From positions 1 to 55,634 of the forward strand of contig CATPBO010000038.1 of assembly GCA_955652835.1 (NCBI GenBank): a DNA stretch of 55,634 nt, written 5' to 3'. Position 1 is the stretch's first letter, and each line of letters starts with the position of its first letter. The notes beneath the pieces are model-generated. The model was not told the DNA's origin. It did not search any database and was given only the letters and a program-made list of their open reading frames with translations. Below, piece after piece: positions 1 through 55,634 of this stretch. Source of the stretch: Candidatus Dormiibacterota bacterium. Its GTDB lineage: Bacteria; Chloroflexota; Dormibacteria; Dormibacterales; Dormibacteraceae. The translations under genes were made by a program, and so were the position numbers.

Positions 1-1
1 C

Positions 2-358
2 AAGTACAAGCAGCGCGGATCGACGCTGCACCTCTACGACGGGATCATCATGACCGCCCTGGCCATGCAGGCGACCAACAGCGCAGACCCGACCGTCTAC
101 AACCCCAAGATCATCGAGATCGGCAACGGCACGACCGGCGCTACGGTTGTGACCACATATAAGGATGGAGTCGCGGCTCTCAAAGCGGGCAAGTCGATTC
201 GCTTCGTGGGCGCAGGCGGCGAGAACCAATTCAATCAATACAACAACTCGCAGTCGGGGTACATCCTGGTCACCTACGACAAGGATGGAAACGAAGTCAA
301 GGTCGGGCAGCTGACGCCTGAACAGACGTCAACGATCATCAACGCAGGCGGGGCATAG
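2..358 (+). CDS. ABC transporter substrate-binding protein, C-terminal part (5' end outside window)
   Basis: Open frame from base 2 (KYKQRGSTLHLYDGIIMTALAMQ...) to stop at 358; followed directly by Liv-type permeases and ATPases; periplasmic binding protein-like C-terminus. Confidence 0.8.
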   Translation, partial: KYKQRGSTLHLYDGIIMTALAMQATNSADPTVYNPKIIEIGNGTTGATVVTTYKDGVAALKAGKSIRFVGAGGENQFNQYNNSQSGYILVTYDKDGNEVKVGQLTPEQTSTIINAGGA

Positions 359-389
359 CCCGAACCGGTAAGCAGAGAGGCCGAACGCC

Positions 390-1274
390 GTGGACCTTTT
401 CGTAGCGGCGTTCGGCTTCGGCCTGGTAAGCATGTCTGTGATCGCCATCGCGGCCGTCGGGTTCACGATGCAGTTCGGGATCACCAACATGATCAACCTT
501 GCTTACGGCGAGGTCATGATCTCCGCCGCCTACGTCGCGTACTACGTCAACAAAGCAGGCATCTCGATCTGGCTGGGCATGGTTGTGGGAGCGCTGTTCG
601 GGTCGGTGTTCTCGTTTCTCTTGAACAGGTTTGTTTACGCCCCTTTCATGCGTAAGGGCACCGCAAACCTCGGCATGGTCATCGTCTCGCTCGCCGTCTC
701 CCTCATGATGGCCAACCTGCTCCTCCCCATCGTCGGGTACTACTCTGTGTCTTACCAGGAGGACGCTGGAAGCCTCATTCGCTTAGGCAGCATCGTGCTG
801 ACCAGGGATCAGCTCATCATCATCGGGGTCGCCGTCGTCCTGATGCTCGGCATCCACGCCCTGCTCACCTACACGCGTCTGGGCAAGGCGATGCGGGCGA
901 CGGCTGCCAATCCCACGCTCGCGCGCAACTGCGGCATCCCGACCCAGCGCGTCATCGACTCCGTATGGCTCATCACCGGGGCTATGTGCGGCCTGGCGGG
1001 CGTGGTGGCCGCCTTGAACTCGGACTCGTTCGCCATCGCCAATGGCGCCGCTTTCTTGATCACGATCCTGGCCGCGGCAGTGCTGGGAGGGGCCGGCCAG
1101 CCCTACGGCGCCATGATCGGAGCCGTGCTCATCGGCCTGATCACTGAGCTGAGCGCGGCGGCCTGGTCGCCCCAGTACAAGGAGGTGGTCGCCTTCGCCA
1201 TCCTCGTCCTCGTCATGGTGCTGCGCCCACAGGGGCTGCTGGCCAAGCGCGGAGCACTGGCGGCCGCCGGATGA
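390..1274 (+). CDS. livH: Branched-chain amino acid ABC transporter permease (LivH-like)
   Basis: 294-aa hydrophobic protein with typical LivH motifs (GLVSMSVIAIAAVGFTMQFGITNMINLAYGEVM); operon context. Confidence 0.9.
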   Translation: MDLFVAAFGFGLVSMSVIAIAAVGFTMQFGITNMINLAYGEVMISAAYVAYYVNKAGISIWLGMVVGALFGSVFSFLLNRFVYAPFMRKGTANLGMVIVSLAVSLMMANLLLPIVGYYSVSYQEDAGSLIRLGSIVLTRDQLIIIGVAVVLMLGIHALLTYTRLGKAMRATAANPTLARNCGIPTQRVIDSVWLITGAMCGLAGVVAALNSDSFAIANGAAFLITILAAAVLGGAGQPYGAMIGAVLIGLITELSAAAWSPQYKEVVAFAILVLVMVLRPQGLLAKRGALAAAG

Positions 1275-2245
1275 ACACCTATTACGCCGCCAACCTGCTC
1301 ATCTACGCGGGGATCGACATCATTGCCTGCCTCGCGCTCAACCTGCAGTTCGGCGTTACCGGCATCGTCAACTTCAGCTTCATCGTCTTCCAGGCGGTGG
1401 GCGCTTACGCGGCGGCGGTCCTTTCGATGCCGCCCGATACCGCCAATGGCGGCTTTCAGCACTACATCGGCGGCTACTCCCTCCCCTTTCCGGCCCCGTG
1501 GGTCGGTGGTGCGGTGGCGGGCGGGCTGCTCGCGATACCAGTCGGCTTCGTCGTTCTCCGGAAGCTGCGTAGCGACTACCAGGCCATCGCCCTGCTCGTC
1601 CTTTCGGTGATCGCGAACACCGTGATCACCAACGCGGACAAGTTCCTGGGCGGTGCGGCAGGCATTTCATTGGTGCCGCCGCCTCTCTCGGACGTCATCA
1701 ACCCGAACACGGAGCCCTACGAGTACCTGTACGTGGGGATCACGGCGGTCTGTGTCGTGCTCGCATTGGTGGTGGTCAATCGGGTCGTCAACTCACCCTA
1801 CGGCCGGTCCCTGCGGGCTATGCGTGAGCGGGAGCTCGCGGCCGCGGCCATCGGCAAGAACCCAGTCCAGCTGAAGATGACGATTTTCATAGTCGGCGGT
1901 GTGATCGCCGGGCTCTCTGGCGCCATCCTGGTCGGATTCATCCAGGTGTGGGCGCCGTCCGTCTGGCTTTACCCCGAGACGATCATCTTGTTCGCCGCCA
2001 TCATCGTGGGCGGGCGGGGCAACAACGTCGGCGCCATCCTTGGCGCGCTTTTAGTACCTGTCGGCTTCGAAGAGGTGACACGCCTCCTCAACAACAACGC
2101 AAGCATCGCCAATCTCGGACCGCCTGGTCTGATCCCGGCCCTCCAGTGGGTGGCCATCGGGCTGCTGATCCTTGGTTTCCTCTGGTTCAGGCCGCAGGGC
2201 GTCCGGCCGGAGCCGCGAAGGATTTTCGAGGGCGGACCGGAATGA
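1271..2245 (+). CDS. livM: Branched-chain amino acid ABC transporter permease (LivM-like)
   Basis: 324-aa membrane protein, overlaps livH stop (ATGA); NLQFGVTGIVNFSF and GGRGNNVGAILGA motifs. Confidence 0.9.
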   Translation: MNTYYAANLLIYAGIDIIACLALNLQFGVTGIVNFSFIVFQAVGAYAAAVLSMPPDTANGGFQHYIGGYSLPFPAPWVGGAVAGGLLAIPVGFVVLRKLRSDYQAIALLVLSVIANTVITNADKFLGGAAGISLVPPPLSDVINPNTEPYEYLYVGITAVCVVLALVVVNRVVNSPYGRSLRAMRERELAAAAIGKNPVQLKMTIFIVGGVIAGLSGAILVGFIQVWAPSVWLYPETIILFAAIIVGGRGNNVGAILGALLVPVGFEEVTRLLNNNASIANLGPPGLIPALQWVAIGLLILGFLWFRPQGVRPEPRRIFEGGPE

Positions 2246-3027
2246 GCTCGACTCTGACTGCACCAACCGACAAGCCGATGCTGGTGGCCAACGACATTCA
2301 CCGCCATTTCGAAGGCATGCACGCCGTGGATGGCGTTTCGCTCGACGTAATACCGGGGAAGATCACCGGCTTGATCGGACCGAACGGAGCCGGCAAGTCC
2401 ACCTTCATGGCGGTGCTCGCGGGCACGCTTCCCGCAACAAGCGGAACGATAGTTTTCGACGGCGAGGACATCACTCGCATGCCCGCCTACATGAGGGCAC
2501 GGCGCCGTCTCGTACGCACATTCCAGCTGCCCTCTGAGTTCGCGCAGCTGACAGTGCTCGAGAACCTGCTGGTCGCCGCCCCGACGAACCGTGGCGATTC
2601 GCTGTTTGGCGCTTTGATGGGCAAGCGCTACTGGATCGAAGACGAGCGTCGCCTGGTCGGCGAAGCGCGCTCGCTGCTCAAGCGGTTTGGCATGAGCGCC
2701 AAAGAATCCGACTACGCCGGCTCCATGAGCGGTGGGCAGAAGCGCCTCATCGAGATCATGCGCGCGCTGATGCTCCATCCCAGCCTTCTCCTCCTCGACG
2801 AACCGATGTCGGGCGTGCACCCGAAGATCGTTGAGGAGATCCAGTACTACCTCCAGGACCTCCGTGCGGAAGGACTGACGATCCTGATGGTCGAGCACGA
2901 GCTGCACATGGTGGAACGTCTCTGCGACACAGTGGTGGTGATGGCGCAGGGCAAGGTCATCGGGAGCGGAACCATGACAAGCCTGAGGCGGCAGCGGGAG
3001 ATTGTTGACGCTTATCTCGTTGGATAG
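2242..3027 (+). CDS. livG: ABC transporter ATP-binding protein (LivG-like)
   Basis: Walker A GPNGAGKST, signature SGGQKRL, Walker B LLLLDEP; start ATG 2242 overlaps livM stop (the ORF-track start at 1948 is too early). Confidence 0.9.
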   Translation: MSSTLTAPTDKPMLVANDIHRHFEGMHAVDGVSLDVIPGKITGLIGPNGAGKSTFMAVLAGTLPATSGTIVFDGEDITRMPAYMRARRRLVRTFQLPSEFAQLTVLENLLVAAPTNRGDSLFGALMGKRYWIEDERRLVGEARSLLKRFGMSAKESDYAGSMSGGQKRLIEIMRALMLHPSLLLLDEPMSGVHPKIVEEIQYYLQDLRAEGLTILMVEHELHMVERLCDTVVVMAQGKVIGSGTMTSLRRQREIVDAYLVG

Positions 3028-3808
3028 CCAGCAGCAGGTGGACGGCCGGCCGGCAGCCAGCCTGCGAGCCGAGCACATTACGTCCGGCTATGGCGGTGTT
3101 CCGGTCATTCGCGATGTTTCGATCTCTGTCGGGCCGAGTGAGATCGTCGCCATCATCGGACCTAATGGAGCCGGCAAGAGCACGTTGCTGAAGAGCCTGG
3201 TCGGCATCCTGCGAGTGACCGGCGGCAGGATCCTTTTGGGTGCCGACGACGTCACCAATCACCCACCTGAGGAGCTGGCGCGACGCGGCGTCGGGTATGT
3301 CCCTCAGGTCAATGACATCTTCGAACCGCTGACCGTCCTGGAGAACCTTGAGATGGGCGGCTACCTGCTGACCGGGGCTCAAGTCCGAACCCGCGTTGCG
3401 GAGGTCGGAGACGTGTTCCCGCAGCTGCCTCCGATGCTCAAACGGAGGGCGGACAAGCTGAGCGGCGGCGAACGCAAGATGCTGGCCATCGCTCGCGTGC
3501 TGATGCTGGACCCGAAGGTCTTGATCCTTGACGAGCCCACCGCGAACCTCTCGCCAAAGCTCGCCGACAGTCTCTTGACCGAGCACGTCAAGCGCCTTGC
3601 CGGAGTCGGGAAGGCCGTGTTGCTGGTCGAACAACGGGCACGGGCAGCCCTGAAGATCGCCGACTGGACGAGCGTCCTGGTCTCCGGTGCTACCAGGCTG
3701 GAAGGACGCCCGGACGAACTTCTCAAGCGTCAGGACTTTGAGGAGCTGTTTTTGGGAGCCGGGACCACCTTGCCGGCTGTAGATGAGGAGGACGACGACA
3801 AGAGATGA
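3002..3808 (+). CDS. livF: ABC transporter ATP-binding protein (LivF-like)
   Basis: Walker A GPNGAGKST, LSGGERKML, VLILDEPTANLSP; operon with livHMG; TTG start. Confidence 0.88.
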   Translation: MLTLISLDSQQQVDGRPAASLRAEHITSGYGGVPVIRDVSISVGPSEIVAIIGPNGAGKSTLLKSLVGILRVTGGRILLGADDVTNHPPEELARRGVGYVPQVNDIFEPLTVLENLEMGGYLLTGAQVRTRVAEVGDVFPQLPPMLKRRADKLSGGERKMLAIARVLMLDPKVLILDEPTANLSPKLADSLLTEHVKRLAGVGKAVLLVEQRARAALKIADWTSVLVSGATRLEGRPDELLKRQDFEELFLGAGTTLPAVDEEDDDKR

Positions 3809-4674
3809 AGCTGGTGATGTTCAAAGCCGACGGCAGTCGCAGGCTGGGCGCGTTGCGGCCGGGCAGCGAGGACGAGGTCGTGGAGATCTCGGACCCTGCT
3901 GACCTACGCACGCTGATCGACGCCGGTGACGCCGGACTGTCCTTGGTCCGTTCGGCGCTGTCTTCGTCGCACTCGAAGTCTCACCGGCTGGCGGACCTGG
4001 AGCTCCTTGCCCCGCTCGACCCACCTCGCGGCAACGTGATTGCCATCGGGCGCAACTACCAGAAGCACGCCGAGGAGACAGCTCACGGCGGGAAGGTCAG
4101 CCCGCCGACCATCTTCACCAAGGCCATCACGTCGCTCACCGAGCCCTTCGCGGACATCACGATCGACCCCGCCATCAGCGACCAGATCGACTGGGAAGTG
4201 GAGCTGGCGGTCCTCATCGGCAAGGGCGACGCGAACATCAAGCGCGCACGCGCAATGGACCACGTATTCGGCTACACGGTCCTGAACGACGTCACAGCGC
4301 GCGACATCCAGAGCGGTTGGGGCGGTCAGTATTTCAAAGGCAAGAGCCTCGACCGATCCTGCCCCACCGGGCCGTGGGTGGTCACCAAAGATGAGGTCGA
4401 AGACCCGCAGGCTCTCAAGCTGTTTCTTCGGGTCAACGGCACCGTGAAGCAGGAAGGCGATACCCGCGACATGATCTACCCAGTCGACGCGATCATCGAA
4501 TGGGTCTCCAAGGGTATGACCCTGTTGCCAGGCTCACTGATCGCAACCGGCACGCCGGACGGCGTCGGTTTCGCCCGCACTCCGCCCGAATTCCTGAAGC
4601 CGGGCGATGTGATGGAGTCGGAAGTGCAGGGTATCGGCCTGCTGCGCAACCGGATAGTCGCGGCGGTGGGATAA
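3805..4674 (+). CDS. Fumarylacetoacetate hydrolase family protein
   Basis: FAH-type motifs (GRNYQKHAEE, DWEVELAVLIGK, GYTVLNDVTARDIQ, GTPDGVGFARTPPEFLKPGDVM). Confidence 0.9.
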   Translation: MKLVMFKADGSRRLGALRPGSEDEVVEISDPADLRTLIDAGDAGLSLVRSALSSSHSKSHRLADLELLAPLDPPRGNVIAIGRNYQKHAEETAHGGKVSPPTIFTKAITSLTEPFADITIDPAISDQIDWEVELAVLIGKGDANIKRARAMDHVFGYTVLNDVTARDIQSGWGGQYFKGKSLDRSCPTGPWVVTKDEVEDPQALKLFLRVNGTVKQEGDTRDMIYPVDAIIEWVSKGMTLLPGSLIATGTPDGVGFARTPPEFLKPGDVMESEVQGIGLLRNRIVAAVG

Positions 4675-4705
4675 CACCGGTTTACCCGGGCGTTAAGGTC
4701 GAGTC

Positions 4706-5490
4706 GTGGATCGCCGGAGCCTGGGACGGACGGACATCACCGTTCCTGCCATCGGAATGGGCACCTGGCGCACCTTCGACACCGGCGAGGACCGCCGGCC
4801 GCTGGTCGACGCGGCCATTGCTTCGGGCATCGACCTGTTCGACTCATCACCGATGTACGGACGGGCAGAGGGCACCCTCGCCCGAGCCCTGGAAGGCATC
4901 CGCGAGCGCGTCGTCGTGGCGACCAAGATCTGGACCTCCAGTGCCGAGGAAGGCCAGGCACAGGCTGAGCACGCGCCTTGCGGTTGTTCGAGCATGTCGA
5001 CGTCTACCAGGTGCACAACCTCCTCAACGTGCCGGATCAGCTCGCGCTGCTCGAGCGGTTGAAAGACGAGGGCAAGGTGCGAGCGGTGGGCGCCACCCAC
5101 TACCAGGAGTCGGCATTTCGAGACCTTGCCGCCTTGATGAAGACGAAAAGACTGGACATGGTCCAGATTCCCTACAACCCGCTGCGCCGAGCCGCCGAGC
5201 GTGAGCTGCTGCCGCTGGCGGAATCGATGGGCCTTGGCGTGTTCGTCATGAGCCCCCTCCAGCAAGGCATCCTCGACCGCCGTCCATCACCGGCGCAGCT
5301 CAAACAGCTAGGCGTCGCAACATGGGCGCAGGCCATCCTCAAATGGATAGCCAGCGACCCGCGGGTGAGCACGGTCCTGACCGCGACTCAGGTTGTGAAT
5401 CATGTGCGTGAGAACGCCGTGGCCGGCGACCCGCCGTTCTTCACGCCTGAGCAGCGCGCCCTCGTCGTACGCATCGCAGAACGAAGTTGA
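4706..5490 (+). pseudogene. Aldo/keto reductase family protein, frameshifted
   Basis: N-terminal half in frame 4706..5062 (MDRRSLGRTDITVPAIGMGTW...ERVVVATKIW) and C-terminal half in another frame 4978..5490 (LFEHVDVYQVHNLLN...VSTVLTATQV); the switch lies near 4965-4980. Confidence 0.8.
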
Positions 5491-5509
5491 ATCCCAGTAG
5501 CCTTTAGCC

Positions 5510-6421
5510 ATGTTCAAGGTCGAAGAGCTGACCGGCGTGCTGCCGGCGTTAATCTCGCCCCTGCGCAGCGATGGCTGCGTTGATGAGGCGGCCGTGACGC
5601 GGCTTGTCGATCACGTGATCGACGGTGGGGTTAGCGGACTGCTGGCACTGGGGTCGACCGGAGAGACGGCTTCGCTCGATGAAACGGCGCGCCGAACGGT
5701 CCTGTCGCGAGTGGTCGCTGCGGCGGCGGGTCGCGTGCCCGTGATCTGTGGAGTGGCTCAGAGCCACCTCGCGGCAGCGCGGACCGAGGTCGAGGCCGCG
5801 GCGCGCCTGGGCGCGGCGGCGGCACTGGTCGCTCCTCCTTTCTACTACCCGATCGACCAGGCGACAGTGCTGGCTTTCTACCGTCGACTCGCCAACGACA
5901 GCCCGCTGCCGATCCTGCTCTACAACATCCCGCAGTTCACGAAGGTGGTCGCCGAGCCGGCGACAGTGGCAACGCTGGCGCGCGAGGGAACCATCGCCGG
6001 CATCAAGGACTCGAGTCGCGATTTCGAGTACTTCGAAGGGGTCTGCATCGCCACTCGCGAGCTGTCGCGGTTTCGCGTCTTCACCGGCAGCGACACGATG
6101 CTCCTGCCGGCGCTCACGATGGGCGGCGCGGGCACGATCTGCGGCGCGGCCAACGTCGCACCGCACTGGGTTGTTCGCATCTACCAATCATTCGAGCGAG
6201 GCGACATGGACTCGGCGCGCGCCGACCAGGACGCGCTTTACCAGCTGGTCATGGTCTTGCGCGGAGGGGTCTTCCCCGCCGCGATCAAGGCTGCCTGTCA
6301 CCTGCAGGGAATCTGCGAGCCCTGGTGCGCCGCGCCGGTTGAGCCGCTCGACGATCAGCTGCTGGCGAGGCTCCGAGATCGCCTCGAAAATTGGGGCCTG
6401 GTACGGGTGCGTACCAGATGA
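5510..6421 (+). CDS. Dihydrodipicolinate synthase / N-acetylneuraminate lyase family protein
   Basis: DapA-type motifs GSTGETASLDETAR, PFYYPIDQ, YNIPQFTKV, GIKDSSRDFEYF. Confidence 0.9.
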   Translation: MFKVEELTGVLPALISPLRSDGCVDEAAVTRLVDHVIDGGVSGLLALGSTGETASLDETARRTVLSRVVAAAAGRVPVICGVAQSHLAAARTEVEAAARLGAAAALVAPPFYYPIDQATVLAFYRRLANDSPLPILLYNIPQFTKVVAEPATVATLAREGTIAGIKDSSRDFEYFEGVCIATRELSRFRVFTGSDTMLLPALTMGGAGTICGAANVAPHWVVRIYQSFERGDMDSARADQDALYQLVMVLRGGVFPAAIKAACHLQGICEPWCAAPVEPLDDQLLARLRDRLENWGLVRVRTR

Positions 6422-6729
6422 AAATCCGCATCAACTCAGGGGGGTAAAATCCAAATGTGGCGCGGGGGGTGGCCAAGCGCGACCGCCTGCTGGAGGGCGA
6501 AGGTCCAGAGTCCCTGAGGCCTCAGAACACCCGGCACTGGATCAGCGGCGATCACCGCCCGGCGTGAGCGCCGCGGAGTCACGGCACTAGCCGACTAAAG
6601 AGAAGCCGCTCGGGGGCCCAATTCCGCACTTTTGGCGCCAACCGCGCGCCTCGGGCCTTGTGATTACGCACGTTTGGCGACAACGGTGCGCTTAGGTCAG
6701 TTCAGCCCCCCCAGTCGGGTAGCAGCCGT

Positions 6730-6936
6730 CTATCGGGATAGCCGAAGCAACGTTTTCCAGCTCTGGGTTCCGGCACGGACGGCTGCGGTGTGAAGGCCGC
6801 TTGCCCAGCCCATTCGGTCAAGCCCCCATACGTGCAGGAATAGAGTCGCGAGGAAAAGGACGACGAAAGATGGGCGCGCCCACGCCAGATGCGAGGTGCG
6901 CGTGACCACGGCGCCCGAGGTTGGGATCGCGCTCAT
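6730..6936 (-). pseudogene. Truncated N-terminus of a GT39/PMT-type glycosyltransferase
   Basis: 68-aa frame MSAIPTSGAVV...VVLFLATLFLHVWGLDRMGWASGLHTAAVRAGTQSWKTLLRLSR* resembles the start of GT39 family proteins (GWAN-FY-AAV-AG-QSWKAFFFG) but stops at once; its ATG overlaps the GT2 stop (ATGA). Confidence 0.6.
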
Positions 6937-7757
6937 CAGGCCGGCCCCGTTTTTGGCGCGCCATGTGCCGGAAGATGCGCCGAAACTGCTTCGATCCATC
7001 GACCTGTGGCCAGCCGCCACACGCCTTGGAGATTCTCGACGGCGGCAGCCGCGATGTCGACGCGTGAGTCAGGGTCATCGATCCAGTCGACGGGCAGCTC
7101 GTGGACACGCAGTCCCGCGCGTTCGGCTCGCACCAGCAGCTCGGTGTCGAAGAACCAGCTGCGGTTCTCAACGCCGGGTACCAGCCTGCGCGCAACGTCT
7201 GCCCGCATGGCTTTGAATCCACACTGCGCGTCCTTGACATGCAAACCAAGCACGAAGCGCACCAGCAAGTTGTAGCCACGCGAGATGGCCTCGCGCTTTG
7301 CGCTGCGCACGACCCGCGACCCCGGGGCGAGCCGGCTGCCAATCGAGACGTCGCTGAGGCCGGATATGATCGGTGCGACCAGCGGCAGGAGCGCGGTGAG
7401 GTCCGTCGAGAGGTCGACGTCCATGTAGGCCACGACCATTGCGTCACTGGTCAGCCAGGATGCCGCCACGGCTCGTCCCTTTCCTTTCTCATTGAGCCTC
7501 AACAGGCGGACGTCTGGAAGCTCAAAAGCCAGCCGCAGCGCCTGGGCCGGAGTGCGATCGGTGCTGGCGTTGTCGGCGATGGTGATGCGAGCCGAGAAGG
7601 GAAAGTCTCTGTGCAGGTAGGCGTGCAGCCGGCGAACCGCTGTCGCGAGGTCGCGCTCCTCGTTGTAGACCGGGATGGTGATGTCGACCAGAGGCGCCCA
7701 GGTGATCGGCCTCGCGAGCGCTGCGATGCTCATGCGGACAAGATGGAACCCGCACAT
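6936..7757 (-). CDS. Family 2 glycosyltransferase (polyprenyl-phosphate glycosyltransferase-like)
   Basis: VDITIPVYNEERDL, DNASTDRTPAQA, YMDVDLSTDL, DAQCGFKAMR motifs. Confidence 0.88.
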   Translation of the reverse strand: MCGFHLVRMSIAALARPITWAPLVDITIPVYNEERDLATAVRRLHAYLHRDFPFSARITIADNASTDRTPAQALRLAFELPDVRLLRLNEKGKGRAVAASWLTSDAMVVAYMDVDLSTDLTALLPLVAPIISGLSDVSIGSRLAPGSRVVRSAKREAISRGYNLLVRFVLGLHVKDAQCGFKAMRADVARRLVPGVENRSWFFDTELLVRAERAGLRVHELPVDWIDDPDSRVDIAAAAVENLQGVWRLATGRWIEAVSAHLPAHGAPKTGPA

Positions 7758-7794
7758 GAGCAGGGACTGGGAGGACTCTCAGAGCTTGCTGTGA

Positions 7795-8661
7795 GTGAGC
7801 GACAGTTATTCTCGTCCAGGCGTGATCCTCTCCATCGGCGACCTGCTGCTCGACATCACGATCGTCCCTGACGGTCCTCTCCGCCCCGACGACGATCGCC
7901 CAGCCAGCATCGGCCTGGGCGGCGGAGGCCAGGCGGCCAACTTCTGCGCGTGGACGGCGGCACTGGGAGAACCAGTGCGACTGATCACCAGAGTCGGCGA
8001 CGACGAGCGAGGCAGGCGGCTGGTGTCGGACCTCGAGGCCCGTGGGGTCGAGGTCTGCGCGGTCTGGGCAGCCGAGCCCACCGGCGCGATCGCGGTCCTG
8101 GTCGCTCCCGACGGCCAGCGATCGATGGCCTCCGAGCGCGGAGCAAGCGTCGGGTTGCGCCCGGACGATTTGCTCGAGACGTGGTTTGGCGGAGTGAAGC
8201 TGATCCACGTGCCCGCCTATTCACTTTTCGTGGATCCGCTGGGCATGGCGACGCGCGCGGCGATCGGTTTCATCCGTGAGGCCGGCGGAATGCTGTCGAT
8301 CGACCTCTCGTCAGTCGCCGGCATCAAGGAATATGGCGCCGCCAAAATGGCGTACGACCTGGCCCGCCTCCAGCCAGAGCTGCTTTTTGGCACGGCAGGG
8401 GAGGCGTCGACGATCGGCGTCGCGCTAGAACAGCTGGCACAGGTGCCGGTGATCAAGCTCGGATCGGCGGGCTGCAGCGTGTTCGGCCGGCGGATACCCG
8501 CGCCTGAGGTCCAGCATGTCGATGCCACTGGTGCGGGAGACGCGTTCGCGGCGGCATTCTGCACGGCGTGGCTGCACGGCGCCGCTCCCATCGAAGCCGC
8601 CGAGCGTGCGGTGATCGTGGCCTCGGGGGCCGTCACCCGAGCCGGAGCGCGACCAAATTGA
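7795..8661 (+). CDS. PfkB family carbohydrate kinase, probable pseudouridine kinase by context
   Basis: N-terminal GLGGGGQAANFCAWTAALG and C-terminal DATGAGDAFAAAF PfkB signatures; overlaps the psuG-like gene. Confidence 0.85.
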   Translation: MSDSYSRPGVILSIGDLLLDITIVPDGPLRPDDDRPASIGLGGGGQAANFCAWTAALGEPVRLITRVGDDERGRRLVSDLEARGVEVCAVWAAEPTGAIAVLVAPDGQRSMASERGASVGLRPDDLLETWFGGVKLIHVPAYSLFVDPLGMATRAAIGFIREAGGMLSIDLSSVAGIKEYGAAKMAYDLARLQPELLFGTAGEASTIGVALEQLAQVPVIKLGSAGCSVFGRRIPAPEVQHVDATGAGDAFAAAFCTAWLHGAAPIEAAERAVIVASGAVTRAGARPN

Positions 8662-9530
8662 GCGTGGTCCTCCAGGTGGCGAAGGAGATTGCCGACGCGG
8701 TGGCGGCCGGACGCCCGGTGGTCGCCCTGGAAACCTCGATCGTCGGCCAGGGCCTTCCAGCGCCCCACAACCTGCGGGCAGCGCACGAGAGCGAGGCTGC
8801 AATAAGAAAGGAAGGGGCGGTACCGGCAAGCGTCGCCGTGCTCGACGGCAAGGTCCGCGTCGGGTTGAGCGACGGCGACCTGGAGCGAGTGGCCGCGGGC
8901 GCCGTCAAGGTCAGCTCGCGGGACCTCGGTCCGGTGGTAGCGAGTGGCGAGGTTGGGGCGACGACGGTGGCCGCCACCATGCGAGTGGCGGCGATGGCCG
9001 GCATCCGCTTTTTCGCCACCGGCGGCATCGGAGGCGTTCACCGCGGACATCCGGAGGACCAATCAGCCGACCTGGTGGAGCTTGGTCGCACGCCCGTTGC
9101 GGTCTTCTGCGCGGGGGCCAAGATCATCCTGGATCTCCGCCTCACGCTCGAGCGGCTCGAGAGCCTTTCGGTGCCAGTGCTTGGTTACGGATGCGACGAG
9201 TTCCCCGCCTTCTACACCAGGCACGGTGGCGTCCGGGTCAGTGCGAGAGTCGATGGGCCGCAGCAAGCTGCACGCGTACTGCGCGCTGCGTGGGATACCG
9301 GCGCTCGCGGGATCGTCGTGGCTGTGCCGCCGCCCGCTGAGCTGGACAAGGCGGAGGAGCTGGCCCAACGAGCGGTGCGCGAGCTGGCCGATGTCGCCGG
9401 GTCCGAGCTCACTCCCAGGCTGCTGGCGCGTGTCGCGGAGCTGTCAGGAGGCCAGTCGCTCGACTTGAACGTCGACCTGGTCGTCAACAACGCGCGGGTG
9501 GCCGCGCAGGTGGCGTCAGCCCAGGTCTAG
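8658..9530 (+). CDS. psuG: Pseudouridine-5'-phosphate glycosidase
   Basis: ALETSIVGQGLPAPHNLRAA, FATGGIGGVHRG, PVLGYGCDEFPAFYTR motifs; TTG 8658 (or GTG 8664) start. Confidence 0.9.
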   Translation: MSVVLQVAKEIADAVAAGRPVVALETSIVGQGLPAPHNLRAAHESEAAIRKEGAVPASVAVLDGKVRVGLSDGDLERVAAGAVKVSSRDLGPVVASGEVGATTVAATMRVAAMAGIRFFATGGIGGVHRGHPEDQSADLVELGRTPVAVFCAGAKIILDLRLTLERLESLSVPVLGYGCDEFPAFYTRHGGVRVSARVDGPQQAARVLRAAWDTGARGIVVAVPPPAELDKAEELAQRAVRELADVAGSELTPRLLARVAELSGGQSLDLNVDLVVNNARVAAQVASAQV

Positions 9531-9553
9531 CTTTTTCCTATGTGATTAGTGGA

Positions 9554-9581
9554 AACCGGCGAGCCAGTTGGCCCGCCGGTT
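9554..9581. terminator. Hairpin between convergent genes
   Basis: AACCGGCG-a-GCC-agtt-GGC-c-CGCCGGTT stem-loop between stop 9530 (+) and stop 9594 (-). Confidence 0.6.
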
Positions 9582-9593
9582 CCGTCGATTGTC

Positions 9594-10382
9594 TTAGCGC
9601 TGCTCCTCCATCTTCATCACGCCGAAAACGGCGCCCTGGGGGTCGGAGACAATTGCAAAGCGTCCACCCGGGTAGTCCGTCGGCGCCAGCATTTCATGCC
9701 CGCCGAGGTCGATCGCCTTCTTGAAACCCTTGTCGACGTCGTCGACGGCGAAGTAGACCGTCCAGTAGGACGGTACTTCTTTCGGCACCATCGGGTTCAT
9801 CTCCATGGCGCCGGCGATGCTTTCGCCGTCTTTCTTGAACTCGGTGTACATACCCTGGCCTTCACCCATGGGGCTTTCCTTTTCGCCCCAACCGAACACC
9901 TTGGTGTAGAAGGGTTTCGCCTTCTCGATTCCACGTGCGTTGAGCTCCGCCCATGCGAACGAGCTCGGCTCATTCATGACCTGGGCGCCGTTCATCTCCT
10001 GCGGCTGCCAAACGGAGATGAAAGCCCCGGCTGGGTCCTGAAATACCGCCATGCGGCCTGACTTGAGGACATCGAAGGGCGGGGCGACCACCTTGCCGCC
10101 CGCCGCCTCCACATCCTTGGCGGTCTTCTCGGCGTCATGAGTGCCGATGTAGACACTCCACGCCGATGGTCCTTCTGGAGTCTGCGCCGGGCCGATGCCG
10201 GCGACGTCCTTGCCATCGAGCTTGGCGAGCGCATAGCCGCCGGCGTCCGGTTCGGGCGCCAGCTCCACCTTCCAGCCGAACAGCTTCGCGTAGTAATCCC
10301 TGGCCTTGCCGGCGTCGGTACTCGATAGATCGACCCACACCGGCGCGTTGGCGACGAACGTTTTTGTCTCTGCCATAGTCAA
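9594..10382 (-). CDS. VOC family protein (two glyoxalase-like domains)
   Basis: Tandem repeats VDLSSTDAGKARDYYAKLFGWKVE / FAWAELNARGIEKAKPFYTKVFGW; GGRFAIVSDPQGAVFG. Confidence 0.9.
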   Translation of the reverse strand: MTMAETKTFVANAPVWVDLSSTDAGKARDYYAKLFGWKVELAPEPDAGGYALAKLDGKDVAGIGPAQTPEGPSAWSVYIGTHDAEKTAKDVEAAGGKVVAPPFDVLKSGRMAVFQDPAGAFISVWQPQEMNGAQVMNEPSSFAWAELNARGIEKAKPFYTKVFGWGEKESPMGEGQGMYTEFKKDGESIAGAMEMNPMVPKEVPSYWTVYFAVDDVDKGFKKAIDLGGHEMLAPTDYPGGRFAIVSDPQGAVFGVMKMEEQR

Positions 10383-10539
10383 TGCCTCCTGAAAACCCGG
10401 AGCTTGTGCAGTAAGGGGGCGCCCCAGGCGCAGCCTCTACCTGATATGCATTGTGCCACTGCTCGGTTAAGCGGTGGGTTCAGCTCCAGCGCTAGTTTGT
10501 GCAGGGAATCGAAGGCGGGGCACATAGTTTCTAGATCAC

Positions 10540-11166
10540 ATGTCGTCATCCGGGCCGGTCGAGCTCATCGTCCTTTCCGACTACGTTTGACCCTGGTGCT
10601 ACATCGACTCGGTCCGAGTCGAGCAGCTAGAGCGGGAGAATCTCGTCCGCGTCACCTGGCTGCCCTTTGAGCTTCATCCGGAAGCTCCGGTTGAGGGCAT
10701 TCCACGCGAGGTCTACTTCGGGGGCCGCCGCTTCGAGCAGATGCGCACGCATCTCGAAACGATGGCAGCGGAAGTGGGACTCACCATGAAGCAGCGCGAC
10801 ATCATCATCAACTCGCGCCGCGCACTGGGCGCCGCCGAGTTCGCGCGCGAACCGGGGAAGTTCGACGAGATGCACCGAGCTCTGTTCAAGGCCCATTGGG
10901 AAGGCACTGGGCGGCTGGAGGACATTGACGACCTCGTGCGGATCGGGACCGGTGTCGGGCTTGATGCGATCGAGCTCCGGCAGGCGATCGCCGAGGATCG
11001 TTACGCGTCGGTGATCGACGACAACCGTCGTGAAGCTGAAGCCGTGGGTATCAACGCCATCCCCGCCCACATCTTCGGACGCCGGTACCTGGTGCTAGGC
11101 GCCCAGCCGTACGAAGCGTTCCAAGAAGTCATCGAACGCCTGCGGCAGGACAGCACCCCCGAGTAA
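10540..11166 (+). CDS. DsbA/FrnE-like thioredoxin-fold oxidoreductase, candidate selenoprotein (TGA at 10588-10590 = Sec17)
   Basis: ATG 10540 to TAA 11166 is 209 codons in one frame, interrupted only by TGA: MSSSGPVELIVLSDYV-U-PWCYIDSVRVEQLERENLVRVTWLPFELHPEAPVEG...GINAIPAHIFGRRYLVLGAQPYEAFQEVI; the TGA replaces the first Cys of the family CPWC motif; hairpin 13 nt downstream. Confidence 0.82.
10604..10622 (+). promoter_or_regulatory. Putative bacterial SECIS hairpin downstream of TGA 10588-10590
   Basis: TCGACTCG-GTC-CGAGTCGA perfect 8-bp stem with GUC triloop; loop starts 22 nt after the TGA. Confidence 0.7.
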
Positions 11167-11194
11167 GGATCGCTGGGGCTCCCCGGGCCGCTGA

Positions 11195-12184
11195 TCAGGC
11201 GAAGTGTTCGAGCATGTGGTCTTGCGCTTCAGTGAAGATTCGCCTCACGCTCTCCTCGTTCGCGCTCAGCTTTGCGCTCCGCCCCACCGATTTCTCTTCG
11301 AGCACGCCGGCCTCGCGCAGCAGCTGAACGTGGGCGCTGACGGTCGGTTGCGAGAGCTTGAAGTGGCGTGCGACCTCGGTCACGGAAGCCGGTTGGTGGG
11401 CAAGCCACAGCAGGATCGCGAGGCGGGTCGGATCGGCGAACGCCCTCAGGCTGGCCGAGACGTGCTTGGCGGCGTGACGGCACTCATCTTCGTCGCCCTT
11501 CGACCGAACACCACGGCCGGCGAACATCATCCCGTCCATCTCCACCACGTGGATGTCGCCGAAGAACCATCCGGGCGAGAGGATCAGGCGACCTTCCGCG
11601 GCATCGGCATCGGCCAGTTCGTCGAGCTCAGGCCGCGACGGCCAGAGGCGGCGGCGCTGCAGCAGCTCCATGTAGCCGGCGCCTTGCTCCAGGCGTCTCT
11701 GCCACTCACGGCCTGCGGTGACCGCAGCCTGGCGCCCGCTGGTCTCCCATTCGGGCCGCATGGCATCCCACACGGTCTTGAGCAGGCCGGCATACCGCGC
11801 TCGAACCTTGGCATCGGTACGGAGGAGATCCAGGCGCTTTCCGATGGCAATGCGCTCGGCGGGGCTTTCCGACAGCAGCGATGGGGTCGCGGCATCAGAG
11901 GTGGCCGCCTGCTCGAGCCCAGCGAAGAAACGATCGATGTCCAGGTCTTGCAAGGCTCCGGTCCGCTGCGCCAGGACGACCATCTCGGTGAAGCCCCGGA
12001 CGTCATCGGCCCAAAACGCCTTCAGGGCGGGGCCATGGGCGACTCGCAAGGGCTCGAGAGAAGCGAACCGCCCCTCGAGCGCGTGATCCGCCTTGGCGTT
12101 GTGGAGCACCCACATCAGCTCGAAGGCGGCCGAGGGTGCGACCTGGATGCTGAGCGCGGGGCGACTCTCCACCTGCACTGGCAT
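11195..12184 (-). CDS. ArsR-family HTH transcriptional regulator with N-terminal DUF5937-like region
   Basis: C-terminal winged helix ADPTRLAILLWLAHQPASVTEVARHFKLSQPTVSAHVQLLREAGVLEEKSVG. Confidence 0.8.
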   Translation of the reverse strand: MPVQVESRPALSIQVAPSAAFELMWVLHNAKADHALEGRFASLEPLRVAHGPALKAFWADDVRGFTEMVVLAQRTGALQDLDIDRFFAGLEQAATSDAATPSLLSESPAERIAIGKRLDLLRTDAKVRARYAGLLKTVWDAMRPEWETSGRQAAVTAGREWQRRLEQGAGYMELLQRRRLWPSRPELDELADADAAEGRLILSPGWFFGDIHVVEMDGMMFAGRGVRSKGDEDECRHAAKHVSASLRAFADPTRLAILLWLAHQPASVTEVARHFKLSQPTVSAHVQLLREAGVLEEKSVGRSAKLSANEESVRRIFTEAQDHMLEHFA

Positions 12185-12270
12185 AGCTAATTGACTATGT
12201 TAGCACGCTCAAAGCCTCCCAACACAAAGCTATATTGCTATTCCCAGAGGCTGTGACCTATACTTCGGGC

Positions 12271-12480
12271 ATGGACCCATACAGCATGGAGCACTGGATC
12301 CTGGAGCGCCACGAGGGCATGATCCGGACGGCCGAGCTGCGCTCGCGGGTCGGCGCCGTGGAGCCGCACCCGCCTCGGATGTCCCTCTGGCTGGCTGGTG
12401 CGCTGCGCCAGCTCGCCGACCGCCTGGACGGTCAAACCCGCTTCGAAGGGGCGACCCAGGGGAACACCGCCTCGACATAA
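12271..12480 (+). CDS. Small hypothetical protein
   Basis: MDPYSMEHWILERHEGMIRTAELRSRVG... 69 aa if started at ATG 12271; widespread small actinobacterial/Chloroflexi-type protein style. Confidence 0.5.
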   Translation: MDPYSMEHWILERHEGMIRTAELRSRVGAVEPHPPRMSLWLAGALRQLADRLDGQTRFEGATQGNTAST

Positions 12481-12552
12481 CGCTGCGGCCGCCTGTAAGC
12501 CTCTTGAAATCAGCTAAAGGCTTGACGAACCGGGGCGTGCTATAGGTGACCC

Positions 12553-12852
12553 ATGAATCAATTCTTCGAGGAGCTCGGAGGTCTTTGGGCAACGGAGGCC
12601 GAACATCGCGGCGCGAAGATCGCGGCGCCGACGCTGGATCCCCGTGTGGCGCTTGAGCTGCTGGAGCTGGCGCGAGTGGCCGCCCACACGCGTGAGCGGC
12701 GGTTCGCACCGCTTTCGTGCTACATGGCCGGCGTGGCTGCGGAGCGGCTTCGGACGGCCAAACCGACGGTGGACGATGAGGTCATCGCGGGATTCATCCA
12801 GGAGGTCAGGCAGAAGCTCGAGCGTGCGGGACCGCAGGACCAGGACCAATGA
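12553..12852 (+). CDS. DUF6457-like protein
   Basis: 99 aa; ELLELARVAAHTRERRFAPLSCYMAGVA motif; overlaps next gene (ATGA). Confidence 0.6.
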   Translation: MNQFFEELGGLWATEAEHRGAKIAAPTLDPRVALELLELARVAAHTRERRFAPLSCYMAGVAAERLRTAKPTVDDEVIAGFIQEVRQKLERAGPQDQDQ

Positions 12853-13262
12853 CCGAGGGCGACTCGACCGTGCTCATCCGCGAGGCAATGCCACTCTGCG
12901 CAACGCTCGACGTGCGCGCGGAAAAGTACACGCCAGAGGAGGTTGCGCTCTCACTCGACTGGGCTCCGGGACTCTGCACTACGGGCGGCATCCTGCACGG
13001 AGGAGTGATCATGGCCCTCGCCGACTCGGCCGGCGGCGCTTGCGCTCTATTGAACCTGCCTCAAGGCGCCTCCGGCACCGCAACGATCGAATCGAAGACC
13101 AACTTCCTGGGCGCGGTGCGGTCGGGCACGGTGACCGCGACCGCTATGCCACTCCATGTTGGCGGTACCACCATCGTGGTGGAGACCTCTGTGCGCGACA
13201 CAGCGGCTCGCCTTGTCGCGAAGGTGACCCAGACTCAGGTGGTGCTTCGACCGAGAAGCTGA
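12849..13262 (+). CDS. PaaI family hotdog thioesterase
   Basis: GGILHGGVIMALADSAGGACA and TIESKTNFLGAVRSGTVTATA motifs. Confidence 0.88.
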   Translation: MTEGDSTVLIREAMPLCATLDVRAEKYTPEEVALSLDWAPGLCTTGGILHGGVIMALADSAGGACALLNLPQGASGTATIESKTNFLGAVRSGTVTATAMPLHVGGTTIVVETSVRDTAARLVAKVTQTQVVLRPRS

Positions 13263-13275
13263 AAACCCTGCGGCG

Positions 13276-14067
13276 TTAAACGGCTCTGGCGATCACGAGC
13301 TGCTCTCGAAGCTCATGTTGAAGACGAGTCGAGTCGAGCGAGGCTGACAGGTGGCCGGCTAGCAATCGCTTTGGAGCCGGCGGCATGAGTCGCTCGAGCT
13401 CGGAGCGCGCCTCTTCGGGTCCGGCCACGAAAAGACGGCCGTACTCGCCGGTCTTCACCTCACGCTCGATAGCGTGAATTACCTTCTCCATGTTGGCCTT
13501 GGTGCGGTTGTCGGCCTTGCGCTGGTTGCTCAATGCTGACGTGCCGCCTGCCTTGGAATGCTTTACCTCGACGCCCTTCACGTCGGCGATCGGATACACC
13601 TCGTCGAGGATGGCAGCGAAAAGCTTTCCCTCCTCTTTGTCGACGACGGCGATCAGGGCGGGCGGAAACCGCTCGAGCATCCGCTCGATCGGCGCAAGCA
13701 GCAGCGGCCCAACCTGCAACCGAGCCTCTGTCTCCAGTGGGAGCTTGACCAGCTCGAGCAGTCCAGCCGGCTCGTCGGCGAATCCGGCCACCGCAGGGCA
13801 ACCGGCCGGTCTCACGACCCCGAGATGCTCGCGCAGCCGCATGAGCTCGCGTTCCATGATCTCCCGCTCCTCGTCATCCAGACGATCTTTGTACCGGCGC
13901 CTCAGCTGGCCGATTTCGATGTCGTAGGGACGCAGGTCGTAGCCTTCGGCCCTGGCGGGCAAGTACACGCTCAAAGCCCGGTCCGAGGCGCGCCGCAGGT
14001 TGGGCACGAACCTGTGGAGGGCCTTCAAGATGCCTTCGTCTCTTGCCTCAACTCTCAGTTTTTTCAT
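13276..14067 (-). CDS. baeRF / Vms1-like bacterial eRF1-superfamily (VLRF1-type) protein
   Basis: ALSVYLPARAEGYDLRPYDI; IAVVDKEEGKLFAAILDEV; GGTSALSNQRKADNRTKANMEKV; LFVAGPEEARSELERLMP. Confidence 0.7.
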   Translation of the reverse strand: MKKLRVEARDEGILKALHRFVPNLRRASDRALSVYLPARAEGYDLRPYDIEIGQLRRRYKDRLDDEEREIMERELMRLREHLGVVRPAGCPAVAGFADEPAGLLELVKLPLETEARLQVGPLLLAPIERMLERFPPALIAVVDKEEGKLFAAILDEVYPIADVKGVEVKHSKAGGTSALSNQRKADNRTKANMEKVIHAIEREVKTGEYGRLFVAGPEEARSELERLMPPAPKRLLAGHLSASLDSTRLQHELREQLVIARAV

Positions 14068-14068
14068 C

Positions 14069-15418
14069 TCAATTCTTAGTTTGCGCCGCTTTGTTCGGGA
14101 GCGCGGTCAGCAGGCGGCGCCTCGTCTCGGCTGAAAGTGTCCGCAGAGCTTCGGTGGTTCGCACCGGCGGCGGCTTCGGCGAGCGCAAAGCGCGCGCACC
14201 TTCGGGAAGCACGGCAAGATCCACCTGGAACTGCTCTTTTGATTCGGAAAGCGCCGGGCGGCTGCCCGTTCGCTTTCCACGTGTCATCACGAGCTCGAGC
14301 AAGCGCTCGCGGCCGGCCGGGACCGGCTCATCGTGCAGCCCGAGCATGTCGCTGAACGGCCTGGACCGCCGGAACACCTGCTTGCGGCCCGGCGCAGTCA
14401 CCTTGTCGCGTGAGAGCTTCATCACCGGCCGGTCCTGATAGCGGACAAGCTTGTAAGCGCTGTCGAGGTACGGGTAGTCCGCCGACACACCCATCTTCGT
14501 CCCGACCCCAAAGGCATCGATGGGAGCACCTCCACGCACCAGATCGTCGATGGCGAGCTCGTCGAGACTTCCGCTCGCGAAGATCCGCACGTGGCTCAGG
14601 CCGGCACGGTCCAGCAACCGCCGCGCCTTGGAGGAGAGCCCGGCAAGATCGCCGCTGTCAAGACGGATCCCGAGCCTCCCACCCAGCCGGAGCTGATGCA
14701 TGACCGCGATGGCGGCTTTGACGCCGGAGATTGTGTCGTAGGTGTCCACAAGGAAGGTCGCCCGTCCTGGAAAGTCCTCGGCAAACGCGCGGAAGGCCTC
14801 GGACTCGCTCGAAAACGCTTCGACGTAGGAGTGCGCCATCGTGCCGGCCGCGACCAGGCCAAAACGCCTGGCCGCCTCCACGTTGCTCGTCGCCGCGAAA
14901 CCCACCATGGCCGATAGGCGCGCAACGTCGATCCCGGCCTCGATCCCGTGTGTGCGCCGGAAGGAGAAATCGACGGCGTCGCGGCCGGCCGCAGCGATCA
15001 CGCACCGCGCCGCCTTGCTCGCGATGGTCGACTCGTACGTCACGCGGTTGAGCAGGAAAGTCTCGATCAGCTGCGCCTGCGGCAGTGGCGCCGTCACCTC
15101 GACCAGCGGCTCGCCCGCGAATGCGATGCGGCCTTCCGGAATCGCCCAAACGTCGCCCGTGAAGCGAAACCGCCTGAAAGCTTCCAGGTCAGCAGCGGTG
15201 AACCCGAGGCCGTCGCCCAGGTAGCGAAGGTCATCCTCTTCGAACCGGAGCTGCTCGAGAAAGTCAAGGCAAGACTCAACGCCGGCGGCGACGATGAACC
15301 CTCGCGTGTCCGGCAGCCGGCGCACGAAAAGGCTGAAAGTAGCCGTGCCGTTCATGCGACGGCGCAGATAGCTCGCCACCATGTTCAGCTCGTAAAGATC
15401 CGTGAGCAGCGCGTTCAT
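14069..15418 (-). CDS. pncB: Nicotinate phosphoribosyltransferase
   Basis: MNALLTDLYELNMVASYLRRRMNGTATFSLFVRRLP start; FSFRRTHGIEAG; LDSGDLAGLSSKAR; FGVGTKMGVSADYPYLDSAYKLV; start moved from 15589 to ATG 15418. Confidence 0.92.
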   Translation of the reverse strand: MNALLTDLYELNMVASYLRRRMNGTATFSLFVRRLPDTRGFIVAAGVESCLDFLEQLRFEEDDLRYLGDGLGFTAADLEAFRRFRFTGDVWAIPEGRIAFAGEPLVEVTAPLPQAQLIETFLLNRVTYESTIASKAARCVIAAAGRDAVDFSFRRTHGIEAGIDVARLSAMVGFAATSNVEAARRFGLVAAGTMAHSYVEAFSSESEAFRAFAEDFPGRATFLVDTYDTISGVKAAIAVMHQLRLGGRLGIRLDSGDLAGLSSKARRLLDRAGLSHVRIFASGSLDELAIDDLVRGGAPIDAFGVGTKMGVSADYPYLDSAYKLVRYQDRPVMKLSRDKVTAPGRKQVFRRSRPFSDMLGLHDEPVPAGRERLLELVMTRGKRTGSRPALSESKEQFQVDLAVLPEGARALRSPKPPPVRTTEALRTLSAETRRRLLTALPNKAAQTKN

Positions 15419-15467
15419 TGCGTGACGGCAGGGAGTGTTGCACCTTGGACGTTCTATCGTTGTATTC

Positions 15468-15806
15468 ATGTTCGAAGACGAAACAGCTGTGGCGTGGCGT
15501 GCGATGCCGTACCGGGCGGTCGTGGTGGCGGCCGACGGGTCAGAGGTCGGAACTGCCGAGTCCCTGCTCGCTGACGACAAGGAGGACATCTTTCACGGCA
15601 TCGTGGTCAAGCGCGGAAGAGGTGGATCACCGCTGGAGATACCCGCGGTGCGAATCAAGAAGATCACCGAGAAGCACGTGGTGACCGATCTGACCGAAGC
15701 CGACGTCTCCGCACTGTCCCCTTACCGTGAGCAGCACTGGTTCCACCTTGGCTGGGGCGGCCTATTCCGCAAGCACCCAGAGTGGGATGAGACCTCTCGG
15801 ACCTAG
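15468..15806 (+). CDS. PRC-barrel-like small protein
   Basis: MFEDETAVAWRAMPYRAVVVAADGSEVGTAESLLADDKEDIFHGIVVKRG; 112 aa. Confidence 0.6.
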   Translation: MFEDETAVAWRAMPYRAVVVAADGSEVGTAESLLADDKEDIFHGIVVKRGRGGSPLEIPAVRIKKITEKHVVTDLTEADVSALSPYREQHWFHLGWGGLFRKHPEWDETSRT

Positions 15807-16032
15807 CTTTCGGATTTGGAAGAACAGCTTCTCAGTCAGCTCGAAAGATGCTGCCGAAACTATCCCACGCGGCCAGGCGTGAGGCTCAGCTGACCAACCT
15901 GCCGATGATCAACGATCACCTACAGGGGTTCAGGTACCGGCGCGCGCACTGGCACGCGCGCGTAGAAACGCTCAACGGTCACAAGTCGCGCCGAGCCTAG
16001 GCTAAAGGCGCGCATTGACTAGGAGGAATGTA

Positions 16033-16356
16033 GTGGGCACCGATAACACCCGGAAAGCTTGGGATCGTTTCGAGGCTGACATCCAGGGCCTGGCAGGAGA
16101 GCTGCGGCGTCACTACAAGAATGCTGACGACGACAAGAAAAAGGCAGAGCTGACTCGCTCCCTGGAGCAGCTCGGGCGTGCAGCCGACACAGTGTTCAAC
16201 TCGCTCGAGACCGCGACGCGCGACGCAGAGGTGCGGTCGCGGACCAAGCAGGCGGCGCGCTCTTTCGGATCGGCCCTGGCCGAGACGTTCCGCGAACTTG
16301 GCGACCAGGTCGACAAGGCAGTGCGCAAGTCCGACCCAGGCAACCCAAGCAAGTAG
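16033..16356 (+). CDS. Hypothetical protein
   Basis: GTG start preceded by AGGAGG (aggaggaatgtaGTG); alpha-helical coiled-coil-like 107 aa. Confidence 0.65.
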   Translation: MGTDNTRKAWDRFEADIQGLAGELRRHYKNADDDKKKAELTRSLEQLGRAADTVFNSLETATRDAEVRSRTKQAARSFGSALAETFRELGDQVDKAVRKSDPGNPSK

Positions 16357-16371
16357 AAGACGGGCCTGACC

Positions 16372-17097
16372 TTAGACCTGCGGGGCGGCTGCCGGCTCGA
16401 CGCGGAAGGCGGCAAGACTCGGGACGATGATGGCGTAGACGGCTGGCAGGGCGAGCGCCACCAGGAACGCACCGAACGGGATGAAGATGGAGACGGGGAG
16501 CGTGATCACGCCGATGGCGATGGTCGCCGCCGCGTAGATCAGCGCCACGTGTAGGGAGATCTCGTGGTTGGCCCGAGCCAGGGCGAAGAGGCGCGTCGGG
16601 TCGACCGCCTTGGCGAGACCGAGCCGGTCGGAGGCCATCAGCACAGCCGCAAGCAGGTAGAGCGACACCAGCCACCACGCGATCACCAGCAGAAAGATCA
16701 GCAGCGCGACCGCAATCGCGAGGACGGCCTGGGGCCGCCCAGACGTAGCCAGCAGGATCGTCGTAAACACAAGGACGCCGACGACCAGGAAGAGGGCCAC
16801 CGCGTAGACAAGCCCGACGACAAATGGGGCCACGCCGCGTTCGAGGTGCTGGAAGCCCGCCGGCGGCAGCTCTTTCCAGCCGCGGCGGACCATATCGTTA
16901 GCCGCCAGCGTCCAACCGAGCAAGTTGATCGCCCCCACGATGGGGATCAGGCCGATCAGCCCCGTGACGATGACTCGCGTGAACCACTCAGGAGTGCTGG
17001 TGAACCAGAACAGGTCGAGCTGGCCTTCAACCAGTCGCGTGCGCCACTGGGTGCCGTCCCACCACCACCGACCGTCCTGGGAGATCAGCGCCGGCAT
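16372..17097 (-). CDS. DUF4013-like multi-spanning membrane protein with N-terminal WWWDGTQW motif
   Basis: MPALISQDGRWWWDGTQWRTRLVEGQ... several TM segments; LSLYLLAAVLMASDRLG region. Confidence 0.65.
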   Translation of the reverse strand: MPALISQDGRWWWDGTQWRTRLVEGQLDLFWFTSTPEWFTRVIVTGLIGLIPIVGAINLLGWTLAANDMVRRGWKELPPAGFQHLERGVAPFVVGLVYAVALFLVVGVLVFTTILLATSGRPQAVLAIAVALLIFLLVIAWWLVSLYLLAAVLMASDRLGLAKAVDPTRLFALARANHEISLHVALIYAAATIAIGVITLPVSIFIPFGAFLVALALPAVYAIIVPSLAAFRVEPAAAPQV

Positions 17098-17173
17098 GAG
17101 CTCATCATGGATGAAACGGGACGCTTGCCAGGTTGTTGATTGCGCAACTATTTTCAACCTGGAGGCATTGGCA

Positions 17174-18112
17174 ATGAAGGTATTCGCGCTCGACGAGTTC
17201 GGCAAGCCAGGCTCGGTTCAAGACCTTCCTGTCCCTGATCCGGCGGAAGGCGAGGTCCGGGTCAAGGTGGCGGCTGCGGCCATCAACCCCATGGACGTGT
17301 TCGTCACGAAGGGTTTTCTCAAGGACCGGGCACCGCATGAGTTCCCGATCGTTCCCGGCATGGACCTCTCGGGTACAGTCGACGCCGTCGGACCCGGCGT
17401 GAACGGCTTCAAGATCGGCGATTCTGTATTCGGAGTCGTGGGCAAGACGACGCTTGGTCGAGGCAGCGTCGGCGAGTATGTGATCGCCTCGGCCGGGTCC
17501 ATCGCCAACAGGCCGGCTGGGATCGGAGCGATCGAGGCCGCGGCGTTTCCGCTGGCCGGCGTGTCGGCGGTCGAGGCGGTCGAAGCCGTCGACCCAAAGC
17601 CCGGCCAGACAGTGTTGGTGGTCGGCGCCGCAGGAGGGGTTGGCAGCTTTGCGGTTCAGGTTCTCAAAGCCAATGGTGCGCACGTAATCGCCGTTGCAGG
17701 GCCTGCGAATGCAGAGTATGTGAAGAAGCTGGGCGCCGACGAGGTGATCGATTACACATCACAGGATGTTGTGGCCGCGGTCAAGGCGAAACACTCCGCG
17801 GTTGACGCCATCGTCGACACAGTCAGCACAGCGGAAGGTCTTGCACCGCTGACCGTACTGATCCGCGAAGGTGGCCGGGTGTCTTCGATGCGGGGTGCCG
17901 CCAACGCCGAAGAGCTCGCCAAGCGCAACATCACCGGCACGAACGTGAGGACAAGCACCACCACGGAATCACTGAATCAGCTCGCGCGCCTCGTCGAAGC
18001 AGGCAAGGTGAAAGCGCCTCACATCTCAACGTATCCGCTGGAAAGGGCAGGCGAAGCGATCGATAAGAGTGCCGACGGCCACGCTCGCGGCAAGTTGGTC
18101 GTGACCGTCTGA
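17174..18112 (+). CDS. NADP-dependent oxidoreductase (quinone reductase-like MDR family)
   Basis: MKVFALDEFGKPGSVQDLPVPDPAEGEVRVKV; VLVVGAAGGVGSFAVQVLKANGAHVIAVAG; RBS GGAGG upstream. Confidence 0.9.
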   Translation: MKVFALDEFGKPGSVQDLPVPDPAEGEVRVKVAAAAINPMDVFVTKGFLKDRAPHEFPIVPGMDLSGTVDAVGPGVNGFKIGDSVFGVVGKTTLGRGSVGEYVIASAGSIANRPAGIGAIEAAAFPLAGVSAVEAVEAVDPKPGQTVLVVGAAGGVGSFAVQVLKANGAHVIAVAGPANAEYVKKLGADEVIDYTSQDVVAAVKAKHSAVDAIVDTVSTAEGLAPLTVLIREGGRVSSMRGAANAEELAKRNITGTNVRTSTTTESLNQLARLVEAGKVKAPHISTYPLERAGEAIDKSADGHARGKLVVTV

Positions 18113-18228
18113 CCGGCCCTTCAGAGAACGCCGCAGCTCCCATACCCGGTAATCTGACCGCACACCCGGCTGCATTCAGCCAGGACTTCAGCTTTGGAGC
18201 TTCGTGATCCTCGAAACCCTGACCGTGC

Positions 18229-20331
18229 GTGTCTGATCGCTTCGAGGTGTGGCCTGGCCGCGCCTATCCTCTAGGACCGGCATTCGATGGTACCGGCACT
18301 AACTTCGCCCTCTTCTCTGAAGTCGCCGAGTCCGTCGATCTGTGCCTCTTCGACGACGCCGGCGAGGAGAGCAGGGTGCGGCTCGAGGAGGTCGATGCCT
18401 TCTCCTGGCATGCCTACCTACCCAACGTCGGACCTGGCCAACGCTATGGCTATCGAGTCCACGGACCGTACGACCCAGACGAGGGCATCCGCTGCAATCC
18501 ACGAAAGCTCTTGCTCGACCCATATGCGCGCGCCATAGAAGGCGACATCGACTGGAACCCGTCGTGCTACTCGCACGACCTGGTTCACGAGGGAGCTGTC
18601 AACCTCGAGGACAGCGCACCGCACGTTTTCAAGTCCGTAGTCCACAACCCGCACTACGACTGGGGCAGCGATCGCTCACCCGAAACGCCGCTGCATGAGA
18701 CCGTCATCTACGAGGCCCATCTGAAGGGCTTCACACGCTGCCATCCCGACGTGCCGGAGGCTCTCCGCGGGACATATGCAGGCTTTGCTCACCCGGCGGT
18801 CATCCAGCACCTTCTCTCGCTCGGCGTGACGGCGGTGGAGCTCATGCCGATCCATCAATTCGTGCAGGACCATTACCTCCTCGAGCGCTCTCTGCGCAAC
18901 TACTGGGGCTACAACACCATCGGGTTCTTCGCGCCCCACAACGGATACGCGAGCACCGGACAGCGCGGCGAGCAGGTCAACGAATTCAAGGCCATGGTTC
19001 GCACGCTCCACGAGGCCGGCATCGAAGTGATCCTCGACGTCGTCTACAACCACACCGCCGAAGGCAATCACATGGGCCCGACGCTGTGCTTCAAAGGCAT
19101 CGACAATCGTGCCTACTACCGCCTGGTCCCCAAAGCGCCGAACTTCTACTACGACACGACAGGCACCGGCAACAGCCTGAACGTGAGCCACCCACACACG
19201 CTGCAGCTGATCATGGACTCGCTCCGCTACTGGATCACGGAGATGCATGTGGACGGCTTTCGGTTCGACCTGGCGGCAACACTCGCGCGTGAGTTCCACG
19301 AGGTCGATCGGTTGTCGACTTTTTTTGACCTGATCCAGCAGGACCCCGTGGTGAGCCGAGTGAAGCTCATCGCCGAGCCGTGGGACATCGGCGAAGGCGG
19401 TTACCAGGTGGGCAACTTCCCGGCTCTGTGGTCGGAATGGAACGGCCATTACCGAGACACCGTGCGCGACTACTGGCGGGGCGAACCTTCCACCGTTGCG
19501 GAGTTCGCCTCACGCCTGACGGGCAGCTCCGACCTGTACCAGAACGACACCCGCCGGCCCTTCGCCAGCGTGAACTTCGTGACCGCCCACGACGGCTTCA
19601 CCCTGCGGGACCTCGTCTCCTTCAACCAGAAGCACAACGAAGCCAACGGCGAGTCAAACGGGGACGGCGAGTCTCACAACCGATCGTGGAACTGCGGAGC
19701 GGAGGGTGACTCCGACGATCCGGAGATACTCACTCTCCGGGCACAGCAGCAGCGCAACTTCCTGGCCACGATCTTTTTCGCCCAGGGAGTTCCCATGCTG
19801 CTCGGCGGCGACGAGCTGGGCCGGACCCAAAAGGGCAACAACAATGCGTACTGCCAGGACAACGAGCTGTCATGGGTGGACTGGTCCTCGATCGACGAGC
19901 CGCTGCTTGCATTCACCCGCTGGGTAATTGCGTTCCGTCGCGATCACCCGGTGTTTCGGCGCCGGCGCTGGTTTCACGGCCGCCCGATCCGCGGCACCGT
20001 GGACATCGGCTGGTTCAAGCCCAGCGGCCGCTCGATGACCGACAAAGACTGGGCGGTAAGTCACGCGCGATCTCTTGGGGTCTTCGTGAATGGCACGGCC
20101 ATTCAGACGCCCGACGAACGCGGGCGGTCGATCACGGACGATTCGTTCATCCTGCTGTTCAACGCGCACTCGGGAGATGTCCGATGGACCATCCCGGGCG
20201 AATACGGGACGGCATGGCGCATGGTCGTCAATACGGCCAGGCTGCAGCCAGAGACGGACCCGCCTGAGGTGGCCGGCAGAATCACGACTTCTGCCAGGTC
20301 TGTGGTGGTGCTGCAGGCGTCTGCAGGTTAG
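18229..20331 (+). CDS. glgX: Glycogen debranching protein GlgX
   Basis: 700 aa; YPLGPAFDGTGTNFALFSEVAESVDLCLFD; DVVYNHTAEGN; DGFRFDLAATLARE; GGDELGRTQKGNNNAYCQDNELSWVDW. Confidence 0.95.
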   Translation: MSDRFEVWPGRAYPLGPAFDGTGTNFALFSEVAESVDLCLFDDAGEESRVRLEEVDAFSWHAYLPNVGPGQRYGYRVHGPYDPDEGIRCNPRKLLLDPYARAIEGDIDWNPSCYSHDLVHEGAVNLEDSAPHVFKSVVHNPHYDWGSDRSPETPLHETVIYEAHLKGFTRCHPDVPEALRGTYAGFAHPAVIQHLLSLGVTAVELMPIHQFVQDHYLLERSLRNYWGYNTIGFFAPHNGYASTGQRGEQVNEFKAMVRTLHEAGIEVILDVVYNHTAEGNHMGPTLCFKGIDNRAYYRLVPKAPNFYYDTTGTGNSLNVSHPHTLQLIMDSLRYWITEMHVDGFRFDLAATLAREFHEVDRLSTFFDLIQQDPVVSRVKLIAEPWDIGEGGYQVGNFPALWSEWNGHYRDTVRDYWRGEPSTVAEFASRLTGSSDLYQNDTRRPFASVNFVTAHDGFTLRDLVSFNQKHNEANGESNGDGESHNRSWNCGAEGDSDDPEILTLRAQQQRNFLATIFFAQGVPMLLGGDELGRTQKGNNNAYCQDNELSWVDWSSIDEPLLAFTRWVIAFRRDHPVFRRRRWFHGRPIRGTVDIGWFKPSGRSMTDKDWAVSHARSLGVFVNGTAIQTPDERGRSITDDSFILLFNAHSGDVRWTIPGEYGTAWRMVVNTARLQPETDPPEVAGRITTSARSVVVLQASAG

Positions 20332-20430
20332 CGACCGAAGGGACATCACTCCGACCGATCCCAGCTACCTGTGAGCGGTCCCACAGGATTCTCTAAGGCG
20401 ATGGCGGGACCCTTGCTGAGCCCGTGACGC

Positions 20431-21999
20431 ATGAGAAACGTACGACTTAGAAGCCTCCTCAGCAGGAGAGTGCTCGCGGTACTCGTGCTGGGAGCGGCCG
20501 TCCTCGGCGGCACGATCGTGTACGCCCAGGCCTCGAAGGTGACGACCACATATCGAACCGCCCTCGTCACCTACGGGACCATCACCCAGACCATCGGAAT
20601 GGCGGGCAACCTGTCGCCGGTCAGTGAGGCTGACCTCAACTTCGCGTCCGCCGGCACCGTGCAATCGGTGTCCGTGAAGGTCGGTGACGCCGTCGGCACT
20701 GGCACCCCCCTCGCCACGGTCGATTCGACGCTGCTTTCGGCCCAGCTGCTGCAGGCACAGGCAACGCTGTCCAGCGCTCAAGCCAAGCTGTCGCAGGACA
20801 GGGCCGGCGCGACGGCCCAGAACCTGACCTCGGGTCAGAATGCCGTCGCTTCCGCACAGGTCGCCGTAAGCAACGCCCAGACCAGCCTGACCGACACTCA
20901 GGCGATCAATGCCCAGTCGGTGGCAGCCGCCCAGGTCCCGGTGACCGCGGCGCAGAACACGGTCAACGCCGACCAGGCGGTGGTCGCTCAGGACAACGCG
21001 ACCCTGACCGCCGACCAGGCGACCATGGCCACGGACTGCGGCGCCACACCACCTTCGCCGACCTGCAGCGCCGACACGACGAAGGTCAGCGCTGACCAGG
21101 CCAAGCTGGCGGCGGACCAGCAGACCCTGGCCAAGGACCAGGCCACCCTCGACAGCGCCAAGAGCACTCTGGCCGCGACGACCGCAAAAGCTCAGCAGAG
21201 CAACGACCAGGCGGCCGCCTCGCTCGCCTCCATGCAGCAGCAGTACTCCGCGGCCAGGAGTTCACTGGCATCGCTGCAGACAAGCGCTACTCCCCAGACC
21301 ATCCAGATGGATGACGCCCAGATCCAGATCGACCAGGTGAACGTCGACTCCTTGCAGCATCAGGTCGACGGCACAACCCTCACCGCGCCGATCCCCGGCA
21401 TCGTGTCCCAGGTCAATGTCAAGGCCGGCCAGGCGGTCTCCACCAGCGGCACGACCTACGCGATCGTGATCTTCTCGCCGGGTTCATACAACGTCACCGG
21501 GACAGTTAGCGATTCCCAGGTGAACCTGGTTGCAGTCGGACAGGGCGCGCAGGTCACGCCGGCCGGCTCGACCCAGGCGTTGCCGGGAAAGATCACCTCC
21601 ATTGCGCCCGCGGCCACCGTCTCATCTGGTGTCGCCACGTTCGCGGTCACCGCGCAGCTCACGGATACCAGCAACGCGGTCCGGCCGGGAATGTCCGCCT
21701 CGGTCAACATCGTCATCAACCAGGTCGTTCACGTGCTCACCGTGCCGACGAGCGCCGTTCACACGACCGCCTCGGGTAGCACCGTCCAGGTGCTCGTCAA
21801 CGGAGTGCCGAGCTCTATCTCAGTTCAGACCGGCGCATCTGACCCAACCCGGATTCAGATCGTCTCCGGTCTGCAGCTGAACCAGGTTGTCGTCATCGCC
21901 GTCATCACCAGCTCGGTGCCCAGCAGCAACGGCAACAGCGTGCTTGGCGGCGGCGGCGGAAACCGTGGCGGTGGCGCAGTCCGCGGAGGCGGCGGCTAG
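20431..21999 (+). CDS. Periplasmic adaptor (HlyD/MacA-like membrane fusion protein)
   Basis: Biotinyl-lipoyl-like halves, long Ala/Gln/Asp-rich coiled coil, Gly-rich C-terminal tail; followed by MacB-like ATPase and permease. Confidence 0.85.
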   Translation: MRNVRLRSLLSRRVLAVLVLGAAVLGGTIVYAQASKVTTTYRTALVTYGTITQTIGMAGNLSPVSEADLNFASAGTVQSVSVKVGDAVGTGTPLATVDSTLLSAQLLQAQATLSSAQAKLSQDRAGATAQNLTSGQNAVASAQVAVSNAQTSLTDTQAINAQSVAAAQVPVTAAQNTVNADQAVVAQDNATLTADQATMATDCGATPPSPTCSADTTKVSADQAKLAADQQTLAKDQATLDSAKSTLAATTAKAQQSNDQAAASLASMQQQYSAARSSLASLQTSATPQTIQMDDAQIQIDQVNVDSLQHQVDGTTLTAPIPGIVSQVNVKAGQAVSTSGTTYAIVIFSPGSYNVTGTVSDSQVNLVAVGQGAQVTPAGSTQALPGKITSIAPAATVSSGVATFAVTAQLTDTSNAVRPGMSASVNIVINQVVHVLTVPTSAVHTTASGSTVQVLVNGVPSSISVQTGASDPTRIQIVSGLQLNQVVVIAVITSSVPSSNGNSVLGGGGGNRGGGAVRGGGG

Positions 22000-22002
22000 C
22001 GG

Positions 22003-22686
22003 GTGGAGACCGACGACCTGATCCGCCTGGAGTCGATCACCAAGATCTATGGAACGGGTGACGCCATGGTCGCGGCCTTGCGGGATTTCTCGCTGACCGT
22101 TGCATCGGGCGAATCTCTCGCCGTGATGGGACCGTCCGGTTCCGGCAAGTCGACGCTGATGAACATCCTTGGCTGTCTGGACACGCCCTCGTCCGGCCGC
22201 TACTGGTTTGCGGGGCAGGACGTGAGCCGGCTTAACGAAACTGAGCTGGCCCACGTCCGCAACCGGAGGATCGGCTTTGTCTTCCAGCAGTTCCAGCTGC
22301 TCTCAAAGCTCTCCGCATGGCGAAACGTCGAGCTGCCCCTCCTTTACAGGAGCGTCGGCGACCGGCGGCGCCTGGCGCTGCAGGCCCTTGAGCAGGTGGG
22401 CCTTTCCGATCGCATCAACCACAGGCCAGGTCAGCTGTCTGGAGGGCAGCAGCAGAGGGTGGCCATCGCTCGGGCGCTGGTTACCGACCCGGGTCTCATT
22501 CTTGCCGACGAGCCCACCGGCAACCTGGACACGGCGTCGAGCCGTGATGTCCTTGCGGTGCTGCGAGAGCTCAATGAGCAGGGCCGCACCATCATCATCA
22601 TCACGCACGACCCAGAGGTTGCCCCGGTGGCGAAGCGGACCGTGCACGTGCGAGATGGCCAGCTGGTCGACCAGGTTGCCGCGTGA
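22003..22686 (+). CDS. ABC transporter ATP-binding protein (MacB/LolD-like)
   Basis: [55 protein letters not shown]. Confidence 0.93.
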
Positions 22687-23897
22687 GCCTGCTCCATACG
22701 ATCGAGACCGGGCTGCGCAGCCTGTTGGGGCACCGCCTTCGCTCGGTGCTGACGACGCTCGGCATCCTGTTCGGGGTGGCAGCCGTGATCGCTACGGTGG
22801 GCATCGGCCAGGCCTCGTCCGACAGTGTCACGGCACGCATCACGTCACTCGGAACGAACCTGCTGACGATCTCCGCCGGAAGCACTGTTACGTCCGGAGT
22901 TTTCGGTGGCGCCGGAAGCGCGACCACGCTGAGCATGGCGGACGTCGCAGGGCTGCAGGACAGGCAAAGCGCCCCCGACATCGTGGCTGTCGCACCTGTC
23001 TCCCAGGGCCGGCTGTCCCTCGTGAGCGCATCGAGCAACTGGAGCACGACCGTCTCCGGCAGCACGGAAGGGTGGCTCGTCACCAACACACGGACCATTA
23101 ACAGCGGCACGTTCATCAACGCAAATGACGTCGCGACGCGGGCGCAAGTCATCGTGCTCGGCTCGACCACGGCCGCAAACCTCGGAGCGGGCGTCGGCGA
23201 CATCGTGATGGTGCGACAGATTCCGTTCCAGGTGATCGGCGTGCTTGCGGCTTCGGGCGGCCAGGGATTCGGGAACCCGGACGACCTCGGTGTCGTGCCG
23301 ATCACGACCGCCCAGGACGAGCTGTTCGGCGGCAGCGGCAGCGTGCAGAGGATCCTGCTCAGCGCAACCAGCGCGAGCACGATCGGTTCGGCATACCTCG
23401 AGGCCAACCAGATCCTGCTGCAGACGCACCACATCCAGGATCCGTCTCAGGCGGACTTCACCATCACCACGCAGACCCAGGTGCTCAGCACAGCTCAAGC
23501 GGTGACGCAGACTCTGACGATTCTCCTGGCCAGTGTCGCCGCGATCTCGCTGCTCGTCGGCGGGATCGGCGTGATGAACATCATGCTGGTCTCGGTCACC
23601 GAGCGAACCAGCGAGATCGGCTTGCGGAAGGCGCTGGGCGCGACTCCCGTTGACCTGTTCCGCCAGTTTGTCATAGAGGCGGCGATGTTGACGGCCGTGG
23701 GTGGATTGCTCGGCGTCGGGACCGGTTTGGCCGTGGGCTATGTCGTCCCGCGGGCTGCCAACATCGCGGTGACCATCACTCCGCTGCCAGTGCTTGTCGC
23801 GGTCGGCGTCGCGGTGGCCGTCGGCCTTGTTTTCGGTGTCTATCCAGCGCTGCGCGCGGCCCGGCTCGCGCCCATCGAAGCGCTGCGGGCTCAATAG
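22683..23897 (+). CDS. ABC transporter permease (MacB/FtsX-like)
   Basis: [46 protein letters not shown]; overlaps ATPase stop. Confidence 0.93.
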
Positions 23898-23917
23898 TGC
23901 GGAGGTAACAACACGCA

Positions 23918-24679
23918 ATGAATCGCGCTTTAGCAATGGTCGTCCTCGCTGCTGGATTGGTGGCTGCCGCGTGCGGGAGCGCGCCCGGCACCGCAAATGC
24001 TGCGACTACCTCGCCCAGCCCAGGACGGGGTGGAGCCCAATTCCGCAATGGCGCCTCCGGCCAGCTGGTTCAGGTAAACGGCCAGACCCTGATCCTGACC
24101 GGTGCTACCGGTGACGTCACAGTCACGATCAGCAGCACAACGACTTTTTCTCGCACTTCCACAGCGGTGCTGGCCGACATCGTGCCCGGCTTGTGCCTTA
24201 TCGCCACGGGCCAGAAGGATTCGGCCGGCATGTTGACTGCAACCACCGTGCGACTGTCCCCCAGGCCCTCGACCGGATGCGGGACTGGGCGGTTTGGTCC
24301 CAACGCGTCTCCCAATGCATCACCGGACGCTTCCCCACGGGCGGCGCCGTCAGGCCAGCCGGTCATGCCCGCAGTCAGTGGTGAGGTGACGGGCGTCGTT
24401 GGCGTCTCGATCACGGTGATGACCGCCAGCAGCGGCAGCCAGACGATCACGGTTCCGACAACGGCGACGATCAGCAGGATGTTGTCAGCGTCAGTTAGCG
24501 ACCTGCAGACAGGTCAATGCCTGCGCGCCAACGGCACCCGGGACTCGGCCGGCACAGTCCAGGCGACCTCGATCGCGATCACGCCTGCTGGACCGTCAGG
24601 CACATGCGCAACGGGATTTGGCGGGCGCGGACCCGCACGCCCCGGTGCGAGCCCTGGAGCCTCAGCACCAAACAACTAA
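23918..24679 (+). CDS. DUF5666-like putative lipoprotein
   Basis: Signal peptide with lipobox (VAAACGSAPG); two repeats of a QTLILTGATGDVTVTISSTTTFSR-type domain; (N/D)ASP-repeat linker. Confidence 0.7.
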   Translation: MNRALAMVVLAAGLVAAACGSAPGTANAATTSPSPGRGGAQFRNGASGQLVQVNGQTLILTGATGDVTVTISSTTTFSRTSTAVLADIVPGLCLIATGQKDSAGMLTATTVRLSPRPSTGCGTGRFGPNASPNASPDASPRAAPSGQPVMPAVSGEVTGVVGVSITVMTASSGSQTITVPTTATISRMLSASVSDLQTGQCLRANGTRDSAGTVQATSIAITPAGPSGTCATGFGGRGPARPGASPGASAPNN

Positions 24680-24811
24680 GGCCTGGGTGATCTGTCCCAT
24701 GTACGCGTTTTGTGGAAACGGGTACTGTGGATGTCGAGGCGGCGTCCTGGTCCTTGAAGGAGGGGACTCGGCACCCTCAATGGCTGTCGGGGTTGGGTTT
24801 GAGGGTCGAAG

Positions 24812-25168
24812 ATGCGCGCGGGGTTCCGGTCGAGTTTCGTCTGGATAAGCCTGCTCGGAGCCATCGAGGCGATGGATATCCTGACCACCGATCTTGGCCG
24901 CGCCCGCGGGGCGGTTGAGTCGATGCCGATCAGCGCGGCAGTGCTTAACGAAGGCGGCATGGCGTTGTTCATCATCGTGAAGCTCGCGCTCGTCGCGGCA
25001 GGTGCCACCGCTGTCCTGCTGGCGGTTCTATGGGTCCGGCACGATCGGCCGGGCGCCGGCTGGGTCTACGTTTTCACCCTCTCGGCGATTCGCGTGACGA
25101 CCGTCGCGCTGGCAATCGTCGCCTTGCACAACGCAGTGCTGCTGCAATCGCTTTCAGGAGCTGCTTAA
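24812..25168 (+). CDS. Small membrane protein (DUF5658-like)
   Basis: 3-4 predicted TM segments (GGMALFIIVKLALVAAGATAVLLAVLWV; VTTVALAIVALHNAVLL). Confidence 0.5.
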   Translation: MRAGFRSSFVWISLLGAIEAMDILTTDLGRARGAVESMPISAAVLNEGGMALFIIVKLALVAAGATAVLLAVLWVRHDRPGAGWVYVFTLSAIRVTTVALAIVALHNAVLLQSLSGAA

Positions 25169-25172
25169 GCCT

Positions 25173-27146
25173 CTACTGCTCGTCCTTGCCGGCCTCTTCC
25201 CTGCCGCGCCGAGCGAGCTCGGCCACGACCGCCGGGTCGGCCAGCGTGGTGGTGTCACCGAGCGGTCGGTTCTCTGAGACGTCGCGCAGAAGCCTGCGCA
25301 TGATCTTGCCTGAGCGCGTCTTCGGCAGCTCCGGAGTGAACAGGATGTTGGCGGGGGCGGCGAACTTGCCGATCACCTTGCCGACGTGGTCGCGCAGCTC
25401 GCGCAGCATCGCCGGCGAGCCCTCGCGACCACCCTTGAGCGTTACGAAAGCGACGATAGCCTGGCCAGTCTGGGCGTCGTTGCGGCCGGCGACAGCGGCC
25501 TCCGCAACCGCGGGATGGCTCACCAGGGCGCTCTCGATCTCGATGGTCGAGATCCGGTGTCCCGAGACGTTCATCACGTCGTCGACCCGGCCGAGCAGCC
25601 AGAAGTCGCCGTCTTCGTCGACCCGCGCGCCGTCGCCGACGAAGTAGGTGTCCTTCCAGCGATCCCAGTACGTCTTCTGATACCTCTCCGGGTCGCCGTA
25701 GATGCCGCGCAGCATGGCCGGCCACGGCTTGCGGATGACCAGGTAGCCGCCACCCCCCGGGGGCACCTCGTCACCGGCCTCGTTGTAGACCGCGGCATCG
25801 ATGGTCGGGAACGGCTTGGTCGCCGACCCGGGCTTGAGGGTCGTGATGCCGGGCAGAGGCGTAATTAGGATCATGCCTGTCTCCGTCTGCCACCACGTGT
25901 CGACCACCGGCGTGCGATTGCCGCCGATGTGCTCGCGATACCAGACCCAGGCTTCGGGGTTGATCGGCTCGCCGACCGTGCCGAGCAGGCGCAGCGAGCT
26001 CAGGTCGTGTTTGGCCGCGTACTCAGGGCCCCACTTCATGTGAGTTCGGATGGTCGTCGGGGCCGTGTACAGGATGTCCGGCTTGTACCGCTCGACGATC
26101 TGCCACCAGCGGTCCTTGTCCGGATGGTCGGGTGTGCCCTCGTAGATGATGCCGGTGGTGCCATTGGCGAGAGGGCCGAAAACGATGTAGCTGTGCCCGG
26201 TCACCCAACCGATATCGGCGGCACACCAAAAAATCGAGTCCGGCTTGATGTCGAAGATGTAGTGGTGGGTCGTCGACACACCGACGAGGTAGCCGGCAGT
26301 GGTGTGGATGATGCCCTTGGGCTTGGCCGTGGTACCGCTCGTGTAGAGGAGGTAGAGCAGGTCTTCCGAATCCATGGGCTCGCACGGGCAAGAGTCCGGA
26401 TCGTCGCTGACCCCCTCGAGGATGTCGTGGAGCCAGGCGTCGCGTCCTGCCTTCATATTCACGTCGCCCCCGGTTCTCCTGGCCACGATGCAGGTCCTGA
26501 CCGTCGGCGCGGAATCGAGAGCCGCGTCAGCGTTGACCTTGAGCGGCACCCGATTGCCCCTGCGCCAGCCCTCGTCCTGGGTGATCAGCAGCTCGCACTG
26601 CATGTCGTTGAGACGACCTGAGAGGGACTCTCCGCTGAAGCCGCCGAACACGACCGTGAAGGGTGCACCGATGCGCGTGCAGGCGAGCATCGCCACCGGC
26701 AGCTCCGGAATCATTCCCATGTAGATCCCGACGTGGGTCCCCTTACCGACCCCCAGCTTCTTCAGCCCGTTGGCGAGGCGGACGACCTCGCGTTGGAGGT
26801 CGCCGAACGTGATCGTGCGGCGATCGTTGTCCGGCTCGCCTTCCCAGAAGTAGGCGACCATGTCCTTCTGGCCGCGCTCCACATGCCGGTCGACGCAGTT
26901 GTAGCAGACGTTGAGCTTGCCGCCGATGTACCACTTGGCATAAGGCGGCTTCCACTCGTAGAGCTGCTTCCAGGGCTCGAAGAAAGTGATCCGTTCGGCT
27001 TCTTTCGTCCAGAACTCGTCGAAGCCGAGGCTATAGATATCGGGCTGTGCGTTGGCCTGCCGGCTGAACTCCGGAGACGGCTTGAAGCGCCGCTCCTCGA
27101 CCTGCATCGTCTCGATGGCGTGACCATCGAATCTGGGTTCGCTCAT
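25173..27146 (-). CDS. acs: Acetyl-CoA synthetase
   Basis: 657 aa; YTSGTTAKPKGIIHTTAGYLVG; VDTWWQTETGMILITPLPG; GRVDDVMNVSGHRIST; KTRSGKIMRRLLRD. Confidence 0.96.
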   Translation of the reverse strand: MSEPRFDGHAIETMQVEERRFKPSPEFSRQANAQPDIYSLGFDEFWTKEAERITFFEPWKQLYEWKPPYAKWYIGGKLNVCYNCVDRHVERGQKDMVAYFWEGEPDNDRRTITFGDLQREVVRLANGLKKLGVGKGTHVGIYMGMIPELPVAMLACTRIGAPFTVVFGGFSGESLSGRLNDMQCELLITQDEGWRRGNRVPLKVNADAALDSAPTVRTCIVARRTGGDVNMKAGRDAWLHDILEGVSDDPDSCPCEPMDSEDLLYLLYTSGTTAKPKGIIHTTAGYLVGVSTTHHYIFDIKPDSIFWCAADIGWVTGHSYIVFGPLANGTTGIIYEGTPDHPDKDRWWQIVERYKPDILYTAPTTIRTHMKWGPEYAAKHDLSSLRLLGTVGEPINPEAWVWYREHIGGNRTPVVDTWWQTETGMILITPLPGITTLKPGSATKPFPTIDAAVYNEAGDEVPPGGGGYLVIRKPWPAMLRGIYGDPERYQKTYWDRWKDTYFVGDGARVDEDGDFWLLGRVDDVMNVSGHRISTIEIESALVSHPAVAEAAVAGRNDAQTGQAIVAFVTLKGGREGSPAMLRELRDHVGKVIGKFAAPANILFTPELPKTRSGKIMRRLLRDVSENRPLGDTTTLADPAVVAELARRGREEAGKDEQ

Positions 27147-27345
27147 CAGCCTCTCTCCTCAGATGACATGAATCGTCTCACCCGGCTTCAACTCGAGGTG
27201 CGTCCGAGCTGGTAACCCTGGCCTCTCCCACCCACGTCGATCATAAGGCTCGCGCCTGCAGCCCGAGCCCACGGTCGGGATGGCCCAACCTGGTCGCTCC
27301 CAGCCTTAAACTGGCACATTCCGCTATGAGCTGTGAACGCGCCGC

Positions 27346-27672
27346 GTGACACCTGAGCAGCGGTATGACTCTCTGGTGAGGTCCATCCTCTCCAGCTCAC
27401 CCTCGGCGCGAATCGGCGAAGGCAAGGGCTTCGGATCGACCGGACAGCTGAAGGTGAACGGCAAGATCTTCGCGATGCTCGTGAGGGAGAGGCTCGTCCT
27501 CAAGCTTCCGCGCGAGCGGGTCACCGAGCTTGTCGAGACTCGAGAGGGCGAACATTTCGATGCGGGAAAGGGCAAACCGATGCGCGAGTGGTTCGCGTTG
27601 TCCCCCAGTTCGAGAAAACACTGGCCGGCTCTTGCCAACGAAGCGATGGCGTTCGTCAGCGCGAAGAGCTGA
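27346..27672 (+). CDS. TfoX/Sxy N-terminal-like protein
   Basis: GFGSTGQLKVNGKIFAMLVRERLVLKLPRERV; 108 aa. Confidence 0.65.
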   Translation: MTPEQRYDSLVRSILSSSPSARIGEGKGFGSTGQLKVNGKIFAMLVRERLVLKLPRERVTELVETREGEHFDAGKGKPMREWFALSPSSRKHWPALANEAMAFVSAKS

Positions 27673-27714
27673 CTCTTCCCGGTTGGTGGCCCTCGATATT
27701 CTGATAGCTGTTCT

Positions 27715-29223
27715 ATGAGGATGGGACAGAGCACGAACATCACGGCTTTCCTGGACCAGGGCGAGACCGACAAAGCCGCGCTGGTCGTGCCTGACGGCCC
27801 CGCCCTGACGTACGGCCGTCTGCGAGAGCTGACCGATCAAGTGGTCATCGCGCTGGTGTCTCATGGAGTCGCGCCAGGCGATCGCGTCGCGATGGTATTT
27901 CCGAACGGACCAGAAGCCGTTCTCCTGTTTCTGGCCACATCGATGATCGGGGTCTGCTGTCCGCTCAATCCCGGCTACAAAGAAGACGAGTTTCGCTTCT
28001 ACCTCGAGGACACCGGCGCCCGGTTCCTGCTGGTGCCGCCAGGCGAGGCTGCCGCGGCGCGCCAGGCCCTTCCGGCCGGCGGCAAGGTGATCGAGGTAGA
28101 GCTGGATCCGGACGGCCGGCTCCAGCTGAGCAACCACGAGGTGCACAGGCAGGCGGATTCAATCGACGCGGCAGATCTCGAAGCCACAGCACTGGTCCTG
28201 CACACCAGCGGTACCACGAGCCGGCCAAAGCGGGTGCCGCTGAGCCACCGAAACCTGATCACCTCGGCACGCAACATCATTCAGTCGTACGAACTGTCGG
28301 CGGACGACGTCTCCCTTTGCATCATGCCGCTGTTTCATGTGCACGGCTTGGTTGCCTCTGCACTTGCGACATTGGGTTCGGGCGGCACAGTGGTCGTGCC
28401 GCGACGCTTCAACCCGCTCGGCTTTCGTCCCCTGATGGAGGCAGCGCTGCCCACCTGGTTCAGCGCTTCGCCGACGCCACATCAGCTGATCCTGTCCCGG
28501 CTCCAAGACAAGCGACCGCCAGGCTGCGAGCGCCTGCGGTTCGTTCGCTCATGCAGCTCAGCGCTTTCTCCTGCGCAGATGCAGCTGATGGAGGAACGCT
28601 TTGGCGTACCTGTACTGGAGGCTTACGGCATGACCGAGGCCAGTCACCAGATGGCGTCGAACCCACTACCCCCGGATCGCCGCGAGCCGGGCAGCGTCGG
28701 ACGCGGAACCGGGGTCGAGATAGCGATCCTCGACGAGGCGGGAGACGAGCTTCTCCCGGGGGCCAACGGGGAGGTGGCTGTCCGAGGACCCAACGTGATC
28801 GAAGGTTATGAGAACAATCCGCACGCGAACGCGAGCTCGTTCACGCGAGGCTGGTTTCGTACCGGTGACCTGGGGGTGCTGGATCGAGACGGATATCTGC
28901 GTTTGCTCAGCCGCATCAAGGAGCTCATCAACCGCGGCGGAGAGAAGATCGCGCCGCGCGAGATCGATGAGGTGCTTGAAGCGCATCCAGCAGTCAAGGA
29001 GGCGGTCAGTTTTGGTGTCCCGCACGCGACCTGGGGCGAGGAGGTCGCCGCCGCCGTGGTGCTCAACCAGCCGATTACCGAGAAAGAGCTCCTCATCTTT
29101 TGCCGGGAGCGACTGGCGGACTTCAAGGTGCCGAGGCATCTTCACATCGTCGAAGAGATTCCGAAAACGCCTACCGGCAAGGTCCAGCGCCGCTTCGTCG
29201 CCGAGCAGTTCACCCACCAGTGA
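27715..29223 (+). CDS. AMP-dependent acyl-CoA synthetase/ligase
   Basis: LHTSGTTSRPKRVPLSHRNL; LEAYGMTEASHQMASNPLPP; GWFRTGDLGVLDRDGYL; KTPTGKVQRRFV. Confidence 0.92.
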   Translation: MRMGQSTNITAFLDQGETDKAALVVPDGPALTYGRLRELTDQVVIALVSHGVAPGDRVAMVFPNGPEAVLLFLATSMIGVCCPLNPGYKEDEFRFYLEDTGARFLLVPPGEAAAARQALPAGGKVIEVELDPDGRLQLSNHEVHRQADSIDAADLEATALVLHTSGTTSRPKRVPLSHRNLITSARNIIQSYELSADDVSLCIMPLFHVHGLVASALATLGSGGTVVVPRRFNPLGFRPLMEAALPTWFSASPTPHQLILSRLQDKRPPGCERLRFVRSCSSALSPAQMQLMEERFGVPVLEAYGMTEASHQMASNPLPPDRREPGSVGRGTGVEIAILDEAGDELLPGANGEVAVRGPNVIEGYENNPHANASSFTRGWFRTGDLGVLDRDGYLRLLSRIKELINRGGEKIAPREIDEVLEAHPAVKEAVSFGVPHATWGEEVAAAVVLNQPITEKELLIFCRERLADFKVPRHLHIVEEIPKTPTGKVQRRFVAEQFTHQ

Positions 29224-30191
29224 AGGTCGCGATCCTTGGCGCGGGCGCCACTGGGGGCTTCCTCGGCGCCCGCCTCGCGATGACAGGCGCCGAGATAGTG
29301 CTCATCGCGCGAGGCCCGCATCTCAAGGCCATGTCCGAGACGGGCCTGCGGCTAATTGAACCGGACGGCGAAACCACCGTACGTGTGAACGCGACCGATG
29401 ACCTCGGCGCTCTGCGCGGAGCGGATGCCGTTTTCGTCACCCTGAAGGCACACAGCGTGCCCGCGATCGCGGAACGTTTGGCGGCCAACCTGGACGTCGG
29501 CACCGCCGTTGTCAGCGCACAGAATGGCATCCCCTGGTGGTACTTCCAGCGTCACGGGGGCGAGCTCGAAGGGACTCATCTCGAAACAGTTGACCCCGGG
29601 GGATTGGTCGCCCGCACGATCAACCCCGACCGCGTCATCGCCTGCATCGTCTATCCGGCGACCAGCGTCGTGGGGCCGGGCATCGTGCGCCACGTCGAGG
29701 GAGAAAAGTTCTCTCTCGGCGAGCTTGACGGCGCCCAGACACCGCGCATCCTTGCGCTCTCGAGTCTGCTCGCGAGCGCGGGACTCAAGGCGCCCGTGCA
29801 ATCCAGGGTTCGACAGGAGCTCTGGGTAAAGCTGATGGGCAACGCTGTCTTCAATCCGCTCAGCGTGCTCACGCGGGCGAGCCTGGGCCAGATGGCTGAA
29901 TCCCCCGTGCTGTCCCCGGTCGTGCGAGCCGCAATGGAAGAGGTCGATGCCGTCGCGCGCCGGCTGGGAGTTGAGATGCCGATCACGATCGACCAGCGAA
30001 TTCGAGGCGCAGCGCGCGTCGGCGCTCACAAGACATCGATGCTCCAGGATCTCGAAGCAGGCCGGCCGATGGAGATCGACGCGATCGTTGGCTCCGTGGT
30101 GGAGCTGGCAGCCCGCCTTGATGTGCCGGTCCCCCACTTGCGGACCATCTACGCGAGCGTCAAAGTGCTGGCCGCCTCAACGTTGAGCTAG
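29220..30191 (+). CDS. 2-dehydropantoate 2-reductase (ketopantoate reductase family)
   Basis: VKVAILGAGATGGFLGARLAMTGAEIVLIARG; VSAQNGI; LWVKLMGNAVFNPLSVLTR; GTG start overlapping upstream stop. Confidence 0.9.
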   Translation: MKVAILGAGATGGFLGARLAMTGAEIVLIARGPHLKAMSETGLRLIEPDGETTVRVNATDDLGALRGADAVFVTLKAHSVPAIAERLAANLDVGTAVVSAQNGIPWWYFQRHGGELEGTHLETVDPGGLVARTINPDRVIACIVYPATSVVGPGIVRHVEGEKFSLGELDGAQTPRILALSSLLASAGLKAPVQSRVRQELWVKLMGNAVFNPLSVLTRASLGQMAESPVLSPVVRAAMEEVDAVARRLGVEMPITIDQRIRGAARVGAHKTSMLQDLEAGRPMEIDAIVGSVVELAARLDVPVPHLRTIYASVKVLAASTLS

Positions 30192-30265
30192 AGCATCCTT
30201 GACGGCCTGAAGTCGTGCGCCTACTCTCTGTGGAACCAGGCAAGACACGGTCGGAGGGGACGGCG

Positions 30266-30868
30266 ATGGCATGGAAGCTCGAAGGGACCTATTTCGAAAA
30301 CTGCAACTGCGACTGGGTCTGCCCGTGCACGGTGACCAGCTTCGCTTCACCTGCGACCGGCGACCGCTGCCATGTCATCCTCAATTACCACGTCGAACGT
30401 GGCGAGGTGGACGGCGTTGACGTCAGCGGTCGGAGCGTTTCGGTCGTGGCCGACTCACCGAAGAAAATGCTGGATGGCGGCTGGCGAGTTGGCCTGATCA
30501 TCGACGACAAGGCTTCGAAAGAGCAGGCGGACAAGCTCACCGGCGTGTTTGCCGGCCAGGCGGGCGGTCCGATGGCAAGTCTCGCGCCGCTGATCGGCGA
30601 GCTTCTCGGTATCGAACGCCTACCGATCGAATACGCGGACGATGGCAGACGCCACAGTATCCGGATCGGCGACGCGGTCGCCATCGAGGTCGAGGATTTC
30701 GTCGCGCAGGAGGGCGGGGAGACCACCAAGCTGACGGGTGTGTTCCATCCGTCGAACTCGACGATTACGATCGCGCGCCCGACCGCGTCGAAGATCAAGG
30801 CGTTCGGAATGGAATTCAAGAACGCAGGGAAGAGCGCTTTCTCCGCGCCCTTCAACTGGGCCGGCTGA
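30266..30868 (+). CDS. DUF1326 domain-containing protein
   Basis: MAWKLEGTYFENCNCDWVCPCTVTSFASPATGDRCHVI (Cys-rich N-terminus typical of DUF1326). Confidence 0.8.
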   Translation: MAWKLEGTYFENCNCDWVCPCTVTSFASPATGDRCHVILNYHVERGEVDGVDVSGRSVSVVADSPKKMLDGGWRVGLIIDDKASKEQADKLTGVFAGQAGGPMASLAPLIGELLGIERLPIEYADDGRRHSIRIGDAVAIEVEDFVAQEGGETTKLTGVFHPSNSTITIARPTASKIKAFGMEFKNAGKSAFSAPFNWAG

Positions 30869-30994
30869 CCCGGGATCGCGACACCCGAACCTAACCGTCG
30901 TCAGATGACTTTGAACGTCGCGGTTGAGCTGATTGAGCCCATCACACCGGACGCCGTCGCTGAGTACGAATAGCGTTGGCCTAAGGTTCTCGGC

Positions 30995-31531
30995 GTGGAC
31001 AAGAAACCGACCAGGGTCGACCTCGACAGGATGAAGAAGGCGTACGACGCGATGCGGGCCAACACCCGCAACGTTCCGGTCCTCACCCAGAGAGCCGTCG
31101 CGCACATCGACAAGGACATGCACATGGTCGGCCGGGTCGGCCGGTTCCGGCTCGAGTCTGACGAGCCGCCAGAGCGTGGAGGCGACGATCTTGCGCCGGC
31201 GCCGCTCCAGTACGTCGTCGCCGGGGCAGCCTTTTGACTGCTCACCCAGCTGGCGAAGTTTTCGCCACTCTACGATGTGCCGATTGAAGAAGCGGCCGTG
31301 GACGTTCGTGCCACGTTCAGCGTCGCGGACAAGTACGACCTCGGCGGGCCGCCCGGTGCGTTTCAACAGGTGACCTTCGACCTGAAGGTCAAGAGTTCTG
31401 CACCGGAGTCACAGGTCAAGCGGCTGATCGCTCATGCCGAGCGTGCCTGCCATGCGGCGCAGACGTTTCGCGCGCCAGTCGCGGTGGAGCTGAAGGCGAC
31501 CCTGAACGGCGAGTCCCTGGCCCTGCCCTAG
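30995..31531 (+). CDS. OsmC-like protein, candidate selenoprotein (TGA at 31235-31237 = Sec81)
   Basis: GTG 30995 to TAG 31531 in one frame, interrupted only by TGA: ...GDDLAPAPLQYVVAGAAF-U-LLTQLAKFSPLYDVPIEEAAVDVRATFSVADKYD...LIAHAERACHAAQTFRAPVAVELKATL; the TGA sits at the first conserved OsmC Cys and the second Cys (ERACHAAQTF) is retained; hairpin 13 nt downstream. Confidence 0.83.
31251..31267 (+). promoter_or_regulatory. Putative bacterial SECIS hairpin downstream of TGA 31235-31237
   Basis: TGGCGAA-GTT-TTCGCCA perfect 7-bp stem with GUU triloop; stem begins 13 nt after the TGA, as in the other candidate. Confidence 0.7.
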
Positions 31532-31546
31532 GTATCCTCAAGCGCC

Positions 31547-31993
31547 GTGGCGTCGTGGACCGAGTTCGAGGCGGCTGAGCCCGAATTTGCTTCGCGGGTG
31601 CGGGCGCTGATGGCATCGCGCAGGCATCTCACCATGGCCACTCTGCGCGGTGACGGCTCGCCGCGAATCAGCGGCACCGAGGTCGAGTTTGCCGATGGGC
31701 AATTGCGCATCGGGTCGATGAGCGGCGCTGTGAAAGCGCAGGATCTGCTCCGCGATCCGCGAGTCGCCATCCACGGCCCGACCCATGACCCGCCCGCCGA
31801 CAGTCCAGCAGCCTGGAAGGGCGAGGCAAAGATCGCCGGCACCGCTGTCGCAGTCGAGTCTGGTGCCGCCGCCCACAGATTCCTCATCGACGTCCAGGAG
31901 GCCGTGATCACACGCTTGAACGAAGCCGGCACTCGCCTTGTGGTCGAATCCTGGAATCCCGTTCGTGGCTATCGCAGGTTTGAGCGCGAGTAG
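31547..31993 (+). CDS. Pyridoxamine 5'-phosphate oxidase family (FMN-binding split barrel) protein
   Basis: RHLTMATLRGDGSPRISGTEVEFADGQLRIGSM; LVVESWNPVRGYRRFERE. Confidence 0.85.
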   Translation: MASWTEFEAAEPEFASRVRALMASRRHLTMATLRGDGSPRISGTEVEFADGQLRIGSMSGAVKAQDLLRDPRVAIHGPTHDPPADSPAAWKGEAKIAGTAVAVESGAAAHRFLIDVQEAVITRLNEAGTRLVVESWNPVRGYRRFERE

Positions 31994-32001
31994 ACGCCTT
32001 T

Positions 32002-32045
32002 AAGGGCCGGCTCCCCCGTCCCTGATGGGGAAGGGATGGGCCCTT
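32002..32045. terminator. Inverted repeat / hairpin downstream of the PPOX-like gene
   Basis: AAGGGCC ... GGCCCTT arms flanking a G/C-rich interior just after stop 31993. Confidence 0.4.
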
Positions 32046-32096
32046 CCGACTTGTAGCCAGGCAACACTGCGCAAAGAAAGCACCGCCGGATCGAGC

Positions 32097-32125
32097 TTTG
32101 AGTTGACACCGATCGTCAACTCAAA
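32097..32125. promoter_or_regulatory. Perfect 11-bp inverted repeat, candidate operator overlapping a TTGACA
   Basis: TTTGAGTTGAC-accgatc-GTCAACTCAAA, ending 35 nt upstream of the 32161 start codon. Confidence 0.7.
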
Positions 32126-32160
32126 CGACACTCGCGGCATCCCGTAACTGGAGGTGCGCA

Positions 32161-32256
32161 ATGCGCAAGCTAATGCTCTCGTTGTTCCTTACGGTGGTGG
32201 CCATCGCGATCTCATTCGTGCCGGTTGCGGCAGCAGGGATCGGCCCCACCCCGTAA
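32161..32256 (+). CDS. 31-aa secreted-type small peptide, candidate signalling pro-peptide
   Basis: MRKLMLSLFLTVVAIAISFVPVAAAGIGPTP*; GGAGG 6 nt upstream of ATG; positively charged N-terminus, hydrophobic core, VAAAG cleavage-like region, short C-terminal tail. Confidence 0.65.
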   Translation: MRKLMLSLFLTVVAIAISFVPVAAAGIGPTP

Positions 32257-32283
32257 ATTCAGCCGTTAAGTTCGGCTCAGATG

Positions 32284-32321
32284 TGTCGAGTGTGGCGGTA
32301 TGGTTACCGCCATGCTCGACA
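32284..32321 (+). promoter_or_regulatory. Long hairpin overlapping the regulator start codon
   Basis: TGTCGAG-tg-TGGCGGTA-tggt-TACCGCCA-tg-CTCGACA: 17-position helix allowing two G-U pairs; contains ATG 32300 and ATG 32312. Confidence 0.6.
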
Positions 32322-33700
32322 GCCGCTACAAAGGCCGCCGTAAAGGAGTAGCCGTTCGCGAAGGCTCGGTCCGCCAAGCAAGGCTGGAAGCCAGCCTCAG
32401 CCTTGCCCAGGTCGCGGCGGGCCACGTCAGCCGGACCGCCATTCATCTAATCGAGTACGGCCGCGTCAAACCGTCACTCCAAACGCTTCGGGTGATCGCC
32501 CGCCAGACGCGCAAGCCCATCAGCTACTTTCTGCTTGACCCCGACGCCCATCCAGAGCTGACCGAAAGGCACAAGGAGCTGCGCGAGCTCGAGACCTTGA
32601 CCGTCGTCCGCGACTTCGGCGCCGTCGTCAAGCTGGGCCTTGCCCAGCTGGACAAGCGGTGGGCCGACGAAGATCTCGCGCTCACGCGCTTTTATCTGGG
32701 CCAGGCCTATTGCAGACTAGTTCAACCGGAAGAGGCGCTCCTGTATCTATCGCCGGCGCGGGCACAATTCGAGCGGCAGGAAGACGAGCTGTTGGCCGTC
32801 GATGCGCTCGACTGGGAAGCGAGTGCCTTGGGCTTATTGGAAGATCCGAACGCGATCGGTCTGGCGAACCTGGCCCTGGAGCGTTGCCGGAAAATCGATC
32901 CCACGCCACAGCAGCTCGAGGCTCGGATCCTGGGCCACCTGGCCAACATGTTCGTCGTCGCCGAATCTTGGGGCTTGGCGATAAGCCACTACCAGTCCGC
33001 TGTCGAAGCGGCCAGCGCAGTGAAGGATCTCCTTCAGCTGGCGAAGATGCACCACGGTCTCGGTCTTGCCTACCTGCAACTGCGCCAGCCTGCGACAGCA
33101 CGCCGGCACTTCGATCTGGCACTGGCGCTCTACTCGATGGAATCAGATACGAGCGCTGTCTTCCGTGTGGAGAATGATCTCGGCAACTTGCTTCTGCACG
33201 AAGGCCACATCGACTCGGCCGAACGACATTTCCTGACCGCTCTGGCCGGGGCCGAGGAGCTTGGCATGAATCGACGCGGTCGTGGATTCATCCTCGCCAA
33301 TCTTGGCGAAGTCTGTTTGAAACAGGGCCGCCTGGATGAGGCCCGAAGCTATTTGAACCAGGCGTTGGAGGTAGGAGAGGCCGTCGGTGAGCGAATCGTT
33401 CTTACCGTGGCTGGGATTCTCCTCGGTCAACTTGACGAGCGGCTTGGCAATACCCAGGCAGCAGATAACCACTTTCTTGAAGCGGTGCGCATTCTCGAGG
33501 AGCTCGAGATGCCAAATCGCCTCCGTGACTGTCACCTGGCGTATGCCCAGGTCCTGGAGGCCCGTGGGGATCTGCGCCCAGCCATCCGCCACATGCGTTT
33601 GGCGGCTGAGCTCGGCCGGCCTGAGGCTGTCGGGATCCCTATCGATCGTCCGGACGAGCAGACGTCCGTCTTACGGAAGCACGGTCGGTCGGTTTCCTAA
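32300..33700 (+). CDS. XRE-type HTH regulator with C-terminal TPR repeats (RRNPP-like architecture)
   Basis: N-terminal HTH VRQARLEASLSLAQVAAGHVSRTAIHLIEYGRVKPSLQTLRVIARQTRKPISYFL followed by about 350 aa of TPR-like helices (SAERHFLTALAGAEELG; LGEVCLKQGRLDEARSYLNQALEVGEAVG). Confidence 0.82.
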   Translation: MVTAMLDSRYKGRRKGVAVREGSVRQARLEASLSLAQVAAGHVSRTAIHLIEYGRVKPSLQTLRVIARQTRKPISYFLLDPDAHPELTERHKELRELETLTVVRDFGAVVKLGLAQLDKRWADEDLALTRFYLGQAYCRLVQPEEALLYLSPARAQFERQEDELLAVDALDWEASALGLLEDPNAIGLANLALERCRKIDPTPQQLEARILGHLANMFVVAESWGLAISHYQSAVEAASAVKDLLQLAKMHHGLGLAYLQLRQPATARRHFDLALALYSMESDTSAVFRVENDLGNLLLHEGHIDSAERHFLTALAGAEELGMNRRGRGFILANLGEVCLKQGRLDEARSYLNQALEVGEAVGERIVLTVAGILLGQLDERLGNTQAADNHFLEAVRILEELEMPNRLRDCHLAYAQVLEARGDLRPAIRHMRLAAELGRPEAVGIPIDRPDEQTSVLRKHGRSVS

Positions 33701-33719
33701 GGAGTCGTGAGCGCCTGGA

Positions 33720-34595
33720 TCAGGAGTAGGCGCGCATACCGCCGGCCATCGCCTCCAGCCTCCGAATCCGCTCCTCCACGGGCGGGTGAGTGCTGAACAA
33801 ACCGGAAAGCGTCCGGCCTCCGAGCGGATTGACGATGTACAGGTGGGCGAACGCCGGCTGAGCCGTCTGCGCCGGTATCACCTGGGTGGCTCGCTCGAGC
33901 TTGCGCAGGGCCGACGCCAGGGCCATCGGATCGCCTGAAACCTCGGCACCCGTATGGTCAGCCTCGAACTCGCGCGATCGGGACACTGCGAGCTGGATGA
34001 GGGTGGCGGCGATCGGGCCGAGGATGATCATCAACAGCCCGGCGATGAGTCCCCCGGCTCCCTGACCGTCGCGCTCGTCGCGCCCGCCGAAACCACCGAA
34101 CATGAGGGCCCACTGGGCCATGTTCGCGATCAACGTGATGGCGCCGGCGAGCACTGCCACCACCGAGCTGATCAGGATGTCACGGTTTCGCACGTGCGCG
34201 AACTCGTGCGCGAGCACTCCGTACAGCTCCTCTTCGTCGAGAATGCGGAGGAGCCCTTCGTTGACGCAGATTGCGGCGTGCGACGGGCCGCGCCCGGTCG
34301 CAAACGCATTGGGTGAGGGATCCGGGCTGACGTAGACGCGAGGCTTGGGTACGTGGTACTGCAACGCCAGCCTGTCCGCGAGCCGGTGAAGCATCGGAGC
34401 CTCCGCCGGGCCGACCTCCTGGGCCTGTGCCGCCGCCAGCGCAATCCGATCGCTGAACCAGTACGCCGCGCCGTTCATGAGGACGGCAAAAGCCAGGGCG
34501 GAATACATGCCGATATCGCCTGCCACCAACCGGCCGCCGAGCACCAGCAGGACCGTTAGCGCGACGAGCCAGAAAGCCGTTTTGAGCTGATTCAT
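33720..34595 (-). CDS. htpX: M48 family metalloprotease HtpX
   Basis: GVLAHEFAHVRNRDILISSVVAVLAGAI; EFEADHTGAEVSGDPMALASAL; FSTHPPVEERIRRLE. Confidence 0.95.
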   Translation of the reverse strand: MNQLKTAFWLVALTVLLVLGGRLVAGDIGMYSALAFAVLMNGAAYWFSDRIALAAAQAQEVGPAEAPMLHRLADRLALQYHVPKPRVYVSPDPSPNAFATGRGPSHAAICVNEGLLRILDEEELYGVLAHEFAHVRNRDILISSVVAVLAGAITLIANMAQWALMFGGFGGRDERDGQGAGGLIAGLLMIILGPIAATLIQLAVSRSREFEADHTGAEVSGDPMALASALRKLERATQVIPAQTAQPAFAHLYIVNPLGGRTLSGLFSTHPPVEERIRRLEAMAGGMRAYS

Positions 34596-34661
34596 TTAGG
34601 GCTGATTCTTCCCCCGGTCCGGCCGCCACTAACCGCCCTTTTGGGCCCTGGCCAAGCCCTC

Positions 34662-35630
34662 TCAGGCGTAGACGTGCATGCCCACTTCTTCTGGGCCGGG
34701 ATAGGGGGCTTCAAGCGCGAACTTGACGCCGTCGGCGATCTCGGTGCGGACCTCCTCCTCCATCCGGCTGAACTCCGCCGCGTCCGCCGCGCCCTCGGCG
34801 GCGAGCGACTGCGCCAGGATTTTCAGGGGGTCACGCTCGCCGGCCCAACTTCGCTCCTCATCCTTGGATCTGTAGTAGGCGCGATCGATGTCGCCAACGT
34901 GGTGTCCGTACTGGCGGTACGTCCGCAGGACAAGAAACGACGGTCCCTCGCCGGTGCGCGCCCGCTCGACAGCAGTCCGAGCAGCTTCATATACGTCCCG
35001 CACGTCCTGGCCGTCAGCCTCCCGGAATGGAATGCCGAATGCCAGGGCGCGCTGCCCGATGTCACCGGCCGTCGTCTCGAGGTAGTGCGTGTACTCGTTG
35101 TAGAGGTTGTTCTCGCATGCGTAGATCACAGGCAGCTTCCACAACGCCGCCATGTTCATGCACTCATAGACGATGCCTTGGCCGAGCGCTCCCTCACCAA
35201 AGAAACAGACCGCGACCTGGTCGGTCCCCCGCTTCTTCGCCGAAAGGGCCGCCCCGGTTGCGATACCGACGCTTCCGCCCACGATGGCATTCGCGCCGAG
35301 GTTGCCTTTCTCCTGCTCCGCGATGTGCATGGAGCCCCCCTTGCCCCTGCAGTACCCGGCCTCCTTGCCAAGGAGCTCCGCAAACATCCTGTCGACGCTG
35401 GCGCCCTTGGCCAGGCAGTGGCCGTGTCCCCTGTGGGTGCTCGTGATGTAGTCGTCGTCGCGCAGCGCCGAGCAGACGCCGACCGCGACCGCCTCCTCAC
35501 CTGTATAGAGGTGCGCGAGCCCCGGCATCTTGGCACCTCGATACAGCTCGTTGACCTGCTCCTCGAACAGGCGGATCCGCAGCATGCTGCGGTACATGTC
35601 GAGCCCCGAACCATTGCCGGCCGCCGTCAC
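34662..35630 (-). CDS. Thiamine diphosphate-dependent dehydrogenase E1 component subunit alpha
   Basis: HLYTGEEAVAVGVCSALRDDDYITSTHRGHGHCLAKG; GGSVGIATGAALSAKKRGTDQVAVCFFGEGALGQG; ENNLYNEYTH. Confidence 0.92.
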   Translation of the reverse strand: MTAAGNGSGLDMYRSMLRIRLFEEQVNELYRGAKMPGLAHLYTGEEAVAVGVCSALRDDDYITSTHRGHGHCLAKGASVDRMFAELLGKEAGYCRGKGGSMHIAEQEKGNLGANAIVGGSVGIATGAALSAKKRGTDQVAVCFFGEGALGQGIVYECMNMAALWKLPVIYACENNLYNEYTHYLETTAGDIGQRALAFGIPFREADGQDVRDVYEAARTAVERARTGEGPSFLVLRTYRQYGHHVGDIDRAYYRSKDEERSWAGERDPLKILAQSLAAEGAADAAEFSRMEEEVRTEIADGVKFALEAPYPGPEEVGMHVYA

Positions 35631-36607
35631 AGTGACTGCGTACCTTCCGCCGCCGAGTCACCGACGGGTTTGTCGCCCAGGCCGTCGGAGACCACGCGTG
35701 GATCGGATTCGAGCTTCAGGTTCGCCCCACGCGCTTCGAGCTCAAGTAGGCTGGCGAAGTCCTGGTCGCCCATCCCGTTTCCGACGAGGTTCATGACGAT
35801 CTGATGGACCAGCGCGGAGACCGGCATTGGCACGTTCAGGTGGCGCGCCTCGAAGAGACCGAGCTCGAAATCCTTGCGCAGCAGGTGACCGGTGAATGTC
35901 GGCTTGAAGTCAAGGTTCACGAACGCGGGCGTCTTATAGCGAGTGAAGGTTGAGCCCATCACGCTTTCGTTGAGAAATTCGAGGTAGTCGGCGCGAGAGA
36001 TTCCGCCGCGCTCAGCCAGGACTGTGGTCTCCGCCATGATCTGGGTCACCACACCGAGTACGAGGTTGTGACAGATCTTGACCAGCCGCGCGCTCTCGCC
36101 CTCGCCGACGTACACCACGCTCGTCCCGAGCATCTGCAGGTAGGGCAGTGAAATATCGAAGGCGTCGCGCGCTCCCGAGACCGCCATCGTGAGCTTGCCT
36201 GCCTTCGCGACCTTTGCATTGCCGCTGACCGGCGCCGCGAGGAGCGCAGCACCAAGGTGCTCGGCTTTGGCTCGAGTCTCCCTGGAGACCGCCATCGAAA
36301 CAGTTGACGTGTCGACGACGATACGGGGCACCCGGCCGCCGTTAGAAAGGAGTCCGTGGGGGCCGGTCATCACGGCCGCGAAGTCCGGCGAGTCCGCGAC
36401 CGACACGATGACGATGTCTCGATCGGCGAGATCCGCGGGCTGGTCGACGATGCGGGCGCCGAGCGACGCAAGCGGCTCGGCCTTGGCTCGCGTGCGGTTG
36501 TAAACGGTGACGTCGCACCCGCCCGTGAGCAGACGAGTGGCGAGCGCATAACCCATGCGGCCGGTCCCGATCCAGCCCAGCTTGTGTTCAGCAGCGCCCA
36601 ACGTCAT
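35627..36607 (-). CDS. NAD(P)-dependent beta-hydroxyacid dehydrogenase (HIBADH family)
   Basis: LGWIGTGRMGYALATRLLTGGCDVTVYNRTRAKAEPL; LLAAPVSGNAKVAKAGKLTMAVSG; KICHNLVLGVVTQIMAE. Confidence 0.92.
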   Translation of the reverse strand: MTLGAAEHKLGWIGTGRMGYALATRLLTGGCDVTVYNRTRAKAEPLASLGARIVDQPADLADRDIVIVSVADSPDFAAVMTGPHGLLSNGGRVPRIVVDTSTVSMAVSRETRAKAEHLGAALLAAPVSGNAKVAKAGKLTMAVSGARDAFDISLPYLQMLGTSVVYVGEGESARLVKICHNLVLGVVTQIMAETTVLAERGGISRADYLEFLNESVMGSTFTRYKTPAFVNLDFKPTFTGHLLRKDFELGLFEARHLNVPMPVSALVHQIVMNLVGNGMGDQDFASLLELEARGANLKLESDPRVVSDGLGDKPVGDSAAEGTQSL

Positions 36608-36626
36608 GCATCCTCAACATCGAATA

Positions 36627-36642
36627 GAGCAAACGTTTGCTC
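36627..36642. promoter_or_regulatory. LacI-type operator (perfect 16-bp palindrome)
   Basis: GAGCAAACGTTTGCTC directly upstream of the 36607 (-) start. Confidence 0.75.
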
Positions 36643-36654
36643 AGCACTCATAGA

Positions 36655-37710
36655 CTACTCGCCAATGCCGCGTGATGCGACGTTAACGGCGTTTAGAACC
36701 TCAGCTCCAGATGCCGTGGATCCGCGGATGACGAGCTGTGGTGCGTAGACGACGCGCTTGGGCGTGACCTGGCCACTATCGATCTGCTCGAGCACCAAGC
36801 GCGCGGCTGCACTGCCGAACTCGTGTATCGGCACATGCACCGTGGTCAGCCCAGGGATGAGCCTGCCGGCAAGCGGGATGTCGTTGTAGCCGACGATGGC
36901 CAGGTCCTCCGGCACCCGGAGGCCCAATCGCCGAGCCACGCCATAAGCTCCGACCGCCACCATGTCGGTGACTGCGAAGACCGCGGTCGGTGGCTCCTGC
37001 AACGCCATCAGGCGTTCCGTTGCGCGCATCCCGCCATCTTCGACGAAGCCGGCTTCCGCCTGGAGCTCTGGCTCTGCCCGCAATCGGGACTCCACCATCG
37101 CCATCTGAAATCCGCGGCGGCGGAGCACGCCGGTGCTCACCGTCGACTGGCCCGCCAGGTGGCCGATTCGAACGTGGCCGGAGCTGATCAGGTGCTGGGT
37201 CGCCAGGCGCGCACCGATCACGTCGTCCGAGCCGACGAACGGGTCCAATCCCTCGTCGCTGAAGCGATTCACGAGCGCGTAGGGGATGCGCTGGTGCCGG
37301 AGCCAGCGGACGGCTTGGTCTTTGAGGAACGAGCTGGCGAGGATCACGCCGTCGACGCGGCGCGCGATGAGGCTGTGTAGATGCGCGCGCTGGCGGTCCG
37401 GACTGCCATCGGTGTTGCAGAGCAGAACCTGGTAGCCGCGCGGCGCAGCGCCGTCTTCGATGCCGCGGAAGAGCGCCCCGAAGAACGGGTTGGTGATGTC
37501 GGGGATGACCACGGCCAGCACCAGGGTCTGCCGAAGCTTGAGGCCGCGAGCGACCCCGTTCGGCCGGTACTCGGTCTCGCGCAGCAGCGCCTCGATGCGG
37601 GCCCGAGTCGTCGGACCGATGCGCAGGCTCGGATCCTGGTTGACGACGCGAGAGACCGTCGACGGGTGTACTTTGGCCCGCGCCGCGAGCTCTTTCAGGG
37701 TCGTCGGCAT
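36655..37710 (-). CDS. LacI family transcriptional regulator
   Basis: TTLKELAARAKVHPSTVSRVVNQDPSLRIGPTTRARIEALLRETEYRPNGVARGLK plus periplasmic-binding-like domain. Confidence 0.95.
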   Translation of the reverse strand: MPTTLKELAARAKVHPSTVSRVVNQDPSLRIGPTTRARIEALLRETEYRPNGVARGLKLRQTLVLAVVIPDITNPFFGALFRGIEDGAAPRGYQVLLCNTDGSPDRQRAHLHSLIARRVDGVILASSFLKDQAVRWLRHQRIPYALVNRFSDEGLDPFVGSDDVIGARLATQHLISSGHVRIGHLAGQSTVSTGVLRRRGFQMAMVESRLRAEPELQAEAGFVEDGGMRATERLMALQEPPTAVFAVTDMVAVGAYGVARRLGLRVPEDLAIVGYNDIPLAGRLIPGLTTVHVPIHEFGSAAARLVLEQIDSGQVTPKRVVYAPQLVIRGSTASGAEVLNAVNVASRGIGE

Positions 37711-37756
37711 GACCGCAACCGCCTGATTGACATTCGTTTCACCCGTGAATACGATA

Positions 37757-37772
37757 GGGCAATCGTTTGTTC
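37757..37772. promoter_or_regulatory. Second LacI-type operator-like site in the lacI/livK-like divergent region
   Basis: GGGCAATCGTTTGTTC; reverse complement GAACAAACGATTGCCC matches the 36627 palindrome at 13 of 16 positions. Confidence 0.55.
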
Positions 37773-37819
37773 ACGACAAATGATTTGAACGTCAGGCCTG
37801 GGAGTAGGAAGGAGCGAGC

Positions 37820-39034
37820 ATGCGCAAACGCTTGATTGCGGCCGTTGTGGCGGCCCTGGGTTTGATGGCAGCGGCGTGCGGCGGGAGCACGACGCCCACC
37901 GCCCCGGCCGCCCCCATCACCATTGGCGTTTCCGTCTCACAGACCGGAGACTTTTCGGGCGACGGCAAAGCGCTGGTTCAGGGGTACGACCTTTGGGCGC
38001 AGGACATCAACGCCAAGGGTGGCCTGAACGGACACAAGGTCACGATGAAATATGTCGACGACACGAGCAGCGCGCAGCAGGTCGTGACCAACTATCAGAA
38101 CCTGATCACAGTGGACAAGGTTGCACTCGTGTTCGGACCCTTCTCGAGCCTTCTGACAATCCCTGCCTCCACCGTTGTCGCACGCTACAACTACGCCTTC
38201 CCAGAGCCGGCCGGCGGCGGCCCGCACGTCTTCGACCGCGGCCTGACAAATGTCTTCTTTGTTCAGCCTGCAGCCGTCGAAGACAACCTCGTGAGCTACA
38301 CGAAGTACTTGCTTTCGCTGCCGGCCGGCCAGCGTCCTGCCAGCGCGGCGTACGCGACACAGGACGACCCGTTCACGCAGCCGCAGGTTGACAAGGCGAA
38401 GAGCCTGCTCGAGGCGGGCGGCATCAAGACTTCCTACTACAAGGTTTACCCGGCGGAGACCACCGACTTCACTCCAATTGCGCTGGCCGTCGCCAACTCG
38501 CAGGCTGACGCTGTCATTCTCGGCACGCAACTTCCGGACGCGGTGGCGTTTCCGAAGACCTTCGTCCAGCAGCACTACAACCCCAAGACCATCATCGAGA
38601 CCACCGGACCCGACCAGGGCGCCGTTTTCTCGGGCAAGCTGGGCGCCAACACCGACGGGATCATGGTCCCGGCGGGCTGGACCCCAGATGCGAAGGCTTA
38701 CGGCAACGACAAGTTTGTCAGCGAGTTCATCGCCAAATACGGCGGCACTTCAGCCGACATCAGCGCGGACGCGGCGGAGGCCTATAGCGTCGGCCAGGTC
38801 GTCGACCAGGCCGCGGTCAAGGCCAACAGCATCGACAACGCAAAGCTGATCAGCACCCTTCACAACGGCAGCTACAACACGATCCAGGGCCCGATGTCGT
38901 TTGACGCGACAGGCAAGCCGGTGGGCGGAGTGGGCGTGTACATCGAGCAGTGGCAGAGCGGCAAGGCGATCTTCGTCTACCCGGCGACCGTCGCTTCTGC
39001 GCCGCCTGAGTATCCGAAGAAGAGCTGGCAGTAA
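37820..39034 (+). CDS. Liv-type ABC transporter substrate-binding lipoprotein
   Basis: Lipobox GLMAAACGGS; ITIGVSVSQTGDFSGDGKALVQGYDLWAQDINAKGGLNGHKVTMKYVDDTS. Confidence 0.93.
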   Translation: MRKRLIAAVVAALGLMAAACGGSTTPTAPAAPITIGVSVSQTGDFSGDGKALVQGYDLWAQDINAKGGLNGHKVTMKYVDDTSSAQQVVTNYQNLITVDKVALVFGPFSSLLTIPASTVVARYNYAFPEPAGGGPHVFDRGLTNVFFVQPAAVEDNLVSYTKYLLSLPAGQRPASAAYATQDDPFTQPQVDKAKSLLEAGGIKTSYYKVYPAETTDFTPIALAVANSQADAVILGTQLPDAVAFPKTFVQQHYNPKTIIETTGPDQGAVFSGKLGANTDGIMVPAGWTPDAKAYGNDKFVSEFIAKYGGTSADISADAAEAYSVGQVVDQAAVKANSIDNAKLISTLHNGSYNTIQGPMSFDATGKPVGGVGVYIEQWQSGKAIFVYPATVASAPPEYPKKSWQ

Positions 39035-39041
39035 CTGGCGC

Positions 39042-39069
39042 GGGGACGGTGACGGGGGGCGCCGTCCCC
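39042..39069 (+). terminator. Hairpin between the binding-protein gene and the permease genes
   Basis: GGGGACGG-tgacggggggcg-CCGTCCCC just after stop 39034. Confidence 0.5.
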
Positions 39070-39089
39070 AACTAACTTAGAAAGTTACT

Positions 39090-39965
39090 TTGACCCTGGT
39101 CCTGGAAGCAGCCGTCCTCGGCGTCCTCACCGGCGGCGTCTACGCCCTGATGGCCTCCGGCCTCACGTTGATTTTTGGGGTCATGCGCATTATCAACGTC
39201 GGTCACGGCGCGCTCGTCGTGCTCGGCGCATATCTCAGCTTCGCCGCGTCGCGATCCCTGCATATAGACCCGTTCCTGACCCTCGTGATCACGATGCCGG
39301 TCATGTTCCTTCTGGGCATGGTGCTCCAAATCGTGTTCATCAGGCCGCTGAAAACCGACCGTGAGGCCCTCTCCGTGCTGGTCACCTATGCGCTGGCCCT
39401 GGGCATCGAGGGCTTGCTCGGCTACTTCTTCACCGCGAACTACACGCAGCTGCAAGCCTGGTACGACACGGCCAGCTTCCCGATCGGCAGCTTCCGTATC
39501 ACCTACGTCTATGTTTTCGGGTTTGCGCTCTGCCTGGCGATCCTCGCCGTGATGTTCCTCGTCCTATATCGCACGACGTTCGGTGCGTCCATCCGGGCCA
39601 CCATGCTCAACCGCACCGCGGCACAGCTGATCGGCATCGACGTTGATCGGGTGTCCGCAGTCGCCTTCGGAATCGGTATGGCCACCGCCGCCGCGGGAGG
39701 CGTCGTGTTCGGGATCACGACCGCCTTCAACCCGGGCAGCCACTATGACCTGATCTCGAGGCTCCTCACGATCATCGTGCTTGGAGGGCTCGGGAGCCTG
39801 CGTGGCGCGATTGTCGCCGCCTTGATCATGCTGGTGTCTGAAGACATCACCGCCGTGCTCATCTCCCCCGTATGGGCGAATTTCGTGTTCTTCGTCATCC
39901 TGGTCGGCGTCCTGCTCATCCGGCCCCAGGGCCTCTACGGCGTCCGCGTGCGGGACCGGCTGTGA
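39090..39965 (+). CDS. livH: Branched-chain amino acid ABC transporter permease (LivH-like)
   Basis: GGVYALMASGLTLIFGVMRIINVGHGALVVLGAYLSF; GGLGSLRGAIVAALI; TTG start. Confidence 0.93.
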   Translation: MTLVLEAAVLGVLTGGVYALMASGLTLIFGVMRIINVGHGALVVLGAYLSFAASRSLHIDPFLTLVITMPVMFLLGMVLQIVFIRPLKTDREALSVLVTYALALGIEGLLGYFFTANYTQLQAWYDTASFPIGSFRITYVYVFGFALCLAILAVMFLVLYRTTFGASIRATMLNRTAAQLIGIDVDRVSAVAFGIGMATAAAGGVVFGITTAFNPGSHYDLISRLLTIIVLGGLGSLRGAIVAALIMLVSEDITAVLISPVWANFVFFVILVGVLLIRPQGLYGVRVRDRL

Positions 39966-40978
39966 GACTTTTGCGACAGGCCAACAATCTCAAGGTCAGC
40001 GGCATCGTCGTGCTCTTCGCGATCGCGCTGGCGCTGCCCGCTATCTCCCCCGACCCGGCAACAACCAACATCGCGGTGTTCACCATGATGTACATCGGCC
40101 TGGCCACCGCCTGGAACATCATGGGCGGCTACACCGGCTACATCTCGCTCGGCCACGCGGGTTTCTTTGGTTTCGGTTCCTACACCCTGGGCCTGCTCCT
40201 CGCACACCTCGGAATCAAGGCCGGATACACGCCATTTCTGTTCGTGCCGCTCGCCGGTCTCGCCACCGCCGTGCTCGCGCTCGCGATCGGATGGTTCGCT
40301 CTCCGCACGCGGGCGGCGACCTTTGTCATCGTGACCATCGCCTTCATGTTCATGCTGCAGCTGCTCGCGGAAAACCTCGTGGGCTTGACTGGAGGTGGCG
40401 GAGGTCTGAGCTTTCCGGTGCCGCCTTGGGGAGGTGACTACTTCAACACCCCGTACTACTACGCGATGCTCGCCCTCGCGACCCTCGGCCTTGCCATCTC
40501 GTGGCGGATTCGCCGCTCGAAGTTCGGCCTCGGCCTGCTCGCGATTCGCGACGACGAAGACAAGGCTCTCGCCGTGGGGGTCCCCACCCGCGCCTTCAAG
40601 CTGACCGCGTTCGTGGTGAGCGCGACTCTGGTCGGGATGATCGGCGGCGTGTACGGCTACTACGTGACCTACATCTATCCCCAGTTCGTTGTCGACCCGC
40701 TGATCGGCATCTCCATGGTGTTGATGGTCTTTCTCGGCGGGCTCGGCACTATCAGCGGACCGGTTCTGGGAGCTCTCATCCTGGAACCGGCGCAGCTCTG
40801 GCTTGCTTACAACTTCGGGGCGAGCCGGCTTTACCTGGTTATGTACGCCGCGGTCTTCCTTGGCGTGATCCTGCTGCTGCCTCGCGGCATCGTTCCTTCG
40901 CTGGTGGAGCTGGTCGAGCGATGGAGGGCTCGCACCGGGCCTTCGGCGTCCGCGCCATCCAAGGCGGTGGCGCCGTGA
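39962..40978 (+). CDS. livM: Branched-chain amino acid ABC transporter permease (LivM-like)
   Basis: GGYTGYISLGHAGFFGFGSYTLGLLLAHLG; GGLGTISGPVLGALILEP; GTG start 39962 (ORF-track start is too early). Confidence 0.92.
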   Translation: MRLLRQANNLKVSGIVVLFAIALALPAISPDPATTNIAVFTMMYIGLATAWNIMGGYTGYISLGHAGFFGFGSYTLGLLLAHLGIKAGYTPFLFVPLAGLATAVLALAIGWFALRTRAATFVIVTIAFMFMLQLLAENLVGLTGGGGGLSFPVPPWGGDYFNTPYYYAMLALATLGLAISWRIRRSKFGLGLLAIRDDEDKALAVGVPTRAFKLTAFVVSATLVGMIGGVYGYYVTYIYPQFVVDPLIGISMVLMVFLGGLGTISGPVLGALILEPAQLWLAYNFGASRLYLVMYAAVFLGVILLLPRGIVPSLVELVERWRARTGPSASAPSKAVAP

Positions 40979-41706
40979 GCCTGCTTCAGATCGACAACCT
41001 GTCCAAGCGCTTCGGGGGCGTGGTCGCCGTCGACGACTGCTCTCTGGCGGTCGCGCCGGGAAGCATCACCGGCCTGATCGGACCCAATGGTTCAGGCAAG
41101 ACTACCGTCTTCAACCTCGTCACGGGTTTCATCCGCAAGGACACGGGAAGCGTGTCCTTTAATTCGAAGTCGATCGACGGTCTCGGACCAGACCGAATCT
41201 ACGGACTCGGCATCGGCCGCACATTTCAGCTGGCCCGCATCTTTCCCCGCCTCACCGCAGTGGAGAACATGCTCGTGCCCGTGCGGCGCAAGGGCTTGCG
41301 CGCGCTGTTCTCACGCGCCGACTGGGGTCACGAGAAGGCCCGCGCCATGGAGATGCTCGAGTTCCTGGAGATTTCGCACGTCGCCAATAGTCTCGGCGGC
41401 GCGCTGTCGTACGGGCAGCGGAAGCTGCTCGAGCTCGGCGCCGTGATGATGGCCGAGCCTCAGCTCGTCCTGCTCGACGAGCCGGCCGGTGGCGTCAACC
41501 CCGCGTTGCTCGAGCGCATCGGCGACCGCATCCGCCGCTTGAACGACCGCGGGATCACGTTCCTGCTGGTCGAGCACAACATGAGCTTTGTGATGAACCT
41601 GTGCTCTGAGGTCGTCGTTCTCTACCGAGGACGGCCCATAGCCACGGGCGCGCCGGAAGCCGTGCGCAAGGACCCGACTGTGCTTGACGCCTACCTGGGA
41701 GCCTGA
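40975..41706 (+). CDS. livG: ABC transporter ATP-binding protein (LivG-like)
   Basis: GPNGSGKTTVFNLVTGF, LSYGQRKLLELG, LVLLDEPAGGVNP; start GTG 40975. Confidence 0.92.
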   Translation: MSLLQIDNLSKRFGGVVAVDDCSLAVAPGSITGLIGPNGSGKTTVFNLVTGFIRKDTGSVSFNSKSIDGLGPDRIYGLGIGRTFQLARIFPRLTAVENMLVPVRRKGLRALFSRADWGHEKARAMEMLEFLEISHVANSLGGALSYGQRKLLELGAVMMAEPQLVLLDEPAGGVNPALLERIGDRIRRLNDRGITFLLVEHNMSFVMNLCSEVVVLYRGRPIATGAPEAVRKDPTVLDAYLGA

Positions 41707-41707
41707 C

Positions 41708-42427
41708 GTGGGGGCCTTCCTGGAGCTGGTAGGGGTTCGGGCGGGGTATGGCGGAGGCGACATCCTCCAGGGTCTAGATCTGAGCGTCGAGGAAGGAAGC
41801 CTCACGTGCATCGTGGGACCTAACGGCGCCGGCAAATCCACCGTACTGCGCGTCGTCAGCGGGCTTCTCCGACCGACGGCGGGCACGGTTCAATTTCGGG
41901 GCGAGTCGCTCGCCGGCCGGAGTCCGCGGGCGATTCTCGGACGGGGGATAGTCCAGGTGCCGCAAGAGCGGAGCCTGTTTCCGACCATGACCGTCTGGGA
42001 GAACGTCCGCCTCGGGGCCTTCACCGTCCACGATCGCAGCCTTGTCGCGAAACGGATGGCGGCCGTGTGCGAGACCTTTCCGATCGTCGCCGAGCGCCGC
42101 CACGAACCCGCCGCCTCGCTTTCCGGAGGCCAGCAGAAGATCGTGGAGTTCGCACGCGCCCTCATGCTCGACCCGTCGCTGCTGATCCTCGACGAGCCCT
42201 CGATGGGCCTCGACCCAAAGACCCGTTCCCTGGTTTTCAACACCGTGAGAGACATGAACAAGGCCGGCCGCACCCTGCTTCTCGTCGAACAGAACGCGCG
42301 CTCCGGGCTCGGGATCGCCACGCATGGTGTCGTCATGGAGACCGGCCGGGTGCGGCTTCAGGGACCTGGCCAGGAAGTGCTCGACAACCCGGAGATCGGG
42401 CGCCTCTACCTTGGGGCGACCGCATGA
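41708..42427 (+). CDS. livF: ABC transporter ATP-binding protein (LivF-like)
   Basis: GPNGAGKSTVLRVVSGLL, LSGGQQKIVEFARAL, LLILDEPSMGLDP; start GTG 41708. Confidence 0.92.
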   Translation: MGAFLELVGVRAGYGGGDILQGLDLSVEEGSLTCIVGPNGAGKSTVLRVVSGLLRPTAGTVQFRGESLAGRSPRAILGRGIVQVPQERSLFPTMTVWENVRLGAFTVHDRSLVAKRMAAVCETFPIVAERRHEPAASLSGGQQKIVEFARALMLDPSLLILDEPSMGLDPKTRSLVFNTVRDMNKAGRTLLLVEQNARSGLGIATHGVVMETGRVRLQGPGQEVLDNPEIGRLYLGATA

Positions 42428-44016
42428 GCGGGTACGACATCATCTTTGCGGGAGCTGGACACAACAACCTGGTCACGGCCGCCTATGCGGCGAAAGCCGG
42501 CTTTCGCGTCCTGGTGCTCGAAGGCGCGGCGCGCATCGGCGGAAACACAACCTGCGAAGAGCTGACCCTGCCCGGCTACGTTCACGACCCCTGCGCCACG
42601 GCGCACAACCTGATCCAGAGCAACCCGCTGATGCGCAACAACGAGCTGGATCTGGATCGATATGGGCTCACCTACCTCTCTCCCGACCCGGTGTTCACGA
42701 TGCCCTTCCTGGACGGAGCGTCAATCACGATGTGGCGCGACCTGGATCGCACCTGCGCCGAGCTGGCCCGCTTCTCGCCGCCAGACGCCAAGGCGTACCG
42801 CGAGCTGCTCGCGGACTGGGACGTGATGGCGCCGGTGGTCAACGCGGAGCGGGCCATGCCGCCTCAACCACCCAACGAGGTCGATGCGCTGACGCGGCAG
42901 AGCGCGCTGGGCGACGAGATGCTCACCATCCGGCGCGCCACCGCGCTCGACATCATCAAGCAGCGATTCCGCGAGGATCACGTGCGCGCCTTCTTCGCCT
43001 GGATCGCGTTCATGACCCTCCATCCGCTTGACGAATCGGAGACGGGACTCATGGCTTTCTCGCTCGTCGCCGGTCGCCAGCGTTTCAGCTGGATCGTGCC
43101 CGAGGGCGGCTCCATCCAGCTGCCGATGGCGCTCGCGCGCATCATCGACGAGCACGGCGGCACGATCCTGACCTCGAAACCGATCGTGCGTATCGATGTC
43201 GAAAACGGACATGCGACAGCCGTGGAGACATCAGACGGTGCGAGGTACCAGGCAGGCAAGGCCATCGTGTCAACAATCCACGTCAAGCACCTTGGCGGCC
43301 TGGTCGGCGAGGAGCACCTGCCCGACGCGTATCGCGCCGGCGTCGCGCGATGGGAGCCAAATCTCACGATGTTCGCGACGCACTACGCGACGAGCGAGGC
43401 TCCTCGATTCAACACCGAGCGGGGCGCCGAGCCCAGCGTCACGGTGGGTGCATTGGAGTCGCTCGAGGCTTACGACGCGATGTTGGCCGCCTACCGGTCC
43501 GGCCGCATCGACCTGAAGGAACCGGTTTTTCTGGCGCTGACGCCCACTGTGATCGACCCCTCGAGAGCGCCGGCTGGCAGGCACACGTTCAAGCTCGTCA
43601 GCTTTCTGCCGTACGAGCTGGCAGAGGGCCCGGAGCATTGGGACCAGGTCAAGGGTGAGGTGTCGAACGTGCTGTTCGATCGGTTTGCCCGCCTGTCTCC
43701 AAACCTCTCGAAGAGCATCGTCCTCGCCGAGCATGTCAACAGCCCGCTCGACCTCGAGCGCCGCAACCCGGCCAACTGGCGCGGCTCATGCCATGGTGGC
43801 GCCAACTCCCCCGAGCAGAGCGGGTACTTCCGGCCGGTCGAAGGTTGGTCCTCGTACCGAACCCCGGTCGCCGGCCTGTACCAGAACGGCGCTTGCACCC
43901 ACCCCGGCGGTTCCGTCTCGGGCCTACCCGGCCGCAACTGTGCCGGCATCCTCCTGCAAGACCTTGGTTCGAGCCTGCAAGAAGCCATCGCACGCAAAGA
44001 CACGGCCAAGCCGTGA
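42424..44016 (+). CDS. FAD-dependent oxidoreductase (phytoene dehydrogenase / PYROXD2-like)
   Basis: YDIIFAGAGHNNLVTAAYAAKAGFRVLVLEGAARIGGNT; C-terminal GLYQNGACTHPGGSVSGLPGRNCAGILLQDL; start ATG 42424. Confidence 0.9.
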   Translation: MSGYDIIFAGAGHNNLVTAAYAAKAGFRVLVLEGAARIGGNTTCEELTLPGYVHDPCATAHNLIQSNPLMRNNELDLDRYGLTYLSPDPVFTMPFLDGASITMWRDLDRTCAELARFSPPDAKAYRELLADWDVMAPVVNAERAMPPQPPNEVDALTRQSALGDEMLTIRRATALDIIKQRFREDHVRAFFAWIAFMTLHPLDESETGLMAFSLVAGRQRFSWIVPEGGSIQLPMALARIIDEHGGTILTSKPIVRIDVENGHATAVETSDGARYQAGKAIVSTIHVKHLGGLVGEEHLPDAYRAGVARWEPNLTMFATHYATSEAPRFNTERGAEPSVTVGALESLEAYDAMLAAYRSGRIDLKEPVFLALTPTVIDPSRAPAGRHTFKLVSFLPYELAEGPEHWDQVKGEVSNVLFDRFARLSPNLSKSIVLAEHVNSPLDLERRNPANWRGSCHGGANSPEQSGYFRPVEGWSSYRTPVAGLYQNGACTHPGGSVSGLPGRNCAGILLQDLGSSLQEAIARKDTAKP

Positions 44017-45086
44017 CTGCGCAGGCGGCCGCAAATCGTGTTCAGGTTGCAGCCCACCATTGGCGGCCACGATTCATCGCCAACGGCGTCGATGTCAACG
44101 ACTTCGACGAGACGGTCGCGAGAACCACGGAGTGGAAGGATTGGGCGCCCAACTGGCGGACCGTCGGCGAGATGCATGAGGCGCTGGGTCGCGAAGCTAA
44201 GGAGCGCGGGCGTGACCTGACCGCGGCCCGGGCTTTTCAGCGAGCCGGGTGGTGCTACCACCTGGGCAAGTTCCTGTGGTTCGAAGACCTCGGGGTCCAC
44301 GCTGAGCTGCGTGACCGCTCGGTATCCGTCTACCGCGAGGCTCTCCCCCACCTGGATCCACCGGCGGAACGCCTCGAGATTCCCTTCGAAGGCCGGTTCA
44401 TCCCTGGCAACCTGCGGCGGCCGAGGGCAGCTGGCCGCTCGCCGTTGGTCCTACTCGTCCCGGGCCTCGACTCCTCGAAGGAGGAGCTCTTCACCATCGA
44501 GGACGACTTCCTAACGCGCGGGATGGCGACCCTGACCATCGACGGTCCGGGCCAGTCGGAGAACTCGGTTCACTTCGCGATGCGACCCAACTGGGAAACG
44601 GTCATCACGCCTCTTCTCGACGAGCTCGCGCGCGGGGACCTCGGCGTAGACCTGGATCGTGTCGGCTTCATGGGCATCAGCATGGGTGCGATCTACGGCG
44701 CTAGGGCGGCTGCTCGCGAGCGCCGGCTCCGTGCGCTTGTAGCGCTGGCCGGACCCTACAACCTCGGCGAGTGCTGGGACGCCCTGAACCCGCTCACCAA
44801 GAGCGGCTACGTCTTCTACACGAAGTCGGCGGACGAAGCCGAGGCCAAGCGCAAGGCGTACACGCTCAACCTGGAGGGAGTGCTCGGCCAGGTCACTCAG
44901 CCCATGCTGGTCATCCACGGCGCGAAGGACCGGCTCTTTCCGCCGGCACAGGCTGAGCGCATCGCTCGCGAGGCGGGCAACGCCACGCTGGTTATGTACC
45001 CGGATGGCAACCACGTCTGCAACAACATCGCCTACAAATACCGGCCGCTCATGGCCGACTGGCTGGCCGAACGCCTGGGTGAGTGA
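44013..45086 (+). CDS. Alpha/beta hydrolase (FrsA/DUF1100-like)
   Basis: PLVLLVPGLDSSKEE; VGFMGISMGAIYGARAAA; PMLVIHGAKDRLFPPAQAERIA; start GTG 44013. Confidence 0.88.
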   Translation: MTAQAAANRVQVAAHHWRPRFIANGVDVNDFDETVARTTEWKDWAPNWRTVGEMHEALGREAKERGRDLTAARAFQRAGWCYHLGKFLWFEDLGVHAELRDRSVSVYREALPHLDPPAERLEIPFEGRFIPGNLRRPRAAGRSPLVLLVPGLDSSKEELFTIEDDFLTRGMATLTIDGPGQSENSVHFAMRPNWETVITPLLDELARGDLGVDLDRVGFMGISMGAIYGARAAARERRLRALVALAGPYNLGECWDALNPLTKSGYVFYTKSADEAEAKRKAYTLNLEGVLGQVTQPMLVIHGAKDRLFPPAQAERIAREAGNATLVMYPDGNHVCNNIAYKYRPLMADWLAERLGE

Positions 45087-46236
45087 CGACGCCGCATACC
45101 CGCGTTTTTCGCATGCGGAGTTCGCGAGACGTCATGCATCGATCCGACAGATCATGGAATCGAGCTCCCTTCAAGCGGTCCTGATCTTCGGGAATCGTGC
45201 GGCGCACAATGAGATCCAGTACCTGACCAACTTCGCTGTCGCCTTCGAAGGCACGCTGCTGTTCCCTGCCAAAGACGAGATGGTCCTGTGGGTGAACTAC
45301 GTCAACCATCAGGAGACAGCTCGCGCGGTTTCGATCGTGGACGACATTCGATGGGGCGGGGACGATGTTGCTGAAACGGCCGCCGCCGAGCTCAATCTGC
45401 GCGGCCTCGACTCGGCGCGGATTGGGCTGGCTGGTCCCCTCACTCATTTGCGATGGCTGGCTTTGCGCCGCCTCTGCCCAGAGGCCGAGCTGGTCGACAT
45501 CCAGCCGATGCTCGCGCGGCAGCGCCTGGTCAAGAGCGACGAGGAGATCGCCTGGGCCCGGCGCGGCGCGGAGCTCAGCGACCTCGCCATCGCCGCGCTG
45601 GCGAGGGACGCGCGGCCAGGCCTAACCGAACACGACCTTGCGGCGATCGTGCAGGCGGCTTACTACCCGTTCGGCGGGCGCACCCACATCCACTACATCG
45701 GCGCGACGCCGATGCGCGCGCCGGCGCTGTGCGCGCCGGCCCAGATCCAGTCGTCGCGGCGCCTGGTCGCGGGCGACGTGATCCTGACTGAGCTCAGTGC
45801 GATGCACCACGGGTATTGGGGCCAGGTCCTGAGGTGCTTTGCCGTGGCAGGCGATCCGACCCCCGAATTCCTCCGCATGCACGAAGTTGCCGAGGCGGTT
45901 TTCAGCGCTCTTGCCGGCGAGCTGCGCGACGGCACCACGTCTGATGAGCTCCTTGACATCGCCGAGGGCATCCATCAAGCGGGCTACACGATCTACGACG
46001 ACCTCGTCCACATGGCGGTGGGCGGCGTCTACGCGCCGTACCTGCGCACGCGGCGCACCACCGAGGACATGGCCCCCGCTTTCACCTACCGCAAGAACAT
46101 GCTCGTCGTGCTGCAGCCGAATGTCGTCACCGAGGACCGGCGCGCCGGTGTTCAAGTGGGAGAGATGGTGCGAGTGACCACGAGTGGCGTGGAGAGGCTG
46201 CATCGACTGCCGCTCGAGTTCATCCGGTGCGGCTGA
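45079..46236 (+). CDS. M24 family metallopeptidase (Xaa-Pro peptidase/creatinase-like)
   Basis: RFSHAEFARRHASIRQIMESSSLQAVLIFG; RLVKSDEEIAWARRGAELSD; start GTG 45079. Confidence 0.88.
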   Translation: MSDDAAYPRFSHAEFARRHASIRQIMESSSLQAVLIFGNRAAHNEIQYLTNFAVAFEGTLLFPAKDEMVLWVNYVNHQETARAVSIVDDIRWGGDDVAETAAAELNLRGLDSARIGLAGPLTHLRWLALRRLCPEAELVDIQPMLARQRLVKSDEEIAWARRGAELSDLAIAALARDARPGLTEHDLAAIVQAAYYPFGGRTHIHYIGATPMRAPALCAPAQIQSSRRLVAGDVILTELSAMHHGYWGQVLRCFAVAGDPTPEFLRMHEVAEAVFSALAGELRDGTTSDELLDIAEGIHQAGYTIYDDLVHMAVGGVYAPYLRTRRTTEDMAPAFTYRKNMLVVLQPNVVTEDRRAGVQVGEMVRVTTSGVERLHRLPLEFIRCG

Positions 46237-46263
46237 CACGATGACTGCGCCTATTCTTGCCAG

Positions 46264-47643
46264 GTGACAGGTAAACGGTTCTCCGCCGAGGAATCGAGCC
46301 GGCTATACGAGCTCGACCAGACCCACTGGCTCCACCCGCAAGGGGACCTGGGCGCGCCCGCGGGCACAATTCCGCAGCTCATCTTCGCCAGCGGAAGCGG
46401 CGCTACCCTGACCGACGCCGATGGCCGCGAATATATCGACGGCCTGGCGTCGCTGTGGAACGTGAACGTCGGCCACGGGCGTGCGGAGCTTGCCGAGGCT
46501 GCCGCCTCCCAGATGAAAAAGCTCGCGTTCAGCTCGGCGTACGGCGGGTTCAGCACCGCGCCGGCGATCGAGCTCGCTGCCAAGCTGGCTCAGCTGGCTC
46601 CGCGAGAGCTCGAGGTGACTTACTTCGCTTCGGGCGGCGCCGAGGCCAACGACACCGCCTATAAGATCGCGCGTCTCTACTGGAAGCTGCGGGGCGAGCC
46701 CGAGCGCGTGAACATCATCTCCAGGATTCGCGACTACCACGGTCTTACCTACGGCGCCACCAGCGCCACGGGCATGGCCAACTTCTGGAAGGGATTCGAG
46801 CCGCTTGCCCCGGGGTTCCTTCACGCGCCCGCACCTGACCCTTACCGATACTCCGGCGAGGGCTCCGCCGGCGCTGCGTATGCCAGGGCGTTGGAGGACG
46901 TGGTGTTGAAGGCGGGCCCGGGGACGGTCGCCGCCGTCGTCGCCGAGCCTGTGCAAGGTGCGGGAGGTGTGATCGTCCCGCCCGCGGACTACTTCCCGCA
47001 GCTGCGTCAGATCTGCAGCAAGCACGGGTTGCTCCTGATCGCGGACGAGGTGATCACAGGCTTCGGACGGACCGGGCGATGGTTCGCGCTGGAGCACTGG
47101 AACGTGCAGGCCGACATGTTGGTCTTCGCCAAAGGCGTGACCAGCGGGTATTTGCCGCTGTCAGGAGTGATGCTGACCCGCGCGGTTCACGACACGCTGA
47201 AAGAGGTGAAAGGGCCGTTCGCGCACGGATTTACTTACAGCGGCCACCCGACCGCCTGCGCGGTCGGACTCCGAAACCTGCAAATCCTCGAGGACGAGCA
47301 CCTGGTGGAGCGCGCAGCCGAGAAGGGCGCGTACCTTCAGCAGCGGCTCCAGGAGCTGCGCTCTCACGAGATCGTGGGTGATGTGCGCGGTCTGGGATTG
47401 CTCGCCGGTATCGAGCTGGTGCGCGACCGAAGGACGAAGGAGCCGCTCGACGCCTCCGCCGGCGCGGCTCGCCGCGTATGGCTGGCTGCTCTCGAAGAGG
47501 GCGTGATCGTTCGGCCGCTGGCAGGCGATGTGCTGGCCATGTCACCGCCGTTCGTGATCAGCGACAAGCAGATCGACCGCATGGTGGCGGTCCTGGACTC
47601 GGCGATCGCACGGGTAGAGAAGGAGCTCAAGGCGAGCGTGTAG
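46264..47643 (+). CDS. Class III aminotransferase
   Basis: YIDGLASLWNVNVGHGRAELAEAAASQMKKLAFSS; LLIADEVITGFGRTGRWFALEHW; FAKGVTSGYLPLSGVM; FTYSGHPTACAVGLRNL. Confidence 0.95.
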   Translation: MTGKRFSAEESSRLYELDQTHWLHPQGDLGAPAGTIPQLIFASGSGATLTDADGREYIDGLASLWNVNVGHGRAELAEAAASQMKKLAFSSAYGGFSTAPAIELAAKLAQLAPRELEVTYFASGGAEANDTAYKIARLYWKLRGEPERVNIISRIRDYHGLTYGATSATGMANFWKGFEPLAPGFLHAPAPDPYRYSGEGSAGAAYARALEDVVLKAGPGTVAAVVAEPVQGAGGVIVPPADYFPQLRQICSKHGLLLIADEVITGFGRTGRWFALEHWNVQADMLVFAKGVTSGYLPLSGVMLTRAVHDTLKEVKGPFAHGFTYSGHPTACAVGLRNLQILEDEHLVERAAEKGAYLQQRLQELRSHEIVGDVRGLGLLAGIELVRDRRTKEPLDASAGAARRVWLAALEEGVIVRPLAGDVLAMSPPFVISDKQIDRMVAVLDSAIARVEKELKASV

Positions 47644-47646
47644 CGG

Positions 47647-49053
47647 CTAGGGGTTCGCGCCTCCAGAGGCTGGAGTGGTTTGACTCCCAGCGGAGGTGGC
47701 ACTGCGCCGAACCGATCGCACGCGGCCCAGGAACGTCGCGACCGAAACGGTGACGATGTCGTACTCGGTGAGCGTGGAGTACTGCTCCGGTGAGATTACC
47801 CATGCGCGCACATGGTCGCCCGTGCCCGGGTACACCGCCACATAGCACCGCACTCCACTGCCGCCCGGCAACTGGCGCAGGCGGATCGCCTCACCGGTTA
47901 CTTGCGTGGTGCCGACCGGACCCAGCACGGCAGCCAGCAGAAGCCAGAGCGCCAACATCACGGCGACCACGGCAGCGAGGTTGACCAGCAGGATTCCGAA
48001 GCTCAGGGCGCGACCCAGCAAATCCTGTTGAGCGGTGAAGCTTACGTGCAGCACGATTTTCGAGGTGAGCCAGAACCAGAAAAAACCGATGGCCCCCACA
48101 CGCAGGGCAAGCCATGCAGCCTGGCCAGGCGAATAGCCCCAGGCGGGCGGCCACGACGACCCAGGATAGGAAACCCTGACCTGGCGCCACTGGCCGCCGT
48201 ATCGCGTCCAGGCCCAGCGATCGCTTTCCGCGCCCATCGGTATCGCGCGAACCGCCGCCGTTGCCGCTCCGAGAGCGGCGCCGTAGGCGATGTAACGGTC
48301 CCGAACCGCGACCGCCGTCGGCGGCAGACCAGCGAAAAGCTCGTCGTCGTGAAGGTAGCGGCGCAGAGCCAGCCACCGCGCCTGCGAGGCGAGACCCGCC
48401 GGTGTGACCACCTGGGCGTCATCGGGGAACGCCCGGCTCATCACCAGGAAAGTGAGGCCGGACACCGCAATTGCGATGAACCATGGCAGGTCAAGGCTCT
48501 TCGCCGAGTCACCCGAGTAAGCGGCGAGCAGGAAGGCCGCCAGGCCGAGACCGCCCATCAGCGCCAGCGCACCGGGAGGCCAACGCGGTTTGCACAAGCC
48601 CGCGTGGTCCGCTTCATCAACGACCTTATGGTTGAAGTTCTTGATCCAACCGCGCGCCTCGTCGGCGGGACCGGCGGTCAGCGCCTTGGCAGGGACCACG
48701 CCGTCCACTGCCCTCCGGCGCAGGAGATCAAGGACCTGGACCTCGTATGGGGTCAAGCCGGACGCCGGTACATTCGAGAGACGGCAGGTGTATACGCCCG
48801 GCTGGGCCTCCTCGATCGTAACGACATGCCGCGCGGCCAGGTCGAGCAGCGTGGCGGGCAATGCGTCAGGCGTAAGGCGGCCTCCGTTGACCAGTAAGTT
48901 CGCGACCGCGGGAGTCTCCGGCCCCACGTCTGATGTGGCTGGAAGGGACGGCGGCGAGGGCGGGCGCCGGCTGATCGCAACCGCACCGGCAACGGCATAG
49001 AAGGAGGCGCTGCAAGCCAGGCTTGCTGCAAGGCCGAGGTCGGCAAGGGTCAT
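47647..49053 (-). CDS. DUF2207-like membrane protein
   Basis: 468 aa; LTPDALPATLLDLAARHVVTIEE; TM segments; overlaps LemA gene (ATGA). Confidence 0.7.
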   Translation of the reverse strand: MTLADLGLAASLACSASFYAVAGAVAISRRPPSPPSLPATSDVGPETPAVANLLVNGGRLTPDALPATLLDLAARHVVTIEEAQPGVYTCRLSNVPASGLTPYEVQVLDLLRRRAVDGVVPAKALTAGPADEARGWIKNFNHKVVDEADHAGLCKPRWPPGALALMGGLGLAAFLLAAYSGDSAKSLDLPWFIAIAVSGLTFLVMSRAFPDDAQVVTPAGLASQARWLALRRYLHDDELFAGLPPTAVAVRDRYIAYGAALGAATAAVRAIPMGAESDRWAWTRYGGQWRQVRVSYPGSSWPPAWGYSPGQAAWLALRVGAIGFFWFWLTSKIVLHVSFTAQQDLLGRALSFGILLVNLAAVVAVMLALWLLLAAVLGPVGTTQVTGEAIRLRQLPGGSGVRCYVAVYPGTGDHVRAWVISPEQYSTLTEYDIVTVSVATFLGRVRSVRRSATSAGSQTTPASGGANP

Positions 49054-49664
49054 ATTCGAATCTGTCCCGCTGCCTGCTCGTCGCCTCCAGCCTGGAAGAG
49101 CTGGCGGGCACCGAATCCGAACGGTCTTGCGACCAGACTGCCTGGCAGAGTCTGCGCCGCAGTGTTGTAAGCGAACACCGCGTCGTTGTAGAACTGCCTG
49201 GCGTGTGCCAGCCCGTCTTCAGTTTCGGTGAGCTTCATTTGCAGGTCCACAAAAGACTGGCTTGCCTTGAGGTCGGGGTAGGCTTCCGCGACCGCTACTA
49301 GCGTTTTCACGCCGCCACTCAGCGCCGCTTCCGCGTCGCCCTGAGCGGCCGGACCCTGGGCGGCGACCGCCGCCGCTCGAGAATCGGCCACTTCTCGCAA
49401 CACGGCGGACTCGTGGCCGGCATAGCCCTGGACCGCGCTGACCAGGTTCGGGATCAGGTCATGGCGCCGGCGCAAGAGCACGTCAATGTCGCTCCATGTC
49501 GAGTCGACCCGATTCCGGCGCCCGACAAGACTGTTGTACGTCGTGACAGCCAACAGCAACAGCGCAGCAGCCAGCGCCAACGCGATCAGGACGGGTCCCG
49601 GCAACGCTCCTCCCAGCGGGCGATGAGCCCGGCATATCTTCGAGGCAGCAGGCCCTTGGGTCAA
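49050..49664 (-). CDS. lemA: LemA family protein
   Basis: TYNSLVGRRNRVDSTWSDIDVLLRRRHDLIPNLVSAVQGYAGHESAVL; AYPDLKASQSFVDLQMKLTETEDGLAHARQFYNDAVFAYN. Confidence 0.93.
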   Translation of the reverse strand: MTQGPAASKICRAHRPLGGALPGPVLIALALAAALLLLAVTTYNSLVGRRNRVDSTWSDIDVLLRRRHDLIPNLVSAVQGYAGHESAVLREVADSRAAAVAAQGPAAQGDAEAALSGGVKTLVAVAEAYPDLKASQSFVDLQMKLTETEDGLAHARQFYNDAVFAYNTAAQTLPGSLVARPFGFGARQLFQAGGDEQAAGQIRI

Positions 49665-49751
49665 TCCGTCGGTGCACCATCAAGGGGTATCACCGATCAG
49701 GTTTCTGCGCCAGCCTGGAAATCCGGCTCGGCACTCTCTAGGCTAGGTGGC

Positions 49752-50693
49752 TTGACGACCCCCGCCATTGAGGTCCGCGACCTCGTCAAACGCTACCGCA
49801 AAGGGACCGCCAACGCGGTCGACGGAGTGAGCTTCGATGTCGAGCCCGGCCAGTTCTTCGCCCTGCTCGGGCCAAACGGCGCTGGCAAGACCACGACGAT
49901 CGCCATCCTGACAACCACCCTGTCACCCACCTCGGGCACGGTGCGGATTTGCGGCCATGACGTCGTGCGAGAGGCGAGCCTGGTCCGGCGCCAGGCAGGC
50001 ATCATCTTCCAGAACGCATCGCTCGACATGAATCTCACGGGCGAGGAGAACGTCCGCATCCACGCGATCCTCTACAACCTCTATCCCTACCGGCCGATCT
50101 ACCGGCTCATGCCTGGCGCCTATCGGCAGCAGCTTCGCGAGCTCGCCGACGTGGTGGGCCTTGGTGCCGACGTCTTCAAACCTGTGAAGCGGCTGTCGGG
50201 CGGAATGCGACGCAAGCTCGAGATCATTCGGGGGCTCATGCACCATCCCCGCGTGCTGTTCCTCGATGAGCCGACCAGCGGTCTCGATACGGCCAGCCGG
50301 CGCAACCTGTGGCAGTACATCCGCGAGCTGCGGCGACGGCACGACATCACGATCTGCCTGACCACCCATCAGCTGGACGAGGCGGAGGAGGCCGACCGGG
50401 TCTGCATCCTCGACCATGGTCATGTCGTTGCACTCGGGACGCCGCAACACGTGAAGTCTCAGCTGGCGCACGACCGCCTCTACATCGACGCCCTCGACCG
50501 CGCCGCGCTTCGGAGCCGGCTGGTCGAGATGCAGGTGCCGTTCAGCGAGGACGGGGTTTTCGTGGTCGAGCTGGACGGCCGCACCGCGCATGAGGTCGTG
50601 CGAGCTATCGACGAACCGCTGACAGTGCTCCGGACAGAGTCGCCGACACTGGAGGACGCCTATCTGCGGATCCTGGCTGCCGGCGATGAATGA
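49752..50693 (+). CDS. ABC transporter ATP-binding protein (DrrA-like)
   Basis: IEVRDLVKRYRKGTANAVDGVSFDVEPGQFFALLGPNGAGKTTTIAILTTTL; LSGGMRRKLEIIRGLMHHPRVLFLDEPTSGLDT; TTG start 49752. Confidence 0.92.
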   Translation: MTTPAIEVRDLVKRYRKGTANAVDGVSFDVEPGQFFALLGPNGAGKTTTIAILTTTLSPTSGTVRICGHDVVREASLVRRQAGIIFQNASLDMNLTGEENVRIHAILYNLYPYRPIYRLMPGAYRQQLRELADVVGLGADVFKPVKRLSGGMRRKLEIIRGLMHHPRVLFLDEPTSGLDTASRRNLWQYIRELRRRHDITICLTTHQLDEAEEADRVCILDHGHVVALGTPQHVKSQLAHDRLYIDALDRAALRSRLVEMQVPFSEDGVFVVELDGRTAHEVVRAIDEPLTVLRTESPTLEDAYLRILAAGDE

Positions 50694-51462
50694 CATGAAC
50701 GCGGTCGCCGCGATCGCATCGCGAGACCTGGTTAAGTTCATCCGCGACCCCGGTCGCCTGGTGGCTGCGCTCGTATTCCCCGCCGCGATGATCTTTCTGC
50801 TGGGAGGAACCCTTCAGCTCAACCTCGGCAAATCGGCGGGCTTCAATTTCATCGCCTTCACGTTCACCGGCTTTCTGGGCATGACCCTTTTCCAATCGAC
50901 GGCGCAGGGTCTGACCTCGCTCATGGACGACCGCCAGAACGACTTCGCCCAGGAGTTATTCGTCTCGCCGATCTCCCGCTACGCGATCGTATTCGGAAAG
51001 ATCCTCGGCGAGACGGCGGTCGCGATTGCGCAAGTGCTGCCGATGGTCATCTTCGCCTTGATCCTCCGGGTTCCGCTCACCGCCAACCACATCGCTCTCC
51101 TGGTGCCGGTCGCCCTCCTCTCATGCTTCGTGGGCGGGGCCTTCGGGCTCCTACTGCTCAACACGATGAGCGACAACCGGGCAGCAAACCAGATCTTCAA
51201 CTTCGTTTTCCTGCCGCAGTACTTCCTCGCGGGGCTGATCAGCCCGATCAATGCACTGCCCTGGTACCTGGCGATCCTGTCGCTGATCTCGCCGATGCGC
51301 TACGTGATCGACCTGGCTCGTGGCGTGGTCTTCAACGGCTCGCCGGACTACAGGCTGGTGCTCGAAACGCCTGCGACCAACATCGCCGTGCTGTTCCTGA
51401 TGTTCGCGGTCTTTATGATCGCGGGAACCACCCTTTTCGTCCGTAGGGAAACGAACCGCTGA
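50686..51462 (+). CDS. ABC-2 type transporter permease (DrrB-like)
   Basis: LVKFIRDPGRLVAALVFPAAMIFLLGGTLQ; QNDFAQELFVSPISRYAIVFGKILGE. Confidence 0.92.
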   Translation: MNDMNAVAAIASRDLVKFIRDPGRLVAALVFPAAMIFLLGGTLQLNLGKSAGFNFIAFTFTGFLGMTLFQSTAQGLTSLMDDRQNDFAQELFVSPISRYAIVFGKILGETAVAIAQVLPMVIFALILRVPLTANHIALLVPVALLSCFVGGAFGLLLLNTMSDNRAANQIFNFVFLPQYFLAGLISPINALPWYLAILSLISPMRYVIDLARGVVFNGSPDYRLVLETPATNIAVLFLMFAVFMIAGTTLFVRRETNR

Positions 51463-51508
51463 TGATCCGTTCGTACCGTCAGTTCTCCGGACAGACTCGC
51501 TTCTGACG

Positions 51509-52462
51509 TCAGGCCTCGAGGCTTTTCAAGAACTCAAGAAGGGCTTCGTTCACCGCCTCCGGCCGCTCCTGCTGGATCCAGTGCCCGCACCCCTCGAGCA
51601 CGATCGTGGCGGTTAGGTTCGGCACGAACTTCTTTAGACCCGCTGCCAGGTCCTTCCCACCTGGGAAGTGATAGACCGGGTCACGGTCGCCGACCGCATA
51701 GAGGGCGGGCACGGTGACCTTTGCGCCCTGCCACGGCGCCGACTCCGCCCAGTTGCGGTCGATGTTGCGGTACCAGTTGAGGCCACCGCGGAAGCCGGTG
51801 CGTTCAAACTCTGCGGCGAAATGATCGATGTCCGCTTCGGTGAGCCAGGCTGGCAGGCGTTCCGGCTGCGACATCCCGGCCACCCAACCCTCGTCGCCAA
51901 CCATCATGTTGGCCAGCTCCGGGGCATCGCCTGAAGCCGCGAACAGGAAGGACCGCATAGTCCGAGCCGGATCCTGGTCCAGCTCTTTTTCCGCAACGCC
52001 GGGCTCCTGGAAGTACACCTGGTAAAACCGATCTCCGATGTGCTTGCGATACGCAACGAGAGGCGGTAGCGACCCTCGTGGCCGGAACGGCACTGACAGC
52101 CCGACCACCCCGCGGACGAGATCGGGGCGAAACAACGCCGTGTTCCATGCGACCGGGGCGCCCCAGTCGTGGCCTACCACGACGGCCCGCGACTCCTCGA
52201 GGACTCCGAGCAACCCGACCACGTCACCAACCAGCCGCAGCATCGCGTAAGCGCCTATGTCCGCTGGCGCGTCGGTCTGTCCGTAGCCGCGCTGGTCAGG
52301 CGCGACAGCGTGAAAGCCGGCATCGGCGAGAGCGACGAGCTGGTGACGCCATGAGTACCACCCTTCTGGAAAGCCGTGAAGGAGCACCACCAGCGGACCC
52401 TCCCCGGCCTCGGCAAGATGCATCTTGATGCCGTTGGTCTCGACGTGACGATGCGTGATCAT
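51509..52462 (-). CDS. Alpha/beta hydrolase (epoxide hydrolase-like)
   Basis: LVVLLHGFPEGWYSWRHQLVALADAGFHAVAPDQRGYGQTDAP; VVGHDWGAPVAW; LEGCGHWIQQERPEAVNEALLEFL. Confidence 0.95.
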   Translation of the reverse strand: MITHRHVETNGIKMHLAEAGEGPLVVLLHGFPEGWYSWRHQLVALADAGFHAVAPDQRGYGQTDAPADIGAYAMLRLVGDVVGLLGVLEESRAVVVGHDWGAPVAWNTALFRPDLVRGVVGLSVPFRPRGSLPPLVAYRKHIGDRFYQVYFQEPGVAEKELDQDPARTMRSFLFAASGDAPELANMMVGDEGWVAGMSQPERLPAWLTEADIDHFAAEFERTGFRGGLNWYRNIDRNWAESAPWQGAKVTVPALYAVGDRDPVYHFPGGKDLAAGLKKFVPNLTATIVLEGCGHWIQQERPEAVNEALLEFLKSLEA

Positions 52463-52494
52463 CGCTGGAAGGGTAACCAGTTACCAGACCAACC

Positions 52495-55110
52495 TCACCC
52501 GGTGTTTTGAAGGCCGGCGGCGACCCCGTTCACGGTCACGAGCAACACCTGTTCGAGCCGCTCACGCTCGCGTTCGTCAACAGTTTCGCGGCGCAGCGCC
52601 TCCAGGGCGTGGAGCTGGATATGGGACAGCGCATCCACGTATGGGTTACGGAGCTCGACGGCCCACGAAAGGACGCGATGATTCTCGAGCAGCCTCCGAT
52701 GGCCGGAGACTGCGAGCACCCGGTCGACTGTGAGGTCGTACTCGGAAAGGAGCTTCGTGGTCAGATCTGCCCGCTCACCTAGTTGGAGATATCGCTCGGC
52801 GATCCGGCGATCCGTCTTGGCCAGGCTCATCTCCGCGTTGTCGAGCAAGACATTGAAGAGCGGCCATGCGGTGTACGCCTCACGCAGCTCCGTGAGGTCG
52901 GCTGCCGCCAAACCGCTTCCGAGGCCATACCAGCCGGGGAGGTTGAGCCGCATCTGTGACCAGGCGAACACCCATGGGATCGCGCGCAGGTCAGCGAGCC
53001 TGTCCGACTGGCTTCGCCGAGCCGGCCGCGAACCGAGCCTCAGGCGACCAAGCTCGTCGATGGGGCTGACGCGGCTGAACCAATCCTCGAAGCCATCACT
53101 GTCGATCAGACCTCGGTATGCGGCCCGGGCCGGCTTTTCGATGAGGGTGCCAAGGTCATGGAATCGGCTCTCTGCTCGACGTGCCACCTCCTCCACCTCT
53201 GGCAGCGAACTCATAAGGACGGCGGCACCAACTTGCTCAAGATGACGCCTGGCGATGGCAGGGTTGGAGTAGCGCGCAAAGACCACCTCGCCCTGCTCTG
53301 TGACCTTGAAGTGCCCCGCGATCGAACCCGGCGCCTGAGCGCGAATTGCCCGATTGGCGGGCCCGCCGCCACGACCCAGCGCACCTCCACGGCCGTGAAA
53401 GAGGGTCAACCGCACCCCACGGTCCGCCGCCCAGCGGACGAGATCGGCCTGCGCGTCGTAGAGCGCAAGGCTGGCGGACACGGGTCCGACCTCCTTGGTC
53501 GAGTCGGAATAGCCGAGCATCACCTCCAACCGCCGGGTGGTCTCGAGCCGGCGCCGCACTGGCTCGAGCTCGACCATGCCGTCCAGCACCTGGGGCGCGC
53601 GGCGCAGATCCTCGACCGTTTCGAAAAGCGGTATGACCTCTATCTCTGCTTGAGCCACGCCACCGGCGGCAGCTGCGGCCAGCGCATACACGTTGGCGAT
53701 GTCGCCGGCGTCGCGGGTGAAGCTGACGACGTAGCGGCGGCACGCATCCTGCCCGAAGCGTTCCTGGATCGCGTTAATAGCCCGAAAGGTGGCGAGTACC
53801 TCTTCGGTCTGCGCGGAGGGTTGGCCAGCGCCCTTCAGGTCGGCCAAAGCCAGCTCGTGGATCCGGCTGTGCTGGCGCACCTCGAGCTCGGCGAGGTGGA
53901 AACCGAACGTCTGGACCTGCCAGATCAGGTTCTGCAGCTCACCGTACGCAACCCTTCGCGCGCCCGCGGCGGCGAGCGACCTCTGGACCGCGAACAGGTC
54001 GTCCAGGAGATGGCGGGGCGATCGGTAGGCGTTCGATCCGCCAGCCTCGCGTGTGGCCCTGATCCTGTCAGCCGCATATAGAAGGTACTGGCGGTGCTGC
54101 TCGGACGGCGAACGGGCCGCGATGTCGGCAAAGCGTGCCGGGTCAGCCACGCGGGCGCTGGCGAGTCGAGAGGCCAGGTCCTCATCCGGCGGGGTGGTCA
54201 CAGAATCAGCCGTAAGCGAGCGTCCGATCCGCGTGATCGCCGCCTCAAGGCCACGCAGGACATGGTCCGCATGGATGCTCATCGCCTCCAACGTCACCTT
54301 GGCGGTGACCGCTGGATTGCCATCGCGATCGCCGCCGACCCAGCTCCCCAGTCGAATGAATGCGGGAGCCATCGGCGGCCTCATACCTGCGTCATCCGGC
54401 CCAAGTGCAGCGTCGAGATCGCGATAGAGCTCGGGCACCGCGCGGAAAAGCGTCTCGTCGAAGATCGCCATCACCGAGCGCACCTCGTCGAGCGGCCGGA
54501 CCTGGGTGCTGCGCAGCTGGGCCGTGCGCCAGAGTAGGTCGATCTCCTCGAGGAGACGCCGCCTTGCCTCGCGCTCTTCGCGCCGGGAAGCCCTTGGGTC
54601 ATCAAGCACCTCCAGCTGGGCGCCGACTCGCATGATCGCCGCGACGATGGCGCGCCGGCGTGACTCTGTGGGGTGGGCGGTGAGCACCGGTTGGATGACC
54701 AGGTCACTGAGGAGCTCGCGGAGCTTCTCCTCGCCGTGCCGCGAGCTGATCTCTGCGACGGCCTCCGCCAATGACTCGGCGATCGGCGTGTGGCCTCGGT
54801 CACGCTCTCGAATCGCGCGGGCACGATGCCGCTCCTCGGCCAGGTTGACGAGCTGGAAGTAACAGGTGAACGCACGGGCCACCTGCTCCGCCCGCTCGAC
54901 GGACCACGACGCCACGAGATGGGCAGCCGCGCCATCGTCCTCTTCCTTCTCGCGCGCCGCGATCACCGTGCGACGCAGGTGCTCCACGTCCTCGAGCAGC
55001 TCGGCCCCGGCGTACTCCGCCAGCACCTGCCCGAGCACCTCGCCCAGGAGCCGGACCTCTCTGCGGAGGGCGGGCGGCATCTCGATACGCGCGACTTCAC
55101 GCGACTTCAT
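52495..55110 (-). CDS. ppc: Phosphoenolpyruvate carboxylase
   Basis: VLTAHPTESRRRAIV; GSWVGGDRDGNPAVTAKVT; LGYSDSTKEVGPVSASLALYDAQ; LFHGRGGALGRGGGP; C-terminal LQNTG. Confidence 0.97.
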   Translation of the reverse strand: MKSREVARIEMPPALRREVRLLGEVLGQVLAEYAGAELLEDVEHLRRTVIAAREKEEDDGAAAHLVASWSVERAEQVARAFTCYFQLVNLAEERHRARAIRERDRGHTPIAESLAEAVAEISSRHGEEKLRELLSDLVIQPVLTAHPTESRRRAIVAAIMRVGAQLEVLDDPRASRREEREARRRLLEEIDLLWRTAQLRSTQVRPLDEVRSVMAIFDETLFRAVPELYRDLDAALGPDDAGMRPPMAPAFIRLGSWVGGDRDGNPAVTAKVTLEAMSIHADHVLRGLEAAITRIGRSLTADSVTTPPDEDLASRLASARVADPARFADIAARSPSEQHRQYLLYAADRIRATREAGGSNAYRSPRHLLDDLFAVQRSLAAAGARRVAYGELQNLIWQVQTFGFHLAELEVRQHSRIHELALADLKGAGQPSAQTEEVLATFRAINAIQERFGQDACRRYVVSFTRDAGDIANVYALAAAAAGGVAQAEIEVIPLFETVEDLRRAPQVLDGMVELEPVRRRLETTRRLEVMLGYSDSTKEVGPVSASLALYDAQADLVRWAADRGVRLTLFHGRGGALGRGGGPANRAIRAQAPGSIAGHFKVTEQGEVVFARYSNPAIARRHLEQVGAAVLMSSLPEVEEVARRAESRFHDLGTLIEKPARAAYRGLIDSDGFEDWFSRVSPIDELGRLRLGSRPARRSQSDRLADLRAIPWVFAWSQMRLNLPGWYGLGSGLAAADLTELREAYTAWPLFNVLLDNAEMSLAKTDRRIAERYLQLGERADLTTKLLSEYDLTVDRVLAVSGHRRLLENHRVLSWAVELRNPYVDALSHIQLHALEALRRETVDERERERLEQVLLVTVNGVAAGLQNTG

Positions 55111-55179
55111 GGCCGGCTAATTCTCCGGCCAGCCGGGCTCTGGCAGCTTGCGCCGGGTCTATGCGAACATTTGCTCGCT

Positions 55180-55634
55180 GTGGCGGGGCAACCGGGCAAA
55201 GATGAGTTGGGCCTCAACAAAGCCGACCCGACCACCCTGGTCGTCGACCTCAACTGCGCCTTCGCATCGATCGAGCAGCAGCACGACCCGAGCCTGCGTG
55301 CCCGGCCGCTCGCCATCGCCGCCTACGCCACGAACGCGGCCACCATCGTGTCGTCCTCTCGAGAGGCGCGCGACCTCGGCATCAAGACCGGCATGAAGGT
55401 GTTCGAGGCCAAAGCGATCTTTCCGAAGGTGCTGGTCCAGGAGCCGAACCCGCCCCGATACCGCGCGGTCTCGGATCAGCTGATGGAGATCCTCGAAAGG
55501 CACAGTCCGGATGTGCTGCGGATGTCGATCGACGAGGCGTCGATGAACCTCGCGGGAACGCCTGACCTCATCCGGCTGGGGCCGGGAGGCGTCGGCCTTG
55601 CCATCAAGAAGGCGCTGCGTGAGGAAGTCGGCGA
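55180..55634 (+). CDS. Y-family DNA polymerase (DinB-like), N-terminal part (3' end outside window)
   Basis: Frame from GTG 55180: VVDLNCAFASIEQQHDPSLRARPLAIA...TIVSSSREARDLGIKTGMKVFEAK...VLRMSIDEASMNLAG. Confidence 0.85.
   Translation, partial: MAGQPGKDELGLNKADPTTLVVDLNCAFASIEQQHDPSLRARPLAIAAYATNAATIVSSSREARDLGIKTGMKVFEAKAIFPKVLVQEPNPPRYRAVSDQLMEILERHSPDVLRMSIDEASMNLAGTPDLIRLGPGGVGLAIKKALREEVG

Follow-up and report, generated by a model that had tools for sequence, protein, structure and literature searches.

RRNPP-type signalling is described from Bacillota (Firmicutes) and from mobile elements of these bacteria (PMC10075063, PMC9765709, PMC12700828), and it can be recognized by a signature of five criteria, i.e. 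a small propeptide, Sec export, a receptor of 250-500 aa, TPRs, and adjacency (PMC10075063). A chemical 'language' of this kind has so far been described only in Bacillus, Streptococcus and relatives, and in the literature that we searched, which covered few subscription papers and preprints, no such system is described in Dormibacterota or Chloroflexota. Here we report what appears to be a large family of tiny, putatively exported peptides, each encoded beside a predicted peptide-sensing gene switch of its own, in uncultured soil Dormibacterota. The starting point is one window, i.e. the whole stretch of DNA analysed (55,634 nt), from a Candidatus Dormibacterota MAG with a draft genome of 2.6 Mb in 263 contigs. 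NCBI ranks Candidatus Dormibacterota as a phylum, and those relatives that bear a name in GTDB are MAGs listed as Chloroflexi bacterium or Candidatus Dormi(i)bacterota.

The peptide gene, its predicted receptor and the putative operator

The first-pass annotation had reported a 31-codon ORF with a GGAGG RBS upstream of a 466-aa HTH-TPR regulator, and this arrangement is confirmed by the sequence and by Pfam. The locus contains the following features:

32097..32125, no strand assigned: operator, inverted repeat TTTGAGTTGAC-N7-GTCAACTCAAA (uniqueness, shuffles, conservation)
32103..32108, + strand: -35-like TTGACA inside the left operator arm (invariant in 9/9 cassettes)
32127..32132, + strand: -10-like GACACT, 18 nt downstream of TTGACA (CGACACTC invariant in nine cassettes)
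32150..32154, + strand: GGAGG RBS of the peptide gene, 6 nt before the ATG (direct sequence reading)
32161..32256, + strand: putative pro-pheromone gene, 31 aa, MRKLMLSLFLTVVAIAISFVPVAAAGIGPTP (ORF, conservation, pN/pS)
32233..32253, + strand: predicted mature peptide AGIGPTP or GIGPTP (register with orthologues; tail pN/pS)
32300..33700, + strand: HTH-TPR receptor/regulator, 466 aa (Pfam HTH_3, TPR_12 and others; AlphaFold model)
32369..32530, + strand: XRE-type HTH domain, residues 24-77 (PF01381, HTH_3, E 5e-06, above the gathering cut-off)
32666..33616, + strand: TPR superhelix, residues 123-439, presumed to bind the peptide (AlphaFold model; Foldseek)

The stop codon of the peptide gene is separated from the receptor start by about 44 nt in the window. 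Nearly all of the 31-aa ORF is a hydrophobic segment, and the signal-peptide call is based on composition and an A-X-A-type site, i.e. on sequence alone. Of the Sec-type signal and VAAA-G site proposed earlier, the signal-like leader and the A-X-A-type site are present, and export itself is inferred. The predicted cleavage register is matched by the orthologues PVLA/SEIGPTP, PALA/GGIGPTP and PVLA/DGIGPTPK (slashes mark the cut).

In the regulator the TPR_12 match (E 9e-26) is accompanied by matches to further TPR families, and the AlphaFold model (mean pLDDT 81.4, with low confidence for the HTH) contains eight TPR A/B helix pairs from residue 123 to 439. Residues that are invariant in the clade with IGPT tails and rare elsewhere include Q205, L245, Q246, H251, H252, D293, R325, and R326. 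Many of these clade-specific residues lie in or beside helices that would face the groove, which is a pointer and no test of binding.

Within the 55-kb window, no inverted repeat other than the operator reaches an arm length of 11 at a spacer of 3-10, and 1 in 2000 shuffled versions of the intergenic region equalled it. The operator's right arm falls within the 18-nt spacer between TTGACA and GACACT. The operator is kept in all nine orthologous cassettes as TGAGTTGACA...GT(C/T)AA(C/G)TCA followed by CGACACTC, and in the 12 genomes searched the strict motif occurs solely at nine cassettes, in eight genomes (reversed control 0). As the strict motif is confined to the cassettes and overlaps the promoter, the cassette looks autoregulated. 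A generic sigma-70 scan did not call the TTGACA/GACACT pair, and the promoter is thus inferred from conservation.

When three mismatches were allowed, three g2 genomes shared one extra operator-like site in front of a gene for a small membrane protein; since a site also turned up in one genome with the reversed control, this second site is a candidate only. It reads TGAGTTGACTACCGTTGCAA(C/G)TCA (L129 3997, L131 4160, L130 2676), and the gene behind it, encoding a membrane protein of 131-139 aa, is a possible second target. Except for this weak site no conserved target outside the cassette was found, and conserved target operons for the IGPTP cassettes were rejected, as the neighbours vary between genera. 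In L004, L007 and L009 the stretch from the peptide stop to the receptor gene contains a GTTAAGTCA half-site, as in the operator of a peptide-less receptor clade described below; in others this half-site is weaker.

Conservation of the cassette and the wider peptide family

The clade of the window comprises nine full-length members, i.e. the window protein and eight relatives that are 59-70% identical. A small ORF of 31-32 codons is found at the equivalent place beside all nine, always preceded by GGAGG or AGGAGG, with 42-48 nt between its stop and the receptor start. IGPT is invariant in the nine orthologues, the tails being IGPTP, IGPTPK, and once IGPTGR. For the whole ORF pN is 0.255 and pS 0.544, with pN<pS in 36/36 pairs, whereas for the last five codons (the IGPTP tail) pN is 0.043 and pS 0.524. 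The tail is therefore the part most constrained as protein, while its codons drift, and the small ORF is a conserved coding gene under purifying selection that is strongest on the tail. Lack of conservation of the small ORF beside orthologous regulators had been named beforehand as the outcome that would refute the signalling proposal; this was checked, and start, RBS, leader and tail are all conserved. The genes flanking the IGPTP cassettes vary from genus to genus, so the pair of peptide and receptor is the conserved unit. In a genome of the same genus with conserved neighbours (G002), peptide gene and HTH are both missing, and an operator remnant and the TPR portion are left.

The peptide/regulator pairs form a larger family than the first-pass annotation had supposed. 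Relatives of the regulator were found in 52 of the 61 related genomes searched, usually several per genome, and paralogous regulators in families f1 and f3 are accompanied by other ORFs of 26-36 aa with a signal-like leader, an A-X-A-like site and the tails WPNP, STGPG, PPCC, WPPGT, and CHC. One automatic rule detects an upstream peptide ORF at 52 of 85 regulators of sufficient length, and five more were found by eye (L025, L026, L066, L083, L087). By fixed criteria (strong RBS, 22-40 aa, a charged and then hydrophobic N-terminus) such an ORF precedes 47/84 family regulators versus 0/206 other genes in the same loci; the raw control matches numbered seven, every one a family member that had escaped the filter.

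With added loci, 60 distinct short precursors are available, nearly all of which begin with MRK or MRR. Cutting at the best A-X-A-type site is predicted to yield a product of 7 or 8 residues in 52 of them, and Pro is present in 55 of the 60 predicted products. Examples of the predicted products are GIGPTP, SEIGPTP, and DGIGPTPK; DSTGPGI; GGVAPCCS and GPVPHCC; GSWPPGT; DTICHCS; EVWPNPM, GVWPNPT, and GIWPAPF. Peptide and receptor genes are 42-180 nt apart across the family. When tail classes are mapped onto an IQ-TREE phylogeny with 80 regulators, 14 changes are needed versus 44.8 with shuffled labels, and IGPT, STGP and CHC tails each form one clade with full or near-full support, i.e. tail type segregates with receptor clade.

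Moreover, some f3 precursors of about 60-77 aa carry the tail motif xWPN two or three times after one leader, with three copies in L083 (EAWPN, EMWPN, DIWPN) and L238 (three IWPN) and two copies each in L087, L234, L237, L251, and L081. These tandem copies are the strongest sign that the product is the tail motif and not the leader, an inference drawn from sequence.

Several further arrangements were observed. L032 (G008:C9:15000-20500) holds two different cassettes in tandem, with the tails DSIGPTGR and DSTGPHI. Small membrane-protein genes adjoin the CC-tailed cassettes L123, L124 and L139, as does the gene of a divergent PAS-histidine kinase (about 735 aa; checked in L124 and L139). In the CC clade a histidine kinase gene and one that resembles citramalate synthase by eye are found repeatedly in the vicinity, with no link shown. 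Additionally, short HTH-only paralogues occur as open frames of about 150-184 aa (L091 2207-2758, L089, L090), one of them immediately in front of a full cassette.

One clade of 23 regulators is mostly without a peptide gene, and some of its members have the operator TGACTTAAC-N6-GTTAAGTCA, which is related to the cassette operator. The clade includes L033, L036, L040, L043 and relatives (G000:C146 etc.), and at several inspected loci the peptide-less paralogues have on one side an ACT-domain gene that looks prephenate-dehydratase-like by eye and on the other, downstream, a gene that starts with LAKTLRNSK... These paralogues might be eavesdropper receptors or regulators of metabolism.

Within the class close members of the regulator family occur in 56 of 110 genomes, i.e. 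in most of family f1 and in 18 f3 genomes, and none was found among the listed genomes of f2 and f4. HTH-TPR proteins of similar architecture, detected with the same profile, are common in many families of the rest of the phylum-level (Chloroflexota) group, and there 1 of the 40 loci checked has a plausible exported-peptide ORF upstream. This sole case is L201 (G281:C44:66200-69800), where MARQLVILLAAVVSLLVEASEVALAGPRPPCVPGWGC lies upstream of an HTH-TPR gene. The phage records and viral contigs searched contained no copy, and a mobile-element origin was rejected on this ground.

Proposed mechanism and rival explanations

We suggest that the locus is probably an autoregulated peptide-pheromone/receptor cassette that works like an RRNPP system. 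The genes, their conservation and coding nature, the co-segregation of tail and receptor, the tandem tails and the conserved operator are shown; export, cleavage, re-import, binding, the direction of regulation and the targets are inferred, and no peptide has been detected. One promoter would transcribe the 31-aa precursor and then the receptor. Sec would export the precursor and signal peptidase would cut it in the VAAA stretch, releasing a peptide of 6-8 aa (AGIGPTP or GIGPTP) that would accumulate outside, be returned into the cell by an oligopeptide permease and bind to the concave face of the receptor's TPR superhelix. The free receptor, sitting on the palindrome over the -35 element and the spacer, would repress the cassette, and peptide binding would release or reshape it, resulting in autoinduction. 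Repression by the free receptor is favoured because the palindrome covers the promoter core. The genome encodes a type I signal peptidase (Peptidase_S26) and three SBP_bac_5 genes; the latter may carry unrelated substrates, and nothing ties these homologues to the AGIGPTP peptide. The mostly peptide-less clade of 23 receptors counts against the pheromone-module reading.

Three other explanations have to be weighed against this one. The peptide might never be re-imported and might instead stay in the membrane or inside the cell as a short leader with a cis effect on the regulator gene, i.e. a translation-coupled leader or attenuator. The position of its ORF 44 nt upstream of the regulator, apparently in one transcription unit, and the hydrophobic segment that makes up nearly the whole ORF speak for this, but it is the amino acids of the tail that are under the strongest selection, while its synonymous sites drift, nearly every precursor has an A-X-A-type site ahead of the tail, tail copies occur in tandem behind one leader, and the spacing to the receptor is not constant (42-180 nt), rendering a cis-acting leader highly improbable. 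Alternatively, the small ORF could encode a hydrophobic toxin with the HTH-TPR protein as its repressor or antitoxin. A small hydrophobic ORF, an XRE regulator and an autoregulatory operator would fit such a toxin-antitoxin-like unit; however, it is the hydrophobic part that varies and the short polar tail that is fixed within a clade, the tail changes with the TPR receptor clade, and multi-tail precursors exist, so that we consider this reading hardly tenable. Both readings were rejected, as they fail to account for tail conservation together with tandem tails.

The peptides, especially those with CC or CHC tails, might also be RiPP or bacteriocin precursors regulated by the HTH-TPR protein, and such tails are indeed found in two clades. 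Yet the cassettes, whose neighbours vary between genera, are not repeatedly accompanied by modification or transport enzymes, and most other tails contain few residues that are usually modified by RiPP enzymes, so this explanation, too, is very improbable.

Returning to the pheromone/receptor reading, paralogous cassettes in the same genomes would use other tails and other operators, and we therefore propose that the bacterium listens on several separate channels. In a bolder version, which we can neither favour nor dismiss, peptide signalling via cytoplasmic receptors arose independently, or spread early and diversified, in Candidatus Dormibacterota from an ordinary HTH-TPR regulator of the Chloroflexota group, giving rise to a multi-channel code (IGPTP, WPNP, STGPG, PPCC, WPPGT, CHC and others) with several receptors per genome; as some receptors lack a peptide, they would be possible eavesdroppers. 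If the pheromone/receptor reading is right, uncultured soil Dormibacterota own a rich peptide language, and its likely words can be taken directly from genome sequences and synthesized. The origin of such signalling outside Bacillota, the co-evolution of pheromone and receptor specificity, and whether synthetic peptides alter growth or activity of culture-resistant lineages would then become testable.

Comparison with RRNPP(A) systems

Measured against the five-criterion signature, the propeptide (10-100 aa) is met with 31 aa in the window, 26-36 aa elsewhere and about 60-77 aa in the multi-copy precursors, the receptor with 466 aa, the TPRs with TPR_12 and others in Pfam and eight pairs in the model, and adjacency (-60 to 400 bp) with 44 bp in the window and 42-180 bp across the family. 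For Sec export, an MRK n-region, an h-region and an A-X-A-type site are found throughout the precursors, judged by composition only and without a SignalP call. Thus, of the RRNPP-like signalling module proposed in the first-pass annotation, the statement that it works like RRNPP is well supported, with export, re-import and binding inferred, whereas descent from RRNPPA is not shown, as sequence and fold searches give generic TPR proteins as well as Rap and as the order of the genes, with the peptide first, is not the Bacillales one.

No close sequence relation to PlcR/NprR-type receptors was found. The TPR profile reaches Rap chains (best 3e-10), with generic and eukaryotic TPR proteins ranking higher. 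Among the 50 solved-structure matches listed by Foldseek, the Phi3T Rap-pheromone structure has the highest query-normalized TM-score (TMq 0.58), whereas LGN is first by E-value; residues 21-200 (HTH and first TPR part) match no RRNPPA receptor in the PDB at E<=5, and viral predicted structures give generic TPR matches only. The structural match is one to TPR superhelices generally and not to RRNPP receptors in particular.

The peptide-less HTH-TPR regulators of the Chloroflexota group share the domain architecture, but a plausible exported-peptide ORF accompanies them in only 1/40 loci outside the class. The combination of an XRE HTH and TPR receptor of 250-500 aa with an adjoining small propeptide, in Dormibacterota of predicted Sec type, and a short C-terminal pheromone, in Dormibacterota likewise predicted, is that of PlcR-PapR and NprR-NprX (signature in PMC10075063). 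These systems belong to Bacillales, whereas the window cassette is from Candidatus Dormibacterota and not from Bacillota, and the gene order differs, i.e. the Dormibacterota peptide gene lies upstream of the receptor gene and the Bacillales peptide gene immediately downstream (PMC9765709). RRNPPA codes resembling the Pro-rich IGPTP, WPNP and PPCC are not known to us. With Rap-Phr, including that of the phages Phi3T and phi105, the receptor shares the TPR superhelix; Rap, however, carries a three-helix bundle and lacks any DNA-binding domain (PMC9765709), whereas the window receptor has an HTH and a conserved operator. Finally, it is established that a single Rap-Phr propeptide can hold duplicated or tandem pheromones (PMC11343458), and the f3 precursors with tandem xWPN motifs resemble these duplicated Phr propeptides.
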